64,000 bases of DNA from assembly GCA_002898555.1 (NCBI GenBank), contig BEHR01000016.1, forward strand, positions 1 through 64,000, given 5' to 3'. A program made the translations under genes and the position numbers. Each line of letters begins with the position of its first letter. Position 1 is the stretch's first letter. This DNA is from a bacterium HR15. GTDB lineage: Bacteria > Armatimonadota > Fimbriimonadia > Fimbriimonadales > GBS-DC. Positions 1-64,000 of the stretch are shown piece by piece. The notes below the pieces were generated by a model. The model was given only the letters and a program-made list of their open reading frames with translations, had not been told where the DNA came from and ran no database searches.

Positions 1-1
1 A

Positions 2-940
2 AGCTTAGATAAGCTTCTTGTTCATCAAGCTGAGCAATTCTGTCTAAAAGTTTTACATGAATATCAGGACAATGCCCCACCCATCATTCGTGCAGAGGCA
101 TTGCTTCGTTTAGGATATGCAGTAAGGGCGCGAATGCAAACAGACGAGGCACTTCATTATTTAGAACAAGCTATGGAGCTTTATCGTCAGCTTGGGGAGA
201 GGCGCTATCAAGCGATCGCCATTAACGCATTAGGATTTCTCAATCTCATCCGCGGTAATCTTGCAGTCTCAGAAAACCTAATAAAAGAAAGTATACATTT
301 ACTTCAGGAAATTAAGGATCGCGCCCTCCTACCCTATGCGCTTTTACGATGGGGCGATTTACATTTAGAGCAAGGCAGGTATGCTGAGGCTGAGCGTATC
401 TATTATGAAGCATTTGATATATGTAAAAATGTGCACCTTATAGGTGGACAGAAAGCAGCATTGAAGCGCTTGGGTGAACTGTACTACATGCAGCGTAAAT
501 ATCGCTTGGCAAGACGTGTTTTTAAAGAGGCATGCGAATTATCGAACCTTCAGGGAACCGAGACACCCCCTCCAATAGAAAGGGCGTGGTACGCCTTGTT
601 AAATGGTTCGCTGGATGAAGCAGAATCAATCCTTATACAGCATTGTCGTTGGATGAAAGAACACAGGGCTTTTTCTGATATATGCTATATTTTAGAATTA
701 TTTGCTTTAATACTAGAAAAAAGAAAATTGTTTTCACATTCAATTAAAATATTAAAATTTTCATTATCAATAAGAAAGAAATATCAAATTAACAAAAATA
801 TAAAGTACATAAAGATGAAAATTGCAAGGCTGAATTCATTAATCTCTACAAGATCAATAGAAAATGCCTCGCAAAGTATATCTCCCGACACATTGGGTTT
901 TATTGATGAAATCGAGGCAATTGCCGCATGCCTAATCTGA
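2..940 (+). CDS. TPR-repeat protein, 5' partial
   Basis: Tetratricopeptide-repeat protein whose beginning lies before the window: the frame is open from base 2, so the TTG at 101 is unlikely to be the true start. At least four helix-pair repeats are visible, for example around EALHYLEQAMELYRQLGE, LLRWGDLHLEQGRYAEAERI and LARRVFKEACELS. TPR arrays mediate protein-protein contacts; in bacteria such arrays often form the C-terminal half of AfsR/SARP- or LuxR-type regulators, but no DNA-binding domain is visible here, so the role is unknown. The last third (about 660-870) is strikingly AT-rich compared with everything that follows, which may mark acquired or decaying DNA. The gene is followed at once by a small inverted-repeat element. 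Confidence 0.75.
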   Translation, partial: SLDKLLVHQAEQFCLKVLHEYQDNAPPIIRAEALLRLGYAVRARMQTDEALHYLEQAMELYRQLGERRYQAIAINALGFLNLIRGNLAVSENLIKESIHLLQEIKDRALLPYALLRWGDLHLEQGRYAEAERIYYEAFDICKNVHLIGGQKAALKRLGELYYMQRKYRLARRVFKEACELSNLQGTETPPPIERAWYALLNGSLDEAESILIQHCRWMKEHRAFSDICYILELFALILEKRKLFSHSIKILKFSLSIRKKYQINKNIKYIKMKIARLNSLISTRSIENASQSISPDTLGFIDEIEAIAACLI

Positions 941-1005
941 TATGCATTTTCCACAACATCACTTCCTTCCATCTTCATAACACATGCACACCACGATCCA
1001 CTTAG

Positions 1006-1223
1006 AGACTGTTTAAAAACTGGAGGTCAAGGAGATGAGTAGGTATTCACACTTGGACATTTTGGAGGGCGAGGCTCCTGCCGAGCCGTTCCAACCGACG
1101 CCGCACTAAGACAGGACTGTCTTCGCCACACATGTCACACATGTCGGCTTGCAGGGACGCTCGCCCTCCAGTGTGAGTTTCAGGCAGATGCGCCAGCCTG
1201 TTCCTGCCATTCTTAAACAGTCT
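1006..1223. mobile_element. MITE-like element with 11-bp TIRs and 5-bp TSD
   Basis: A 218-bp non-coding element bounded by perfect inverted repeats AGACTGTTTAA (1006-1016) and TTAAACAGTCT (1213-1223); similarity continues a few bases inward. It is flanked on both sides by CTTAG (1001-1005 and 1224-1228), which looks like a 5-bp target duplication and includes the stop codon of the minus-strand gene ending at 1225. It encodes no protein of its own. A diverged relative of its first 83 bases lies at 48107-48189. It fills the gap between the TPR gene and the next gene. Confidence 0.75.
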
Positions 1224-1224
1224 C

Positions 1225-3912
1225 TTAGAATTCCTCCTCCTCATAGTGCACTAAAGCAAAAGGCCCTATGTAAAGCTCACCAGGACCAGCCGAATAAACA
1301 TTCGAGACACCACAAATATCAAGATGAACGCATGTTGAAGATATATACTCCGTATTCTGCCCCAGATGCACATTACGAGCATGAGGCAGGAAAAAGGACA
1401 CCAATTTCCATCGCGCTTGACTCTCTAACCAAGTCGATGTTTCGTGGCGACAGGAGGGGCCATTAGGAATGCACTGGTTATCATATACTCCTACCCAGAG
1501 TGGAACCCAAGGTTCGGTTGCATAGAGCCATACACAGATTTCCGTCTGCTTGCGGAGACGCGGAGATACAATGCGCACATCTTCCGTGTACCCTATAGCA
1601 ACTGATTGTCCTGTTCCTGACTTCAGAGTAAATCCCATCCTGTCTGAAGTTAAACACCCAAACTCATACTGCAGTTTGCCGACTACAATGGTATCATTGT
1701 TGTCTAAGAATGGGATATCCGCGGATGGGGGTGATGATCGGCTCAGATTTGCACGCGCATTAGGACGGTCGTCTGGTGTGTTATTTGTTCCATCCCATGC
1801 CCAGGCAGATAGAGGAAATCGGCTATTTTCGCTGTGGAGATTGTTCCATAGCAAGTTAACATAACGACGACCCCATTCCGCCACCACGCGATTGTTGTTA
1901 TCTATGAGCTGAATCCTATTTATTGTCACATCGAAAACATCGTAATTATTAGATACAATCCGCACAAGTTGTGTGCCTCCTGCGGTTAGAGAAACATTCG
2001 CCTCCATGATCACATCATTTATGTCCACCCTGATCTTTCCTGACCAAGGTTCTGCAAAGTCTCGTGAACTCAGCAATAATCCTAAACCCTTATGCATCGG
2101 TGCGATGCGGCAATCAATAGGATTGGCTACCGAAACCCAAACAACTCGTTTGGTCTGTAAAGCGTGGTAGTTTAAGCCCTGCCCAAAGGAAAGCTCCGCC
2201 ACGAGCTCCACTGCCGAGCGACGCCCGATCCACGGCAGGCTCAGATGCTGTGAGAACCAACTACCTGCCTCCACGGGAAAAGAGGCTGTGAGATCTACCC
2301 CATGGCCACGCAGACGAAGAACCGCACCATTGGGACGCACCCCATTCCAAAAGCGCGGGCAGTATCCCTCTACCTTGAGTTGTAGCACCCCACCCGCCCG
2401 AGCAGTAACATGCTCTGATACACGCCATGCTAACTCCGGTAATGAGTTCGAATCAAATTGCTCCAGCACATAGTAAAATGGACTCCCGTCGTGCGGCCCC
2501 GATATAGGATAGTTATCAGGTGGGTTCGAAGAATTTGATGGATTATCGTACCAATCAGGATAAAGGGTAAGATTCAGCGGCTGATTGCTGGAGAAGGAGA
2601 AAGTTCCCTGCTCAGCGCCAGGTAAGAATGGCGCCGCCTTCCCAAGGAAATTGTACCATCGCCCCTTAGCCCCATAAATAGGTACAGTAATTGCTCCACC
2701 ACGTGCGTAGCGATCCCAAACCACAATCAACCACTCATTGCGCCGAAGCCCAGAAGAAGAGGGACGTCGCGAGCGATAAATTAGCGCCCACTGATAGGGA
2801 TCAGGTAAGTGAATGCGTGCATAATACTCATAGAGATGGTAAAAATCAGCAAAGTTCTGAACAGAATAATAAGCCAATGTCTTCTCAATAGTGTCATTAT
2901 GCTCCCGGTCTATGACGAGCATTGGGAAATAGATGCCATCCCATCCTGTGTTTGAAAAGACCATCCAAGTATAGGCGTGAACTAAAGGCACATCACAGTA
3001 TCTCTGCACATGGAAGAGACGCTGCCAATATTTCGCCCAACGTCGTACGCGCCAATCACGCGAATTCAAGATTCCATGCCAATTCCCCCCTGCATCATCT
3101 TGTGGCGTCGGACGCCCAATGGCCTGGATACCATACCCAAGTTCGCTTGCCATAAGCGGTGGAATTGTTTGCCCAGCCCGCACATAGCTTGCAACGAGGG
3201 AGCGAAACTGAGCATAGCACGGCACCAAAGTTTCTGGAGCGGTCTCACGGTAGGGATGCACCGTCACATAATCCACCAGATCGATAAACCCCCTTTTGAG
3301 CATCGATGTCATATAGTCCCAGCCACCTCTTGTCGCCCCCGTGGGAGCAGGCATCGCTAACTTCACATTCGGCCAATAAAGTCTCGATACTTCACGATCA
3401 ATCAGAAATTGATTATACAGCACATCGACATCAATAAGTTGTCCAGTAAAAGAGCCAGAATCGGTCTCACTATAAGGTTCATAAGCATAAACACGCGACC
3501 CATATGGAGTCTGTGCAAAAGGCGTGAAATATAAATCCTCCAAAAACAGCCTTCCTAAAGTAGACCAAGGAACCCCTCCATATAGCCGGTCACCAAAGTC
3601 GGGATTGATTATCCAAAACGAAGAACCTGTAGATGTGTATAAAAAGTCAAAAGCACTTATATGATTCTGCCAAGGTGATCTTAACGCTACGACCATGTGT
3701 TGACGGGCAAGAGTAAATGGTGAGGCATTCCACAACGACATCAAATCTGTGCTAATGCTGTTTGGAATGTACCACTCTAAGGCGCTGCCAAAGAAGCGTG
3801 GAATCGGTACGACTGCACCCTCAATCGGTTGCGGCTGCAACTGCGACCAAGCGTTTGCTACTATATTGACCCATACGGCTATGCTGAAAATACCAACTAT
3901 CCAGCGTTTCAT
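1225..3912 (-). CDS. secreted glycoside-hydrolase-like protein
   Basis: Large exported protein of about 895 residues with a signal peptide (MKRWIVGIFSIAVWVNIVA...). The region to about residue 330 resembles a clan-A (TIM-barrel) glycoside hydrolase: VDYVTVHPY at about 213-221 and MASELGYG at about 254-261, where Glu257 sits where the strand-7 nucleophile would be. The acid/base pair is less clear (YEP at 144-146), so activity is uncertain. The C-terminal half is beta-rich and carbohydrate-binding-like. I chose the ATG at 3912 because GAGGTGA precedes it; an ATG at 3948 also has a strong AGGAGGTGG site and would lengthen the leader by 12 residues. It is the last gene of a minus-strand run of four secreted proteins. 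The substrate cannot be read from the sequence. Confidence 0.6.
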   Translation of the reverse strand: MKRWIVGIFSIAVWVNIVANAWSQLQPQPIEGAVVPIPRFFGSALEWYIPNSISTDLMSLWNASPFTLARQHMVVALRSPWQNHISAFDFLYTSTGSSFWIINPDFGDRLYGGVPWSTLGRLFLEDLYFTPFAQTPYGSRVYAYEPYSETDSGSFTGQLIDVDVLYNQFLIDREVSRLYWPNVKLAMPAPTGATRGGWDYMTSMLKRGFIDLVDYVTVHPYRETAPETLVPCYAQFRSLVASYVRAGQTIPPLMASELGYGIQAIGRPTPQDDAGGNWHGILNSRDWRVRRWAKYWQRLFHVQRYCDVPLVHAYTWMVFSNTGWDGIYFPMLVIDREHNDTIEKTLAYYSVQNFADFYHLYEYYARIHLPDPYQWALIYRSRRPSSSGLRRNEWLIVVWDRYARGGAITVPIYGAKGRWYNFLGKAAPFLPGAEQGTFSFSSNQPLNLTLYPDWYDNPSNSSNPPDNYPISGPHDGSPFYYVLEQFDSNSLPELAWRVSEHVTARAGGVLQLKVEGYCPRFWNGVRPNGAVLRLRGHGVDLTASFPVEAGSWFSQHLSLPWIGRRSAVELVAELSFGQGLNYHALQTKRVVWVSVANPIDCRIAPMHKGLGLLLSSRDFAEPWSGKIRVDINDVIMEANVSLTAGGTQLVRIVSNNYDVFDVTINRIQLIDNNNRVVAEWGRRYVNLLWNNLHSENSRFPLSAWAWDGTNNTPDDRPNARANLSRSSPPSADIPFLDNNDTIVVGKLQYEFGCLTSDRMGFTLKSGTGQSVAIGYTEDVRIVSPRLRKQTEICVWLYATEPWVPLWVGVYDNQCIPNGPSCRHETSTWLESQARWKLVSFFLPHARNVHLGQNTEYISSTCVHLDICGVSNVYSAGPGELYIGPFALVHYEEEEF

Positions 3913-3962
3913 CCTTGTCACCTCGCTTGCATAGTACAAACCGCGCATCATTCCACCTCCTC

Positions 3963-5534
3963 TCATTCGTCACCCACAAACTCCCACTGTCCCTTTGCCA
4001 ACACGGAGCCTTGATCATGGTTTGCAAAATTCACGAAATACATCACTCTCGCACCCACATCCAAGCGACGCCGATTCCCCACTACTGTGGTCCATCTGAG
4101 TTGAAGCTCTCCTCCAATTGGAAAACCGCTTGTCCCAAGACATTTGATTGCCGACCAATAGGGAACCCCAGAAGTATCCCAAAGCTGGATTTTGATCCCT
4201 TGCTGGGAGGAACAAGATTGCTGCAGCAACACGCCGATATATCGATTGCCAAAGGCAATTGCTAACCCTCTTCCAGGGTGACAGGCGATTCGCCTGATCC
4301 CCGTGGTCGGTGAAACCTCCCACACTTCCGTGCAGAGCGACTCCGCACAACTCTGGCAGGTCGCACGTACCAACCCAACATAACACCGATCCCCTGATTG
4401 AACGATACCGATCAGGTCTTTGGCACTCCATTTCTCAGACAAAATCAATGCTCCATTAGACTTGCTAAAGCAATAAATCACTGCCGTGGGTACGTCTTGA
4501 TAGTCGATCATCTCCGCCATAAACCCATAATTAGCGCCCAGTCGTGCCCATACCCTATAAGGAGGAGCCAGAATCTGCGGAGACCGTTGCTCACCAAGAG
4601 CAGTTATCTTTCTGCTCCATACCACCTCACCAGCATTGTTAACATAAATGATAACCCTGTCCCTTTTATCGAAATCTGTTGAATAACTTGTATAGGGATC
4701 CAGTAAGCCTTGCACTGGGTAAAAAACCATTAATACATTTCCCGCTTGATCCACATCTGCAGCCCCCATTGGAGGCAAACAGTGTGGGATTTGATCATGA
4801 GCAACTGAATCATACCGATTCAACAGTTTCAACGAACGACCTATAAACTGACCTTGCCACTTCTTCCTGTTAGGAATCATGGTGTTGCAAATAATCCCAC
4901 CGAACCAATCACCAACAGATGAGGTTTGACATTCAGAGACGAATCCTCGTTGATATGTCACGGGATAACCAGTGTAGAGTAAGTAAATGTTATCGTTAGA
5001 CTGATAAATACCATATGCGAATAAGTACTGTAAAGTTGGAGCAATGGTTCTCAGGGAAACAAGCTCCCCAGCGCGAATCCGAGCATAGACTATCTCCGTG
5101 GGAGGAAGCTGCTCCGCTCCAGAAAAAGCGGGAGGGTAGGCTCCCACCAAGACATGCACCTCGTTATTGACTGAATCAACGGCAATCGCGGGCGCTACTA
5201 AGCCGAATGTGTTCAGAAAGCCCGAAACACTGGGTGCCAAGAAAAAGCGCGGGGGAGAACTGTCCTGATATAAACCTGCTATGCGCCATCGTTCAGAGCC
5301 GTCAGAATTTATACACAACACTTGCTGATGAGGTTGCTGTTGCGGCGGCTGAGCATAGTAGGCATATAGATATGCCTCCCCGCTGCTCCCTAAAACCCAG
5401 CTGGCGGTCAAAGGAAGGGTTTTCTCCCACTGCCAGTCAGCAAACGCTACCATCCAAACACCGATAGCCAAAAGCATCCCTAATGCCGCTCTCAACTTCG
5501 CCTGTGCTTTTCGACACCGACCTATGTAGCGCAC
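3963..5534 (-). CDS. secreted beta-propeller-like protein
   Basis: Exported protein of about 523 residues, function unknown. The start is taken as GTG at 5534 because GGAGGTGA lies just upstream and it gives a typical signal peptide (basic MRYIGRCRKAQAKLRAAL followed by a hydrophobic stretch ending VAFA). The mature part has repeated strand-rich blocks with phrases such as GSERWRIAG, GEVVWSRKI and GNRYIGVLL, which suggest a PQQ/WD-type beta-propeller similar to the next upstream gene. It has several Cys pairs. The stop overlaps the region of the downstream start, and a hairpin separates it from the gene upstream, so the four genes probably share transcription. Confidence 0.6.
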   Translation of the reverse strand: MRYIGRCRKAQAKLRAALGMLLAIGVWMVAFADWQWEKTLPLTASWVLGSSGEAYLYAYYAQPPQQQPHQQVLCINSDGSERWRIAGLYQDSSPPRFFLAPSVSGFLNTFGLVAPAIAVDSVNNEVHVLVGAYPPAFSGAEQLPPTEIVYARIRAGELVSLRTIAPTLQYLFAYGIYQSNDNIYLLYTGYPVTYQRGFVSECQTSSVGDWFGGIICNTMIPNRKKWQGQFIGRSLKLLNRYDSVAHDQIPHCLPPMGAADVDQAGNVLMVFYPVQGLLDPYTSYSTDFDKRDRVIIYVNNAGEVVWSRKITALGEQRSPQILAPPYRVWARLGANYGFMAEMIDYQDVPTAVIYCFSKSNGALILSEKWSAKDLIGIVQSGDRCYVGLVRATCQSCAESLCTEVWEVSPTTGIRRIACHPGRGLAIAFGNRYIGVLLQQSCSSQQGIKIQLWDTSGVPYWSAIKCLGTSGFPIGGELQLRWTTVVGNRRRLDVGARVMYFVNFANHDQGSVLAKGQWEFVGDE

Positions 5535-5563
5535 AATTTCACCTCCAGCCAGAAACAAGAGGG

Positions 5564-5594
5564 CAGGCAGGAGGGTGGAAAACCCTCCTGCCTG
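5564..5594 (-). repeat. 13-bp perfect inverted repeat between secreted-protein genes
   Basis: CAGGCAGGAGGGT at 5564-5576 is repeated in inverse complement at 5582-5594 around a 5-base loop. It lies after the stop of the dockerin-like protein and 30 bases before the next start. There is no T-run after it on the minus strand, so it may be an attenuator or an mRNA-stabilising hairpin rather than a classical terminator. Confidence 0.6.
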
Positions 5595-5602
5595 AGAGAC
5601 CT

Positions 5603-7549
5603 CTAACAACCCAAGCCAAAGTTGAACAGTACGATCAGCAGATCCGCGTCGTCCACAATCCCATCGCAGGTCACATCACCGCGACCCGGCTTGAACTGGG
5701 CAGGGTCACTATAGTCATATACGAAGCCAAAGTTGAAAAGCACCTCCAACAGGTCCGCATCCTCCACACAACAATCGCCGAAATCTTCCAATCCCGCATT
5801 GTGCGGGTCGTCCGGATAGGGAGCGACATCCCCATCGCCCCAACGAACGCCGTTCTCACAGTGCGTGTCGCCACCGCAGAGGTCAACGGTAGTCACAGAA
5901 CACGCCACCTCCATCGGCAAGCTTGCCCTGTAGACATCTGCCGTTGCACGTTGCACATCAATCTGCACCGCCGATGTTAGTTGGACGGTTACATTCGTAC
6001 TGCAAATGCGGCGGGCACGCTCAAACACAGGTTGCCAAGCAGCAAAACAAGGACCTACCGAAGGTGCCCCCAGCTTTTTGAACTTGAGGAGTGGCAAGAA
6101 AACCGAGCCATTGTTGCAATCACCGCCTACAGCGAGATTACCATCATCACCTGTGACTAGGTAGTCTCCGCCTATTCTGGCGAGGAGGTACTTATTCCCG
6201 TAGTCCCAACATGCGGTGCCTCCCCAGCCACCCGAAGATTCATTGATTATAATGCCGTCATTATCGCTTGTGGTGGCAGTGTAGGCGGCGCCGGACGCAC
6301 TAATTACCCAGCCTCCGTAGGGGTTGGGCGCGATAGTAAAGCCAAAAGCGGCCTGACCGCTGTCATAGGTAGATTGATGATAGCCCCAGATGGGTTCACC
6401 GGTTTCCCGGTCCACGCGCCATAGGTGCCCCAAATTATACCCCGTTGAGAACATCAGGCGGTTAGGCGCAGAGGTCGGAGACGCACGATCCTCCACAATC
6501 CACCACGGCGAATACGCTATCGTGGTCCCTGGCATCCCATTGCTTCTAAACATTCGGTAGGCTTTTGCCCAGCGGATCCGACCATCGAGCCCAAACCGAA
6601 GCACCACAGGAGCGCTCACCCGATCTCCGTAAGGGTCTCTATCCTCGAAGTATCCACCCAATAGCAACGCATACTCGTCCACATTAGAGCCAGGCGTGGG
6701 CGTAAGCCCAACGATACCTGAACCACCACCAGCCCAAGCAAAGTGGGGAGGTCCAGTATTTGGTTCATTACGAGCCTGACCAAACTGCAGTGAAGGAAAC
6801 TCACATAGATTACAAGGAGGCTCTTCACAGAAGAGCCCCGGAATCTCAAACCTCCAGCCTCTTATCACATTACCTTCCCGGTCCAGGGCTATCAGGAATG
6901 ATGGATAACCCCACCATCCACCTGTTCTGCCAATCAAGATGGAAGACACCGATGGGGTGTTGAGTATGCCACGCGGACGCCAAACCAGCCCAATGTGTAA
7001 GCCGTTGCCTAGGGCCATATCAGGTAAGGGCCGCCCATCTACCTGGTAGCGTCGCCCATCAATAATGATGGACGCATCACTGCGCTTGTAGAAATCGCCT
7101 ACAAGACGATAAACAAAACCCGGCGAGATGAACAGATACCAATAATCCGGCTCCACTCTATCGTCGTACATCACCACCGGTTGATAGACCAATCGGGCAC
7201 GCCCTGGCTCAGGCGGCTGCCCAATATCGCCTTGAATTCGGGGACGAAAGTTCAGGATATTGAGCAAGCGGAGGGTCGGGGGTGTCCCACCGTAGGCACA
7301 GTGCACAAAGTAGATGCGCCCCTCGGTGGTCGGGGCGTTCCCAGTGCGTCGGAGCACAAGCAGAAACTCGTCCAAGCCCGTTTCCCGATTGCGACCCAGA
7401 TAATGGATGTCATCAATATCCATATCCCAGCCGTTCACCACGGGACCCAGCAAGAACTGATAGTCGCCTGGTGCCTGTTGCGCGAACAGGCTCATGATAA
7501 GCACCCATGTAAGCAGTATCCCAACGAACAGTCGTGCTCGCATCATCAT
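5603..7549 (-). CDS. secreted propeller-like protein with dockerin-like C-terminus
   Basis: Exported protein of about 648 residues. The run of four ATGs at 7552-7541 follows GAGGAGGAG; the second (7549) has the best spacing. A signal peptide (RARLFVGILLTWVLIMSLFA) precedes a beta-propeller-like body. The C-terminal 90 residues carry two EF-hand/dockerin-type segments, one in CCVEDADLLEVLFNFGF and one in DVTCDGIVDDADLLIVLFNF. Dockerin-like duplicated Ca-binding motifs commonly serve as anchoring or stability modules in surface proteins; whether a cohesin partner exists is unknown. The last 266 bases of the tail are nearly identical to the remnant gene at 9620. It is in the same transcription unit as its neighbours (20 bp to the gene before). 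Confidence 0.7.
   Translation of the reverse strand: MMMRARLFVGILLTWVLIMSLFAQQAPGDYQFLLGPVVNGWDMDIDDIHYLGRNRETGLDEFLLVLRRTGNAPTTEGRIYFVHCAYGGTPPTLRLLNILNFRPRIQGDIGQPPEPGRARLVYQPVVMYDDRVEPDYWYLFISPGFVYRLVGDFYKRSDASIIIDGRRYQVDGRPLPDMALGNGLHIGLVWRPRGILNTPSVSSILIGRTGGWWGYPSFLIALDREGNVIRGWRFEIPGLFCEEPPCNLCEFPSLQFGQARNEPNTGPPHFAWAGGGSGIVGLTPTPGSNVDEYALLLGGYFEDRDPYGDRVSAPVVLRFGLDGRIRWAKAYRMFRSNGMPGTTIAYSPWWIVEDRASPTSAPNRLMFSTGYNLGHLWRVDRETGEPIWGYHQSTYDSGQAAFGFTIAPNPYGGWVISASGAAYTATTSDNDGIIINESSGGWGGTACWDYGNKYLLARIGGDYLVTGDDGNLAVGGDCNNGSVFLPLLKFKKLGAPSVGPCFAAWQPVFERARRICSTNVTVQLTSAVQIDVQRATADVYRASLPMEVACSVTTVDLCGGDTHCENGVRWGDGDVAPYPDDPHNAGLEDFGDCCVEDADLLEVLFNFGFVYDYSDPAQFKPGRGDVTCDGIVDDADLLIVLFNFGLGC
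5606..5871 (-). repeat. 266-bp near-identical dockerin-tail duplication, copy 1
   Basis: This stretch matches 9626-9891 at a constant offset of 4020 bases with only three differences that I can find (near 5659, 5729 and 5856). Outside it the two genes diverge strongly. It covers the double EF-hand tail of the secreted protein. Confidence 0.85.
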
Positions 7550-7587
7550 CATCTCCTCCTCTTCCATAGGGTTGTGCTGATTTCACT

Positions 7588-9357
7588 CTACCGATCTGGC
7601 GGGCAAGAGCGACAACAGTCGCCATACGCCCTGCCAAACTGGAAAAGTACGGTTAGTAAGTCCGTATCGTCCACGCGACCATCTCCATTCACATCTCCGT
7701 CGCGCAGCCCCTCTTGCCCAAACTCAAACAACACTGCCAAGAGGTCGCTGTCGTCTACCTGACCATCCCGATTGGCATCGCCATAGAGAATGAACTCGAT
7801 ATCTTCAGCATCAGAGAAAGTGTATAACAGGTGAGGATTATAGGGAACCGTGGCCTCCGGATTCCCGCTGCGCGACAGATAATCAATCTGGCGCACTTCT
7901 ACATTGACCTTCGCATAATCATTATGCTGACATAGGGCATAGAGCTCAGCGTTCATCTGGTTCCCATCGTCCCCGTCTATGGGAGTAATCACCACATTGA
8001 AGGAGCGTCCACACAGGGAATTCGGCTCCGCAGGAACGAGTTGTAGCCTCGCGCGTAAACGACCCCAAACTCTATAAATCAGAACATTTATCCCTTCTAC
8101 ATTAACACATTCGTTTGGGAGTTCGTCAAGGCTCCATTCCACCGTGTCATCGCTCAATGGCGTGGCTCCTAAAGTTACCCAACGATTGTAAGGCAAACCG
8201 AAATCTTGTAAATTGAGCTGGATAGCTAAGCTTCCACTTTGCTTAGATATACACACGGGAGGCAACTCCCCATCAGAGTAAGACCCTTCACGACTGATAG
8301 CCCCGTAGGCGCGATAGTATAGATGGCGCAAATCAAAGTACACCCTATCCGCTTGGCGCAAGTACTCCACAGGAGTGAGTTGCGGCTCAATCCAAATAGG
8401 AGAACCGTTCTTATCATAGGGTCTGTGATAAATCCTAACATCATATTCAATATGATAGATTCCACGCCGGGGCAATCCCCAAAGATTCCAAGAGCCATTC
8501 TGGGAAGGCATCGTGATAGAGAAGGAGTCCCCCGGCGCAAAAGTAAGCTCACTTGATAAACTGCGAACAGTTTCGCCATTCACCCTCAGCGCGGCTTGCA
8601 GCAGGACATCATCGCGGAAAAGAGAACCGTATGAATCGGTTGCTGCCTGATCCAACCCTGTAATTCGTTTCATCAAGACAGGCGGGCGCATAAAGCGTTG
8701 ACTGCCAGTGGAAAAAGCCAGATCCACGAAGGTTGTAAAACGACACCCTAACCCCCTGGAATCACAGTTTGGTCGGTTCAAACATGGGTCGAGCTGCACT
8801 CCTGGGCGATTGGGCATCAGGTCACGCGCACGGTAGTCGCCTATGTTCCAGGTCGGTCTCTCGGACCCCAGACCCCGACGAGAAGGACGAGGCGCCGATT
8901 CCACATAAACACCGACTTGCACCGAACGATGCGCTCCATGCCAATAACTGCCGTTCCACATATAGCCCCGCAAGGTATTCTCTCCCCAAAAAACATCCCC
9001 GACTTGAGCTGGCTCATAGATAGGCGCGGACCACTCTATCCCTTTGAGCCAGAAACTGGCATCTGGAAGAGAATGGCTTGCCCAACCACTCCAAAGAAGC
9101 AGCACACGCCCGAACGGATCGCCACTATCGGCAACACGAATCGTGCGAATCACGCCTGTGGCTCCTGTTCGGGGCGGCAGGTCGCGATCCCCACGCACCG
9201 TCAGCCATTGGCAATAACCAATCCCACTGCCGCCAGCAAGGCAGCCATAGCTGAAACCAACATCGGCGTAGGTGTCTGAGCCTTGCAGATGCTGCCCCAA
9301 CATCTTTCCTGTCGAAATAGCCAACACTATTCCCACTACCAGCACCTGTCTTTTCAC
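7588..9357 (-). CDS. secreted protein with dockerin-like C-terminus
   Basis: Exported protein of 589 residues, function unknown. It starts at GTG 9357 preceded by GGAGGTG with 8-base spacing; the signal peptide is MKRQVLVVGIVLAISTGKML. The central part is strand-rich with no family I recognise. Residues from about 525 onward contain two EF-hand-like units, DANRDGQVDDSDLLAVLF and DVNGDGRVDDTDLLTVLF, the cleanest calcium-binding dockerin-type motifs in the window. It is the first gene of the minus-strand secreted-protein run, and the only sizeable promoter region for that run lies just upstream with a 16-bp palindrome. Confidence 0.7.
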   Translation of the reverse strand: MKRQVLVVGIVLAISTGKMLGQHLQGSDTYADVGFSYGCLAGGSGIGYCQWLTVRGDRDLPPRTGATGVIRTIRVADSGDPFGRVLLLWSGWASHSLPDASFWLKGIEWSAPIYEPAQVGDVFWGENTLRGYMWNGSYWHGAHRSVQVGVYVESAPRPSRRGLGSERPTWNIGDYRARDLMPNRPGVQLDPCLNRPNCDSRGLGCRFTTFVDLAFSTGSQRFMRPPVLMKRITGLDQAATDSYGSLFRDDVLLQAALRVNGETVRSLSSELTFAPGDSFSITMPSQNGSWNLWGLPRRGIYHIEYDVRIYHRPYDKNGSPIWIEPQLTPVEYLRQADRVYFDLRHLYYRAYGAISREGSYSDGELPPVCISKQSGSLAIQLNLQDFGLPYNRWVTLGATPLSDDTVEWSLDELPNECVNVEGINVLIYRVWGRLRARLQLVPAEPNSLCGRSFNVVITPIDGDDGNQMNAELYALCQHNDYAKVNVEVRQIDYLSRSGNPEATVPYNPHLLYTFSDAEDIEFILYGDANRDGQVDDSDLLAVLFEFGQEGLRDGDVNGDGRVDDTDLLTVLFQFGRAYGDCCRSCPPDR

Positions 9358-9420
9358 TATTTGAACACCTCCGCATATCTCGTATAGACCCAGCCCTTAC
9401 TCAGGGCGAATTCTAAACCT

Positions 9421-9455
9421 ATAATACGCCAAAGCGATCCCTGTATCGATACAGG
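9421..9455 (-). promoter_or_regulatory. putative promoter and palindromic operator
   Basis: A perfect 16-bp palindrome CCTGTATCGATACAGG (9440-9455) lies upstream of TATTAT (9426-9421 on the minus strand), where the -35 region would be expected. The first gene of the secreted-protein run starts about 64 bases downstream. The arrangement suits a dimeric repressor or activator. The rest of the 9358-9619 gap shows no coding potential. Confidence 0.45.
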
Positions 9456-9619
9456 TTCGTTACATGCATGAGTCATCACGATGAGTTCAATGGCTGCTTT
9501 AACATCCTAACAAAGCACCGTAGCGCAATCCTCCCAGAGGCTTTGAGAGGGTAAATCTCACCTCCAACCAGAAATGAGGGGAAGGCGGCAGGCTGCCCTC
9601 CTTCCCCCCTCAAACGCCT

Positions 9620-10279
9620 CTAAAGACAACCCAAGCCAAAGTTGAACAGTACGATCAGCAGATCCGCGTCGTCCACAGTCCCATCGCAGGTCACATCACC
9701 GCGACCCGGCTTGAACTGGGCAGGGTCATTATAGTCATATACGAAGCCAAAGTTGAAAAGCACCTCCAACAGGTCCGCATCCTCCACACAACAATCGCCG
9801 AAATCTTCCAATCCCGCATTGTGCGGGTCGTCCGGATAGGGAGCGACATCCCCATCGCCCCAACGAACGCCGTTCGCACAGTGCGTGTCGCTACATACAT
9901 CGAACCCTGAGCATTCAACCTCAAGCGGCATTTGTGCATACCCAATCTCCGCGGTGGCGCCTGACCTATTCACCGTAAGCAGCTCCAGCGAAATCGCCAA
10001 ATCCGCGGAGCATACCTGTCCCTGAGTGAATTGAGGTGGGACGAATCTATCACATGGGGTACTTGGTTGCCCAAGGCGTTTAAATCTGAAAACCGGCAGA
10101 AAAACGGAGCCATCTGAACAATCACTGCCCAGATGGCGATTGCCATCGTCTGCGGTCACCATGTAGTTGTCGCTGGCTGCGCCGATGAAGAACTTATCTC
10201 CAGTGTCCCAGCAGTCTGGTGCACTGCCTGAAGGAGAACCATATACCAGTGTGGTCAGAATGCAGACAAAGCTTTGCAA
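9620..10279 (-). pseudogene. truncated dockerin-tail paralogue
   Basis: About 219 codons that align with the last 210 residues of the protein at 5603-7549 (DCWDTGDKFFIGAASDNYMV against ACWDYGNKYLLARIGGDYLV, then the shared double EF-hand tail). It has no signal peptide, ribosome-binding site or propeller body; its upstream side runs directly into an unrelated RHS fragment on the other strand. This is best read as the 3' remnant of a gene whose front was lost. It could still serve as a donor for gene conversion of the intact copy. Confidence 0.75.
9626..9891 (-). repeat. 266-bp near-identical dockerin-tail duplication, copy 2
   Basis: Second copy of the segment at 5606-5871, same orientation, three mismatches. 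Confidence 0.85.
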
Positions 10280-10289
10280 AGCGCCCCTG

Positions 10290-10552
10290 CGATGGGTTCA
10301 GGGTTATCCTTCCCATCGAGATGAGGATGGTGCAAGATGAGATGGCGAAACCGCTCCTGTCGGAGTATAATAGTTCTGGTGATGGGTTGTACCCGCGTGG
10401 TGGTGCTTGGCAGCACAGGAACCTGCGTGGGGATTTGGCAGGGATTAACGCCTCCAGCGCGAATGTGCCGGTAGCGGATGCGTTTGGGGATGTGGTGAAC
10501 GGGATGCGTCAGGTGTATGACTGGAACGGGGCGTGGTTGTATCGGAACGAGT
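10290..10552 (+). pseudogene. RHS-repeat core fragment
   Basis: Open frame reading GGAWQHRNLRGDLAGINASS, DAFGDVVNG and RQVYDWNGAWLYRNE. This matches the layout of the RHS-repeat-associated core (His/Gly-Asp-rich segment, DAFG, then YDWNGAWLYRNE as seen in Armatimonadota RHS proteins). The typical continuation into RWYDPxxGRF is missing because the frame runs into the end of carB, and the N-terminal part is missing at the junction with the dockerin remnant. It is a roughly 90-codon relic of a protein normally over a thousand residues long. Confidence 0.6.
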
Positions 10553-10553
10553 C

Positions 10554-13500
10554 TCATCCAGAGGCGCCGATGGGAGCCACCTCGAACTGTTTTGCCTCCA
10601 TCGCCTGCAGTAACGCCCAGGCGGTGTCCAGCGTGGTCAGGCACGGGATTCCATGCTCCACCGCGGCGCGCCGAATCAGCAAGCCCTGCTGCTCCGCCTT
10701 GCGTTCAGGACTGGGTGTGTTAATAAGCAGCTGCACCCGCTTGTGCAGGATATAGTCCAGCAGGTCGGGACTACCCTGTCCGATTTTGGGCACAATTTGC
10801 ACGGGGAGACCCGCTTTTTTCAAGGCGCGCGCGGTGCCGTGTGTGGCGTAGAGTTTGAACCCACGCTCATGGAACGCCCGCGCCAACGCCACGCCTTCCA
10901 CCTTGTCCTTATCCGCTAAGGTGAACAACACATTCCCCTTGCGAGGGATACGGATGCCCGCGGCGACCATCGCTTTGTACAGCGCGGCGGCATAGTTGCG
11001 GTCGATGCCCATCACCTCGCCCGTGGAGCGCATCTCGGGTCCCAGCGCGACCTCTACCTGCCGCAGCTTCAGGCTGGAGAACACGGGCGCTTTGACTGCA
11101 ATATGGGGTAATGCCTTGCTGGGTGTGGTCTCGCTGCAAGGAGGGAGGGGATGCCCAACCTGTACCGCGATAGCCAGCTTGACCATTGGCACGCCTGTAA
11201 TCTTGGAAAGGTAGGGCACGGTGCGACTGGCTCGGGGGTTCGCTTCAATCACATAGACGCACCCATCGTTGATGACGAACTGCACATTCATCAGTCCGCA
11301 CACGCGCAATGCACGCGCCAGTCGACGCGCGTAGTCGATGATTTGTGCCTGTTCCGATTCGGTCAGCGTCTGCGGGGGTACGACCGTCATGCTGTCGCCT
11401 GAATGCACGCCTGCCCGTTCGATATGCTCCATGATGGCGGGGATTAGGACATGCTTGCCATCACTAATCAGGTCTACTTCTGCCTCCGTGCCTTCGATAT
11501 ACTTGTCCACCAGCACAGGCGCGTCGGGGAAAGCCCGTATTGCTGATTGCCAGTAGGTGGTCAGCTCAGCATCGGAGCGCACAATCTCCATCGCGCGTCC
11601 ACCCAGCACATAGGAAGGGCGCACCAGCACGGGATAGCCGACCGTGTGTGCTGTTTCCAGTGCCTCTTGAAGGGTCAGTACGGCGCGTCCGGGCGGGCGC
11701 GGAATGTCCAGCGCCTTCAGCAGCGCGTCGAACTGCTCCCGATCCTCCGCGATATCGATCGATTCGGGGGGCGTGCCCAACATCGCTACACCGAACGCCC
11801 GAAGCGACTTGACCAGATTAATCGCCGTCTGACCACCGAACTGCACGAGGACGGGGATGTCCAAAACACTCCTTTCCTCTCCCTCTGGGAGAGCCGATGC
11901 TTCATATTCCAACACATTCAGCACATCTTCCAGCGTGACGGGGTCGAAGTAGAGGGCGTCGGAGATGTCAAAGTCAGTGGAGACGGTTTCGGGGTTGTTG
12001 TTCAGGATGATAGCGTAATAGCCCATCTCGCGCAGGGTCTTAACGGCGTGTACTGCGGAGTAGTCGAACTCGATGCCCTGCCCGATTCGGATGGGGCCTG
12101 AACCCAGCACCAGTGCTTTACGGGGATGCGCTGAGGCGGGGCGGTCATGCTCGCCGTGGTAGGTACTGTAGAAGTAGGGCGTTTGCGCTTCAAACTCACC
12201 CGCGCAGGTGTCCACCATTTTGAAAGCGGGCAAAATGCCCAACGCCTTGCGCCCTGCACGCACTTGCGCCTCGGTTAACCCCGTGATTTGCGCCAGAAAC
12301 TTGTCGGGAAACTGCCACTCTTTCGCGCGACGCAGAAGAGCAAGTGAGGAGGCTTTTGTCGCCTGTTTCAGCTCGCCCATCACCCCCCTCTCCCATTGCG
12401 TAGGAGCGGAGCTGGAGGTGTGGGTATCTGTACCTGCAAGCAGTGCCCGTAGTTCCCCACTGCACGCGATGAGTTCCTGCTCCAGCTCCACAAGATTTCT
12501 GATCTTATTCAAAAACCATGGGTCAATCTGGCTTAGCCCGTGCACTTCTTCCACCAGCCAGCCGCGGCGGAACGCCTCGGCGATGTAGAAGAGGCGCAGG
12601 TCGTTGGGCGTGGCAAGAAGCGTTTCCAGCTCCATCGGACTGAGGTGCATGGCGGGCGGATAGCGCAGGTCGCTGACCCCTATTTCCAGCCCGCGCACCG
12701 CCTTCATCAGTGCACCTTCAAAGGTGCGGTCAATCGCCATGACTTCGCCCGTCGCCTTCATCTGTGTGCCCAGCGCGCGGTCGCCCGTCGGAAACTTATC
12801 GAACGGGAAGCGTGGGATCTTGACCACGCAATAGTCCAGCGCGGGCTCGAATGCGGCGGAAGTGCCTGTGATGGGGTTACGGATTTCATCCAGGCGCAGT
12901 CCAATCGCGATTTTGGCGGCGATGCGGGCGATAGGATAGCCCGTCGCCTTCGATGCCAGTGCGCTGGAGCGACTCACGCGCGGGTTCACTTCAATCACAT
13001 AGTAGTCGCTGCCGTGTGGGTTCAGTGCCAGCTGCACATTACAGCCACCTTGAATGCCCAACGCCCGAATAATGCGCAGCGAGGCGGTGCGCAAGAGTTG
13101 ATACTCAAAATCGCTGAGCGTCTGCGAGGGCGCGACCACTATCGAATCGCCTGTATGCACGCCCATCGGGTCGATATTCTCCATATTGCACACCACAATC
13201 GCGTTGTCTGCGCCGTCGCGCATCACCTCGTACTCAATTTCTTTCCAGCCGAGCAAGGAGCGTTCCACCAGGACCTGGTGGCGCATGGAGAGTTCCAGCC
13301 CGCGTGCACCGATGTCCAGAAGTTCATCAGGGTTGTGTGCGATGCCGCCGCCTGTGCCGCCGAGCGTGTAGGCGGGTCGCACGATGCAGGGGTAGGGCAC
13401 CCGCTCCGCAACACGCCGCAGTTCGCCTATGCTCTCCACGATCCACGATTCGGGCACAGGCTCCCCAATCTGGCGCATCAGTTCGCGGAACCGCTCGCGG

Positions 13501-13883
13501 TCCTCAGCCGCTTGAATGGCGGTCAGGGGTGTGCCAAGCAGGCGCACGCCATATTTGTCCAGAATGCCGCGCACCGCCAGCTCGGTAGCGAGGTTCAACC
13601 CCGTTTGCCCGCCCAGAGTGGGTAATAACCCGTCCGGTCGCTCCTGGGCAATGACCCGCTCCGCAAACTCCACAGTGAGAGGTTCGATGTACACGCGGTC
13701 AGCCGTTTCGGGGTCGGTCATAATCGTGGCGGGATTGGAATTCATCAGCACCACTTCCAGCCCTTCCTCGCGCAGTGAGCGGCACGCTTGCGAGCCAGAA
13801 TAGTCGAATTCTGCCGCTTGCCCAATCACGATTGGGCCCGAGCCAATCACCAGCACCTTCCGTAGCGACTTATCGATAGGCAT
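10554..13883 (-). CDS. carB: carbamoyl-phosphate synthase large subunit
   Basis: About 1109 residues, the normal length for CarB. It makes carbamoyl phosphate from bicarbonate, ammonia (from CarA) and two ATP, for pyrimidines and arginine. Two homologous ATP-grasp halves are visible: the first begins [20 protein letters not shown], the second [20 protein letters not shown] at about 630. A C-terminal MGS-type allosteric domain ([26 protein letters not shown]) completes it. The start at 13883 follows GGGAGGAAACAA. It is convergent with the RHS relic and divergent from the TolC gene; no carA or pyr gene is adjacent. Confidence 0.97.
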
Positions 13884-14005
13884 TTGTTTCCTCCCTTGTC
13901 GCCTCACTGGACGGACTTAAAGGGATGTAAAGCATAGTATACCCGCCCACGCGCTTCGGGTGATGGCGAACAGGAGAGGCCTCGCCATCGTCGAAAAATG
14001 CCTCT

Positions 14006-15289
14006 ATGCGTGGAACAAGAGCCGCTGGTGGGTTTTTCGTCGGGATCGTGGGCATCTGCCTCCTCGCCAATGCGCAGCAGCCGTTGACACTTCGAGATGC
14101 GCTGCGTCGTGCTTTGCAGTCTAATGGCGAGATTCAATCGGCGTTGGCAGAGCGACGCGCAGCGGAGGCGCGCCTGATGGCAACCCGTGCCGATCTGTTC
14201 CCCAGCATAGAGTGGAGTAGCAGCTCCACGCGCACGCGCCTTGAGCAGGGCGGTGCCACAGCGGAGACCACGACGCGCCAGCAAGCCTTCCTGTTCGACT
14301 GGCTGCTGTTTGACGCAGGTCAGCGTGAGAATCGCATTCGGCAGGCGTCGCGCTCGCACGAACTGGCGCGCCAGTCTGCCCGCACCACTATTCGCTCACT
14401 GCTGTTTCAAACAGCAAACGCTTACTATGAGGTATTGCGTCGTCAGGAACTGCTGCGCGTTGCAGATGAATCGGTGCAGCGGGCGCAAACACTGCTCGAT
14501 GTGGCGAAAACGCAAGCGGAGGTGGGTGCGGCCCCCGCGAAGGATGTGCTGCAGGCGGAAGCCGACTTGGCGAATGCGCGCGTGCAGCAGATTCAGGCAC
14601 GGAACGCCCTGCGCTTGGCGGAGACCGACCTCAAGCGGCTCATCGGCTGGGACACGGCGCAGCCCTTGCCTCCATTGCAGCGCGTTGAATCGGCGCCGGA
14701 GTTCACTCAACCACCCACGCTGGACGAACTCTGGCAGCGTGCCCGCCAACAGCACCCCGAACTGCGCACCGCCCAGTTGAGGGTGCAAGTGGCTCAGCTT
14801 GGCGTCGAAATTGCCCGCATCAACACCATCAGCCGCATCCAGATTAGCCTGAACGGCTTTCTGGAGTATGATCCCGATCGGCGCACGCAAGGACAGCTGC
14901 GTTTTCTCATTAGCTCGCCCCTTTTTGACGGTGGGCTGGTACGGGCAAACCTGCGCGAGGCGGAAGCCGAGTATCAAAGCGCACGCTTTCGCCTGCAACA
15001 ACTGGAGCGCGATCTGTATGCCGAAGTCGAGAGCGCACTGCTCACACGCCTCGAAACGGCAGAGCGGCTTAGCGCAGCCCAGGCGGCGCTCGCGGCTGCC
15101 CAACGCAACTACGATGCCGCGCGCAATGCCCTGCGCGAGGGCGCAGGCACGATTGTGGAAGTGCTTACCGCTCAGCTCGCACTGGTCACTGCCGAAACGA
15201 ACTTGGTACAGGCAGTTTACGACTCGTATATTGCCGAGCTGCGCCTCAAACTCGCTACGGGCGACCCGCTTCCCGAGGAACCTACCTAA
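14006..15289 (+). CDS. TolC-family outer membrane protein
   Basis: 427 residues with a signal peptide (GGFFVGIVGICLLANA). The mature protein has the two-fold repeated coiled-coil layout of OEP/TolC proteins: LTLRDALRRALQSNGEIQSA at the start, a long helix with PAKDVLQAEADLANARVQQI, and a second half with SPLFDGGLVRANLREAEAEY and GAGTIVEVLTAQLALVTAE. TolC trimers form the exit duct of tripartite efflux or type I secretion, so this is evidence for an outer membrane. No membrane-fusion protein or inner-membrane pump is adjacent. An 8-bp inverted repeat (13962-13969 / 13982-13989) lies upstream. Confidence 0.9.
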   Translation: MRGTRAAGGFFVGIVGICLLANAQQPLTLRDALRRALQSNGEIQSALAERRAAEARLMATRADLFPSIEWSSSSTRTRLEQGGATAETTTRQQAFLFDWLLFDAGQRENRIRQASRSHELARQSARTTIRSLLFQTANAYYEVLRRQELLRVADESVQRAQTLLDVAKTQAEVGAAPAKDVLQAEADLANARVQQIQARNALRLAETDLKRLIGWDTAQPLPPLQRVESAPEFTQPPTLDELWQRARQQHPELRTAQLRVQVAQLGVEIARINTISRIQISLNGFLEYDPDRRTQGQLRFLISSPLFDGGLVRANLREAEAEYQSARFRLQQLERDLYAEVESALLTRLETAERLSAAQAALAAAQRNYDAARNALREGAGTIVEVLTAQLALVTAETNLVQAVYDSYIAELRLKLATGDPLPEEPT

Positions 15290-15410
15290 ACAAGTCTATC
15301 GATATCGGGCACCGTTAGAGGTGGAGGTGCTCCATAAGCACGATACCCTAACAGGTGGCGAGCTGATGCCCGGTTTTACCGTGCGCGTCGAGGAATTGTT
15401 TGAGGAGTGA
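15288..15410 (+). pseudogene. Uma2-family (DUF820) nuclease, 3' remnant
   Basis: Forty codons directly after the TolC stop read VYRYRAPLEVEVL, HDTLTGGELMPGF and end VEELFEE. This is the characteristic C-terminal signature of Uma2/DUF820 PD-(D/E)XK-like proteins (…DTLxGGxxLPGFxxxVxxLF). The catalytic part, about 150 residues, is absent, so this is a relic. Confidence 0.6.
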
Positions 15411-15430
15411 CCTGCGCTCACGACTGTTCG

Positions 15431-15780
15431 TCAGCGCTGCCAACGCTGTAGTAAAGGGTGCTGACCTGTTGCACCCAAGTAAGCTCCCATGGCTGCGTTA
15501 ACAAGTGTAAGGAGCAGCCCAATTGTGCACAGGGCTATCCCGGCGATCGCCATTCCACGCTGTGAGGATTGGAGTCCGCGTATGCCCAGTATCATCCCAG
15601 CAACTGCTACAGGCGCCCCACAGATAGGAAGGCACCACGCGATGAGTGATACAATCCCCACACCAGCGCAGCAATTGCCTCTTTTCTGCCAGCCTCTCCC
15701 ACTGCCGTTATCACCTCAACTGAGGGATTCAAGGACTGCCCACTCTCTCCTGCAAATGGCGTAGGAATCGCTGACTGCAT
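15431..15780 (-). pseudogene. DUF4190-type two-helix membrane protein, frameshifted
   Basis: Two overlapping frames together make a small membrane protein. The first (ATG at 15780) reads MQSAIPTPFAG… to KEAIAALVWG; the second continues GIVSLIAWCLPICGAP, GMILGIRGL, GMAIAGIALCTIGLLLTLV, the usual DUF4190 helix-loop-helix with internal (R)GxAIAGIxL. They join at the GGGG run at 15655-15658: adding one G restores a single 117-codon frame. This may be a true frameshift mutation, a sequencing error in a homopolymer, or a slippage site. Read alone, the second frame could start at GTG 15661 with a poor ribosome-binding site. Function unknown. Confidence 0.5.
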
Positions 15781-15784
15781 GGTG

Positions 15785-15790
15785 TACAAT
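15785..15790 (+). promoter_or_regulatory. -10 element TACAAT for HTH gene
   Basis: TACAAT ends 10 bases before the ATG at 15801, predicting a leader of only a few bases. No convincing -35 is visible. Confidence 0.4.
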
Positions 15791-15800
15791 AAACCCCAGC

Positions 15801-16697
15801 ATGAGCCGCTTGAGTCTGAGCGACTGGTATCGCTATCTGGAAAGCCAGTTTGTGGAGGGGGAGCGCAAAGCGCGCGAGGAGCCTCCCCCATCTCCAGCCG
15901 CGTCTACTGAATCGGAGCCAACCAGTAGCGAGCCAGAGGTGAGTGGCGAGGCGCAGATCGCGGATGGGATGACTGAAACGAGTCAGGGCGAAGCCCGAGT
16001 GTCTCCACACCTTGCCGAAGAAGCCTATGCGGTCATTTCCATTCGCGTGCCCCATTTCCTCGCCTTTGTGCCTTTGCTGCGCGAAGAGCTGGGTCTGCCT
16101 CCTACAGCTGTACCCCGCCACACCCTGGAGGACGAGCCTCTCAACGAGCCGAGCAAAAGGGTGGACGAGGCTTCTGCCGAGCCGAAAACAGCGGTGCCGG
16201 AGTCTGTACCGACAAACAGGGAACAGGCCACCAGCGAGCCCGCTGCTCGCCTGCGCAAGCATCGCCCGAAAAGGACTCCTGACCCCGAACAGCTGATCCC
16301 TCCCGAGATGGACGAGATGTGGGCAAAGTTGCCTCGCTATTTACGCTATTTGGTAGAGTGGTCGGACGATGCCGTGACGGATAAGTACTATCCTACGCGC
16401 GGGCGCGAGAGTCGTGAGGAACTGATTGCTCGCCTGACGGATCCTGTGCTGACTCTGGAGGAGGTCGCCCGGTTGCTGGGTGTCTGTCCTGCGACGGTGC
16501 GTCGCTATACCAATCGGGGCTGGCTGCGCCACTTCCGCACAGAGGGCAATCAGCGCCGCTTCCGCCTGTCCGATATCGTGGCGTTTTTGGAGGAACAAAT
16601 TCATCGCGTGCCCCAAAGCCCTCGGAGCAGTCGCAACGAGCGTGCCCGTCAAGGACGAAGCAAACGCTCACAAGGCTTATCCCGCACGATTGAGTGA
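15801..16697 (+). CDS. MerR/excisionase-type helix-turn-helix protein
   Basis: 298 residues. The only recognisable domain is at about 217-263: LTLEEVARLLGVCPATVRRY followed by a basic wing and FRLSDIVAFLEEQI, the winged HTH of MerR/BldC/excisionase proteins that bind DNA. The first 170 residues are low-complexity and acidic (rich in E, S, P), probably disordered, and end in a basic patch LRKHRPKRTP. A role as transcription factor or architectural DNA-binding protein is inferred. It is followed after 9 bp by the glycosyltransferase gene, so the two are probably co-transcribed. Confidence 0.7.
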   Translation: MSRLSLSDWYRYLESQFVEGERKAREEPPPSPAASTESEPTSSEPEVSGEAQIADGMTETSQGEARVSPHLAEEAYAVISIRVPHFLAFVPLLREELGLPPTAVPRHTLEDEPLNEPSKRVDEASAEPKTAVPESVPTNREQATSEPAARLRKHRPKRTPDPEQLIPPEMDEMWAKLPRYLRYLVEWSDDAVTDKYYPTRGRESREELIARLTDPVLTLEEVARLLGVCPATVRRYTNRGWLRHFRTEGNQRRFRLSDIVAFLEEQIHRVPQSPRSSRNERARQGRSKRSQGLSRTIE

Positions 16698-16706
16698 GGA
16701 GCTGCA

Positions 16707-17855
16707 GTGAAGATTGCACTGTTCTCGGAGAGCTACTTGCCCTATCTGAACGGGGTCAGCATCTCCATTCGCATCCTGCAAGAGGAGCTGACACGGCGTG
16801 GGCATGAGGTATGGGTGTATGCGCCCCGCTTCCGCGACTATTGCGATGCACTGCCTACCATCCGCCGTTTTCCTGCCTTCTATACGCCTTTCGAACCCGA
16901 TTATCCCATCGGCTGGCTCTGGGCGCCGCGACTGTGGCGCGAATGGCGACAGCAAGGGTTCGATATCGTGCATACGCACACCCCCTTTTTTGTCGGGATG
17001 GCAGGCGCGAGCTGGGCACGACGCACCCGAACACCCCTCGTCAGCACCTTCCACACGCTCTACGAGGAATATTTGCACTATGTACCCCGCGTTGTCCCGA
17101 AGGGACTGGTGCGGCGTGTGTTGCGTTGGCACCTGCGTCGCTACTATGACAGTGTAGATGCTATCATGACCCCTTCTGAGACGGGAGCCACTGTGTTGCG
17201 TCGCTATGGGATTCGCAAACCCATTACACCGATTCGTAACCCCGTGCTGCCCTTTCCCGATTTAACAAAGGAGCAGGCGCGCGCGGCGTTAGGTATTCCC
17301 CAAGATACCTGGATGCTGCTCTATGTGGGGCGCATGGCACCCGAAAAGAATGTGCATGTGCTGCTACAGGCAATGCCCCATGTGAAACGCGGCTGTCCTA
17401 ATGCCCATCTTTGGTTAGTGGGTCCGGGTCCATCGTTGGAAGCGCTGCAGGCACAAGCAGCCGCGCTTAATGTACAAGACGATGTGCATTTCACGGGACC
17501 CGTGCCGCGTGAGCAGGTCTCGCTCTATATGCTGGCAGCAGATTTGTTCACTTTCCCATCCGTGACAGAGTCGCAGGGGTTGGTGCTGGATGAGGCCCAG
17601 GCAGCGGGGCTACCTTGCATCGTGGCAAACGGTGGAGGCGCGCCCGAAGCGGTGAACTACGGCGCCAGCGGGCTGATTGTCGAGCCAACCCCCGAAGCGT
17701 TCGTGGAAGCAATCCTCTATCTCACGCGCCATCCAGAGGCACGCGAACGCTTGCGCCAAGCAGGTCTGCAGAAGCGCGAAACCCTCTCCGTCCCTGCTGT
17801 CGTGGATAGGATCCTCCAAGTCTACCAGAAAGCCTCTGCTTGCGCAGCAAGGTGA
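16707..17855 (+). CDS. glycosyltransferase family 4
   Basis: 382 residues, GT-B fold. The N-terminal domain begins MKIALFSESYLPYLNGVS with the glycine-containing loop typical of GT4, then HTHTPFFVG. The C-terminal nucleotide-sugar domain shows LLYVGRMAPEKNVHVLLQA and FPSVTESQGLVLDEAQAAG, containing the EX7E-type motif. It most resembles enzymes that glycosylate diacylglycerol or phosphatidyl-inositol; the actual sugar and acceptor cannot be read. It starts at GTG 16707 after GAGGAGCTGCA. It is predicted cytoplasmic or membrane-peripheral. Confidence 0.9.
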   Translation: MKIALFSESYLPYLNGVSISIRILQEELTRRGHEVWVYAPRFRDYCDALPTIRRFPAFYTPFEPDYPIGWLWAPRLWREWRQQGFDIVHTHTPFFVGMAGASWARRTRTPLVSTFHTLYEEYLHYVPRVVPKGLVRRVLRWHLRRYYDSVDAIMTPSETGATVLRRYGIRKPITPIRNPVLPFPDLTKEQARAALGIPQDTWMLLYVGRMAPEKNVHVLLQAMPHVKRGCPNAHLWLVGPGPSLEALQAQAAALNVQDDVHFTGPVPREQVSLYMLAADLFTFPSVTESQGLVLDEAQAAGLPCIVANGGGAPEAVNYGASGLIVEPTPEAFVEAILYLTRHPEARERLRQAGLQKRETLSVPAVVDRILQVYQKASACAAR

Positions 17856-17873
17856 ACCTAACACTGCACAGGC

Positions 17874-18986
17874 CTATGACGACGGCTGCTGGACGACTTG
17901 TTGAAGCGCTTGCTCGAAGGCTTCGATATCGACAGCACTCGCAGCCACTGCGCTCAGCGCCTCCAGCTGCTCCAACGACTGAACTTGCTGCAGCGCTTGC
18001 TGAACTCGGCGCGGCACCTTGCCAAAACGCGCGCGCAGTACAGTCAAAATCATGCGTAGGGCGCCTTGCTGCAGTCCTTGCTGCAGTCCTTGCTGCAGTC
18101 CTTGCTGCAGCCCTTGCTGCAGCCCTTGCTGCAGTCCTTGCTGCAATCCTTGCTGCAATCCTTGCTGCAGCCCTTGCTGCAGCCCTTTTTCCATGCCTTC
18201 CTGCAGCCCTTGGCGCGCACCGCGTTCCAGTGCAAACCGCTCCAAGTTCGTAAGCCGCTTCAACCGACGCTCTCGTGCAACCGTACGCACGATCTCCTCC
18301 ACTTGCTCTTCTAACTCTCTCGGCAGCGCCATCAGATAATCCACCACCCTGTATAGATTTGCTACTGCATCCGCAGTATACCCTCGACGCCCCAGCTTCC
18401 GTATCAATCGAACCTTCTCCTCAAACAGGAGCTGCACATTCCCACGCGCCTTCAGCGCACGCAAATGTGCCAGCACCACCAGGGCAAAGGGGTTCGAATG
18501 CGTCTCCAGCATCTGCTCGTCAAAATCGAGCAGTTTCACAGTAGGAAAACGGAAAGTGAGTTCGCAGCCCGCTAAGGAGCGCTGAAACACATCGGGACGC
18601 CACTGTGGGTCAGCATCGGCTAAAATAGCCAGGCTGACCAGCTCGGGGTAATGGAGGGTATCGAGGATGCGATAGTGGTAGATGAACATGCGCAGAGGAA
18701 ACTGCGGATCAGGTTGAGCTTGGATTTCGATGTGGAGATACACAAAGCGTTCGCTGCCATCCCGGAAACGGACACGCACTAACACATCGACAAAGCGCTT
18801 TTTCGCAGCGGGTTCGGGACGAATCTTGCGCAATTCGGTGTTCAAGAAGATGGGCTTATAGGTCCAGTCGATGAGGCTGTGAAGCTGAGGGAAGAGCAAC
18901 TGGAGGCACTGTTCGAGGAACACCTCCACAGCAAGCTTCCACGCACTGTCGAAGTCCACTCTGGCTTTTGCTTTGCGCATGGGCAT
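17874..18986 (-). CDS. Rpn/DUF4351-family nuclease-like protein with LQQG tandem repeat
   Basis: 370 residues. The N-terminal 120 residues match the Rpn/YhgA-like PD-(D/E)XK group: FVDVLVRVRF then FVYLHIEIQAQ (the D…ExQ core) and FPLRMFIYHYRILD. Members promote recombination or act as putative transposases. A helical middle region leads to ARQGLQEGMEKG and then ten copies of LQQG at about 268-307, encoded by perfect 12-bp units, before a short helical tail. Gly-Gln-rich heptad-like stretches are common in this family, but ten pure repeats are unusual. It is convergent with the GT4 gene and may be selfish or mobile-associated. Confidence 0.75.
   Translation of the reverse strand: MPMRKAKARVDFDSAWKLAVEVFLEQCLQLLFPQLHSLIDWTYKPIFLNTELRKIRPEPAAKKRFVDVLVRVRFRDGSERFVYLHIEIQAQPDPQFPLRMFIYHYRILDTLHYPELVSLAILADADPQWRPDVFQRSLAGCELTFRFPTVKLLDFDEQMLETHSNPFALVVLAHLRALKARGNVQLLFEEKVRLIRKLGRRGYTADAVANLYRVVDYLMALPRELEEQVEEIVRTVARERRLKRLTNLERFALERGARQGLQEGMEKGLQQGLQQGLQQGLQQGLQQGLQQGLQQGLQQGLQQGLQQGALRMILTVLRARFGKVPRRVQQALQQVQSLEQLEALSAVAASAVDIEAFEQALQQVVQQPSS
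18065..18184 (-). repeat. ten 12-bp tandem repeats inside Rpn-like gene
   Basis: Units of CTTGCTGCAGTC/CTTGCTGCAGCC, ten in a row, each encoding LQQG on the minus strand. Variation is confined to the third codon positions, as expected for recent expansion followed by slight drift. Confidence 0.9.
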
Positions 18987-19047
18987 CCTTTTCTGCTTTG
19001 TTCACGAGAACCCTGCTGCCTGCTTTGTGAAAAAAAGCACAACCCCC

Positions 19048-19077
19048 TTGACGCGGCTGTCATCGGGTGGGTATAAT
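19048..19077 (+). promoter_or_regulatory. sigma-70 promoter of the atp operon
   Basis: TTGACG (19048-19053), an 18-base spacer and a consensus TATAAT (19072-19077), 30 bases before the GTG of atpB, with AAGGAGG between. It is the best promoter in the window. Confidence 0.75.
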
Positions 19078-19107
19078 AGGAAAAGTAAGGAGGCGAGCAG
19101 GTAAATC

Positions 19108-19824
19108 GTGGAGCAACATCACATAGCGCCAGTGGTTTTTACCATTTTTGCCGGCATCGCAGGGGCGGTGCTGGTCATTTTTGCGCTACTGGCAACTCGG
19201 AATATGCAGAAGCGCCCTGGCAAACTGCAGAATCTGGCGGAACTTATCTATGAAGGTTTTGAAGGGCTGGTGGTAGGGATCGCGGGCGAGCATGGACGCA
19301 AATATGTACCGCTGGTAGGCACTCTCTTTCTCTATATCCTGATTTGCAATCTCTTCGGGTTGCTGCCTGCGCCGTTTGTGGCACCCACTGCCAGCCTGAA
19401 CACGACCGTCGCGCTTGCCCTGCTGGTGTTCCTCTATGTGCAGTTTGAGGGTATCCGCATCAACGGCATTCGGGGCTATCTGGGGCATTTCGCGGGAGCA
19501 GGGAAAGTGCCTTTGTTTATTGCGCCTTTGCTGTTCGTGGTGGAGCTAATGGGTGAGTTAGCGAAGCCCTTCTCGCTGGCAATCCGTTTGTATGGCAACA
19601 TGTTCGGCAAGGAGCAGGTAGTGATGGCGCTGATTGCCTTCTTTGCGCTCCCGCTTTTTAAGGCATTCTACCTGCCCTTACCCATTCAGTTCCCTATTCT
19701 ATTGCTCGGTTTGCTGGTGGCGTTCGTGCAAGCGTTCGTGTTTGCCTTGCTGACCGCCATCTATCTGGGTTTGATGACCGAGCATGCGCATGAGCATGCC
19801 CATGAGGAAGCACATGCCCACTAA
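19108..19824 (+). CDS. atpB: ATP synthase F0 subunit a
   Basis: 238 residues with five to six membrane helices. Subunit a forms the half-channels next to the c-ring in the membrane. The essential helix is visible as ELAKPFSLAIRLYGNMFGKE, containing the invariant Arg. It starts at GTG 19108 after AAGGAGG. The C-terminus is His-rich (EHAHEHAHEEAHAH). It is the first gene of atpB-E-F-H-A-G. Confidence 0.96.
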   Translation: MEQHHIAPVVFTIFAGIAGAVLVIFALLATRNMQKRPGKLQNLAELIYEGFEGLVVGIAGEHGRKYVPLVGTLFLYILICNLFGLLPAPFVAPTASLNTTVALALLVFLYVQFEGIRINGIRGYLGHFAGAGKVPLFIAPLLFVVELMGELAKPFSLAIRLYGNMFGKEQVVMALIAFFALPLFKAFYLPLPIQFPILLLGLLVAFVQAFVFALLTAIYLGLMTEHAHEHAHEEAHAH

Positions 19825-19897
19825 AATTTCTCCATGCATCGCGTGGAGAGAGACGCAGCGGATGCGAACCTAAATCAACACAAGGAGGCGATAAACG

Positions 19898-20182
19898 ATG
19901 GAGACAGGTGTCGGACTTTACTTGATGGGGCTTGCCTTAGCCGTTGGGCTGGGCTTGCCAATCGGCGTGATTGGCGCGGGAATTGGGCAAGGGATCGCCG
20001 CGTCGGGCGCTCTGCGTGGCATGGCGCGTCAACCAGAACTGGCAGGGCGAATCCAAACCGGCATGATCATTGCCCTCGCTTTTATCGAATCGCTGGTGCT
20101 GTACGCCCTACTTATGTTCTTCTTGCTGCAGGGCAAGCTCCCAGCGGTCGACGCCTTGGTAGATATCCTGCGCAAGCAGTAA
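19898..20182 (+). CDS. atpE: ATP synthase F0 subunit c
   Basis: 94 residues forming the usual two-helix hairpin with the ARQPE loop. The ion-carrying carboxylate is Glu64 in AFIESLVLY. Gln31 (GIGQG) in helix 1 with Glu64, Ser65 and Tyr69 in helix 2 reproduces, one residue offset, the Gln32/Glu65/Ser66/Tyr70 set known from sodium-binding c-rings such as Ilyobacter; the water-holding Thr is Leu66 here. The coupling ion could therefore be sodium, but this is inference. AAGGAGG precedes the ATG. Confidence 0.96.
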   Translation: METGVGLYLMGLALAVGLGLPIGVIGAGIGQGIAASGALRGMARQPELAGRIQTGMIIALAFIESLVLYALLMFFLLQGKLPAVDALVDILRKQ

Positions 20183-20254
20183 AGCGGAACAAAGGGGGCA
20201 AGCGATGGTTTTCTGCCCCCTGCCTCACTCAAGAAGCGAGTAGGGATTCAAACG

Positions 20255-20803
20255 ATGTGGACAGAGCTGATACGGAACCTGATAGCGGCGGAGACGCACA
20301 GCAGCGGTATTTTGGAGCAGCTGGGCATCGATTTCAACCTGATTATTATTCAGGCGGTGGGCTTCCTACTGCTCCTGTGGTTAATGATGCGCTACTTCTG
20401 GAAGCCTATCGAGCAGATGCTCGAAGCGCGTCGACAAGATATCAACGCGACCTACGACAAGATCGAAGCGGACCGCCGCGCGATGGAGCAGCTGCGTGCC
20501 GAATATGAACAGCGGTTAGCCCAGATCGAGGCAGAGGCACGCGAGCGCATCCAGCACGCTGTAGGCGAGGCGCAACAACTGCGCGAGCAGATCCTTCAGG
20601 ACGCCCGCCGTCAGGCACAGGAGATTCTCGCCCGTGCCCAAGAGCAGGCACGACTGGAACGCGAGAAGCTACTTACCGAACTGCAGACCTATGTGGCAGA
20701 CCTCACTATTGCGGTCGCGGAGCGCGTGCTGGGTGAAAGCCTCGACGACGAGCGACACCGCCGGCTCGTGAACGAATTTATCCAGACGGTGGGGGTGCGC
20801 TAA
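20255..20803 (+). CDS. atpF: ATP synthase F0 subunit b
   Basis: 182 residues: one N-terminal membrane helix (NLIIIQAVGFLLLLWLMM) followed by a long charged coiled coil (about 50-165) that forms the peripheral stalk. Only one b-type gene is present, as in most heterotrophs with a homodimeric b2 stalk. It lies 72 bp after atpE and its stop is directly followed by the GTG of atpH. Confidence 0.95.
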   Translation: MWTELIRNLIAAETHSSGILEQLGIDFNLIIIQAVGFLLLLWLMMRYFWKPIEQMLEARRQDINATYDKIEADRRAMEQLRAEYEQRLAQIEAEARERIQHAVGEAQQLREQILQDARRQAQEILARAQEQARLEREKLLTELQTYVADLTIAVAERVLGESLDDERHRRLVNEFIQTVGVR

Positions 20804-21367
20804 GTGCAAAAAGATATCCGCGTGGCACGACGCTATGCCGGTGCGCTGTTCAGGGCAGCGCTGAATGCGAACGCACTCCATCGGGTGGGCGAAGACCTAC
20901 AACGCCTGCGCGTCATTCTGCAAGAGATCGACGCGCTGCGCACCTTCCTTTACAGCCCGCTTATCCCCCGCGACCGCAAGAAGCAACGCATCGAAGAGCT
21001 GTTCGCCCGCGACCTCCAGCCAATCACCCTGCGACTGCTGGAGTTAATCATCGAAAAGCGGCGCGAACCATTGCTGGAAGCTATCTGTGAAGAGTTCGAG
21101 CAACTGCGCGAAGCGCACGAAGGCATCATGCATGCCACCGTCTACTCCGCCGTACCGCTTACCGACGACGAACAGCAACAGCTGCTTCAACGGCTCGAAA
21201 ACAGCACCGGTAAACAGGTTATCGCCACCTTCGAGGTGGACCCCAGCCTGATAGGCGGGGTACGCGTGCGGCTGGGTGACTATCAGATAGATGGCACGAT
21301 TCGAGGCACGCTGGAACGCTTGCACGACCATGTGCGACTGGAGATCACCCGCAGAATCAGGCATTAA
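20804..21367 (+). CDS. atpH: ATP synthase F1 subunit delta
   Basis: 187 residues. It begins QKDIRVARRYAGALFRAAL, the typical OSCP/delta N-terminus; the C-terminal half contains DPSLIGGVRVRLGDYQIDGT, the family signature. It links the b stalk to the alpha3beta3 head. It starts at GTG 20804 immediately after the atpF stop. A 7-bp inverted repeat (21377-21383 / 21401-21407) and a 104-bp dispersed repeat lie between this gene and atpA. Confidence 0.95.
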   Translation: MQKDIRVARRYAGALFRAALNANALHRVGEDLQRLRVILQEIDALRTFLYSPLIPRDRKKQRIEELFARDLQPITLRLLELIIEKRREPLLEAICEEFEQLREAHEGIMHATVYSAVPLTDDEQQQLLQRLENSTGKQVIATFEVDPSLIGGVRVRLGDYQIDGTIRGTLERLHDHVRLEITRRIRH

Positions 21368-21410
21368 GCATCCTATTGCACGGACAGAAGCAAGCCCTGC
21401 CCGTGCACAG

Positions 21411-21514
21411 GTGAAATTTTTTCTCTGGGGTACTCCAAAATTTTCTTCTCCGGGGTACCCATCTGGGTCGGGGAAGAAAATTTTGAGCGCAGCTGGGTCA
21501 GAGAAAAAATTTCA
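21411..21514 (+). repeat. 104-bp nested-palindrome repeat, copy A
   Basis: An element with outer arms GAAATTTTTTCTCTG / CAGAGAAAAAATTTC and inner arms AAAATTTTCTTCTCC / GGGAAGAAAATTTT, inserted between atpH and atpA. A copy differing at about three positions lies in opposite orientation at 29-kb-plus distance (59029-59133), and partial copies lie near 27206-27244 and 52812-52840. It contains no gene and would fold strongly in the atp mRNA. Confidence 0.85.
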
Positions 21515-21537
21515 GGAATAGAAACAGGAGGGCAACC

Positions 21538-23076
21538 ATGGCAATTCGACCTGAGGAGATTACGAGCATCTTAGCCAAAGAGATTGAGGCGTTAGACCAG
21601 AAGCCGGTGGCGGAGAGCGTAGGCACCGTGCTGCAAGTGGGCGACGGCATTGCTCGCGTCTACGGGCTGCCTGACGCCCAGATGGGCGAGCTGCTGGAGT
21701 TTCCCCACGAAGTGATGGGGCTGGTGCTGAACCTTGAGGAGGACAGCATCGGCTGCATCATTCTCGGCTCGGATGAGGAACTCAAAGAGGGCGACCCTGT
21801 CCGACGCACGGGACGCATCGCCGAGGTACCCGTCGGCAAAGCCCTGCTGGGGCGTGTGGTGGACGCGCTTGGGCGACCGCTGGATGGTAAAGGACCGATC
21901 GTGGCGGAAGAGTACCGCCGCGTGGAAGTGATTGCGCCCGGCGTGGTCAAGCGCCAGCCCGTTAAGGAACCCTTGCAAACAGGCATCAAAGCCATCGACG
22001 CCATGATCCCCATCGGGCGTGGACAGCGCGAGCTGATTATTGGCGACCGCTCCACCGGCAAAACCGCCATCGTGCTGGACACTATCATCAACCAGAAATA
22101 CACGCATGAGACCGACTCACCCGTCTACTGCATCTATGTTGCTATCGGGCAAAAGATGGCAGCGATTGCCCGCTTCATCGACACACTGGAGCGGTACGGT
22201 GCGATGGAGTACACCACCGTCGTGGTCGCCTCTGCCAGTGATCCGAATAGCTTGCAGTACCTTGCGCCCTATGCAGGCTGCGCGATGGGCGAATATTTCC
22301 GCGATAACGGAATGCACGCACTGGTAGTGTACGATGACCTGTCCAAGCATGCGCAAGCGTATCGCGCCGTATCGCTGTTGCTGCGTCGCCCACCTGGGCG
22401 CGAGGCGTATCCGGGCGATGTGTTCTATCTGCATTCGCGCCTGCTGGAGCGCGCCGCAAAACTCTCCGACGAGCTGGGTGGCGGTTCACTCACCGCGCTG
22501 CCCATCATCGAAACGCAAGCAGGCGATGTCTCCGCCTATATTCCGACCAATGTCATCTCCATCACCGACGGGCAAATCTACTTGGAGCCGAGCCTGTTCT
22601 ACGCCGGCATCCGCCCCGCGATTAATGTGGGGATCTCGGTGAGCCGAGTAGGAGGCGACGCGCAGATTCGCGCCATGAAGCAAGTGGCGGGACGTCTGCG
22701 ACTCGATATGGCGCAGTTCCGTGAGGTGCAGGCATTCGCGCAGTTCGCGTCCGACCTTGATCGCGCCACCCAGATGCAGCTCGCACGCGGATTGCGCTTG
22801 CAAGAAATCCTAAAACAGCCCCAGTTCCAACCGATGCCTGTCGAGGAGCAGGTGATGATTATCTTTGCAGGCACCCAGGGCTACCTGGACGATATTCCCG
22901 TCGAGCTGGTGCGCACCTTCGAAGACGGCTTCCACCCCTTCATGCGCGAGAAGTACCCCGATATCGGCGAGAAGATCCGTCGCGAGAAGCAACTCGATGC
23001 CGACACAGAAGCCGACCTGCGCCGCGCTATCGAGGAGTACAAAGCCCTCTTCAAGCAGGAGCACGGACTGTCATGA
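21538..23076 (+). CDS. atpA: ATP synthase F1 subunit alpha
   Basis: 512 residues, full length. The nucleotide-binding P-loop reads GDRSTGKTA (the usual form is GDRQTGKT), followed by the family block [18 protein letters not shown]. Alpha subunits bind ATP non-catalytically and form the head with beta. The ATG follows GGAGGGCAACC. The TGA overlaps the start of atpG by 4 bases. Confidence 0.98.
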
Positions 23077-23936
23077 GAACGCTTCGTGCGATGCGGTCGC
23101 GCATTCGCGCCGCGAAGAATATTCAGCAGATTACGCGGGCGATGAAACTGGTGTCCGCTGCACGATTGCGACGGGCACAGGATCGGGTGCTGGCAGCGCG
23201 CCCCTATGCTCAGCGCATGGATGAAATCATGCGCGAACTGGGGCATGCGGGCGACCTGCCCGACCATCCCCTGCTGCAACGGCGCGAGGTACGCCATGTC
23301 GGCTTCGTGATCATCACCTCTGATCGTGGGCTGTGTGGCGCATATAATATGAACCTGATCCGTGCGCTGCAGACCGCCATCCGTGAGCAGAACCTTACGC
23401 AGGAGCAAGTGTGCCTCGTGTGCGTGGGCAAGCGGGGCTACCAGTTCTTTGCCAAGCGCGGCTACACCATCGCGCTCTACCGCCCGATGCCCACTGCAGG
23501 GGCAGGACTGGAAGATGCCCGCGCCGTAACCAGCGCCATCAGCGAACTATTCCAAACCGAGCAGGTGGACCGAGTCTACCTCGTCTATGCGCACTTTGTC
23601 AACCCAGTGACGCAGCGCCCAACGGTGCAGCAAGTGCTGCCCATCGAGCCGCCGGTGGGCGATGAGGATGGCACACGCGAGTTCATCTTTGAGCCGCCTG
23701 CGGAGGAGCTGCTGGAACGTCTGCTACCCCGCTATCTGCTCACGCAAGTGCTGCAAGCGCTGCTGGAAGCAAGTGCGAGCGAACATGGCGCCCGCATGAC
23801 CGCCATGTCGATGGCAAGCGATAACGCAGGCAAGATGATTCAGGAGCTGACGCTGGTGATGAACCGCCTGCGCCAGGCAGCGATTACCAAAGAGATCGCC
23901 GAAGTGGTCGGTGGGGCAGAGGCGCTCAAAGGCTGA
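23073..23936 (+). CDS. atpG: ATP synthase F1 subunit gamma
   Basis: 287 residues. N- and C-terminal helices form the rotor shaft: [20 protein letters not shown] at the start and the conserved [20 protein letters not shown] near the end. It also has the [10 protein letters not shown] signature. It is translationally coupled to atpA (ATGA). No atpD or atpC follows; the next gene is an SDR. Confidence 0.97.
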
Positions 23937-23949
23937 TGGACGAGTCTGT

Positions 23950-24768
23950 ATGGATGATCTAAAAGGACGCGTAGCCATTATCACGGGCGCCAGCCGCGGC
24001 ATCGGGCGGGCAATCGCGCTGCGCCTGGCGCGAGAAGGCATGCGTCTGGTCATCGCCGCCAAAACCGCAGAACCCGATCCCCGTCTGCCTGGCACCATCT
24101 ACACCGTTGCCGAAGAAGTGCAGGCATTAGGCGGCGAAGCGTTGCCCCTCCGCGTCGATGTGCGCGACGAAGCCGCCATCCAGCAGATGGTGGACCAAAC
24201 CATGCAGCGCTGGGGGCGTATCGATATTCTGGTGAATAATGCGGGCGCGCTTTGGTGGAAACCGCTACTGGAAACCCCTGCCAAACGCTTCGATCTGTTG
24301 ATGGCGGTCAATGTGCGCGCGGCGTTCCTCTGCGCCCAAGCCGTGTTGCCTGCGATGATGGCGCAGCGCTGGGGGCACATCGTCAATATGTCGCCTCCCA
24401 TAAACCCCTTGGTCGTGGCGGGACGCATCGCCTACATGATTTCCAAGTTCGGCATGACCTTACTCACCTATGGACTGGCGGAGGAGGTGCGCGGGCATAA
24501 CATTGCAGTGAACTCGCTCTGGCCCCGCACCCTCATCGAGAGTCAGGCAACTATCACCTTTCAGCTGGGCGAGCCACGCTATTGGCGCAAAGCCGACATC
24601 ATGGCAGACGCACTCTATGAGTTGATACGCCGCGAACCGTCCAGTTGCACAGGCAAGGTGTGGTTTGATGAGGAGCTGCTGCGCGAGGCAGGTGTGGACG
24701 ATTTTTCTATCTATAACTGCACGCCCGATGGCGAGCCACTCCCTATCGATTGGGATCTGCTCGGATGA
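23950..24768 (+). CDS. SDR-family oxidoreductase, HSDL2-like
   Basis: About 272 residues, Rossmann fold. TGASRGIGRAIALRLA near the N-terminus binds NAD(P); NNAGALWW is the NNAG motif; the catalytic Tyr and Lys are in AYMISK. The phrase NMSPPINP before it and NSLWPRT after it are features of the HSDL2-like branch of short-chain dehydrogenases. The substrate is unknown (fatty acyl or steroid-like in eukaryotic relatives). The ATG at 23950 gives the standard N-terminus. It sits 13 bp behind atpG and may be co-transcribed with the atp genes. Confidence 0.85.
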   Translation: MDDLKGRVAIITGASRGIGRAIALRLAREGMRLVIAAKTAEPDPRLPGTIYTVAEEVQALGGEALPLRVDVRDEAAIQQMVDQTMQRWGRIDILVNNAGALWWKPLLETPAKRFDLLMAVNVRAAFLCAQAVLPAMMAQRWGHIVNMSPPINPLVVAGRIAYMISKFGMTLLTYGLAEEVRGHNIAVNSLWPRTLIESQATITFQLGEPRYWRKADIMADALYELIRREPSSCTGKVWFDEELLREAGVDDFSIYNCTPDGEPLPIDWDLLG

Positions 24769-24780
24769 GGCTGTGGCAGG

Positions 24781-24786
24781 TACAAT
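24781..24786 (+). promoter_or_regulatory. -10 element TACAAT, leaderless start
   Basis: TACAAT lies 6 bases before GTG 24792 and 12 before ATG 24798, so transcription would begin at or within the start codon region. Confidence 0.4.
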
Positions 24787-24791
24787 AACCG

Positions 24792-26030
24792 GTGGCGATG
24801 GAGGCAATTGATACCGCACTTCAAGGGCTGGTTCATGCACTGCGTGAGAAACTCATAGAGAACGGCGCATCGGAATGGCTACAACTGGCATTTCTGGCAC
24901 GCGCAGCAAGCGCCGGGTGGGAACGGCTCAGCCCCTCCCTCCGGGAGGAACTGCTGAACGCATTACAAGCAGCAACCCCGCTGACCGAAGGATCGCTGCC
25001 AATGCTCCTTGAATCGTTCGGAACACACCAGAAGGCGATTCAGCGCGCAGCGGCCCAGGCAGATCCATGGCGCTACCCCACCACGCGCGATTTACTGCTG
25101 GCGAACGAGCGCATGAGCCTGGCACCGCCTCTCTACGACACCCAGCGTCTGGAGCGCGCGTTGCTGCTGGGCATGCTCACTGCGCCCGATGCAGATGCTC
25201 TCCAGCGGGCAGGCGCGCTGTTCGATGCCCTCGTCACCCTGCAACCATTTAAGGAGTATCATCGCAGCACTGCATTGCTGAGTGCGCTGGCGTTCCTGCA
25301 AGCAAACGGCATCGAGTTCGAGCTGACACCAGAAGAAGCAGCAGCCATGCTGCAAACAGGTCTGGTAAGTTTGCAGAACAGATCACGCGCTTCTGATGCC
25401 CCATCCCTAATACCCGCTCACCGATCACCCCTCGCTTATCCCGACATTGTGGAGGCACTCGTTGCTCGTTATCGGGATGCGCTGAGCCGGGCAGAGCATG
25501 CTATCAACGAGGGGCAGTTAGTCAAGTGGGATGCACTCCCTGCCCCTGCCCGTGCCGAATTGCAACCTGCGCCTGGACCCGCCTCGCGCTGGCGCTATCT
25601 CACCGTGCAGGATTTAATCTGGATCAACACGCAGATAACGGGCGCTCCACAGCCCTACAACTACGACCGTCTGGAGGAAGCGACCTACTATCAATACAGC
25701 TATCGCCAGAGCATGGATGTGCCGTTGCAGGCAGCGCGTTTTCTGTGGGGCTACCTGACTTATCGCCCCTTCGCGAAGGGCAATCTCGGCACCGCCCTTA
25801 TCGGTGTGCTGACCTTTCTGGAGATTAACGGCTACGAGGTGCATTTACCTGCCGAGCAAGCGGCAGAGTGGCTGTTGAGCATTGTGCAGCGTCGTAAGCA
25901 TCCGCTGAGCGCAATCCGCCAGATTATCACCCTAAGCCCCTCAGGCAGACAGCCAGTACCCGTGCGCGAAGTGGCTCATCACTTGATGGAACGATATGAA
26001 ACTGCGCTCCATCGCATCAGCGGCTCGTAA
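24792..26030 (+). CDS. tandem Fic/Doc-like protein lacking catalytic His
   Basis: 412 residues built from two similar halves. Each has a LTVQDLIWINTQITG / PTTRDLLLANERM type entry helix and a Doc/Fic-like core. The canonical motif HPFxxGNxR(T/A) appears as LQPFKEYHRSTALL in the first half (about 150-163) and YRPFAKGNLGTALI in the second, each followed by …FLxxNGxE. In both, the catalytic His is replaced (Gln, Arg); the first also lacks the GN and the second the Arg. Transfer of AMP or phosphate is therefore unlikely and a binding or antitoxin-like role is possible. Start: GTG 24792 or ATG 24798. The last codons overlap a photolyase relic on the other strand. Confidence 0.6.
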   Translation: MAMEAIDTALQGLVHALREKLIENGASEWLQLAFLARAASAGWERLSPSLREELLNALQAATPLTEGSLPMLLESFGTHQKAIQRAAAQADPWRYPTTRDLLLANERMSLAPPLYDTQRLERALLLGMLTAPDADALQRAGALFDALVTLQPFKEYHRSTALLSALAFLQANGIEFELTPEEAAAMLQTGLVSLQNRSRASDAPSLIPAHRSPLAYPDIVEALVARYRDALSRAEHAINEGQLVKWDALPAPARAELQPAPGPASRWRYLTVQDLIWINTQITGAPQPYNYDRLEEATYYQYSYRQSMDVPLQAARFLWGYLTYRPFAKGNLGTALIGVLTFLEINGYEVHLPAEQAAEWLLSIVQRRKHPLSAIRQIITLSPSGRQPVPVREVAHHLMERYETALHRISGS

Positions 26031-26329
26031 CGACGATTCCAATAGAGTGCGTCCGCCCCTGTAAGAGTCAGGATCTGCTCCAACACAGGCAAGCCGGCGG
26101 GAGCACCAGGGATAATCAGGGGCACTCTTAGCGCACGCAGTGACCTGTCCAGCGCCTGCAGAGAGTGGTGCAGCCACCATTTGCGAGCTTCGCCCGGAGC
26201 GCGTTCCGCTTGCTCTTCATGGACAAAGATGAACAGCGGCACCACTGCCCCCCGCTGCGCCGCCGCGTACAGAGCAGGATTATCGCTTACACGCAGGTCA
26301 CTGTGAAACCAAACAACGGTTGTGTTCAT
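25979..26329 (-). pseudogene. DNA photolyase, N-terminal fragment
   Basis: The first 103 codons match the antenna-domain start of class I photolyase/cryptochrome: VVWFHSDLRVSDNPALYAAA, FIFVHEEQ, WWLHHSLQALDRSLR and ADALYWNRRYEP. The family continues for another 350 residues including the FAD domain; here the frame departs after RRYEP and stops. The ATG overlaps the stop of the upstream methyltransferase gene (ATGA), so the fragment may still be translated. It cannot repair DNA. Confidence 0.85.
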
Positions 26330-27156
26330 CGCCAGGAGATAAGTTCGCCATAGACCTCCTTCTCCTCACCTATCTGTAGTGTGTACTGGCGCGAACGGAG
26401 GTATTCCAAGATTCTTTCGCGTGCTAATTCACAATAAGTTGGCTCGATTTCGATGCCGATTGCTCTGCGCTGGTGCATAACGGCGGCTAAGAGGGTCGTT
26501 CCGCTTCCCGCAAACGGATCCAACACGAGGTCGTTCACATAACTGAACAACTTAATGCATCGCTTAGGTAGCTCCAGCGGGAACGGGGCAGGATGTCCCA
26601 CTCGCTTTTTGCTTTCGCCATTGAATGTCCATAAGCCGTTCGTCCATTCAATAAACTCCTCCTGGGTGATGTCTGACTGACGAGTACCCGAACTCTTTTT
26701 CCACTCCTGTTTATACAGCACCACGATGAGTTCTACGGGGGCAATCACATAGGGAGCGGATGCACTTCGCCATGAACCCCAGGCGGTGCGGCGCGAAATA
26801 TTCCCCTCGTTCCAGATGATAGTCGAGTGATATTGAAACCCGATTCGCTTCGCAAGCGTGGTGAGGTCAGCCCCCACGCTTTGCTGCCCGCCCCTGTTTT
26901 TATCCAGGGGGATATTTAAGCAGAATCGCCCATCGGGCTTGAGCCACTGATAGCATCTTTGGAGCCAAGCCTCGCAGAACTCCAGGTACTCGGCGTAGTT
27001 GAGGTCATCCCTGTGCGTCCCGTAGACCACCTCGACATTGTAAGGCGGCGAGGTGACGATTAAATCCACCGATTCGGGCGCGATAAAATCCGCCGCCAGC
27101 ACATCGGCAAGATACAAGCGGCACTCCGGTTCAGCCGTCTCGAAATAGGGCTGCAT
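26326..27156 (-). CDS. site-specific DNA methyltransferase (SPPY, beta-type order)
   Basis: 276 residues. Motif IV TSPPYNVEV (about 35-43) comes before the AdoMet-binding motif LDPFAGSGTT (about 220-229), the beta-class order. SPPY is typical of N4-cytosine enzymes, but N6-adenine activity cannot be excluded. PFPLELPKRCIKLFSYVNDL before the AdoMet motif is standard for this family. The target-recognition region would be about 90-200. No restriction endonuclease gene is recognisable nearby, so it may be a solitary modification enzyme. It lies downstream of a second methyltransferase gene on the same strand. Confidence 0.92.
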   Translation of the reverse strand: MQPYFETAEPECRLYLADVLAADFIAPESVDLIVTSPPYNVEVVYGTHRDDLNYAEYLEFCEAWLQRCYQWLKPDGRFCLNIPLDKNRGGQQSVGADLTTLAKRIGFQYHSTIIWNEGNISRRTAWGSWRSASAPYVIAPVELIVVLYKQEWKKSSGTRQSDITQEEFIEWTNGLWTFNGESKKRVGHPAPFPLELPKRCIKLFSYVNDLVLDPFAGSGTTLLAAVMHQRRAIGIEIEPTYCELARERILEYLRSRQYTLQIGEEKEVYGELISWR

Positions 27157-27205
27157 CAGGGATCAGTATACCTCCTGCAAATTGGCTTCCTCCGACTCAG
27201 ATTGA

Positions 27206-27244
27206 TCGGAAAAGAAAATTTGGGTATCCCAAAGAAAAATTTTG
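27206..27244. repeat. half-copy of the nested-palindrome repeat
   Basis: Read on the minus strand, these 39 bases resemble the first half of the element at 21411-21514 (CAAAATTTTTCTTTGGG…CCCAAATTTTCTT). They sit in the gap between the two methyltransferase genes. Confidence 0.5.
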
Positions 27245-27245
27245 T

Positions 27246-28622
27246 CTATCGTTTTCGCGACACGACGATATACTCGGTTGGGTACGCAATATAATCGGCT
27301 TTCGTTGTTTTTGCGAACCTGCCAGTCGCTTTGTCACGGGTACGAGGTAGGATCTTGGAAGGGATCTCACGCAAAATCACCCGTTCCAGCTCGAAACCCA
27401 GTGCCTGCAGCTGTTCGGCAAATACCTGCGCGTTTTGGATTTCGATCCCATGCAGATGCGTGTTGCCGATGACGATGCAGAGCACGCCTTTGGGGCGCAG
27501 CACGCGCTGCATCTCTGTGAAGCATTGGCGCATTTCGGCAAAGTAAAGGGCAACCTCTTTCGCCTTGCGCGGATTGCGTTCGCTGAGCGCATCAACGATT
27601 TGTTCAGCAATCGCAGAGCCGAGGGGAGCATCCACTGCTGCGGTAACCCCATTCGATCGCCCAATGAACCCCGTACGGAACTCGCGTAAGTTGGTCATTG
27701 TACCAAACCATAATGCGCTCAACTGGTGTAGGTCGGCATACTCATAGCTCGTCACATAGGGCGGTGAAGTAACGATGAGTCTGACCGAGTGATTCTCAAC
27801 AGGCAGGCATCGCGCATCCGCGCAATAAGGCTCGGCAGGCACATTCAGCGCGTCCCGCTCGCAAAGCAGTCGCCAGAACTCCCGATTTCCTCGTTGCATG
27901 CGCTTCACATGGCGGAAGAAGACCGTATAGGCATCGGGGATCCGTTTGTTCAGATTGCGCATCGGTTTAACGCTGCGGTCGCTCCACCACGAGAGCGGTT
28001 TCAGACAGTGCGAAAGCGCACAGCGGAAAAACACTTTGATTTGCGCGTCCGCATCGAGAGCATCTATTGCCTTTTGAATCTGCATCAGGGCATTTAGGCT
28101 TTGAGGTGGGAACCAATAGGTGAGACGGTCAGGTATCGGAACGTGCCACCCACCATCCCCGATCTCCGATTTCCAATCCCCAAAAAGGCTGGGCTGTGTC
28201 CAGCCTGCAAAGCCAACCCCAGTATTCCCAAAAAGAAAATTTTGGAGCTGTTCAACGGCTTGTCGGAGCCGCTCAGGTTCAATCGCTTGCACCTTCGCAC
28301 GAGTGACCCAGTAAGCAACAGGGTTGATATCTACCCCGATGCTCGGTCGCCTCAGAAGCTTGGCTTCGACGAGGGTCGTACCCGACCCCATAAATGGGTC
28401 TGCAACGAGCTCGCCTGCTTGTGAGTATTCCTCAATCAACCGCGCTGTTAGTTGGGGGATGAACTTCGCGGGATAGCGGTGATAACCGTGCGTCGCATAG
28501 CTGGTCTGCGCCTGGGTCAAATGCCAGAACGCCCAGCTCGGGTCAGGTTCCAAATCTCTAAATCGTTTCACGACTACCTCGCTGCCAGTATCTATGGCAA
28601 GGTTTAATCGGCTTGCAGCCAT
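27246..28622 (-). CDS. DNA methyltransferase, AdoMet motif first
   Basis: 458 residues. The order is the reverse of its neighbour: HRYPAKFIPQLTARLIEEYS then VADPFMGSGTTLVEAKL (AdoMet site, about 80-96) precede LIVTSPPYVTSYEYADLHQL (motif IV, about 285-304). This layout is seen in N4-cytosine or N6-adenine enzymes of type II and BREX-like modification modules. About 200 residues between the motifs probably carry target recognition. A pair of methyltransferases of different classes suggests modification of an asymmetric site, one enzyme per strand; this is inference. There is no nuclease partner in view. Confidence 0.9.
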   Translation of the reverse strand: MAASRLNLAIDTGSEVVVKRFRDLEPDPSWAFWHLTQAQTSYATHGYHRYPAKFIPQLTARLIEEYSQAGELVADPFMGSGTTLVEAKLLRRPSIGVDINPVAYWVTRAKVQAIEPERLRQAVEQLQNFLFGNTGVGFAGWTQPSLFGDWKSEIGDGGWHVPIPDRLTYWFPPQSLNALMQIQKAIDALDADAQIKVFFRCALSHCLKPLSWWSDRSVKPMRNLNKRIPDAYTVFFRHVKRMQRGNREFWRLLCERDALNVPAEPYCADARCLPVENHSVRLIVTSPPYVTSYEYADLHQLSALWFGTMTNLREFRTGFIGRSNGVTAAVDAPLGSAIAEQIVDALSERNPRKAKEVALYFAEMRQCFTEMQRVLRPKGVLCIVIGNTHLHGIEIQNAQVFAEQLQALGFELERVILREIPSKILPRTRDKATGRFAKTTKADYIAYPTEYIVVSRKR

Positions 28623-28720
28623 CGCTTCAAATTTCGATTCTCACCCTGACGCGCCATGTGAATCCTATATTACCCCATGAGATGGTTCGGGTTTCATGCC
28701 ATAATTAAGGGGAGGGAGCG

Positions 28721-29125
28721 ATGGAACAAAAGCGATATGGATTCGGCAAGCGGGTCGCGCTGGATTATGAGCAAGCCGTCGAACGCATACGGCAGGCGCT
28801 GCAGCAGGAAGGTTTTGGCGTGCTGACCGAGATCGATGTGCGCAAAGTGATGCACGAGAAGCGCGGCGTGGAGTTTCGCCCTTATGTGATCTTGGGAGCA
28901 TGCAATCCCCAATTTGCCCATCAGGCACTGGAAGCGGAGCTGGATCTGGGACTGCTACTGCCCTGCAATGTGGTGGTCTATGCCGAGGAAGATGGCAGTG
29001 TGATTGAGGCGATGGACCCCGAGCTGCTGGTGCAAGTGGTGGGCAATCCTGCGCTGGAGCCAATTGCCAAAGAAGTGAAGCAACGGTTGCAGCGTGCCAT
29101 CGCGCAGGCGGCAGCAGGCGCATGA
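28721..29125 (+). CDS. DUF302 domain protein
   Basis: 134 residues covering one DUF302 domain: RYGFGKRVALDYEQAVERIR, EGFGVLTEIDV, YVILGACNPQFAHQALEAE, LLLPCNVVVYAEEDGSVI. The function of DUF302 is not established; it has been linked to copper or redox stress in some bacteria. The start follows AAGGGGAGGGAGCG. A -10-like CATAAT lies about 20 bases upstream. Confidence 0.88.
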   Translation: MEQKRYGFGKRVALDYEQAVERIRQALQQEGFGVLTEIDVRKVMHEKRGVEFRPYVILGACNPQFAHQALEAELDLGLLLPCNVVVYAEEDGSVIEAMDPELLVQVVGNPALEPIAKEVKQRLQRAIAQAAAGA

Positions 29126-29198
29126 AACGACGATGCACCCTGAACCCATCGAGCGGTCCTAATAAGACCGATAAGTCTGACCGAAGGGGAACAGCCCT

Positions 29199-29855
29199 AT
29201 GACCAAGCGAATATCCGTGTTGGGTTGGTTGTTGATGGGGGCGATGCTCTTGGCGCAGGACGCACCGCGCGCCCCTTCGTTGCACAAGCCAGCGCCTCAG
29301 CCGACTTCCGCCTATGACCAGCCCCTTACAGGCTATGAAGCGGTGGTGCTGATTGCCGAATTCATCCAGAATCTGGAGCATGGGTTAAGCGAGGCATTCG
29401 AAAAACCCATTCGCACCGCGGGCGCGGGCGAGGTATCGCTCAGCGGCAAGCATCCCGCATGGGCACAGAAGGCACTTCTCGAGCTGAAACGGCGCGGGTT
29501 AATCCCGCCCGGCTTCAACGGTCGCCAACCTATTCAGCGCTATCAGGTAGGTATTATGCTGGCGCGTTATGCACAGCGACTGGACACCTGCATGCGAACC
29601 CAGTTGGGCAACCCCATCGGGCGCACCCGCTTCCAAACCCAACCGCGCATTGCCCTCGCTCCGCGCCACCCTGCCTATGCGTCGCTCAAATATTTGGCAG
29701 CAGGTGCATGGGTGGGAGCGGATTCCCTGCTCTATCGCGAGCCAGAAGGCGCCTTGCGCGGCAAGGAACTACCCGATATGCTCCAACAGCTCGCCCGGCG
29801 CATCCTGGAACGCTATACCCACGAGAAGCACCTGGAGGAACCACCGTTGCGATGA
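29199..29855 (+). CDS. exported SLH-like protein
   Basis: 218 residues with a signal peptide (RISVLGWLLMGAMLLA). The mature part carries repeated helical segments of S-layer-homology type: PLTGYEAVVLIAEFIQNLE, HPAWAQKALLELKRRGLIPP, QPIQRYQVGIMLARYAQRL, HPAYASLKYLAAGAWVGADS. SLH-like modules usually bind cell-wall or outer-membrane-linked polymers; here no other domain is present, so a structural envelope role is inferred. AAGGGGAACAGCCCT precedes the ATG. The stop overlaps the next ATG. Confidence 0.6.
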   Translation: MTKRISVLGWLLMGAMLLAQDAPRAPSLHKPAPQPTSAYDQPLTGYEAVVLIAEFIQNLEHGLSEAFEKPIRTAGAGEVSLSGKHPAWAQKALLELKRRGLIPPGFNGRQPIQRYQVGIMLARYAQRLDTCMRTQLGNPIGRTRFQTQPRIALAPRHPAYASLKYLAAGAWVGADSLLYREPEGALRGKELPDMLQQLARRILERYTHEKHLEEPPLR

Positions 29856-30430
29856 GCGAACGACTGCAGCAGCAAATTGCCTTTCTGGTGGAGATCGACC
29901 GCCTGAAGGGGGTGCTGCGGCGCACACGCTTGCTGGATGGTTCCCGCTATGAGAACAGTGCGGAGCATTCATGGTACCTCGCAATGGCTGCGCTGGTGCT
30001 GGCGGAGTATGCCCGCGAACCGATTGACCTCCTTCGCGTGGTCAAAATGGCGCTGATACACGACATCGTAGAGATTGACGCGGGTGATACCTTCGTGTTT
30101 GACGAGCAGGCGCGTCAGACCCAGCACGAGCGCGAGGCACGCGCTGCCGAGCGCATCTTCGGGCTGCTGCCCCCAGAACAGGCCCATGAGTTCCGCGCAC
30201 TTTGGGAAGAGTTTGTCGAACGGCGGACATCCGAGGCGCAGTTCGCCGCCGCCCTGGATAGCCTTGTGAGTGTGATTGCCAATGCGCACACCGATGGCGG
30301 CAGCTGGCGCGAGCATGGCATCCCGATGGAGCGCGTGCTAAGGTTCGACCAGCGCATCGAACAGGGCGCACCCGCTCTGTGGGAGCTGGCAGAACAACTG
30401 ATTGTGCAGACCTTTTCAGGCGAAAGATAG
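29852..30430 (+). CDS. HD-domain hydrolase (YfbR/HDDC2-like)
   Basis: 192 residues. Metal-binding HD-motif residues are visible in NSAEHSWYLA, LIHDIVEIDAGD and near DSLVSVIANAHTDG. The family hydrolyses 5'-deoxynucleotides, contributing to nucleotide-pool homeostasis; substrate assignment is by family only. The ATG at 29852 overlaps the previous stop (ATGA) and GGAGGAACC lies upstream, so a longer start is not needed. Confidence 0.85.
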   Translation: MSERLQQQIAFLVEIDRLKGVLRRTRLLDGSRYENSAEHSWYLAMAALVLAEYAREPIDLLRVVKMALIHDIVEIDAGDTFVFDEQARQTQHEREARAAERIFGLLPPEQAHEFRALWEEFVERRTSEAQFAAALDSLVSVIANAHTDGGSWREHGIPMERVLRFDQRIEQGAPALWELAEQLIVQTFSGER

Positions 30431-30492
30431 CCCTCCCGCTGCAACACCCGCTGGTGAAAGATCGAGTAAGCGGGTTCGCCCAATGACCACAA

Positions 30493-31059
30493 TCAGCACC
30501 CTGCTTCCTTGATACCCAACATCGCCCGCAACCGCGCTAACGCCTCCACTAACCGCCGGTGAACCCACGACTTGCTCTTGCCCAGCAATTGCGCAATTGC
30601 CCGCTCGCTCAGCCCCTCCACATAATGCCAAACCAGGATCTGCTGTTCCTGTGAAGACAGCTGGCTCATCGCCTCGCGCACCATACAGCAATACACATGC
30701 TCGACTATCTCCGCCTGCGCCGTGGGATCCTCTATCTCCAGCTCCTCGCCCGTCTCTTCATCCACAGGCATCGCCACCAATCGCCTACTCTGTCGCCGCA
30801 GCTTACGCCACTCGTCTATAATTGCCCACTTGGCACGATCGGTTGCAAACGCGACAAGCGACTCGCCCTTCTCACCCCTATAGCGAAGAAAGGCTTGCCA
30901 AACGGCTTTATTGGCGATGGCGAGCCGTTCCTCATACCAATAATTTGAGCTATAGTTTCCCGGTGGCGGGAGCCGTTTGGTTAGGGCGACCGCTTGTTGG
31001 GCAGCTTGCTTGAGGTCGGGTGGGAGGTCGTCTGGTGGTTCAAGTGGCAGTGGTTTCAT
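30493..31059 (-). CDS. sigma-70 family RNA polymerase sigma factor
   Basis: About 188 residues from the ATG at 31059. Region 4 is clear: LSSQEQQILVWHYVEGLSER then AIAQLLGKSKSWVHRRLVEA (HTH). Region 2 is short and diverged (FATDRAKWAIIDEWRKLRRQ). It would direct polymerase to a special promoter set. A run of ten G (minus strand, 31064-31073) lies five bases before the ATG in the ribosome-binding region. It lies downstream of three genes for small envelope proteins and shares with the first of them a duplicated leader sequence, which suggests a regulatory link. Confidence 0.85.
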   Translation of the reverse strand: MKPLPLEPPDDLPPDLKQAAQQAVALTKRLPPPGNYSSNYWYEERLAIANKAVWQAFLRYRGEKGESLVAFATDRAKWAIIDEWRKLRRQSRRLVAMPVDEETGEELEIEDPTAQAEIVEHVYCCMVREAMSQLSSQEQQILVWHYVEGLSERAIAQLLGKSKSWVHRRLVEALARLRAMLGIKEAGC

Positions 31060-31063
31060 GGCG

Positions 31064-31073
31064 CCCCCCCCCC
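31064..31073 (-). repeat. G10 homopolymer at the sigma-factor ribosome-binding site
   Basis: Ten consecutive C on the plus strand (G in the mRNA), ending 5 bases before the start codon. Length changes would alter spacing or pairing with the 16S rRNA. Confidence 0.85.
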
Positions 31074-31241
31074 GCGCAAGCGTGCCCATCGATTTCGGGT
31101 CAACAGCATGGTCCACTCTCCATGCTACCCGTTCTGTTCGACTCGCCCGTGTGGTCAGCAACAGCGCTGACATCGCTGCCCTCCGTTCGAGAGTAAGATA
31201 CACCAACTTTGCCCAGATTCCTGCTGGTTGACGCGCTACTC

Positions 31242-31307
31242 TTAGGCAACGGGAGCGGGAATCATTGCTTCACCTGGTCTGCTCATTCGTTTCCCTGCTC
31301 TGCTCAT
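31242..31307 (-). CDS. possible 21-codon leader peptide
   Basis: An ATG at 31307 follows a strong AAGGAGGAAC and begins MSRAGKRMSRPGEAMIPAPV, ending at TAA after 21 codons. It lies 180 bases before the sigma-factor start. The front (duplicated leader plus MS) is identical to that of the gene at 32781, so it may be a vestige of a duplicated gene start rather than a functional peptide. Confidence 0.25.
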   Translation of the reverse strand: MSRAGKRMSRPGEAMIPAPVA

Positions 31308-31359
31308 CGTTCTGTTCCTCCTTCAGAGGGGTGTTCGCTTGACCCCTCCACATTAATTA
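31301..31359 (-). promoter_or_regulatory. duplicated 59-bp 5' leader with hairpin, copy 1
   Basis: Identical over 59 bases to 32775-32833. In mRNA sense it contains an AT-rich TAATTAATG stretch, a hairpin with 7-bp arms (GAGGGGT / ACCCCTC), then AAGGAGGAAC and ATGAGCA. Most of the remaining 31060-31370 gap, apart from this leader, the 21-codon frame and the G10 run, shows nothing I recognise. Confidence 0.7.
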
Positions 31360-31370
31360 GCTGAACACCC

Positions 31371-31988
31371 TCAGTAGCCTTGGGAAACATCGGGAAACAG
31401 CTTCGGGTCGGGGCACTGTAGCCCAGGAGTGGGCCATATTCTCTGGTTAGTACGATTGTTTTTCGTATAGGTGATAAAGGTATATTCTATCTTACCATCA
31501 CCCACATCTAAAACGCACAGTTGGCAGGCTTCCCCTACCGTAGGAACTCCACAACGGGGACGCGGTGGACGGGTATGACAGGGACACTGCACCACCAGAT
31601 CCTCACGAATATATGTACTGATGCTGTAATCAGGTGTCTCAATTGTGGAGAGCAGATACGGGTCCTTCAGGTTAGCATCATCGTAAGCTAATCGTATGGG
31701 AGGAATATGGTAAGCTTGCCCGCTCAGGGGGCACGATCCCACCTTCAAGCCTTCAGGCGAGAGCAACCAGCGTCTGAATTCTTTCGCCGTCTCCACATCC
31801 CAACGCCCTCCATTCTGTATCTTGAGCAATTTATATTTGGTATAAATTGCCCACAAGTTGGCGCGGCATTTAGCTTCCAGCACCCGATAACGCACGAGCT
31901 GCACCACCGGGAACAGCAACGCTACCAGCGCCGCCACTATCGCCAGCACTACCAGCAACTGCTTCAGTGTCCAACCCAATGGTCTCAT
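31371..31988 (-). CDS. pseudopilin-like membrane-anchored protein
   Basis: About 205 residues from the ATG at 31988, which follows GAGGTGCGAAG. The N-terminus MRPLGWTLKQLLVVLAIVAA resembles a type IV pilin/type II secretion pseudopilin: short basic leader, Gly, then a long hydrophobic helix. However, residue +1 is Trp and +5 is Gln instead of the usual Phe and Glu, so processing by prepilin peptidase is uncertain. The soluble part has several Cys pairs (CPLSG, CPCHTRPPRPRCG, CQLCVLD). It overlaps the stop of the gene before (ATGA). It may belong with the two small genes upstream in one envelope assembly. Confidence 0.6.
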   Translation of the reverse strand: MRPLGWTLKQLLVVLAIVAALVALLFPVVQLVRYRVLEAKCRANLWAIYTKYKLLKIQNGGRWDVETAKEFRRWLLSPEGLKVGSCPLSGQAYHIPPIRLAYDDANLKDPYLLSTIETPDYSISTYIREDLVVQCPCHTRPPRPRCGVPTVGEACQLCVLDVGDGKIEYTFITYTKNNRTNQRIWPTPGLQCPDPKLFPDVSQGY

Positions 31989-32260
31989 CTTCGCACCTCG
32001 CTTTGAATCGGCTTTTGCATCTGCTTTTGAACCTGCTGCCAATTGCGTTTCAACTGCTGCCGAAGGGTTTGTTCGTTGAGATTCGCTTGCTGTTGTTGAC
32101 ATCCTGCTTCACCTGTTGCTGTCCCAACAGGAGCAGGGGCTATGCGCGGGAACAACACGCGAACCTCAGGGCGCGTATAGAGGTAAGCACAAGCGAGAAG
32201 ATACAGCATAGCCCCGGCCAGTATCAGTGTGCTTCGCATTACTCGTTTCGCCTTGCGCAT
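31985..32260 (-). CDS. small membrane-anchored protein
   Basis: About 91 residues from the ATG at 32260 (AGGAGGGCGAA upstream). Basic start MRKAKRVMRSTL, one hydrophobic helix (LILAGAMLYLLACAYLY), a Pro/Ala linker, and a Gln-rich, probably helical tail (QQQQANLNEQTLRQQLKRN). No family is recognised. It is in the middle of a three-gene unit: 14 bp after the Cys-rich protein and overlapping the pseudopilin-like gene by 4 bp. Confidence 0.6.
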   Translation of the reverse strand: MRKAKRVMRSTLILAGAMLYLLACAYLYTRPEVRVLFPRIAPAPVGTATGEAGCQQQQANLNEQTLRQQLKRNWQQVQKQMQKPIQSEVRR

Positions 32261-32274
32261 TTCGCCCTCCTGTT

Positions 32275-32781
32275 CTATTTTTGTCCTGTTGGGATCACAG
32301 GCGTCACGGGAAATGGTACAGGTGTTCCTGGAGGTCCCCAGATTCTGGTACCTGGCGGCGGTCCACACGGATTACCACCGCAACTCTCACCTGCACTTTC
32401 GTAGATAACCGAGTCAAAAACCTTCTTAGGTGAGACATTGCACGCTGTACCGCTGGGGTCCACACAGCGATATTCCCAACAACGCTCTATAGCCCAGGCG
32501 CGGAGGTTGCACTCGTTGGCGGGAACAGAAGGGCACAACGGCGTGTTAAAACGACAGAGCAGTTGCCTCCTCACTTCTATAAGACTGGGGTATTCCCATA
32601 CGCATGGACTGGATGGACCAGCACACCTGGCTCCTACGGAGGGCGGGGTATCGTTGCAGGCGCGTGGCAAGCGGGGGTCGCATTGCCAGCCTGACACGAT
32701 GGCGGTCGTCAGCAGGCTTAGTCCAACAGCTGCACCCGGTAGGATGGCAAAGTTTCGCCAAGCAATCGGCTTTTTGCTCAT
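32275..32781 (-). CDS. Cys-rich exported protein
   Basis: 168 residues, family unknown. A hydrophobic signal or anchor (FAILPGAAVGLSLLTTAIVS) is followed by a region with twelve Cys residues, many in pairs a few residues apart, then a Pro/Gly-rich C-terminus (GPPPGTRIWGPPGTPVPF). Disulfide-stabilised surface or periplasmic protein is the natural reading. The ATG at 32781 follows AAGGAGGAACAGAACG within the duplicated leader. It is the first gene of the unit that ends with the pseudopilin-like gene. Confidence 0.6.
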   Translation of the reverse strand: MSKKPIAWRNFAILPGAAVGLSLLTTAIVSGWQCDPRLPRACNDTPPSVGARCAGPSSPCVWEYPSLIEVRRQLLCRFNTPLCPSVPANECNLRAWAIERCWEYRCVDPSGTACNVSPKKVFDSVIYESAGESCGGNPCGPPPGTRIWGPPGTPVPFPVTPVIPTGQK

Positions 32782-32833
32782 CGTTCTGTTCCTCCTTCAG
32801 AGGGGTGTTCGCTTGACCCCTCCACATTAATTA
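32775..32833 (-). promoter_or_regulatory. duplicated 59-bp 5' leader with hairpin, copy 2
   Basis: Identical to 31301-31359. It provides the ribosome-binding site and start of the Cys-rich protein gene. The hairpin arms GAGGGGT and ACCCCTC lie about 10 bases before AAGGAGG. Confidence 0.7.
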
Positions 32834-32960
32834 ATCGTCCGGAACCCTGCTGCTGGTCCGCCAAACTGTCCGTCTTCGCAACGATGCCCTTCCGTTCGAG
32901 ATTCCTACCTCCAACGGGTTTGGAGGATAGGGCGCAAAGAGAGCGAATAGAGTTGGCGTG

Positions 32961-33041
32961 CCTGTATCCCTATCCCCAACAAAAACCCTACCTCTCGTAT
33001 GACAAAAACCCTCTTGTCGTCGATCGCCGACTTTCTGCCCT
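32961..33041 (+). repeat. 81-bp dispersed repeat, copy 1 (upstream of yjbQ)
   Basis: Matches 44952-45032 over 81 bases with two differences, same orientation. Begins CCTGTATCCCTATCCCCAAC and ends GCCGACTTTCTGCCCT. It lies about 40 bases before the yjbQ -10 element. The rest of the 32834-33078 gap shows no gene. Confidence 0.85.
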
Positions 33042-33077
33042 TAGGCGCATCGGTGAATGCCAAACTGCCCTTTAGGG

Positions 33078-33096
33078 GTATAATTTGTAATTATAC
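33078..33096 (+). promoter_or_regulatory. yjbQ -10 element inside a palindrome
   Basis: GTATAATTTGTAATTATAC is a perfect inverted repeat with 8-bp arms and contains TATAAT (33079-33084), 27 bases before the ATG. This overlap suits a repressor site. Confidence 0.5.
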
Positions 33097-33111
33097 GGGG
33101 GCGGTTTGGCG

Positions 33112-33528
33112 ATGGTCTACTCAGCAAGGTTCTCGGTGCAGACGCAAGGCAACGACGATATGCTCGACATCACGGGGCAGGTGGAGCAAGCGCTGTTGCA
33201 GAGCGGCTTGTTGAACGGCATCGCGACGGTGTTCGTGGTTGGCTCCACAGCCGCCGTGACCACAATTGAGTACGAGCCAGGTTTGCAGCAGGATATGGCG
33301 CGGGTGATGGAGCGCATCGCGCCACGCGATGAGTTCTACGCGCACGAAGCGCGCTGGAAGGATGACAATGGGCACTCGCACATTCGCGCCTCAATTCTGG
33401 GTCCCTCGCTAACAGTGCCCTTTGTGAATGGGCAGCTGGTCATCGGCACTTGGCAGCAGATTGTGCTGGTCGATTTCGACACGCGCCCTCGTACCCGCAC
33501 CGTGCATGTGCAGATTATCGGGGAATAG
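33112..33528 (+). CDS. yjbQ: YjbQ-family (UPF0047) protein
   Basis: About 138 residues. Family markers are DITGQVEQALLQSGLLNG, GSTAAVTTIEYEPGL, GHSHIRASILGPSLTVPF and WQQIVLVDFDTRPRTRTV. Members are annotated as secondary thiamine-phosphate synthases on the basis of complementation; the true physiological role is not settled. The His and Glu residues of the shallow active site (HSHIRAS) are present. The ATG at 33112 is preferred to a TTG two codons earlier. It is followed 2 bp later by the truncated nucleotidyltransferase gene. Confidence 0.9.
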   Translation: MVYSARFSVQTQGNDDMLDITGQVEQALLQSGLLNGIATVFVVGSTAAVTTIEYEPGLQQDMARVMERIAPRDEFYAHEARWKDDNGHSHIRASILGPSLTVPFVNGQLVIGTWQQIVLVDFDTRPRTRTVHVQIIGE

Positions 33529-33530
33529 CG

Positions 33531-33812
33531 ATGGAACGCGCCATAGAGGTGATTCATCAACTGCGTCAGCAAGGGCTAATACGCGACTATGCGATGGGGG
33601 AGGCGTCAGCCCTCATGTTTTATGCCGAACCTGCCCTGACCTATGATGTCGACATATTCATCTTGATGGAGGGAAGAGAATCGGAGATAATTTCGTTGGC
33701 ACCCTTATACGAACATCTTAAGGCGCAAGGTTACACTCCCCATGGGGAACAGGTGATCATTGAGGGCGTGCCCGTACAATTCATTGTGGCTTACAATCCG
33801 CATAGTGAGTAG
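33531..33812 (+). pseudogene. nucleotidyltransferase (DUF6036/AbiEii-like), truncated by a repeat
   Basis: 93 codons: MERAIEVIHQLRQQGLIRDY, AMGEASALMFYAEPALTYDV, DIFIL and GVPVQFIVAYNP. This is the N-terminal two-thirds of a small nucleotidyltransferase-like family of about 140-150 residues, often toxin-antitoxin linked. The usual C-terminal part after VQFxxAYNP is missing: the frame enters the palindromic GCGAGTAG repeat and stops at a TAG inside it. The gene is probably disabled by that insertion. It follows yjbQ closely. Confidence 0.6.
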
Positions 33813-33857
33813 CGAGTAGTGAGTAGAATCTATTCGCCATTCGCTACTCGCCTAAAA
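33811..33857. repeat. GCGAGTAG palindromic repeat, copy 1
   Basis: About 47 bases with arms GCGAGTAG / CTACTCGC and interior GTAGAATC…TCGCCATTC, ending CCTAAAA. A second copy with a few differences lies at 40420-40466; a fragment occurs near 42195-42215. Confidence 0.75.
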
Positions 33858-33871
33858 GAAGGAGATGGGTG

Positions 33872-34507
33872 ATGAATCTGTACCTTCGCAAGGAATACAG
33901 TCGGGGCTTATTGCTGGAGAGCGAGGTTGATCCGAACCCGATTCGCCAGTTGCAGCGCTGGCTGCAGGAGGCGATTGAAGTGCAGGTGGTGGAACCACAT
34001 GCCATGTGTCTTGCCACCGCCGATGCGCAGGGACACCCGGATGCACGGTTCGTGCTGCTGCGCGGGCTGGATGAGCGTGGACTGGTGTTCTACACCAACG
34101 CCAATAGCCCTAAAGGGCGTCAGCTCAGACAGAATCCCTATGCCACCGCGGTGTTCTGGTGGAGCCCTTTGGAGCGACAGGTGCGCGTGCAGGGAATGGT
34201 AGAAACGGTGAGCAAGGAGGAGGCAGACGCCTACTTCGCGTCTCGCCCGCGCGAGCATCAGCTGGCGGCATGGGCATCACCTCAGAGCGAGGTCATCCCC
34301 AATCGCCAGGTGCTGGAGGCACGCATGGCGGAGTTAGAACGCCAGTATGAAGGGCGTCCTGTGCCGCGACCCCCCTACTGGATTGGCTACCGCATCGTGC
34401 CCCACACCTTTGAGTTCTGGCAGGGGCGTCCCCATCGACTGCACGACCGCCTTCGCTACACGCGCCATCCCGATGGCTCATGGAAAATCGAACGCCTTGC
34501 GCCCTAA
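33872..34507 (+). CDS. pdxH: pyridoxamine 5'-phosphate oxidase
   Basis: About 211 residues. It oxidises pyridoxine or pyridoxamine phosphate to pyridoxal phosphate with FMN. Family blocks: EPHAMCLATADAQGHPDARF, VLLRGLDERGLVFYTNANSP, KGRQL, VFWWSPLERQVRVQGMVE, AAWASPQSEVI, and the C-terminal RPPYWIGYRIVPHTFEFWQG with LHDRLRY. Complete and standard length. The ATG at 33872 follows AAGGAGATGGGTG. The upstream region is the palindromic repeat, so the promoter may lie in or before it. Confidence 0.96.
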   Translation: MNLYLRKEYSRGLLLESEVDPNPIRQLQRWLQEAIEVQVVEPHAMCLATADAQGHPDARFVLLRGLDERGLVFYTNANSPKGRQLRQNPYATAVFWWSPLERQVRVQGMVETVSKEEADAYFASRPREHQLAAWASPQSEVIPNRQVLEARMAELERQYEGRPVPRPPYWIGYRIVPHTFEFWQGRPHRLHDRLRYTRHPDGSWKIERLAP

Positions 34508-34515
34508 GCGATTGG

Positions 34516-34521
34516 GGTACA
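34516..34521 (+). promoter_or_regulatory. -10 element TACAAT for mrp
   Basis: TACAAT 20 bases before the ATG at 34542, with AGGGAGA between. It lies a few bases after the pdxH stop. Confidence 0.4.
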
Positions 34522-34541
34522 ATCCTTTGCCAGGGAGACAA

Positions 34542-35591
34542 ATGGCAACCATCACACGCGAACAGGTGTTAGACGCGCTCCGTAATATCGTGGATCCCGA
34601 TCTGCATCGGGATATTGTATCGCTGGGGTTCATCAAAGAAGTGGTCATTTGCGATGGGGCGGTCAAGGTCGTGATTGAGCTCACCACGCCCGCATGCCCG
34701 GTGCGCGACCAGATGAAAGCACAAGCCGAATCGCTCCTGCGTGCCCTGCCGGGCGTTTCTACCGTCAATGTGGAGATGACCGCCCAGGTGCGCCAGCGTG
34801 CGCTGACCCCTGAGGATATTTTGCCCGATGTGAAGCATATCGTGGCGATTGCCAGTGGCAAGGGAGGTGTGGGCAAATCCACCGTTGCGGTCAATCTGGC
34901 GGTCGCACTGGCAGAATCGGGCGCGAAAGTGGGCTTATTAGATGCCGATGTGTACGGTCCCAGCATCCCTAAGATGCTGGGCTGCCAACATGAGAAGCCT
35001 ATGGTCGACGCGCAGCAGATTATCCCCATTCGGCGTTATGGGCTGTCGATTATGTCGCTGGGCTTCCTGCTGGAGGAGGAGCAGGCAGCGATGTGGCGCG
35101 GTCCCATCGTGGCGGGCACGGTACGCCAACTCTTTGTGGATGTGCGCTGGGGCGAGCTGGACTATCTGATTGTGGACCTGCCTCCGGGCACAGGCGACGC
35201 CCCCATGACCACGGCGCAACTTGTTCCCTTGACCGGCGTGGTGATTGTGATGACGCCCCAGCAGGTAGCTGCCACCATCGCCGGCAAGTCGGTCGCGCTC
35301 TTCCGCCGGCTGAATGCGCCCATTCTGGGCGTCATCGAGAACATGGGTGAGTTCGTGTGCCCACACTGCGGTGAGCGCACGCTCATCTTTCCCGGACCGG
35401 GCGCACGACGATTTGCAGAGCGGCTCGGTGTGCCGTTCCTTGGCACCATCCCGCTGGACCCTGTTGTGAGCCTTGCCAGCGACGAGGGCAAACCCGCCCT
35501 CTTAGCAGCGCCCGATTCGGCGCAGGCACAGGCATTCCGCCAGATCGCAGGGAGGCTGGCAGCCGAAATCAGCATCGCCAGTATGAGGTAG
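34542..35591 (+). CDS. mrp: Mrp/ApbC iron-sulfur cluster carrier ATPase
   Basis: 349 residues. The N-terminal MIP18/DUF59 domain (about 1-95: ITREQVLDALRNIVDPDLHR, TTPACPVRDQM) is followed by a deviant-Walker P-loop ATPase (IASGKGGVGKSTVAVNLAVA), LLDADVYGPSIPKMLG, and DYLIVDLPPGTGDAPMT. The CPHC pair in FVCPHCGERT would carry the transferred Fe-S cluster. Known role: cytosolic Fe-S scaffold/carrier. I chose the ATG at 34542 over earlier in-frame codons because it has a ribosome-binding site and starts at the domain. Confidence 0.94.
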   Translation: MATITREQVLDALRNIVDPDLHRDIVSLGFIKEVVICDGAVKVVIELTTPACPVRDQMKAQAESLLRALPGVSTVNVEMTAQVRQRALTPEDILPDVKHIVAIASGKGGVGKSTVAVNLAVALAESGAKVGLLDADVYGPSIPKMLGCQHEKPMVDAQQIIPIRRYGLSIMSLGFLLEEEQAAMWRGPIVAGTVRQLFVDVRWGELDYLIVDLPPGTGDAPMTTAQLVPLTGVVIVMTPQQVAATIAGKSVALFRRLNAPILGVIENMGEFVCPHCGERTLIFPGPGARRFAERLGVPFLGTIPLDPVVSLASDEGKPALLAAPDSAQAQAFRQIAGRLAAEISIASMR

Positions 35592-35658
35592 TCCATGCCC
35601 AGGAGAGATACCAAGCATCGCTCTCCTATGCTGAGCCGAACCTTGGGGTACACTCATC

Positions 35659-36531
35659 ATGGCGATGCGGTCGAGACACGGTTATTACTATGGTCGCAGT
35701 CCCGACTTTCGCCATGCGCCTGTTGAGCAACGGGTGCTGGTAGCATTGGTTCCCACCTTGCGCGATTGGCATATTGTGCACGAACATGGCTGGTATCGCT
35801 TACCCGTTCGCAGTGCGCCACAACCTATGCGGTACGGCTATATTGCCTTCTATCAGACCAAAGGCTGGGGGCAACAAGATTGGGCGATCAACTGGTGGGC
35901 ACGCATCGCACAGATTCGGGAAGTAGCACGCGTGGAGTTGCTGCCACATGAAGCGGTACATCCACGAGCATCGGAGCGTTACTATCGACTTGACCTTACC
36001 GAACTTCGCCCGCTACCTACGCCAATCCCCAGTCGCAGGCGACGCTTTATCGTCTTTATCTCCACGACCTTGGACAAGTTTGTGCAAGCAAGAGAGATCA
36101 ACGACCTGTTCTGCGAAAGTCCGTTGGAAGACTTACTCTGGGAGCATTTCCGTCGCCACGGAATCGAGGCAGAACGGCAATGGTATGTGTCGGTAGGTAG
36201 AGCAACCTACTGCCTCGATTTCGCGATTTTCTGCACCAATGGCAAGATCGATGTGGAGTGCGATGGCGATTTTTACCATGCCAACCCAGAAAAGGCGCGG
36301 GAGGACAACCAGCGCAACAATTATCTGACCAGTGCAGGCTGGGAAATTCTGCGCTTCACCTCGCAGCAAATACTTGAAACGCCCAGTGAGTGCGTGCAAA
36401 TGGTATGTGAGACTGCCAACCAGTATGGTGGATTGCTCACCACCGAAGGCGAAACGCGTTGGTTCCCCTCCCAACAGGGCGGTGGGTACCAGCTCAACCT
36501 GTTCGCCAAAGAGGATAGAGATCCGAGGTAG
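35659..36531 (+). CDS. DUF559 endonuclease-like protein
   Basis: 290 residues. The C-terminal half (about 150-255) is a DUF559/Vsr-like PD-(D/E)XK fold: ESPLEDLLWEHFRRHGIEAE, then CLDFAIFCTNGKIDVECDGD with the D…ExD catalytic pattern, and AGWEILRFTSQQI. The N-terminal 150 residues are an unrecognised domain rich in aromatic residues. Relatives are often found near mobile or defence genes; substrate unknown. TACACT at 35649-35654 lies only 4 bases before the ATG, so transcription is probably leaderless. Confidence 0.75.
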   Translation: MAMRSRHGYYYGRSPDFRHAPVEQRVLVALVPTLRDWHIVHEHGWYRLPVRSAPQPMRYGYIAFYQTKGWGQQDWAINWWARIAQIREVARVELLPHEAVHPRASERYYRLDLTELRPLPTPIPSRRRRFIVFISTTLDKFVQAREINDLFCESPLEDLLWEHFRRHGIEAERQWYVSVGRATYCLDFAIFCTNGKIDVECDGDFYHANPEKAREDNQRNNYLTSAGWEILRFTSQQILETPSECVQMVCETANQYGGLLTTEGETRWFPSQQGGGYQLNLFAKEDRDPR

Positions 36532-36543
36532 AATCATACAGGC

Positions 36544-37080
36544 ATGGTCCCAGTAAACTATAAAGGTGTTCAGATTGAAGTTCTGGAGGCGGACATCACC
36601 GAGCAGCAGGTGGATGCCATCGTGAACGCTGCCAATAACGAACTCATCTTGGGCGGTGGCGTGGCAGGTGCAATTGCTCGCAAGGGTGGCCCGAGCATTC
36701 AGGAGGAGTGCAACCGCCACGGACCCATTCGCGTTGGAGAGGCAGCCATTACGGGCGCGGGTAACCTGCCTGCCAAGTATGTCATCCATGCTGCCAGCAT
36801 GCGACTGGGTGGCAAGGCAACCGCCGAGAGTATTCGCAGCAGCGTTGCACACAGCCTCCGCCTGGCGGATGAGCACCATGTGCGCAGTATCGCGCTGCCA
36901 GCGGTCGGCATGGGCATCGCAGGATTCCCCTTGCGCGAGGGCGCACGCCTGATGATGGAAACACTCAAAACACATATCGACACCGGCACGGGGTTACAAC
37001 AAGTGCGTTTCTGCCTCTTCGGCAGGGAGGCGCGTGAAGCGTTCGAACAGGCACTCCAGGAGGTGTTCGGTGTCTCCTGA
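36544..37080 (+). CDS. macro-domain ADP-ribose hydrolase
   Basis: 178 residues, one macro domain of the MacroD/O-acetyl-ADP-ribose deacetylase type: IEVLEADITEQQVDAIVNAA, NNELILGGGVAGAIARKGG (ADP-ribose loop with the catalytic Asn/Gly-rich part), VIHAASMRLGG, and ALPAVGMGIAGFPLREGARL. It removes ADP-ribose from proteins or deacetylates OAADPr; it may also act on ADP-ribosylated DNA. TAGAAT (36529-36534) lies 9 bases upstream, again near-leaderless. The 3' end overlaps the next gene by 11 bases. Confidence 0.93.
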   Translation: MVPVNYKGVQIEVLEADITEQQVDAIVNAANNELILGGGVAGAIARKGGPSIQEECNRHGPIRVGEAAITGAGNLPAKYVIHAASMRLGGKATAESIRSSVAHSLRLADEHHVRSIALPAVGMGIAGFPLREGARLMMETLKTHIDTGTGLQQVRFCLFGREAREAFEQALQEVFGVS

Positions 37081-37852
37081 GCGCCCGTGCCTGTCGGTGG
37101 TCATCCCCGCTTATAACGAAGAAGCGCGCATCGCAGACACCTTGCAGCGCATCGTGGCTTACTTCGACGCGCGGGGTGAACCTTATGAAGTGCTGGTGGT
37201 CAGCGATGGCAGCACCGACCGCACGGAGCCACTCGTGCAAGCATTCGCCCAGCAGCACCCCCAGGTAAAGTTGCTTGCTTATCAACCGAATCGGGGCAAG
37301 GGGCATGCCGTGCGCTATGGCATATTGCGGGCACAGGGTGAACGGGTGCTATTCAGTGATGCCGACCTTGCCACCCCCATCGAAGAGTACGAAAAGCTCC
37401 TATCTTCTATCGAACAGGGCTACGAGGTAGCTATCGGCTCGCGCCCACTGCGCGAATCGCAGCTCATCGTGCGCCAACCGTTCTATCGCGAGTGGGCAGG
37501 ACGCGCTTTCAACAAGCTGGTACAACTCCTGGCGGTGCCCGGTATCCACGACACGCAGTGCGGCTTCAAGCTGTTCACGCACGAAGCCGCGCATGCTATC
37601 TTCTCCCTATGTCGGCTGAACGGGTTCAGCTTCGATTTCGAGGCGCTCTATTATGCGCGTCGGCTGGGCTACCGAATCGCGGAGGTGCCTGTCCGCTGGA
37701 TGCACCGTCCCGGCTCGAAGGTGCGTCTGTTGCGCGACGGGTTGCGCATGCTGCGCGACCTGCTCTGGTTGCGCCTGACCGCTCCGCGCCGCCTGGCACT
37801 GGTGCAAATGGCGAACGATGTTGCAAGCAGCGAAGCTAAGCGCGGGCTATAA
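37070..37852 (+). CDS. glycosyltransferase family 2 (polyprenyl-phosphate sugar type)
   Basis: 260 residues, GT-A fold. LSVVIPAYNEEARIADTLQR, VLVVSDGSTDRTEPLVQA, ANxGKG-type QPNRGKGHAVRYG, FSDADLATP (DXD) and DTQCGFKLF are those of dolichyl/polyprenyl-phosphate beta-glucosyl- or mannosyltransferases. It would charge a lipid carrier for later extracytoplasmic transfer. It lacks C-terminal membrane helices, so it resembles the soluble DPM1-like type. The GTG at 37070 is preceded by AGGAGGTGTTC. It overlaps both neighbours. Confidence 0.9.
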   Translation: MSPERPCLSVVIPAYNEEARIADTLQRIVAYFDARGEPYEVLVVSDGSTDRTEPLVQAFAQQHPQVKLLAYQPNRGKGHAVRYGILRAQGERVLFSDADLATPIEEYEKLLSSIEQGYEVAIGSRPLRESQLIVRQPFYREWAGRAFNKLVQLLAVPGIHDTQCGFKLFTHEAAHAIFSLCRLNGFSFDFEALYYARRLGYRIAEVPVRWMHRPGSKVRLLRDGLRMLRDLLWLRLTAPRRLALVQMANDVASSEAKRGL

Positions 37853-39095
37853 CGGGCGCGCCGTGCTACGCGACTTCTCGCTCCAGCTCGTGCCAGGAGA
37901 GGTGGTCGCGCTGGTGGGACCCAACGGGAGCGGCAAGACGACCGCACTGCGCGTGCTGGCGCGTACTTTGACCCCTTTTGAAGGGGTGCTGATGCTGGAA
38001 GGACGCCCCTACGCCCACTACAGCCCCGCCACATTTGCCCGCCATGTCGCCTATGCCCCCCAAGTGAACCTGCCTGAAATGGGCTTCCGGGTCTATGAGC
38101 TGGTGCTGATGGGACGCTACCCGCACCAGAAGGGCTTTTGGGGCATTACCGAGTCGGATCGGCGCGCGGTGCGCGAAGCGATGGAACAACTGGACCTCTG
38201 GCATCTGCGCGACCGGCTCATCAGCCAGCTGTCGCGGGGTGAGCAGCAGCGGGTGAACCTCGCGCGGGTGCTGGCACAATCGGCACGCTATATGCTGTTA
38301 GATGAGCCGACGGCACATTTAGACCTGCGCCATCAAGTGAGGCTGCTTGCCTGCCTGCGTCAGTGGAGTGAAGAACACCAGATCGCTATGCTGCTGGTTC
38401 TGCATGACCTCAATCTGGCGTCCGAATATGCCGATCGGTTGATTCTTATCAGCGAGGGGCATCTCGTGGCGCAGGGCACGCCTGCCGAAGTCCTCACGCC
38501 AGAGAACCTGGAAGCGGTCTATCGCGTGCCTGCCCTGATACGCCCCCACCCGCTTACAGGTCGCCCCATGGTCTTCGCGCTGACTCCCGATTTATGCCCC
38601 CCTCAAGCCCCAAACGCCCCGACGCTTTTTCTGATTGCAGGGGGTGGTTCTGGAACATCGCTCTATTACCCCTTGCTGGAACAAGGTTGGCGACTGTGCG
38701 TGGGGGTGCTGAACCTTTTAGACACCGACGAGGAGGCAGCGCGCGCACTCAATATCGAAATCCTCAGTGAGGAACCATTCTCACCCATCTCGGAGGGCGC
38801 GTATCGACGCGCGCTGGAACGGGTTCAGCGCTCGCAAGCGGTGGTGCTGACCGATGCGCCTTTCGGACAGGGCAACCTGCGCAATTTGCAGCTGGCGCTC
38901 TTTGCGCAGCAAGCGGGGATTCCCGTCTATGCGCTCGCCAGCCGCCCGATTGAGGAGCGCGACTTCACCAACGGCGAAGCAACCCGCCTCTGGCATGCCC
39001 TCCAGCAAGCAGGCGCCCAAATGTTCCCCGACCAGCCCAGCTTGCTGAACGCCTTGCAGCAAGCAATCAGCCGTGAACAGAACTTCTCTAATTAG
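37818..39095 (+). CDS. BtuD/FecE-type ABC ATPase with extra C-terminal domain
   Basis: 425 residues. Residues 1-250 form a metal-chelate ABC ATPase: GPNGSGKTTALRVLARTL (Walker A), LSRGEQQRVNLARVLAQ (signature), YMLLDEPTAHLDLRHQVRLL (Walker B). Such ATPases power uptake of vitamin B12, haem or siderophores. Residues about 260-425 form a second domain with a glycine-rich LFLIAGGGSGTSLYYPLLEQ, GVLNLLDTDEEAARALNIE, TDAPFGQGNLRNLQL and RDFTNGEATRLW; I do not know its function. The permease and binding protein are not adjacent; a BtuF-like protein lies at 50417. It overlaps the GT2 gene by 35 bp. Confidence 0.85.
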   Translation: MLQAAKLSAGYNGRAVLRDFSLQLVPGEVVALVGPNGSGKTTALRVLARTLTPFEGVLMLEGRPYAHYSPATFARHVAYAPQVNLPEMGFRVYELVLMGRYPHQKGFWGITESDRRAVREAMEQLDLWHLRDRLISQLSRGEQQRVNLARVLAQSARYMLLDEPTAHLDLRHQVRLLACLRQWSEEHQIAMLLVLHDLNLASEYADRLILISEGHLVAQGTPAEVLTPENLEAVYRVPALIRPHPLTGRPMVFALTPDLCPPQAPNAPTLFLIAGGGSGTSLYYPLLEQGWRLCVGVLNLLDTDEEAARALNIEILSEEPFSPISEGAYRRALERVQRSQAVVLTDAPFGQGNLRNLQLALFAQQAGIPVYALASRPIEERDFTNGEATRLWHALQQAGAQMFPDQPSLLNALQQAISREQNFSN

Positions 39096-40428
39096 GATGC
39101 AACGATTCCTGATGGGGCGAGTCTTAGGAGCATTTGCCTACGGGCTGTGGTTGTGGGTCTCTCCGCCGATGCAGGCGAGTGACCACGAGTGGCTTGTTCG
39201 CGTCGGTTTGGAGCGTCAGGCGATGGGCAAGGAGATTTTTGTCCAATCTATAGGTGGCGCGTTCCGCTGGGTCGATATCGAAACAGGGCGCACCCTGGCC
39301 GAATCGCCACCCAACAGGCTCTGGCGCGTCGCTGCGGATGCCCAACGCTTGCTTGCAGAGCCAGCCGACCCTGCGGCGACCCAGCGGTTCACCCCTACTC
39401 TCCTGCCGCTTTCTGTTAGACGCTTGCGTGCCGAGCCAGTGGGCGATGCCCTGATGGCTGTTGGCAGCGAGCGCACCCGCCTGAAGCCCTTTCGCGGTGC
39501 GATGGAGTGGCAACCGCTGCCCCAGCACAACGGCAAACTACTGACCATCAACTGGGTTCGGCTGGATGATTATCTCAAAGCCGTGCTGCCTGTGGAAATC
39601 CCGCCGCGATTCCATCCTGAAGCGCTGAAAGCCCAAGCGGTGGCTGCGCGCTCCTTCACCTTCCGACGGCTGAACCGCCACCGCGACCGGGGCTATGACC
39701 TGTGCGACTCGGAACATTGCCAGCTCTATGGCGGGGTCCAGGCGGAACACCCTGCGACGAATCGGGCGGTGGAGGCAACGGCGGGCGAGGTGCTATGGTA
39801 CAACGGGCGCGTGTTCGAAGCGCTCTATTGCGGCAATTGTGGGGGGCACACCGCCCCGAATGAACAAGTGGGTGTTGGAACCATTCCGCTGCCACCGCTG
39901 CGTGGCGTGCTGGATTGGGACGAGCAGGCGGGACGATACTACTGTGACGGCGCCCCAAATCCGCGCTGGAGCCTGACCCTCTCGCAGGACGAGCTGCAAC
40001 GCGCGTTTCCCACAGTGGGGCGACCGAAATCGCTGCAGGTGCTGGAGCGCGCTATCAGCGGGCATGTGGTGCGGTTGGTATTGGAGGGTGACCGCGCGAC
40101 ACTGGAGATACAGGGCGCGCTCTTTCGCCAACGGCTGGGCACAACCCGCATCAAGAGCTTGCTTTTTACGGTGGAGCCTGACGGCAACGGCTGGCGCATC
40201 ACCGGACGCGGCTCGGGGCATGGGACAGGACTCTGTCAGTGGGGCGCACAGGGACGCGCCCTCGCAGGGCAAGATTATCACACCATCCTCCAGGCGTACT
40301 ATCCGGACACCGTGATCGAACGGCTTACCTCAAAAGAAGCGGAGCCTCGGCGGGAGGGGCACCGAGGCTCCATTGAGAGGGAGGGAGGTGCACAGGACAC
40401 AAGCCGTGCGCTGCCAAATAGCGAGTAG
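39073..40428 (+). CDS. SpoIID/LytB-domain exported protein
   Basis: 451 residues. An N-terminal signal (VLGAFAYGLWLWVSPPMQA) is followed by a SpoIID/LytB domain: VRLDDYLKAVLPVEIPPRFH, EALKAQAVAARSFTFRRLNR, CDSEHCQLYGGV, ALYCGNCGGHTAP, ending GRGSGHGTGLCQWGAQGRAL. SpoIID is a lytic transglycosylase acting on denuded peptidoglycan; in non-spore-formers LytB-like proteins modify the wall. The last 33 residues (after VIERLT) encode a perfect terminator-like hairpin and look like read-through of a lost stop. Start GTG 39073 or ATG 39097; neither has a strong ribosome-binding site. Confidence 0.85.
   Translation: MNRTSLIRMQRFLMGRVLGAFAYGLWLWVSPPMQASDHEWLVRVGLERQAMGKEIFVQSIGGAFRWVDIETGRTLAESPPNRLWRVAADAQRLLAEPADPAATQRFTPTLLPLSVRRLRAEPVGDALMAVGSERTRLKPFRGAMEWQPLPQHNGKLLTINWVRLDDYLKAVLPVEIPPRFHPEALKAQAVAARSFTFRRLNRHRDRGYDLCDSEHCQLYGGVQAEHPATNRAVEATAGEVLWYNGRVFEALYCGNCGGHTAPNEQVGVGTIPLPPLRGVLDWDEQAGRYYCDGAPNPRWSLTLSQDELQRAFPTVGRPKSLQVLERAISGHVVRLVLEGDRATLEIQGALFRQRLGTTRIKSLLFTVEPDGNGWRITGRGSGHGTGLCQWGAQGRALAGQDYHTILQAYYPDTVIERLTSKEAEPRREGHRGSIEREGGAQDTSRALPNSE
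40341..40371 (+). terminator. 10-bp GC-rich hairpin at the end of the SpoIID gene
   Basis: GGAGCCTCGG (40341-40350) and CCGAGGCTCC (40362-40371) form a perfect stem with an 11-base loop. There is no T-run. It lies inside the last codons of the SpoIID frame, which is unusual for a terminator. Confidence 0.5.
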
Positions 40429-40466
40429 GAAGTAGAATCGACTCGCCATTCACTACTCGCCTAAAA
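40420..40466. repeat. GCGAGTAG palindromic repeat, copy 2
   Basis: Second copy of the element at 33811-33857, directly at the stop of the SpoIID frame. The bases from 40467 to 40600 show no gene that I can support. Confidence 0.75.
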
Positions 40467-40600
40467 CGCGCTCTTTCGAACACCCTCAAGGATGTGCCAC
40501 TTGGAGTATGGAGCAACTTTCGTGCCAAACTGCGCCGGAGAGGGATGGAGGCTTCCGTGTGGAAGCTTGCGTATTATCACCCAAAGTGTATGCACTCTGT

Positions 40601-41035
40601 CTACTTGCTTTGGGCATCCAATCGTTTCTGAACCTGCGCCCACACCATTGGAAAACAGCGCCGCTGACCAGGGTCCTGACAGATCTGAAGCGCATGGACG
40701 AGCGCTTCTAACGCGGCGAGGCTGTCGATGCCGTCCAGCAACGCGAGTGTTCGCCCCACACGCTGGCGCCATTCGGGATGTGACTCTAAAGTACGCTGGA
40801 TCTCGGCACGCAGGTCGTTAGATTTGAGACCGTACACGGGTGTTTCATTGATGAATTGCTTGTCCAGCATCGGCGCACGAAGAAGATACTGCACCAGTTT
40901 GTTTGGTGTAAGCGTCTCTTTTCTGTGCGTGCGTTTGGGCGGCGTGCCGTCCACCTGTAGCAGCCACACCTCCGCCAGCAGTTTCAACTCTCTTTCTGTG
41001 AGGGCAGGGCTAATCTCATTCCCGATATGGGTCAT
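40601..41035 (-). CDS. hypothetical protein
   Basis: 144 residues, all-helical in appearance, no family recognised. Reads MTHIGNEISPALTERELKLL, KETLTPNKLVQYLLRAPMLD and VGRTLALLDGIDSLAALEAL. It contains no signal peptide or membrane segment. I accept it as real because it is divergent from mqnC, has a plausible start at 41035 just after the intergenic region, and has normal codon composition; no ribosome-binding site is convincing. The longer frame extending upstream on this strand is antisense to mqnC and is rejected. Confidence 0.45.
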   Translation of the reverse strand: MTHIGNEISPALTERELKLLAEVWLLQVDGTPPKRTHRKETLTPNKLVQYLLRAPMLDKQFINETPVYGLKSNDLRAEIQRTLESHPEWRQRVGRTLALLDGIDSLAALEALVHALQICQDPGQRRCFPMVWAQVQKRLDAQSK

Positions 41036-41059
41036 GGGATAGATTTTGATACTCACGGG

Positions 41060-41065
41060 TATAAT
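41060..41065 (+). promoter_or_regulatory. TATAAT 6 bases before the mqnC start
   Basis: A consensus TATAAT ends 6 bases before the ATG at 41072, which places the expected transcription start at the A of the start codon. This is the clearest leaderless arrangement in the window. Confidence 0.55.
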
Positions 41066-41071
41066 TATGCC

Positions 41072-42175
41072 ATGCTGGACATGCCCGTGGAGACGAAGGA
41101 TGCCCGCTTCGAGAGGATTGCCGAGAAGGTTATCGCAGGCGAAAGGCTGAGCTTTGAGGACGGCGTCGCCCTGTTCCATCACCCCAACCTGACCGAACTC
41201 AGTGCGCTGGCGCACTATGTGCGCATGCGTAAAAATCCCCAGCCCTATGTGACCTATGTCATCGGGCGTATCATCAACTACACCAATGTCTGCTGGGTGC
41301 GCTGCAAGTTCTGTTCCTTTTACCGCCCCCCTAAAGATAGCGAGGGTTACCTGCTCAGCGACGAGGAGATCCTGCAGAAAATCGAGGAGCTGGTGCAGCA
41401 AGGTGGTGTGGAGGTCCTGATTCAGGGCGGGCTGAACCCTAAGCTGAAAATCGATTACTTTGAGCGGATATTCCGCCTGATCAAGCAGCACTATCCGCAG
41501 GTGATTATTCACGGGTTGTCGCCTGCCGAGATTCTCTATATCGCGCATATCTCGCGCCTGAGCATCCGCGATTGCCTGATTCGGCTGCGGGAAGCGGGGC
41601 TGAACTCGGTGCCGGGGGCGGGCGGTGAGATTCTGGTCGATCGCGTGCGCAAGGAGATTGCTCCCTTCAAAGACACCACACAGGAGTGGCTCGACTTTAT
41701 GCGCGAAGTGCATCAACTGGGCATGCGCAGCTCAGCCAGCATGATGTTCGGGCATGTGGAGACACTGGAAGATCGGGTGGAACATCTGATGCGCCTGCGC
41801 GAGCTGCAGGATGAAACAGGCGGCTTCACCGCGTTCATCTGCTGGAACTTCCAGCCCGAAGGCACGGCGCTGCACCATATCCGAAAAGCGACCGCATACG
41901 ACTACCTGCGCACCGTTGCCGTCGCCCGCCTGATGCTCGATAACTTTGACCACCTGCAAGCGAGCATCCTCACCCAAGGACCCAAAATCGCTCAGATTGC
42001 CCTGCGCTATGGCGTCGACGATATGGGGTCCACCATGATCGAAGAGAATGTGGTCTCGGCACAGGGCACGAAATTCATTCTGAACGCGCACGAAATCGAG
42101 CGATTGATTCGGGACGCGGGCTTCATCCCGAAACGGCGTAATACGCGATACGAGATTCTGGAGGACGGCGCGTAG
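41072..42175 (+). CDS. mqnC: cyclic dehypoxanthinyl futalosine synthase
   Basis: About 367 residues, radical-SAM enzyme of the futalosine menaquinone pathway. The cluster motif CX3CX2C is in NYTNVCWVRCKFCSFYR. VLIQGGLNPKLKIDYFERIF, IIHGLSPAEI and the C-terminal IPKRRNTRYEILED agree with MqnC rather than CofH or MqnE. The start at 41072 agrees with the -10 box; the earlier in-frame start lies upstream of that promoter and is rejected. No other mqn gene is in the window. It implies menaquinone-based respiration. Confidence 0.88.
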   Translation: MLDMPVETKDARFERIAEKVIAGERLSFEDGVALFHHPNLTELSALAHYVRMRKNPQPYVTYVIGRIINYTNVCWVRCKFCSFYRPPKDSEGYLLSDEEILQKIEELVQQGGVEVLIQGGLNPKLKIDYFERIFRLIKQHYPQVIIHGLSPAEILYIAHISRLSIRDCLIRLREAGLNSVPGAGGEILVDRVRKEIAPFKDTTQEWLDFMREVHQLGMRSSASMMFGHVETLEDRVEHLMRLRELQDETGGFTAFICWNFQPEGTALHHIRKATAYDYLRTVAVARLMLDNFDHLQASILTQGPKIAQIALRYGVDDMGSTMIEENVVSAQGTKFILNAHEIERLIRDAGFIPKRRNTRYEILEDGA

Positions 42176-42218
42176 CAGCTGCCTCTCTCAGGGATACTCG
42201 CTCGCTACTCGCTATAGG

Positions 42219-42248
42219 GTAGGGAGCAAAAGCTTCTTTGCCCCCTAC
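42219..42248. terminator. bidirectional hairpin between convergent genes
   Basis: GTAGGGAGCAAA and TTTGCCCCCTAC pair with one mismatch around a short loop, between mqnC (plus) and the SpoIID-dockerin gene (minus), ending directly at the latter's stop. Confidence 0.6.
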
Positions 42249-44801
42249 TCAGCATGCACGACCGAAATTAAACAACACAATCAATAAGTCCGCGTCATCC
42301 ACGACACCATCCTGATTGAGATCCTCCGGAAGATTCGTGCCCGTCTGACCGAAGGCGAACAGAATTCTAAGCAGGTCGGCATCGTCGATGATGCCGTTCG
42401 CATCCACATCGCCATTCAGCAGGCTGAAATTGAGGCTAACCACATCGCTAAGATAGGCACTTTGCCGCTGGCAGAGCCATGCACTGTTTGGAACCGAGAC
42501 GGTGATCGTGGCGTTGCCCGTCAAGGCAGTGTCCACGCTGTAGTTGCCTGCCGTGTCCAGCGTGACCTGAAAGCTCTCTTGATGCGTGCCCGCTTCGATG
42601 TCGATTCGGGCGATTATACCGCTCGGATTAGAGCGGTTCGCCAGCTGGACCTGTCCCTGCACGCGCACCCGATTAACGGTCAGCCCATTACTGCCAGCGG
42701 TCGCGGCGTAGGTGCTGTTGCCCGCGTACTCCACACGCAGCGTGTTGGTGCCCAGCGGCATGCTGAGCGGAATCGTGTAATTCAGCATGGCGATTCCGCT
42801 GGTATTGGTGACGGCAGTGCCGACAGGGCTGCTATTCACTTTGAAGGTGAGCGTTTGTCCGCTAAGGTGAGCGTTGTCCAGGCTTTGGCGGAGCGTTGCC
42901 TGCAGCGTGATGGTCTGTCCCCGTCGCCCGGCAACAGCAGGCACCAGCAGGTTGGTAGCGCGGCGCACTTGCCATAGATTGGAAAAGATTTGGTCATCCA
43001 CCATGAAATCGCCCGTGTTGATAGTGCCGCTGTTGTTGCGGTCGTACCAGAGTGCTGCCCACACATCGTAAGTGCCTGCGACCGCATCGGCAGGAATCGC
43101 GAAAAAGCGCACACGCGACTGACTACCTTCCGCGATGCTCACGCGCAGGTCGCGCGACGGATCGCTGAGCCAGTTGCTGCTCCCTGTCGGGGCAATCGAC
43201 GCGCCCAGAAACACATTGAACTCGTGCGTGGCACGGATACCAAAGGCCAGTGTGCCCGTGTTGCCTGTAGCGACGGGGTTGGGCGACGCGCTTAGGCTAT
43301 CAATGGTCGCAGTCGCACCCTGCACCAGCTGGTAGCCAGCGGGTCCATAGTAATGGCTCAGGATCTGTTGCCAGTTCTTGGTGCCGTATCCGTGCAGAGG
43401 GGCAGCGTTGGAACAGGCTTGCGAGCTGGAGAGGCGTCGCCCCGTCGCCCAGCGTGCCGAACCCCACTGACACATACCGCGCCCGTGCCCGTTCGTGGCG
43501 AACCCTGCGCAAACAGGGTCATAGATACACGGCCAGCTACTCCCTGTGCCTGAATAGCCATCACCACAGCCCGCATTATTGTTCTCGGCGGAGTATTCAG
43601 CCCGAGCGATATTGCCCGAAGCGGTCAGCAGCACATACCGGGTGGTGGCGTCTACCGCCGCGTTGCCATTGCTCGACTGATTGCCGGTGAACACCTGACA
43701 GGCGGTCGAATCGCAGATATCGTAGGTGCTGGTGGCAGGCGAGTAGACAAAGGAAACGCCGTAACTGCGCACGGCGACCGCGCCCGCTTTGAGCGATTCC
43801 ATTCCACCCACCACATTGCCCCAGCAGGCGTACCATTCACTGGTAATAACGCCCTTGCAGTAGGTTTCGAGCGTATAGACCTCCACACGCTGGCAGTTGG
43901 TGCGCGAGGTGCAGTTGCGCCCGACACGAATATACTTGGGCAGCACAATGGGTGCGGGCGCAGCGGGGGTAAACTGCCCCTGATCGCTTGCGTCCGACAA
44001 ATCCTGCAAACCAGCTTGACCCGCAGAAGTCTGCTTGTCTGGGCACTCCTCACAAGGAGCGGTCTCGCGATGTCGAGGCGAGCGCATGTCCAGCGCGTCC
44101 GTGCCACTGCCCGGCGTCATGCGCAGCCGATAAATCCAGTCGCCCTCGCTCCAAATCTCCACCTGCTCCAGTCGCAGCGTGCGATAGCCCGCCTTCTGAA
44201 GCAGCAGCGTGGCATATCGCTGGGGTCTGCCCTGCTCATCCTGAATAGGGAACTGCAGCAGGAACGCCCCCCGTGAATCGGTGAGGGCACTGCCCCGATG
44301 CCCACTGACGCTCACCTGCACGCCTTCGATGGGCTGCCCGCTCTGCTCGTCCATCACGAAACCGACCACCACCATCTGCCCAGGGCGACGCAACGACCAT
44401 AAAAACGCCGTGTCGGCCTCTTGCGGAACCACGATGGGGTCAAGGTAGAGTTCATAGGGAGGCAGGGCTTCGTCCGATACGGTAAGCGTCATCCCCATCG
44501 GATGATAGCCCGGCATCGAGGCGGAAAGAGCGTATTCGCCCTGCGCCAGCACCAAGCTCAACCGACCATCTGGCGCAACCGCTTTGGATAAGTTCATCGG
44601 CGTCCCCCTGTGGTCCTCACGCACGCGAGGGGAAGTTTCGTGCACGCCCAGAGGGACCACCACCACGCGCGGTGTGAGCGACTGACCCGTTATGGAGTCC
44701 AGAAAACGCAGGTGAACCACTTGCTGCGAGCCACTTGCCAGCGACGGCAGCCCCATTAAGCTCATCCAAAACCATCCCAGCCACACCTTTGCTCTTTTCA
44801 T
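42249..44801 (-). CDS. exported SpoIID/LytB protein with Ig-like and dockerin-like domains
   Basis: About 850 residues from the ATG at 44801 (TATATT and AAAGGGG just upstream). In order: signal peptide (WLGWFWMSLMGLPSLASG), two carboxypeptidase-regulatory/Ig-like domains (VGFVMDEQSGQPIEGVQVSV, about 140-240), a SpoIID/LytB-like core (VEVYTLETYCKGVITSEWYA, CDSTACQVF, GHGRGMCQWGSARWATGRRL), CARDB/Big-like beta domains, and a C-terminal pair of EF-hand units (DVDANGIIDDADLLRILFAF, LNQDGVVDDADLLIVLFNF). It is probably a surface-anchored wall-active protein. This combination with a dockerin-like tail is unusual. It is transcribed away from the CRISPR leader. Confidence 0.8.
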   Translation of the reverse strand: MKRAKVWLGWFWMSLMGLPSLASGSQQVVHLRFLDSITGQSLTPRVVVVPLGVHETSPRVREDHRGTPMNLSKAVAPDGRLSLVLAQGEYALSASMPGYHPMGMTLTVSDEALPPYELYLDPIVVPQEADTAFLWSLRRPGQMVVVGFVMDEQSGQPIEGVQVSVSGHRGSALTDSRGAFLLQFPIQDEQGRPQRYATLLLQKAGYRTLRLEQVEIWSEGDWIYRLRMTPGSGTDALDMRSPRHRETAPCEECPDKQTSAGQAGLQDLSDASDQGQFTPAAPAPIVLPKYIRVGRNCTSRTNCQRVEVYTLETYCKGVITSEWYACWGNVVGGMESLKAGAVAVRSYGVSFVYSPATSTYDICDSTACQVFTGNQSSNGNAAVDATTRYVLLTASGNIARAEYSAENNNAGCGDGYSGTGSSWPCIYDPVCAGFATNGHGRGMCQWGSARWATGRRLSSSQACSNAAPLHGYGTKNWQQILSHYYGPAGYQLVQGATATIDSLSASPNPVATGNTGTLAFGIRATHEFNVFLGASIAPTGSSNWLSDPSRDLRVSIAEGSQSRVRFFAIPADAVAGTYDVWAALWYDRNNSGTINTGDFMVDDQIFSNLWQVRRATNLLVPAVAGRRGQTITLQATLRQSLDNAHLSGQTLTFKVNSSPVGTAVTNTSGIAMLNYTIPLSMPLGTNTLRVEYAGNSTYAATAGSNGLTVNRVRVQGQVQLANRSNPSGIIARIDIEAGTHQESFQVTLDTAGNYSVDTALTGNATITVSVPNSAWLCQRQSAYLSDVVSLNFSLLNGDVDANGIIDDADLLRILFAFGQTGTNLPEDLNQDGVVDDADLLIVLFNFGRAC

Positions 44802-44951
44802 CCCCTTTAATATACACCAAAACCCCTCCTGTAGGGCGAGTCCCCCACCAAGCCGCAACCCCAGCTGAGAGCGAGGTTTCCTACCAAACCCTTGCCCAAT
44901 TATATGACTAACCAGTCGTTCGACGACATTTTCACCCACCACCCACTACAT

Positions 44952-45032
44952 CCTGTATCCCTATCCCCAACAAAAACCCTACCCCTCGTATGACAAAAAC
45001 CCGCTTGTCGTCGATCGCCGACTTTCTGCCCT
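44952..45032 (+). repeat. 81-bp dispersed repeat, copy 2 (upstream of CRISPR leader)
   Basis: Same as 32961-33041 with two differences. It lies at the start of the CRISPR leader region. The gap 44802-44951 shows no gene. Confidence 0.85.
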
Positions 45033-45097
45033 CTGAGTTCAAATCGCCACCCGATCGACGACAGGACTTGACTTTGTTGTCACCGATAGGGTATAGT
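45006..45097 (+). promoter_or_regulatory. CRISPR leader promoter with 12-bp inverted repeat
   Basis: TTGACT (45068-45073), an 18-base spacer and TATAGT (45092-45097) make a good sigma-70 promoter pointing into the array; predicted transcription start is near 45104, 80 bases before repeat 1. A perfect inverted repeat TGTCGTCGATCG (45006-45017) / CGATCGACGACA (45052-45063) ends 4 bases before the -35 box, a likely regulator or looping site. The region 45104-45184 has no gene and is the leader proper. Confidence 0.6.
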
Positions 45098-45184
45098 ATG
45101 GTCGCCAACGGGCAAAGTGCGTGCACCTTGACAATCGGGCTTTTTTGAGTTCAGCGGGATGGCTGACCCCCCGCGTGGGGGTTG

Positions 45185-47201
45185 GTTTTTAGCCTACCTG
45201 TGAGGGATTGAAACCGGCGGGGGTCTTATTTTCGACCGGTTGGTCGATGGGTTTTTAGCCTACCTGTGAGGGATTGAAACTGGAGAGGAACTTTCTTGCT
45301 GTTCTTGCCTGATTGAGTTTTTAGCCTACCTGTGAGGGATTGAAACTATGTTGAGTTGGTCTACTCGTGTGCCTGTTTCAGGTTTTTAGCCTACCTGTGA
45401 GGGATTGAAACACAAGGAGTTCTGCTGCGCGAAGTGGGTCGTACATCCGTTTTTAGCCTACCTGTGAGGGATTGAAACCTGCACTGCCCGTATTGCGTCA
45501 AGCGGTTCAAGACCGTTTTTAGCCTACCTGTGAGGGATTGAAACACGAGCTTGCTTCGTGCCACCTCCCAGTCGTGGCGTTTTTAGCCTACCTGTGAGGG
45601 ATTGAAACTTCGCACGCAATTGCTCCTCCGTAAGTTCATCATCGTTTTTAGCCTACCTGTGAGGGATTGAAACTCTCCGCCGCCTCTAATACACGGCGGC
45701 GGAGAGGGAGTTTTTAGCCTACCTGTGAGGGATTGAAACGGGATTAGCCTGCCTGTGAGGGATACCTCGCGGGGTTGTTTTTAGCCTACCTGTGAGGGAT
45801 TGAAACCCCCACTGAGGAACCGCTCCAAAAGGAGACGGTCCTCGTTTTTAGCCTACCTGTGAGGGATTGAAACACAATAGCCGTGCACGAGTCGCGCACG
45901 GCTATCCTTGTTTTTAGCCTACCTGTGAGGGATTGAAACTATTAGTGCCTTTGCGGATGGGTGTTGCTCTGCGTCGTTTTTAGCCTACCTGTGAGGGATT
46001 GAAACGAAGTGGAGGCTTCAGGGGTTCCTTTCGAGGTTCCTGTTTTTAGCCTACCTGTGAGGGATTGAAACGCAATCGTGAAGCACTGCGATACATTTTT
46101 GATTGAAGTTTTTAGCCTACCTGTGAGGGATTGAAACATTAGGTGTTCCTGAATCTGTTGGGGAGTGGCGACTGTTTTTAGCCTACCTGTGAGGGATTGA
46201 AACATGAACACGACCCGCGAACGAGGATGCCATTTTTCCAGTTTTTAGCCTACCTGTGAGGGATTGAAACATGTCTCGGATTCTTATGATGTGCCCCGTT
46301 GCCCAATGTTTTTAGCCTACCTGTGAGGGATTGAAACTACAACGGTACATCCCCCGCTCTGCCGAGAAACTGCGTTTTTAGCCTACCTGTGAGGGATTGA
46401 AACACGAAGATTGGTAGTTTGTACTTCAGCAGCAGGTCATGTTTTTAGCCTACCTGTGAGGGATTGAAACGTATTTTAACAGGTCATCATAAAATCGCCC
46501 TAAAGGGTTTTTAGCCTACCTGTGAGGGATTGAAACGCAGCTTCCCGCTCTGCATCAGCAGGTAGAGGTGGGCGTTTTTAGCCTACCTGTGAGGGATTGA
46601 AACTCTTAGCCGTCTTAGCCGTCTATCGGTATTCCCAAATGTTTTTAGCCTACCTGTGAGGGATTGAAACAAGAACGACTTGCAAAATAACGATGGCAAC
46701 CTAAGTTTTTAGCCTACCTGTGAGGGATTGAAACTCGGGCAAGATTCAGATGTGGTCGAAGTCGAAGACAGTTTTTAGCCTACCTGTGAGGGATTGAAAC
46801 GACAGCGTGAAAGCAGAGATTCTGAACCAGCCTATGTTTTTAGCCTACCTGTGAGGGATTGAAACCGCTGCCTCCAGCGCGACGCTGCTCAGTTAACAGC
46901 GGTTTTTAGCCTACCTGTGAGGGATTGAAACTGTCGCCGCGGGGCGGGCGAGTTCGCCCGCATGAGGCGGCGGTTTTTAGCCTACCTGTGAGGGATTGAA
47001 ACCACCTTCAGGCACAACTAATAGCCACCCATCTTTCGTTTTTAGCCTACCTGTGAGGGATTGAAACTGGACGGGGATTTCGTGGTGAATTACCCCAACA
47101 ACATAGTTTTTAGCCTACCTGTGAGGGATTGAAACGTTTCAGGAAGACCCCCCGCAATTGTATCAGCCTTTGTTTTTAGCCTACCTGTGAGGGATTGAAA
47201 C
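45185..47201 (+). CRISPR. CRISPR array, 31 repeats of 30 bp, 30 spacers
   Basis: Repeats begin GTTTTTAGCCTACC and end GAGGGATTGAAAC; all 31 appear identical. Spacers are about 34-41 bases. The ATTGAAAC end is the typical type I/III 8-base crRNA tag, which with the promoter at 45068-45097 puts the leader on the left and transcription on the plus strand. There are no cas genes in the 64 kb, so the effector is elsewhere or absent. Spacer 9 (45740-45776) contains 19 of 20 bases of the repeat itself; spacers 8, 11 and 27 are perfect hairpins. Repeat 31 (47172-47201) abuts a broken phage gene. Confidence 0.99.
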
Positions 47202-47531
47202 CAAGGTGAGCGTAGTAGGTGTGATGTTGGCGATGGAGTCGGTTGTGATGCTTGCGAGGCTTTGGCGCATGCGTCCCGTGCGGGTGAGGATGGGCGCGCC
47301 TGGATAATGTTTGGCTTTGTAGCGTGCGTAGCGGGGCGAGAGAGGTGCAAAGCGTGGGTTGCCCTCGAACGCACCTTCGGCTGCGAGATAGGATTCGGTG
47401 TACTGCTGGAGCAGTGGCAGAATACGCTCAAAGGCGGGACTTAAGTTCTACACCCGCTCATAGACAACGAAGGCGCGTTTGAGGGGGCGTTCGTCGGGGT
47501 AGGTGATTTCGATTTCGAGTTTGAATGGCAT
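47202..47531 (-). pseudogene. phage virion morphogenesis gene with in-frame stop, cut by CRISPR
   Basis: The frame from ATG 47531 reads MPFKLEIEITYPDERPLKRA, meets TAG at 47448-47450 after 27 codons, then continues in the same frame with PAFERILPLLQQYTESYLAA, PRFAPLSPRYARYKAKHYPG and APILTRTGRMRQSL. The latter is the signature of Mu gpG-like phage virion morphogenesis (tail completion) proteins. The frame runs into the last CRISPR repeat and stops there (TAG), losing the C-terminus. It is thus a prophage relic with one nonsense codon and a lost 3' end. Confidence 0.7.
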
Positions 47532-47537
47532 GTTGGG

Positions 47538-47568
47538 GGTTAGTAGGCAATTGGTTCCCCTTTTTCGT
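47538..47568 (-). repeat. 31-bp direct duplication, copy 1
   Basis: Identical to 47604-47634, which is the 3' end of the adjacent gene (encoding EKGEPIAY and its stop). The duplication lies between that gene and the morphogenesis relic. Confidence 0.85.
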
Positions 47569-47603
47569 GCGCTGCTGCGCACGGATGAACGACTGCAGAC
47601 CCT

Positions 47604-47634
47604 GGTTAGTAGGCAATTGGTTCCCCTTTTTCGT
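47604..47634 (-). repeat. 31-bp direct duplication, copy 2
   Basis: Overlaps the stop of the hypothetical gene; identical to 47538-47568. Confidence 0.85.
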
Positions 47635-47962
47635 CGTGGGTCAGTAGTGGTTTGGGTTCCCATTCGGGTTCTTCGAAGTACTCAAGGACTATGAAATTGG
47701 GGTTTTGTTCGGCGATTCTGCGCGGCGCTTCGTTAGCTGCGAATTCTGCAGGCTTCCCGGTGATAAAACCGCCAATGGAGTTACCTGGGCAGTATCCCAT
47801 TTTGCCGTCAAGTTCGGGGATTTCGGGGGTGCGCCAGGGTTGGTCGGGTTTCTCTGCGACCAGCAGCACATCGCCCGTTTTTTCGTAGGGTTCGCCCTTG
47901 AAGGGCTTGCCGCCTGTCCATGCAATCCATCTATGGTTCTTGAGCAACACACGCGCTGGCAT
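47606..47962 (-). CDS. phage-linked hypothetical protein
   Basis: 118 residues, no family recognised; begins MPARVLLKNHRWIAWTGGKP and ends LTHDEKGEPIAY. It is soluble, with no signal or membrane segment. It is placed directly upstream of the phage morphogenesis relic on the same strand, where tail- or head-joining genes usually lie, so a prophage origin is likely. CATAAT lies about 7 bases before the ATG. Its 3' end is duplicated just downstream. Confidence 0.5.
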   Translation of the reverse strand: MPARVLLKNHRWIAWTGGKPFKGEPYEKTGDVLLVAEKPDQPWRTPEIPELDGKMGYCPGNSIGGFITGKPAEFAANEAPRRIAEQNPNFIVLEYFEEPEWEPKPLLTHDEKGEPIAY

Positions 47963-48106
47963 GGCTTTATTATGCCATGTTTGCCATGGCCTGGGCAACC
48001 ACAAGGGGTTGCCCCTACATTTGCCCTCACCCCCAGCCCCTCTCCCAAAGGGAGAGGGGTGTTGCCTTTGCAGTGGCGACCCAGCGGGTAGGGGCGACCC
48101 TACAAT

Positions 48107-48189
48107 CGGCTCGGCGGGCGCCTCGCTCTCCAAAATGCCCCAGCGTGAATGCCTGCCCACCTCCTTGACCTCCAGTTTTTAAACAGTCT
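48107..48189 (-). repeat. diverged partial copy of the 1006-1223 element
   Basis: On the minus strand it begins AGACTGTTTAAAAACTGG at 48189 and aligns without gaps to 1006-1088, with roughly one difference in six. The second terminal repeat is not found; to its left lies low-complexity GC-rich sequence with a 10-bp hairpin (CCCCTCTCCC / GGGAGAGGGG near 48035-48058). Confidence 0.7.
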
Positions 48190-48206
48190 CTGAGAACGAG
48201 GTGAAG

Positions 48207-48728
48207 CTAAACTTGTTGTACCTGTTCTTGTGCCTGTTCGGTGGGCGACTCGGCGGCGGCATGTTGGATATCGACCTCAATGGGTTCTAAGGCTTGCAGG
48301 TGTGCCAGCAGCAGGGCGCGTAGCTCCAGGATGACCGCGCGTTTGCGTGCCTCCAGCGATTCAATCTCGCGCATGAGCTGTTGCACACGCGCTTCGGCTT
48401 CGCGGCGCACCTGGTCGGCTTGCAGGCGTGCCTCGCGCATTATCAGTTCCGCCTCCCGATGGGCGTTCGCGCGGGTCTCGTCCGCGCTCTTTTGAGCTAA
48501 CACGAGCGATTCTTTGAGGGTGTTCTCCAGCGTGCGATAGCGCTGTACCTCCTCGCGCAAGCCGATGAGCTCCTCGCGCAGCTGGTGGTTCTCCGTTAGC
48601 ACCTCCTCGTAGTGGGCAGCGACCTCTTGCAAAAAAGCGTCCACTGCTACTGGGTCATACCCGCGCAATCGGCGGCGGAACTTCTTCGTTTCGATCTCCA
48701 ACACAGTGAGCCGTTTCGCCTCGTTCAT
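48207..48728 (-). CDS. DivIVA-domain protein
   Basis: 173 residues. The N-terminal DivIVA lipid-binding motif reads LTVLEIETKKFRRRLRGYDP followed by VAVDAFLQEVAAHYEE; the rest is a long coiled coil (about 40-145) and a Gln/Ala-rich tail. DivIVA/GpsB proteins mark curved membranes and organise division or polar growth. The ATG overlaps the stop of the yggT gene (ATGA), a pairing seen in many bacteria near division genes. Confidence 0.9.
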   Translation of the reverse strand: MNEAKRLTVLEIETKKFRRRLRGYDPVAVDAFLQEVAAHYEEVLTENHQLREELIGLREEVQRYRTLENTLKESLVLAQKSADETRANAHREAELIMREARLQADQVRREAEARVQQLMREIESLEARKRAVILELRALLLAHLQALEPIEVDIQHAAAESPTEQAQEQVQQV

Positions 48729-49015
48729 CGCAGTCCGTTCAAAAGGGTGATAAGGAACTGGATCAGGATAATCGCCAGCAGCGGGGAGAAATCGATGGGG
48801 AGCGGATTGGCTCCCATGCCCCGAAAGAGGCGGTACTGCAGTTGACGGAAGGGATCCAGCACGGCGTTCGCGACGCGCTCGATGAATCGCACGACGGGGT
48901 TATAGCGCGGTACATGTCCGCCCGCGAACCGGATCCAAGAGAAAATCACATCCAAGATGATGATGATAATCACCGCTCGCAGTACCCAGATAACGAGGTC
49001 AATTGGCGATATCAT
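48725..49015 (-). CDS. YggT-family membrane protein
   Basis: 96 residues with two YggT-type hydrophobic segments: WVLRAVIIIIILDVIFSWI and PLLAIILIQFLITLL, and the central family phrase RYNPVVRFIERVANAVLDPF. YggT proteins are implicated in division and chloroplast or cyanobacterial nucleoid organisation; molecular function is unknown. It overlaps its neighbours on both sides by 4 bases, so the three genes are translationally coupled. Confidence 0.92.
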   Translation of the reverse strand: MISPIDLVIWVLRAVIIIIILDVIFSWIRFAGGHVPRYNPVVRFIERVANAVLDPFRQLQYRLFRGMGANPLPIDFSPLLAIILIQFLITLLNGLR

Positions 49016-49614
49016 CCCTGACCACCACTGTCTTTTTCGCGTTGTTCCTGCAATTTCCTGCGCACACGCGCCATATTAAGGTCCACGGCGCCATCGTTCG
49101 GATCGAGTTGCTTCGCTTTTTGCCATGCTTCCAGCGAGCGTTTCAGGTCGCCCATCTTCTCACAGGTGTGTGCCAACGCTTTCCACACGATAATGGGCGC
49201 GTCGGGAAAGCTCACCGCTTTCTCCAGATAGGCACGCGCTTTTGGATAGTTGCCTTTTTGCGAGTGCCAAAAGCCCACCTCATAGTAGAGGTCGTACTGG
49301 TCGGGATTGGCACGAATGCCTCGCTCGTATACCTGGAAGGCGCGCGCTGTGTGCCCGTAGCCATCCAGCAACCAGCCCAGCACCGCGTAGCTTTCCACAT
49401 CCTTCGGGTCGTACTCGATTAACACGAAGAGCAGCGCCATCGTTTTGTAATGTTGCCCCTCGTGCCAATAGTAGTCGCTGAGCTGCACCAGGCGATATTG
49501 AATGAGGTCGCGAATCGCCTCCAGTTTCTGCTGGGTCTCGCGTGGAGGTTGTGGTTGTGCCAGAGCGGACGCCAACAGTCCCATAAGCCCCACCGTTATC
49601 CACAGGTTCCGCAT
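49012..49614 (-). CDS. exported TPR protein
   Basis: 200 residues with a signal peptide (WITVGLMGLLASALA) and about three TPR units in the mature part (VESYAVLGWLLDGYGHTARA, YYEVGFWHSQKGNYPKARAY, WKALAHTCEKMGDLKRSLEA). It is presumably periplasmic and involved in protein contacts. It is the first gene of the TPR-yggT-divIVA unit, divergent from rph. Confidence 0.8.
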   Translation of the reverse strand: MRNLWITVGLMGLLASALAQPQPPRETQQKLEAIRDLIQYRLVQLSDYYWHEGQHYKTMALLFVLIEYDPKDVESYAVLGWLLDGYGHTARAFQVYERGIRANPDQYDLYYEVGFWHSQKGNYPKARAYLEKAVSFPDAPIIVWKALAHTCEKMGDLKRSLEAWQKAKQLDPNDGAVDLNMARVRRKLQEQREKDSGGQG

Positions 49615-49678
49615 AGTAGCACCAGAGGGATTATACCTGCTTTGTAAGGGATTTTCGCTTTGTCATCGCGGATGGGGG

Positions 49679-49684
49679 TATACT
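49679..49684 (+). promoter_or_regulatory. TATACT 7 bases before the rph start
   Basis: The -10-like TATACT ends 7 bases before ATG 49692, predicting a leaderless rph transcript. Confidence 0.45.
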
Positions 49685-49691
49685 GTACGGG

Positions 49692-50420
49692 ATGAAACGC
49701 ATCGATGGACGGGCAGCGGATGAACTGCGACCTTTGCAGATTGAGTACGGGTTTCACCCCTACGCGGAGGGGTCATGTTTGATTACGATGGGCAACACGC
49801 GCGTGCTGATTACGGCGACCGTCGAGGATAAAGTGCCTCCCTTTTTGAAGGGGACGGGGAGTGGTTGGATTACGGCGGAGTACGGCATGCTCCCTCGCGC
49901 GGGCAAGCAGCGCAGTCAGCGCGATGTGGCCCGCGGTGCGCCCAGCGGACGCACGATGGAGATTCAGCGGCTTATCGGTCGCTCCATTCGGTCGGTGGTT
50001 GACCTGTCGCAACTGGGCGAGCGCACCATCACGCTCGATTGTGATGTGCTTCAAGCGGATGGCGGCACGCGCACCGCCTGCGTCACGGGGGGGTTCGTTG
50101 CTTTCGTGCAGGCGTGCCGCTGGATGATCGATGAGGGCTATCTGCAGCGGTTCCCTTTTCAGGAGCGCGTGGCAGCCATCAGCGTGGGCGTCGTGCGCAA
50201 TGAGGAGCTGCTGGACCTCTGCTACGAGGAGGATGTGCAGGCAGCGGTGGATATGAATGTGGTGATGACCGATCGGGGGCGTTATGTGGAGGTGCAGGGC
50301 ACGGCAGAGGGCACGCCCTTCTCGCGCGAGCGATTGCTGCGCTTGCTGGATCTGGCGCAGCGCGGATTGGAACAGGTGTTCGCCATTCAGGCGCAGGTGG
50401 TGGAGGCGATTATGCGATGA
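49692..50420 (+). CDS. rph: ribonuclease PH
   Basis: 242 residues. It trims tRNA 3' ends phosphorolytically as a hexamer. Family blocks: MKRIDGRAADELRPLQIEYG, CLITMGNTRVLITATVEDKV, GWITAEYGMLPRAGKQRSQR, RTMEIQRLIGRSIRSVVDL, LDCDVLQADGGTRTACVTGG, and DLCYEEDVQAAVDMNVVMTD. Complete. The stop overlaps the start of the next gene (ATGA). Confidence 0.97.
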   Translation: MKRIDGRAADELRPLQIEYGFHPYAEGSCLITMGNTRVLITATVEDKVPPFLKGTGSGWITAEYGMLPRAGKQRSQRDVARGAPSGRTMEIQRLIGRSIRSVVDLSQLGERTITLDCDVLQADGGTRTACVTGGFVAFVQACRWMIDEGYLQRFPFQERVAAISVGVVRNEELLDLCYEEDVQAAVDMNVVMTDRGRYVEVQGTAEGTPFSRERLLRLLDLAQRGLEQVFAIQAQVVEAIMR

Positions 50421-51256
50421 AGGGCGCACGGCGCATCGTGTCGTTGGCGCCTTCGATCACGGAGATTCTGTTCGCGCTCAAGCTGGGCGAGCGCGTGGTG
50501 GGTGTCACTGCCCTATGCAACTATCCTCCAGAAGCGCGCAGCAAGCCCAAAGTGGGTGATGCGAACATCAATCCGGAGCGTGTGGTCGCCCTCAAGCCCG
50601 ATCTGGTGGTTGCGCATGAGCTCCTGAATGGGCGCGTTATTCCCGTGCTGCGTCGGTTGGGGCTGCGCGTGCTGAGTGCGAATCCCAACACCTTTGAAAA
50701 GCTGTTTGCGTTTATTCGGCAGATTGGTGAGGCAGCGGGTGTGCCCGAACGGGCAGAGCAGTTGGTGCGCCAGATGCAGGCGCGGATGAAGCGGGTGCAG
50801 CAGCGGGTGGCACGCACGCGCTCGCGCCCGCGGGTGCTGTTCATCATCGGGGTAGAGCCTCTTTGGGCGTCGGGGCAAGGCACTTTCGCGGATGACCTGA
50901 TTCGGCGGGCGGGCGGTGTGAACGCGCTCGGCTCACAGGTGCGGGGCTTCCGCGCGATTAGCCTGGAGACCGCGCTTGCCGCGCACCCAGAAGTGATGAT
51001 TCTGGCAGGACCGAACCGCGCAGCTATCTTGAATGATCCCCGCTGGCGCAATACGCCCGCCGTGCAGCGTGGGCATGTCTACGAGGTGAACCCCGATATT
51101 TACTTGCGCGAATCGCCCCGCCTTATCGATGCGCTGGAGCAGCTCGCCTCGCTACTTCATTCATCGGATTCGTCCGCTTCGTCGGGCGTGATTTCGTGCC
51201 CGTTGAAGGTGCGCTTGATGGCTTCGACGAGCGCCTCGCCCTCCAAGATGGGCTGA
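50417..51256 (+). CDS. BtuF-like cobalamin/metal-chelate binding protein
   Basis: 279 residues, helical-backbone metal-receptor fold: RIVSLAPSITEILFALKLGE, VGVTALCNYPPEARSKPKVG, VVALKPDLVVAHELLNGRVI, GGVNALGSQVRGFRAISLET and GHVYEVNPDIYLRESPRLID. Such proteins deliver B12 or haem to BtuCD-type importers. No signal peptide is visible, which is odd for a periplasmic binding protein; the start may be wrong or export may be non-classical. The last 33 codons are antisense to the end of dnaX. The matching ATPase could be the one at 37818. Confidence 0.82.
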   Translation: MKGARRIVSLAPSITEILFALKLGERVVGVTALCNYPPEARSKPKVGDANINPERVVALKPDLVVAHELLNGRVIPVLRRLGLRVLSANPNTFEKLFAFIRQIGEAAGVPERAEQLVRQMQARMKRVQQRVARTRSRPRVLFIIGVEPLWASGQGTFADDLIRRAGGVNALGSQVRGFRAISLETALAAHPEVMILAGPNRAAILNDPRWRNTPAVQRGHVYEVNPDIYLRESPRLIDALEQLASLLHSSDSSASSGVISCPLKVRLMASTSASPSKMG

Positions 51257-52794
51257 GCGACCGGCGGTGGGGGGGCAGCGGGCGGCTCGCTGTGGGGCAT
51301 CACCTCCAGGATGACCTTCGCCTGCGGCATGTTCAACTGCTTACGCACCATCTCGGCGAGGGTGCGTTCCCGCTGCGCCGAGTCGCGGAAGTAGGCGCGC
51401 GCCATTTCGCTGCGCAGGTAGAGGCGGACGGTATCGCCTTCGATATGGACGCGCGAGCCTTCCAGGTTGCGTCCCCCGACAGGGCTTTTCTCTTTGAGCT
51501 TCTCCACGAAGGCGCGCCAGCGTTGGTTGGCTTCCTCGTCCGCCTCGCCCGCCAATTTCGGCTCAGCAGGAGCCTCGCCCTCCAATTTCGGTTCGGCAGG
51601 AGCCTCGCCCTCCAATTTCGGTTCGGCAGGAGCCTCGCCCGCCAATTTCGGCGGGGACAGCGCGCTCTCTGCTCGCTCGGTCTGAGTGGAGGGCTGGAGG
51701 GGGGAACGATTCTCCGCTGCGAAGGTGAGCATGGTGAGTTCCAGCACAGCGCGAGGCGAGCCTGCTGCCCGCATCTCCATCAGTGCCTCCGCCATGCGCT
51801 CCCACCAGTGCAGCAGGCGCGGCAGGGTCGCTCGCATGGCTTGCTCTCGCATCGCGCCCCACAAGGCAGGGTCGTAAGCATGCTGGCGGTCTTCGCCATA
51901 GAGCATCGCCTGCGTCAGTGCCCGCCAGTGTTGGATAAGCGATTCCGCCAGCACACGCGGCTCACGCCCCAACAAGAGTTGCTCATCGATGAGGGTCAAC
52001 ACCGTTGCGGCGTCTCCTGTGATGAGGGCATCGGTCAGTCGCATCAGGGTCTCGTCCTCCACTGTGCCAAGCGCGTGATAGACAGTTTCTGGGGTGATGA
52101 CGCCCGCGCTGAAGGCAATGACCTGCTCTAAGGCGGTGAGCGCGTCGCGCCATGAGCCGTCTGCGGCGCGTGCAATCAGATGCAGGGCAGCGGGTTCCGC
52201 TTTTAGTCCTTCCGCTTGCACGACATAGCGCAACCGTTCCGCAATATCGGCGATGGTGCCGCGATGGAAATCGAATCGTTGGCAACGCGAGCGGATGGTG
52301 GGCGGCACGCGATGGAACTCCGTTGTGGCAAGGATGAAAATCACATGGGGCGGTGGCTCTTCCAGCGTTTTGAGCAGTGCGTCGAACGCTTTGGCGGAGA
52401 GGTCATGTACCTCGTCGATGATGTAGACTTTGAATCGCGCCTCCATCGGGGGGTATTTGGCGTTCTCGATAATCGTGGTGCGCACATCTTCGATGCTCGT
52501 CTCGGACGCGGCGTCCATTTCGATCACATCGACGCAGTTGCCTTCCTGAATAGCGCGGCAGAATCGGCACTGTTTGCATGGGTTCGGTGTGGGTCCCTGC
52601 TCACAATTGAGGGCTTTGGCGAGGAGGCGCGCCGTTGAGGTTTTGCCTGTGCCTCGTGGACCGCAGAAGAGGTAGGCGTGCGCCCACCTGCCCTGCTGAA
52701 TGGCGTTGCGCAGCGTGGTGGTGATGTGGGATTGTCCCATCAGCTCGTCGAAGTCCTGCGCCCGATATTTGCGATAGAGGCTGAGATATGCCAT
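51157..52794 (-). CDS. dnaX: DNA polymerase III gamma/tau subunit
   Basis: 545 residues. It is the clamp-loader ATPase of the replicase: YRKYRAQDFDELMGQSHITT, CGPRGTGKTSTARLLAKALN (Walker A), a zinc site CEQGPTPNPCKQCRFC, VIEMDAASETSIEDVRTTIE-like sensor region, and KVYIIDEVHDLSAKAFDALL (Walker B). Between about 380 and 415 there are three to four copies of KLEGEAPAEP, encoded by 30-bp repeats related to a dispersed element. The C-terminus is short (tau-like extension reduced). It converges with and overlaps the BtuF-like gene by 100 bp. Confidence 0.95.
   Translation of the reverse strand: MAYLSLYRKYRAQDFDELMGQSHITTTLRNAIQQGRWAHAYLFCGPRGTGKTSTARLLAKALNCEQGPTPNPCKQCRFCRAIQEGNCVDVIEMDAASETSIEDVRTTIIENAKYPPMEARFKVYIIDEVHDLSAKAFDALLKTLEEPPPHVIFILATTEFHRVPPTIRSRCQRFDFHRGTIADIAERLRYVVQAEGLKAEPAALHLIARAADGSWRDALTALEQVIAFSAGVITPETVYHALGTVEDETLMRLTDALITGDAATVLTLIDEQLLLGREPRVLAESLIQHWRALTQAMLYGEDRQHAYDPALWGAMREQAMRATLPRLLHWWERMAEALMEMRAAGSPRAVLELTMLTFAAENRSPLQPSTQTERAESALSPPKLAGEAPAEPKLEGEAPAEPKLEGEAPAEPKLAGEADEEANQRWRAFVEKLKEKSPVGGRNLEGSRVHIEGDTVRLYLRSEMARAYFRDSAQRERTLAEMVRKQLNMPQAKVILEVMPHSEPPAAPPPPVAQPILEGEALVEAIKRTFNGHEITPDEADESDE
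51547..51655 (-). repeat. 30-bp tandem repeat inside dnaX
   Basis: Three full copies and a partial one, each encoding K-L-(E/A)-G-E-A-P-A-E-P. The 27-bp core encoding LEGEAPAEP also occurs, with one difference, at 1062-1088 inside the small mobile-like element and more diverged at 48107-48133. Confidence 0.85.
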
Positions 52795-52811
52795 CGGTTC
52801 GTCGCCACCAC

Positions 52812-52840
52812 CTGAAATTTTTTCTGACCCGTCAGAGAAA
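52812..52840. repeat. fragment of the nested-palindrome repeat
   Basis: GAAATTTTTTCTGACCC…GTCAGAGAAAGG in the 65-bp gap before dnaX looks like the outer arms of the 104-bp element without its centre. Confidence 0.4.
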
Positions 52841-52859
52841 GGAGTTCACCCATGCGATT

Positions 52860-53759
52860 CTACCCTGTGGGTGGCTGGCGTGAGAAGATTTCGCCATCGC
52901 GACAGAAGAAGGCTTCGAAGCGGTCGGCTTGGATTGCCGCGCAGCCGAAATCGCCATCGGCACGGATCGCGATCACGGCGGCTTGATGTTGTGCCACTTC
53001 GGGCAGGCGGCGCAGCATCGATTGCACCACCTGCTCGCAGGCGCGTTGGGCTGAGACGCCTTCACGCATGAGTTCTACCACGCGGGAGCAAAGCGTGAAC
53101 CGCCAGATCTCCTCGCCCAGCCCGGTGGCAACGGCTGCGCCCGCCTCGTCGTCGGCATAGAGTCCCGCGCCCACAATCGGTGAATCGCCTATGCGCCCGG
53201 GCATTTTCCATGCCAATCCACTGGTGGTGCAGGCGGCGACGAGATGCCCCTCGCACCAACCCAGCACGCCCACCGTGTCATGCGGTTCGTGGGCAGCGCG
53301 TGCTTGTGAGACATCCTCTGGGGAATGCTGCTGTTGATACCACTCGTGCCAGCGTCGCACCGATTCTTCGGTGAGCAGCAGGCGCGGCTGGAAGCCTTCC
53401 TGGAGTGCGAACTGTTCTGCGCCCTCCCCTGCGAGCATCAGGTGCGGTGTTTTTTGCATCACGCGCAGCGCGATCTGCACGGCGGGCACAAATCGCCGCA
53501 GGGCTGCCACAGCGCCTGCGCGCAGTTGCGCCCCTTCCATCACGGCGGCGTCTAGCTCCACTTCACCGAGCCGATTGGGCAAACCTCCTAAGCCTACAGA
53601 AAGCACCTGCGGGTCCAGCTCCACCGCCGATGCGCCCGCGACGACTGCGTTCAACAGGCGTTCCTCTGGGGGGTCCGATAGTGCCTGCTGATACACGCGC
53701 CACGCCTCTTCCACCGCTAAACGCCCGAACCACCATGTGGCTGCAAACAAGGTTTTCAT
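52860..53759 (-). CDS. isoaspartyl peptidase/glycosylasparaginase (Ntn hydrolase)
   Basis: 299 residues. It is made as an inactive chain and cleaved before the nucleophilic Thr; that site is HDTVGVLGWCEGHLVAACTT with Thr162, and TSGLAWKMPGRIGDSPIVGA plus GLYADDEAGAAVATGLGEEI are the family's substrate and calcium-like loops. The product would hydrolyse isoaspartyl dipeptides or N4-GlcNAc-asparagine. There is no signal peptide, so it is cytoplasmic. It lies 43 bp behind rtcB on the same strand. Confidence 0.9.
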   Translation of the reverse strand: MKTLFAATWWFGRLAVEEAWRVYQQALSDPPEERLLNAVVAGASAVELDPQVLSVGLGGLPNRLGEVELDAAVMEGAQLRAGAVAALRRFVPAVQIALRVMQKTPHLMLAGEGAEQFALQEGFQPRLLLTEESVRRWHEWYQQQHSPEDVSQARAAHEPHDTVGVLGWCEGHLVAACTTSGLAWKMPGRIGDSPIVGAGLYADDEAGAAVATGLGEEIWRFTLCSRVVELMREGVSAQRACEQVVQSMLRRLPEVAQHQAAVIAIRADGDFGCAAIQADRFEAFFCRDGEIFSRQPPTG

Positions 53760-53802
53760 AGCAAGCAGTAGTTCGTCATCCGGGTTGGGATTCCCTCTTC
53801 GG

Positions 53803-56700
53803 CTACCCCTTCACCACGCCGATGGGGCGCAGGCGGGCGACCTTTTTGGCGATGCCGGCGTTATGCACGACCTCTACCACATCCGCGACATCCTTGTAGG
53901 CGTAGGAGGCTTCCTCGCCGAGGGTCGCTTTGTTCTGGGCGCGCACAATGATGCCTTGTTCTGTGAGTTCTTTGGCGATGTCACGCTTTTTTGCCTCACG
54001 CAGCGCGCCTTTGCGGCTCATCACGCGCCCCGCACCGTGGCAAGTGGTGCCGAAGCTTTTTTCCATCGCACCCTGCGTGCCCACCAGCACATAGGAATAG
54101 CGCCCCATGTCGCCGGGGATGAGCACGGGCTGCCCCACTTCACGATAGGCAGGTGGCGTTTCGGGATGCCCTGGTGGGAAGGCGCGCGTGGCACCCTTGC
54201 GATGCACGCAGACCCGAATCGGCTTCCCCTCATAGAGGTGGTCTTCGATTTTGGCGATGTTGTGCGCCACATCGTACACCTGATAGATGCCGAGGCTTTC
54301 GGGTGTCGAGCCGAACACTTTGGCGAACGCTTGACGCACCCAGTGGGCAATCGCTTGACGATTCGCGAAAGCGAAGTTCGCCGCGCAGTGCATCGCCCGC
54401 AGATAGGTCTGCCCCTCCTCCGACTGGATTGGCGCACAAGCCAACTGGCGATCGGGCAACTCGATGCCATATTTGCGGTGTGCCTGCTCCATAATATCCA
54501 GATGGTCCTGACAAGTTTGGTGCCCGAAGCCACGCGAGCCGGTATGGATCATCACGGTCACCTGCCCTTTTTGGAGAATGCCCATCGCCTCGGCAGCCTT
54601 CGGGTCATAGATTTCATCCACGACCTGAATCTCCAGGAAGTGATTGCCGCCACCCAGCGTGCCGAGCTGGTCTTTGCCGCGCTCGATGGCTTTGTTGGTA
54701 ATTACATCGGGGTCGGGCATATCGAGCCTGCCCGTTGCTTCCGTGTGCTGCAGGTCGTCTTCCCAGCCGTAGCCGTGTTCGACCATCCAGTGTGCGCCCT
54801 TGAGCATCACCTGCCGCAGTTCCTGGCGGTTGGTCTTAATCAGCCCCTCACCGCCGAAGCCTGCGGGCACATCGCGGAAGATTTGATCCACGAGCTCCTT
54901 CAGCTTCGGGCGCACTTTTTGCTCCGTGAGGTCGGTACGGAGCAAACGCACGCCACAGTTGGAGACGACGAACCCATTCGCGACAAAGTTATGATCGGGG
55001 TGCGAAATGGTCAGGTCGTATACGAACGGCTCAGGATAATTTAGCTGTTCAATCGCCTGAACTGTATCCCAGAGCAATCCGTGCTCGCCAACGAGCGCGC
55101 TGGCGGCAAATTCGGCGAAGGCAGGGAAGCCCTTCGGGATACGCAGTTGCGTGCTCTGAAATGTTTTCTCTGGCTCATCTGCCGCTTGCTTTCGCTGAAG
55201 GAGGGCAAGTTGTTTATAACGCAGGTAGACGACCGCTGCCTGCGCGAGCTGCTGTCGTTCGCGCTGATACTCGTAGCCAATCTGGCTCCAGAGGCGGATG
55301 AGGTTCTCATTGTCGCCCAAAATCTGCAGCCGACAGCGAACGGTTCGCCTGCCGCTTGGCCCGATAGGATTCGTTTCGGGTGGGCTGTCAAGCAATCGGG
55401 CACGGACGCCGAATCGTTGAAGGAGCGCTTGGATGTCGCTCAGGAACGCCCAGCCCGATTCGGCTCTCTCCGGATGCTTATTGAGGCTCAACACAGGGGT
55501 TTGGAAGGTCGCGGGGTGATTTGAGAGGGTGGAGGGCGCACTTAGCTTCGCCCCGAAGAGTGCCGCGAGGTAAAGTCGTTGCATCCAGAGCGGCATGCGA
55601 ATCAGCCATTCAGGAACACGATAGGCCTGCTCGGCTTTTTTTCCGAGCGGCGCGCCTAAGCAGGCAAGCAGGGCGGTAAATGCGCTGCTGGAGACGGTGA
55701 AACTGGTCTCCTGCGTGGTGAGCTCATAGGTTCGAGTGCGGGTTCGCACGCGGTGTTGTCGCGTGCGCATACGCAGGGGCGAAGGGGTGAAGCCCACACG
55801 CGAGATGTCTGCCCGAATGCGCTCCAGATCGGTGGACTTTCCATAGAATACCGCAACACCCTTGCCGTTGCCCCGAAGGTAGCGCAAGGTGCCACCGCCC
55901 GTTAGATAGCCCAAGATTTTTATGAGATAGGGTAGCTGTGGGGCGTTGGCGTGCAAGGGCAAGAGGTTCAACTGCCGCAGCCGCTTGAGCACCTGCCGAA
56001 TGGCGTTTTCCGACTTACCCTGTTGTCGCAGATGGGCACGCACCTTGTCGGCGTCTAAAATGGTCTCGCTAGGTGGTGACTCATAGGGTACCCCTTCGAA
56101 GGGGTATATGGCGACCTGTGCGCCTACCTTGAGATGGTGCAAGGGCGTCATCCCCTCTGGTGTCCAGAAGGGATGCTCAGCGGTCGCGGTAATTTCATAG
56201 CCTGCAGCGGTGCGCAGCCGATAGACTTGATTGCGCGGGCGCACCTGCATGAATGCTTCCACCGCCGCCGCGATGCGTTCCCCGCGCGAGAGGTCAAAGC
56301 AGGTCACGGATTGGCTCAACCAATCTGCCCCCAACGAGCCTATGGGACGCCAGTAGCCGTGTTCGGTCAGGATGCGCGTGTTCGGATCAAGACAGTTGAT
56401 GTCGTAGCCTATTCCCCCAGGCGAGATGACGCCTTCCTCTATATCCATCGCGGCGACGCCCCCCACCGGAAAGCCATACCCCCAGTGGATGTCGGGCATC
56501 GCCATCGAGTAGCCAACAATCCCGGGCAGGAACGCCACATTGGCTACCTGTTCGGGCGCTTGGTCCTGCCGAATCTGTTCAATCAGCTCCTTACTGGCGA
56601 AAATCAGCCCGTCGACGCGCATGCCGGGCTTATACTCTTTTGGGATGCGCCAGCGATACTCGTCAAGTTGAATAAGCGGACCCTTCCAGACCTCGCTCAT
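53803..56700 (-). CDS. rtcB: RtcB RNA ligase containing an intein
   Basis: 965 codons: an RtcB of 486 residues interrupted by a 479-residue intein. RtcB joins 2',3'-cyclic phosphate to 5'-OH RNA ends with GTP and Mn, in tRNA splicing or RNA repair. The N-extein shows AMPDIHWGYGFPVGGVAAMD and SPGGIGYDIN; the C-extein resumes with CGVRLLRTDL. The GMP-carrying His is in CHGAGRVMSR. After splicing, the first C-extein residue Cys is also a metal ligand of the enzyme, so activity depends on splicing. The ATG at 56700 follows GGGAGGTGCAAATCC; the longer upstream frame is not used. Confidence 0.95.
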   Translation of the reverse strand: MSEVWKGPLIQLDEYRWRIPKEYKPGMRVDGLIFASKELIEQIRQDQAPEQVANVAFLPGIVGYSMAMPDIHWGYGFPVGGVAAMDIEEGVISPGGIGYDINCLDPNTRILTEHGYWRPIGSLGADWLSQSVTCFDLSRGERIAAAVEAFMQVRPRNQVYRLRTAAGYEITATAEHPFWTPEGMTPLHHLKVGAQVAIYPFEGVPYESPPSETILDADKVRAHLRQQGKSENAIRQVLKRLRQLNLLPLHANAPQLPYLIKILGYLTGGGTLRYLRGNGKGVAVFYGKSTDLERIRADISRVGFTPSPLRMRTRQHRVRTRTRTYELTTQETSFTVSSSAFTALLACLGAPLGKKAEQAYRVPEWLIRMPLWMQRLYLAALFGAKLSAPSTLSNHPATFQTPVLSLNKHPERAESGWAFLSDIQALLQRFGVRARLLDSPPETNPIGPSGRRTVRCRLQILGDNENLIRLWSQIGYEYQRERQQLAQAAVVYLRYKQLALLQRKQAADEPEKTFQSTQLRIPKGFPAFAEFAASALVGEHGLLWDTVQAIEQLNYPEPFVYDLTISHPDHNFVANGFVVSNCGVRLLRTDLTEQKVRPKLKELVDQIFRDVPAGFGGEGLIKTNRQELRQVMLKGAHWMVEHGYGWEDDLQHTEATGRLDMPDPDVITNKAIERGKDQLGTLGGGNHFLEIQVVDEIYDPKAAEAMGILQKGQVTVMIHTGSRGFGHQTCQDHLDIMEQAHRKYGIELPDRQLACAPIQSEEGQTYLRAMHCAANFAFANRQAIAHWVRQAFAKVFGSTPESLGIYQVYDVAHNIAKIEDHLYEGKPIRVCVHRKGATRAFPPGHPETPPAYREVGQPVLIPGDMGRYSYVLVGTQGAMEKSFGTTCHGAGRVMSRKGALREAKKRDIAKELTEQGIIVRAQNKATLGEEASYAYKDVADVVEVVHNAGIAKKVARLRPIGVVKG
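54958..56394 (-). other. intein in rtcB (479 aa), degenerate LAGLIDADG
   Basis: It begins at Cys103 of the precursor (CLDPNTRILTEHGYWRPIG, block A) and has block B GYEITATAEHPFWT. It ends EPFVYDLTISHPDHNFVANG (block F) and FVVSN before Cys (block G); the penultimate residue is Ser instead of the usual His. The homing-endonuclease blocks are ILGYLTGGGTLRYL and LYLAALFGAKLSAP; the acidic residue expected in both is missing, so DNA cleavage is unlikely while splicing is probably retained. The insertion point is the same as known archaeal RtcB inteins. Confidence 0.95.
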
Positions 56701-56794
56701 GGATTTGCACCTCCCGTAAAGGAGGATTATACCTGGTTGGGTGCTTTTTCGGTTCGCTCTCAATACGCTTGGCGGATTTTTCGAGCAGCCCCCT

Positions 56795-58024
56795 TTACCA
56801 TTGCACATCACGATACTGCTGCCAGACCAGGCGATAGACTTCGCGCGTATGGCGGGCGAGCCGTGCCCAGTTGAATTCGCGTTGCACGAGGCGACGGGCA
56901 CGCGCGGCGCGTTGCTGTGCGCTTCGTGGGTCCAACAGCACGCGCAAGATGCCCCATGCAAGGCTGTCGGTATTGCCTGCCCAAGTCACGATGCCCGTCC
57001 ACTCGTGATGCACCACCTCTTTCAGCCCGCCGGCATCGGAGACCACCACCGGCACACCAGCTGCCATCGCTTCCAGCGCGACGATGCCGAACGGCTCGTA
57101 TAAACTGGGATAGACCGCCACATCCGCCACCCGGTAGAGGCGCAGAAGCTCCTCATCGGGGATGAATCCCGTGAAGCACACGCTTTCTTCCATGCGCATA
57201 AAACGCACAAAGTGCTCCAGATGCGTGCGCACACCGCCTCCTGCAATCACCAGCTTGGCACGGGGCACATAGGCTTTCACCTGCGGCAATGCCTGCAGCA
57301 GCACATGGACACCTTTCTCACGCACCATGCGCCCCACGAAGAAAATAATTGGCTGGTCGGGTGCGGCGAATCGGGCACGAAAGGCGGACCGCTCCGATTC
57401 GGGAAACTCAAACGCAAACTTCTCGGCACGAATCCCGTTGGGAATCACATCCATTTTGTCATAAGGCACTTGTAGCACGCGATGCACTTCGTCCCGCATA
57501 AAGTGGCTACACACGATCACGCGCCATGCTTCATAGCACAGCTCCCACTCGTGATGGCTGATGGTACGCGAGAGATCGGTGAAGATTCCCCCGTGCCGTC
57601 CATGCTCGGTGGCGTGAATCGTCGCGATAAGGGGCAGTTTGAATCGGTGCTTGATCGCGCGTGCAGCAGGTTCCACCAGCCAATCGTGTGCGTGGAGCAG
57701 CAAGGGACGCCTTGGACGCTGGGATGACGAGAAGGGTTTCGTGCCCCAGTCGCGCAGGAGTTGTTCCGCTCGCGACTCGAAGGCAGCGTTCATAGCATAA
57801 ACTTGGTTCAGCAGCTCGCTGGGTGACGGCATAAAGGGTGCGCCCACTCTGTGGAGATGCACACCGTTCTCAACGGCTTCGTTAGGGGTGTCGGGATGCG
57901 CCGCGGTGACGACATGCACTTCGACGCCTTGACGCGCCAGCGCCTCTGACAGCTCCTGCACATGGCGAGCGATACCGCCCACGATGCGTGGAGGATACTC
58001 CCAAGAGAACATCAAGACACGCAT
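56795..58024 (-). CDS. glycosyltransferase family 4, glycogen-synthase-like
   Basis: 409 residues. MRVLMFSWEYPPRIVGGIAR is the KxGG-type glycine loop of GT4/GT5 enzymes; LHAHDWLVEPAARAIK, IIFFVGRMVREKGVHVLLQA, and YPSLYEPFGIVALEAMAAGV (EX7E motif) follow. It resembles starch/glycogen synthases and sucrose-type GT4 enzymes; the acceptor cannot be told. The ATG at 58024 is one base after the pfkA stop, so it is probably co-transcribed with pfkA, consistent with a role in carbohydrate storage. Confidence 0.9.
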   Translation of the reverse strand: MRVLMFSWEYPPRIVGGIARHVQELSEALARQGVEVHVVTAAHPDTPNEAVENGVHLHRVGAPFMPSPSELLNQVYAMNAAFESRAEQLLRDWGTKPFSSSQRPRRPLLLHAHDWLVEPAARAIKHRFKLPLIATIHATEHGRHGGIFTDLSRTISHHEWELCYEAWRVIVCSHFMRDEVHRVLQVPYDKMDVIPNGIRAEKFAFEFPESERSAFRARFAAPDQPIIFFVGRMVREKGVHVLLQALPQVKAYVPRAKLVIAGGGVRTHLEHFVRFMRMEESVCFTGFIPDEELLRLYRVADVAVYPSLYEPFGIVALEAMAAGVPVVVSDAGGLKEVVHHEWTGIVTWAGNTDSLAWGILRVLLDPRSAQQRAARARRLVQREFNWARLARHTREVYRLVWQQYRDVQW

Positions 58025-58025
58025 A

Positions 58026-58988
58026 TCAGATTGCCATCATGGTGGCGATGTCCAGTTTGCGGGCGTCGACCGTTTTGGTCGCCATCTGCACATATTCAAT
58101 TGGTACCGTGATGAGCTTGCCGCCTTCGATGCCGACCATCTCGTCGGTTTTGCCTTGCAGCAGGCGTTCGACCGCCAGCACGCCCAGTTGCGTGGCTAAA
58201 ACGCGGTCGAAGGCGGTCGGGGAGCCACCACGCTGCATATGTCCCAGCACCAGCGCCCGAATATGGTATGGGGTATGGGTCTCCAAAAACTTCTGCACAT
58301 CGGTGGCACGCACCGCACCCTCCGCCACCACGATAATACTGGAATGCTTGCCTCGCCGATAGCTCTCATCGAGGCGTCGGAGCAGGTCGGAAAGGTCATA
58401 CGGCACTTCGGGGATGAGAATCGCTTCCGCGCCACCCGCCAGTCCCACCTCCAGCGCAATGAACCCGTTATGCCGTCCCATCACCTCCACGATGAACACC
58501 CGTTCATGGGAATATGCGGTGTCGCGAATCTTGTCGATGGCGTCCAGCGCGGTGTTGACTGCCGTATCGAAGCCGATGCTGTAGTCGGTGCCGGGGATGT
58601 CGTTGTCGATGGTGGCTGGAATGCCCATCACCCGCAGGTCCGCATACTGGCGCAAGGCAACGGCGCCACGCATAGAGCCGTCGCCCCCGATGACAACCAG
58701 CGCGTCGATGCCATGCTGGGTTAGTCTTTGTGCTGCTTGATGCAGTCCTGTTTCGGTGCGGAACTCCTCGCTGCGAGCGGTTCGCAGGATCGTGCCTCCG
58801 CGATTGATGATACCGCCCACGGAAGGGCTGCTCATCGGCTCGATTTCGCCTGCCAGCAATCCGGCGTACCCGCGCCGAATGCCGTATACCTCCAGCCCGT
58901 GATAGAGCGCGGTGCGCACCACCGCCCGAATGGCGGCGTTCATTCCGGGCGCATCGCCCCCGCTCGTCAGTACGCCAATACGCTTCAT
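58026..58988 (-). CDS. pfkA: 6-phosphofructokinase
   Basis: 320 residues, the bacterial PfkA length. It phosphorylates fructose 6-phosphate. ATP site GGDGSMRGA has Gly rather than Asp at the key position, indicating ATP and not pyrophosphate as donor. PATIDNDIPGTDYSIGFDTA carries the catalytic Asp; VEVMGRHNGFIALEVGLAGG and GHMQRGGSPTAFDRVLATQL are standard. It lies downstream of the echA gene with a 104-bp palindromic repeat between them. Confidence 0.96.
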   Translation of the reverse strand: MKRIGVLTSGGDAPGMNAAIRAVVRTALYHGLEVYGIRRGYAGLLAGEIEPMSSPSVGGIINRGGTILRTARSEEFRTETGLHQAAQRLTQHGIDALVVIGGDGSMRGAVALRQYADLRVMGIPATIDNDIPGTDYSIGFDTAVNTALDAIDKIRDTAYSHERVFIVEVMGRHNGFIALEVGLAGGAEAILIPEVPYDLSDLLRRLDESYRRGKHSSIIVVAEGAVRATDVQKFLETHTPYHIRALVLGHMQRGGSPTAFDRVLATQLGVLAVERLLQGKTDEMVGIEGGKLITVPIEYVQMATKTVDARKLDIATMMAI

Positions 58989-59028
58989 AGTTGCTTGTTT
59001 CGATCTGTCGGGTCGGTCGAACCCGCTC

Positions 59029-59133
59029 TGAAAATTTTTTCTCTGACCCCGCTGCGCTCAAAATTTTCTTCTCCGACCCAGATGGGTACCCCGGAGAAGA
59101 AAATTTTGGAGTACCCCAGAGAAAAAATTTCAC
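59029..59133 (-). repeat. 104-bp nested-palindrome repeat, copy B
   Basis: Inverse-complement of the element at 21411-21514 with about three differences. It fills the space between echA and pfkA and overlaps the echA stop codon (59130-59132). Confidence 0.85.
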
Positions 59134-59909
59134 GGACGTTCGAGCGCGAAGTTTGGTTTTCTTTTCTCCAAAAAGGCGCGGATGCCTTCCTGCCCTTCGG
59201 GACTGACACGCAGCTCGGCGATTCGCGCGATAGTCAAAGAGCGCAGCTCGTCCAGCGGTAGTGTCTGCGTGGCGTGCAACAACATCTTGGCGGATGCCAT
59301 CGCCTGCGGACCGTTCTGCAGTAGATGGGCGATCAGTTGCTGAATCGTTTCATCCAGCTGTTCTGCGGGTACGACCCGGTGCACCAATCCGATGCGGAGT
59401 GCGGTTTCGGCGTCGAACCGCTCGCCTGTGAGGAACAGGGCGCGTGCATGCCCGTAGCCGATTTTGCGCACCACATAGGGTGCAATCACGGCAGGGATCA
59501 AGCCCAGTTTGACCTCACTGAAGGCGAAACGCGCCTGAGGCGTTGCCACGGCGATATCGCAGACCGCCACCAGTCCCACGCCCCCTCCCATCGCGGCGCC
59601 GTGCACCCGTGCGATCACCGGTTTTGGGCAGTGGTCGATCGTTTCGAACATTCGTGCCAGCGCACGCGCATCGTCCAGATTTTGCGCGTAGGAGTAGTTG
59701 GCGATGTCGCTCATCCAGTTCAAGTCCGCGCCTGCACAAAAGGAGCTGCCCTTTCCTTGCAGCACGATGACGCGCACCTCTTCGCGTTCGCGCAGCGCTT
59801 CGAAGGTTTCGGTCAGGCAGGTGACCAGCTCGGCATTGAAGGCGTTATGCACCTCTGGACGGTTGAGCGTGACCTGTGCCACATAATCGGCTACTCTTAG
59901 CTCCAGCAT
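59130..59909 (-). CDS. enoyl-CoA hydratase/isomerase family protein
   Basis: 259 residues, crotonase fold. VTLNRPEVHNAFNAELVTCL, GKGSSFCAGADLNWMSDIAN (oxyanion loop) and PVIARVHGAAMGGGVGLVAV with Glu-bearing FAFSEVKLGLIPAVIAPYVV are typical; the last resembles methylglutaconyl-CoA hydratases and gamma-carboxygeranoyl-CoA hydratases. Likely role: hydration of unsaturated CoA esters in fatty- or branched-amino-acid breakdown. It is 16 bp behind atpC. Confidence 0.9.
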   Translation of the reverse strand: MLELRVADYVAQVTLNRPEVHNAFNAELVTCLTETFEALREREEVRVIVLQGKGSSFCAGADLNWMSDIANYSYAQNLDDARALARMFETIDHCPKPVIARVHGAAMGGGVGLVAVCDIAVATPQARFAFSEVKLGLIPAVIAPYVVRKIGYGHARALFLTGERFDAETALRIGLVHRVVPAEQLDETIQQLIAHLLQNGPQAMASAKMLLHATQTLPLDELRSLTIARIAELRVSPEGQEGIRAFLEKRKPNFALERP

Positions 59910-59925
59910 GGTGGTCGCCCAGCCT

Positions 59926-60333
59926 TCAGACCTGCTCGCCGAGGGCGCGCAGGCGGGTTTTGGCGCGTTCGAGTGCGAGGCGCGCCTCCGCCAGTTCCTC
60001 CTCGGAGAGGGGTTGCTGCAGGATTTCGAGCGCGTGGCGCAGTGCCACCCGTGCTCGGTCGGGGTCGATCTCTTCCGCTAACTCGGCGGCATCGGCACAG
60101 ACGATGGTGCGGTCGGGCAGCACTTCCGCGAAACCGCCCAACACGGTAAAGCGGCGCATCACGCCGTCCGCGCGACGATACTCGCCGATGCCGTAGGTTA
60201 GCTCCGCCACCATCGGTGCGTGCCCGCCCAGAACACCAAAGTAGCCCTCGCTGCCGGGCAGACGCACATGCACCACACGCTCTTCCAGCACTACCCGCTC
60301 CGGGCTAACGATTGAAAGCAGGAACTCTCGCAT
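59926..60333 (-). CDS. atpC: ATP synthase F1 subunit epsilon
   Basis: 135 residues: N-terminal beta sandwich (LLSIVSPERVVLEERVVHVR, LPGSEGYFGVLGGHAPMVAE) and C-terminal two-helix hairpin (about 88-135), which in this family can inhibit ATP hydrolysis. The ATG is directly next to the atpD stop (no gap). It is separated from the other six atp genes by 36 kb. Confidence 0.95.
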   Translation of the reverse strand: MREFLLSIVSPERVVLEERVVHVRLPGSEGYFGVLGGHAPMVAELTYGIGEYRRADGVMRRFTVLGGFAEVLPDRTIVCADAAELAEEIDPDRARVALRHALEILQQPLSEEELAEARLALERAKTRLRALGEQV

Positions 60334-62701
<2,368 letters not shown>

Positions 62702-62702
<1 letters not shown>

Positions 62703-63610
62703 CAGTAGTCCTCCTCCAGTTCATCCAGTCGGTGTCGGCGCATCAGTTCCCACTCCTTGCCCATGATTTCCTCCTCACTGGGCGTTGAGGGCGGCTCTGA
62801 TGCACTTGCAGCGGCAACTTCGATCTCCTCGCCGAACAACTTGCCATATTCAGCGACTTGTTCGGGCGAGAGCGGTGCTTCCTCCTCCACCGCGGGAATT
62901 TCGGGTAGTACCTCCGCGCCTTGCCACTCCAGCTGCTTCTCCTCAATAATGGCGTCGGCGATGCGCCCCGCGATGAGGCGAATGGCGCGGATGGCATCAT
63001 CATTGCCCGGGATAGGGTAGTCTACCTCGTCAGGGTCGCAGTTGGTGTCGACCACCGCGATGGTGGTGATACTTAGTCGGTTCGCCTCTGCGACCGCCGT
63101 ATGCTCCTCTTTGAGGTCCACGATGAAGAGGGCAGCTGGCAGACCGGGCATGTCCTTGATGCCACCCAGAGTGCGTTCCAGTTTCTCATGCTCTTTGCGC
63201 AGTTTGGCGGCTTCTTTTTTGGGGATGCGCTCCAACTCGCCTTCCTGGATCATCCGTTCCAGTTCCTTGAGGCGTCGGAGACGCCCTTGGATGGTGCGGA
63301 AGTTGGTGAGCATACCGCCGAGCCAGCGGTGGTTCACATAATACTGGCGGCACCGCAGCGCTGCCTCTTTGATGGCGTCGCGTGCTTGCTTCTTTGTACC
63401 CACGAACAATACATGCCCGCCTTCGTTCACAATCTGCTTGATGGCTTGTTGCGCTTTGTCGAACATTTCTATGGTTTTATGCAGATCGATGATGTAGATG
63501 CCGTTGCGCGCGCCATAGATGAAGCGCCTCATGTGAGGATGCCACTTTCGGGTTTGGTGCCCGAAATGCACCCCAGCCTCCAGCAATTCCCTCATAGTGA
63601 GCGTTGCCAT
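62702..63610 (-). CDS. rpsB: 30S ribosomal protein S2
   Basis: 302 residues; the conserved body ends near 235 and a 65-residue acidic, Ser/Glu/Pro-rich extension follows (ending [12 protein letters not shown]), longer than in most bacteria. Standard blocks: [73 protein letters not shown] and [36 protein letters not shown] precedes the start. The roughly 170-bp GC-rich 5' region could hold an autoregulatory leader, but I see no recognisable consensus. Confidence 0.97.
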
Positions 63611-63788
63611 CGATTTGAAACCTCCTCCGGGTTAGTTTCCACCCGTGCCGTCATCCGCGCTTTCCACCCTCTTCTCACAGGAGCTTCCAGCCCCTGTGCG
63701 GGCGCGATGCGCCCAAGAAGGCACCCCAGCGCGTCAGGCACGGTACGATCTGGTGTGGGATGTTTGCCTTCTCCCACACGCCCCATAA

Positions 63789-63808
63789 GTATACCCCAAA
63801 GGGTATAC
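63789..63808 (+). promoter_or_regulatory. palindrome overlapping the mtnA -10 element
   Basis: AGTATACCC (63788-63796 region) and GGGTATACT (to 63808) are inverted repeats separated by four bases; TATACT (63803-63808) is the probable -10 for mtnA, 12 bases before its ATG. On the minus strand the other arm offers TATACT toward rpsB. Confidence 0.45.
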
Positions 63809-63819
63809 TCCTTTCGACA

Positions 63820-64000
63820 ATGAAAATCAGGCCCATCGAATGGCAGGAAGGCATCGTGCGTATCCTCGACCAGACCCAGCTGCCGGAGTGGGTGGTCGTA
63901 GAGGAGTTTGCTGACTGGCACGGGGTGGCGGAGGCGATACGCGCGATGAAGGTGCGTGGTGCGCCCGCCATCGGCATCGCCGCAGCCTACGGCATCGCGC
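63820..64000 (+). CDS. mtnA: methylthioribose-1-phosphate isomerase, 3' partial
   Basis: The first 60 codons, cut by the window end: [60 protein letters not shown]. The RGAPAIG(I/V)AAAYG block is diagnostic for the MtnA/eIF2B-like isomerase family. MtnA converts methylthioribose-1-phosphate to methylthioribulose-1-phosphate in methionine salvage. It starts at ATG 63820, divergent from rpsB. Confidence 0.93.

Follow-up and report, generated by a model that had tools for sequence, protein, structure and literature searches.

A poly-G tract at a conserved position in a multicopy family of ECF-type sigma factor genes, a candidate phase-variable switch beside exported proteins

Sigma factor gene and three-gene module

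The window, by which we mean the whole 64-kb stretch of DNA analysed here, carries a sigma factor gene and a module of three small genes on the minus strand (Table 1). In the direction of transcription, the order is the first copy of a 59-nt leader, the 12-Cys gene, the Gln-rich gene, the pilin-like gene, the second leader copy, a 21-codon frame, a promoter-like element, a ribosome-binding site (RBS) with its ATG, a leader frame, a run of ten G residues and the sigma body. The preliminary description had named the sigma gene, the three small genes (31371-32781), both identical leader copies and the 21-codon frame, all of which we confirmed. In our shorthand for genomes and contigs, G000 is the window genome (3.04 Mb) and C16 of G000 is the window copy.

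Table 1. Features of the sigma locus in the window
Feature	Position	Strand	Remarks
ECF-type sigma factor body, 188 aa	30493..31059	-	TIGR02937, Pfam region 4, family alignment
G10 tract, candidate slippage switch	31064..31073	-	ON frame in assembly
Leader frame, 33 codons	31074..31173	-	ATG 31173, RBS GGAGGG just 5'
Fused leader-sigma ORF, 226 aa	30493..31173	-	open across G10
Promoter-like element AGCAGGAATC-N14-GTATC	31197..31225	-	exact AGCAGGAATC at 31216-31225, once in window
21-codon frame	31242..31307	-	3' of second 59-nt leader copy
59-nt leader, second copy	31301..31359	-	100% identical to 32775-32833
Pilin-like protein, 205 aa	31371..31988	-	G-1, W+1, Q+5
Gln-rich membrane-anchored small protein, 91 aa	31985..32260	-	counterpart in C7 module
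12-Cys exported protein, 168 aa	32275..32781	-	three more paralogs in genome
59-nt leader, first copy	32775..32833	-	carries RBS of 12-Cys gene

The sigma protein scores above the curated cut-offs of NCBIfam TIGR02937 (67.3 bits; cut-off 42.9) and of the Pfam region 4 model Sigma70_r4_2 (45.2 bits; cut-off 25.7), and with 21.1 bits stays below the cut-off of 24 for Pfam region 2. Its size, its region 4 and its TIGR02937 score are those of ECF sigma factors, with a weaker region 2; it differs from them in forming a clade of its own with a DEETGE linker and a poly-G leader. No named sigma subfamily model reaches its cut-off on this protein, and no anti-sigma gene was recognised adjoining it. A search of 113 genomes of the class with a family profile (A1; E < 1e-20) places it in a multicopy clade that occurs only in the bacterial family of the window genome. 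Upstream of the sigma body the copies are laid out alike, with an RBS and start codon, then about 17-35 open leader codons, and finally a G tract and another start codon.

The promoter-like element upstream of the window sigma belongs to a pattern, AGGAATC-N13-15-GWATC, with 22 sites in G000, mostly just 5' of genes, against none for a reversed control pattern. We considered it as an autoregulatory promoter of the sigma family and dropped the idea because it precedes many unrelated genes; it appears to be a common, unnamed promoter-like motif of this genome.

None of the three module proteins reaches a Pfam cut-off. The 12-Cys gene has four copies in G000 (C16, C7, C19 and C38), all with a pilin-like gene on their 3' side, and a Gln-rich gene lies in between in C16 and C7 only. 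Two sigma-like genes lie just upstream of the C38 copy. A conserved set of four genes is not supported: the 12-Cys protein has no relative among 40 related genomes, and no sigma gene of the window family adjoins the C7 and C19 modules in the flanking sequence examined. A structure model of the 12-Cys protein (mean pLDDT 65), made in the search for a family identity of the Cys-rich proteins, has no PDB match at E<=0.001.

The unusual N-terminus noted earlier for the pilin-like protein is real in the window, where G-1, W+1 and Q+5 depart from the Gly-1, Phe/Met+1, Glu+5 rule, but W+1 is not a family trait, since the C7 paralog has an ordinary F+1 together with Q+5. The window protein has no match to Pfam N_methyl (PF07963), and a pilin-like neighbour of a sigma gene in another genome (G004:C7) does match this model. 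Judged from sequence, Q+5 and the missing N_methyl match speak against the window copy being an ordinary pilin. N-termini resembling that of the window protein are found at 47 loci in G000. Fimbriimonas has many pseudopilin genes per genome, with 79 PulG-like genes (PMC4072686); the presence of pilin-like proteins would therefore by itself be no surprise should the window genome belong to the Fimbriimonas phylum.

Poly-G tracts and reading frames in the sigma leaders

The G10 tract, which the preliminary description had missed, is the only G or C run longer than seven in the window. Sixteen sigma copies from six genomes share this position for a tract of G7-G11 (Table 2). In a DNA alignment of the sigma leaders the columns of the tract hardly vary, although the leaders are often otherwise unrelated. 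An RBS, a start codon and an open leader lie 5' of every tract. Genome-wide counts in G000, which rest on pattern searches, give 14 tracts of G>=9 per 3 Mb against about eight from a base-composition model. Three of the 14 fall within about 650 nt of sigma leader (0.0015 expected), as do three of the nine such tracts in G004 (0.0008 expected). Because the total of 14 is only a modest excess over about eight, it is the position of the tracts, not their number, that is remarkable.

Table 2. Poly-G tracts in sigma copies and frame from the RBS-linked start codon
Genome	Copy	Tract	Frame
G000	C16 (window)	G10	in
G000	C38a	G10	in
G000	C38b	G8	out
G000	C64	G11	in
G000	C52a	G8	in
G004	C16	G11	out
G004	C19	G8	in
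G004	C7a	G10	out
G004	C7b	G11	out
G008	C42	G7	in
G008	C7	G11	out
G009	C211a	G10	in
G009	C211b	G8	in; truncated by contig end just 3' of start
G016	C22	G10	leader ends at TGA overlapping sigma ATG
J014 (MAG)	two copies	G9, G10	J014-1 in, J014-2 out

On the assumption that translation begins at the upstream start codon, nine of the 16 leaders are in frame with the sigma body, six are out of frame and one has overlapping stop and start codons. The in-frame excess is modest (9 of 15 against one third expected; P about 0.03). Three near-identical leaders in G000 have unequal tracts (G10 in C38a, G8 in C38b and G11 in C64), and these are paralogs rather than strains of one species. One genome per species was compared. 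Homopolymer lengths can be miscalled in draft assemblies; such an error could alter single ON or OFF calls, but it would not account for a tract being conserved at this place.

These features suggest a switch within the sigma reading frame. Translation would start at ATG 31173 behind its strong RBS, run through the 33-codon leader and continue across G10 into the sigma domain. Slipped-strand mispairing at replication would add or remove G residues and thereby decide whether the leader is read into sigma in frame, leaving the sigma factor ON or OFF in each cell; a subset of cells would make the leader-sigma fusion, and the window copy would be ON. We infer both slippage in live cells and translation through the tract from these sequences. 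The sigma copies in G013, G001 and G011 have no G tract, which counts against the window sigma being a phase-variable regulator.

The start codon that follows the tract allows a different account, which we consider unlikely. Here the sigma protein would start right 3' of the tract, with the poly-G run serving as the RBS or lying near it, or with the leader acting as a coupled upstream ORF, and tract length would set the level of expression rather than the frame. An ATG, GTG or TTG that could serve as a start codon does lie 2-9 nt 3' of the tract in the copies examined, and translation could also begin there, which counts against frame switching. It most often reads NTGA, so that a TGA ending the leader would overlap the sigma start, as it does in G016. 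Yet a strong RBS and an ATG lie upstream in every tract-bearing copy checked, the share of in-frame copies exceeds one third, and in G011, whose sigma gene has no tract, the upstream start and the sigma body share one frame.

Long homopolymers can cause transcriptional slippage, and slipping of RNA polymerase or of ribosomes on the G run would let all cells make some sigma factor, turning the tract into a constitutive dosage device. The persistence of out-of-frame copies would fit such programmed slippage; we nevertheless hold it to be improbable, as tract length varies between near-identical copies and many copies are in frame, where slippage would be superfluous.

The 59-nt leader and exchange between loci

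The 59-nt leader with its hairpin had been proposed as a shared control element of the sigma gene and a surface-fibre module, a model favoured by the agreement of the two window copies at 59 of 59 positions. Our search of the 3.04-Mb genome found one further copy (G000:C7:96841-96910; 99% identical), and its place 5' of a paralogous three-gene module also speaks for this model. Three copies in all do not make a widespread element, and that idea was rejected. A regulatory hairpin was rejected as well, because the stem has 8 bp and the 59 nt fold at z -1.10 against shuffles, which is not unusual (related connectors range from -0.15 to -1.53). The sigma-side copy starts 11 nt 3' of the stop codon of the pilin-like gene, and between this copy with its 21-codon frame and the sigma body lie a stop codon and then the promoter-like element, RBS and ATG that belong to the sigma gene itself. 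The leader thus does not occupy the 5' region of both units that it was thought to control, and it is not the leader of the sigma gene. Since the sigma-side copy ends before these start signals, it looks like a remnant, probably left by recombination from a module copy that was lost or recombined.

Exchange also offers an explanation for the identity of the copies. Between the 12-Cys genes of the window and C7, none of 26.7 synonymous sites is changed in the first 35 codons, whereas dS after codon 35 is 2.3, near saturation, with dN 0.20. The near-identity extends through the leader and somewhat upstream. We read the two modules as old paralogs, and the homogenised 5' block points to recombination and not to selection on the protein, because synonymous sites in the block are also unchanged. 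The identity of the 59-nt leader, which belongs to this longer block, is best read as the footprint of an exchange. With these observations, shared control by the leader has become highly improbable.

A similar mosaic is seen between loci of different genomes. In a scan of named genomes, one relative was found, the MAG RFGC01000034.1 (J014, L146), which shares 4.3 kb at 94.8% identity with G004:C7 (L060), including a 242-nt leader at 99%. Between this leader and the next gene, 99.7% identical, the sigma bodies do not align. Because the body fails to align between near-identical flanks, we interpret it as replaced. The Acidobacteria label of this MAG is doubtful because of its 94.8% identity in synteny with G004, a genome of the window's family.

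A connector of the form GGAGGCGGGAATGG..CCCGCCTGCCAAC..ACCAAAAC.ATGGAGGAG, carrying a hairpin and perhaps a mini-ORF, recurs between sigma and exported genes in several genera (L010:3440, L010:1463, L009:820, L065:4942, L060:4524 and 10140, L064:1864 and L146:7566). Together with the homogenised start of the 12-Cys genes, the replaced sigma body suggests that conserved connectors are recombination joints. The conserved 5' blocks, namely the sigma leader on one side and the module leader with its signal peptide on the other, would be the joints at which the gene bodies that follow are swapped, and the duplicated 59-nt leader would be a consequence.

As improbable as shared control by the leader is a reading in which the sigma genes have no function at present and are either repeats in decay or passengers of a region that is mobile or recombines: some copies are indeed broken (C38b is frameshifted, G016 and G004:C18 have stops, and fragments occur in G004:C16 and G012), but most bodies are intact, the tract position is conserved across genera and the neighbouring 12-Cys paralogs are under purifying selection, as their dN and dS show.

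Exported neighbours and comparison with known switches

A small, Cys-dense exported ORF of diverse sequence lies near 13 of the 16 testable sigma copies, in several genera, and pilin-like genes adjoin several copies. The link between sigma factor and cell envelope drawn in the preliminary description survives in this looser form, not as a fixed set of four genes. A scan by the same rule found no such ORF in the remaining 54 kb of the window and eight in 142 kb of other loci, mostly ordinary pilins from loci that had been chosen for holding pilins. Ten exported or pilin-like neighbours were compared with Pfam, giving one match, to a pilin-like protein. In G004:C7 and G009:C211, exported genes follow within about 100 nt 3' of sigma and larger exported genes come next, those of G004:C7 also including pilin-like ones. 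The window, with the module first and the sigma gene second, is an exception to most other sigma loci, and this order counts against a phase-variable regulator.

On balance, we think it probable that the window sigma acts as a phase-variable (contingency) regulator, set in surface-protein loci that are modular and recombine. Sigma genes of this family would usually head a unit that includes a small exported protein, Cys-rich and highly diverse, and in some cases a pilin-like one, and linkage makes these neighbouring exported genes the most likely targets of the switch. A broader and more tentative idea, which we hold to be less likely than not, is a network in which several paralogous poly-G-switched sigma factors, exchanged as cassettes, would randomly turn on different Cys-rich or pilin-like surface sets. 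Alongside switches in the surface genes themselves, this might create combinatorial surface diversity, for example against phages.

We found no homopolymer- or slippage-switched sigma factor in the open-access papers searched. In Staphylococcus aureus, the DNA change that activates SigH is a gene duplication with fusion, and this system has neither a homopolymer tract nor a family of paralogous switches, unlike the window sigma. Its phase-variation-like expression nonetheless resembles the reading proposed here, in that altered DNA activates the factor in a minority of cells. A review describes two independent mechanisms of SigH expression (PMC7911514). The homopolymer contingency genes of Neisseria, Campylobacter and Helicobacter (PMC5320596, PMC2823697) also have a long poly-G run near the 5' end of the frame, lengths that differ from copy to copy, and in-frame and out-of-frame states; theirs are mostly surface, sugar-modifying or methyltransferase genes, whereas ours would be an ECF-type sigma factor of a multicopy family, its switching deduced from sequence. 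The flagellar switch of Clostridioides difficile, which affects SigD output (PMC5386303, PMC8890394), likewise places phase variation 5' of a sigma-controlled surface programme, but through RecV site-specific inversion 5' of the flgB operon and not through slippage within a sigma frame. Most known cases of homopolymer phase variation come from host-associated bacteria, where the genes concerned usually have surface, sugar-modifying or DNA-methylating roles. If our reading is correct, multicopy poly-G-switched sigma factors would let chance act on whole promoters, and would do so in a lineage for which phase variation is not known, a claim directly testable on existing sequencing reads.

Long G tracts also occur in other genes of these genomes. 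Each of the nine G>=9 tracts in G004 is part of a sigma gene or of a leader that begins with an RBS, and exported-type sequences follow most of these leaders. A prefix of about 15-45 codons and a G9-G11 tract mark exported proteins at G000:C17:29306, C29:48369 and C24:6119, in G009 (C76 and C224) and in G004 (C10, C18, C21 and C23). In two pairs of alike proteins one copy is in frame and the other out of frame (C29 with G10 and C17 with G9; G009:C76 with G10 and G009:C224 with G11), which speaks for switching by this design. At L004:6696-6851 (G000:C7), the C7 module is preceded by a frame of 51 codons that has promoter-like boxes and an RBS and resembles the poly-G prefixes of G004:C10 and C18, with a TG repeat in place of the G tract. 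At G000:C41:14538 (L089), just 3' of a sigma-like gene, G10 splits a signal peptide and a Cys-rich body into different frames, making this a candidate switched exported protein that is out of frame in the assembly. A G9 run fills part of the TTGACA/TATAAT spacer 5' of an exported protein gene at G000:C25:2691 (L084), a candidate promoter-strength switch. Other sigma-like genes have G9 in the stretch that links region 2 to region 4, out of frame at G000:C4:314 (L072) and in frame at G004:C14:264638 (L186), and at G000:C14:25993 (L074) G9 lies shortly 5' of a larger RpoD-like sigma-70 gene. Two further runs, G9 and G11, are inside CRISPR spacers (G000:C12:44410 and C15:50043).
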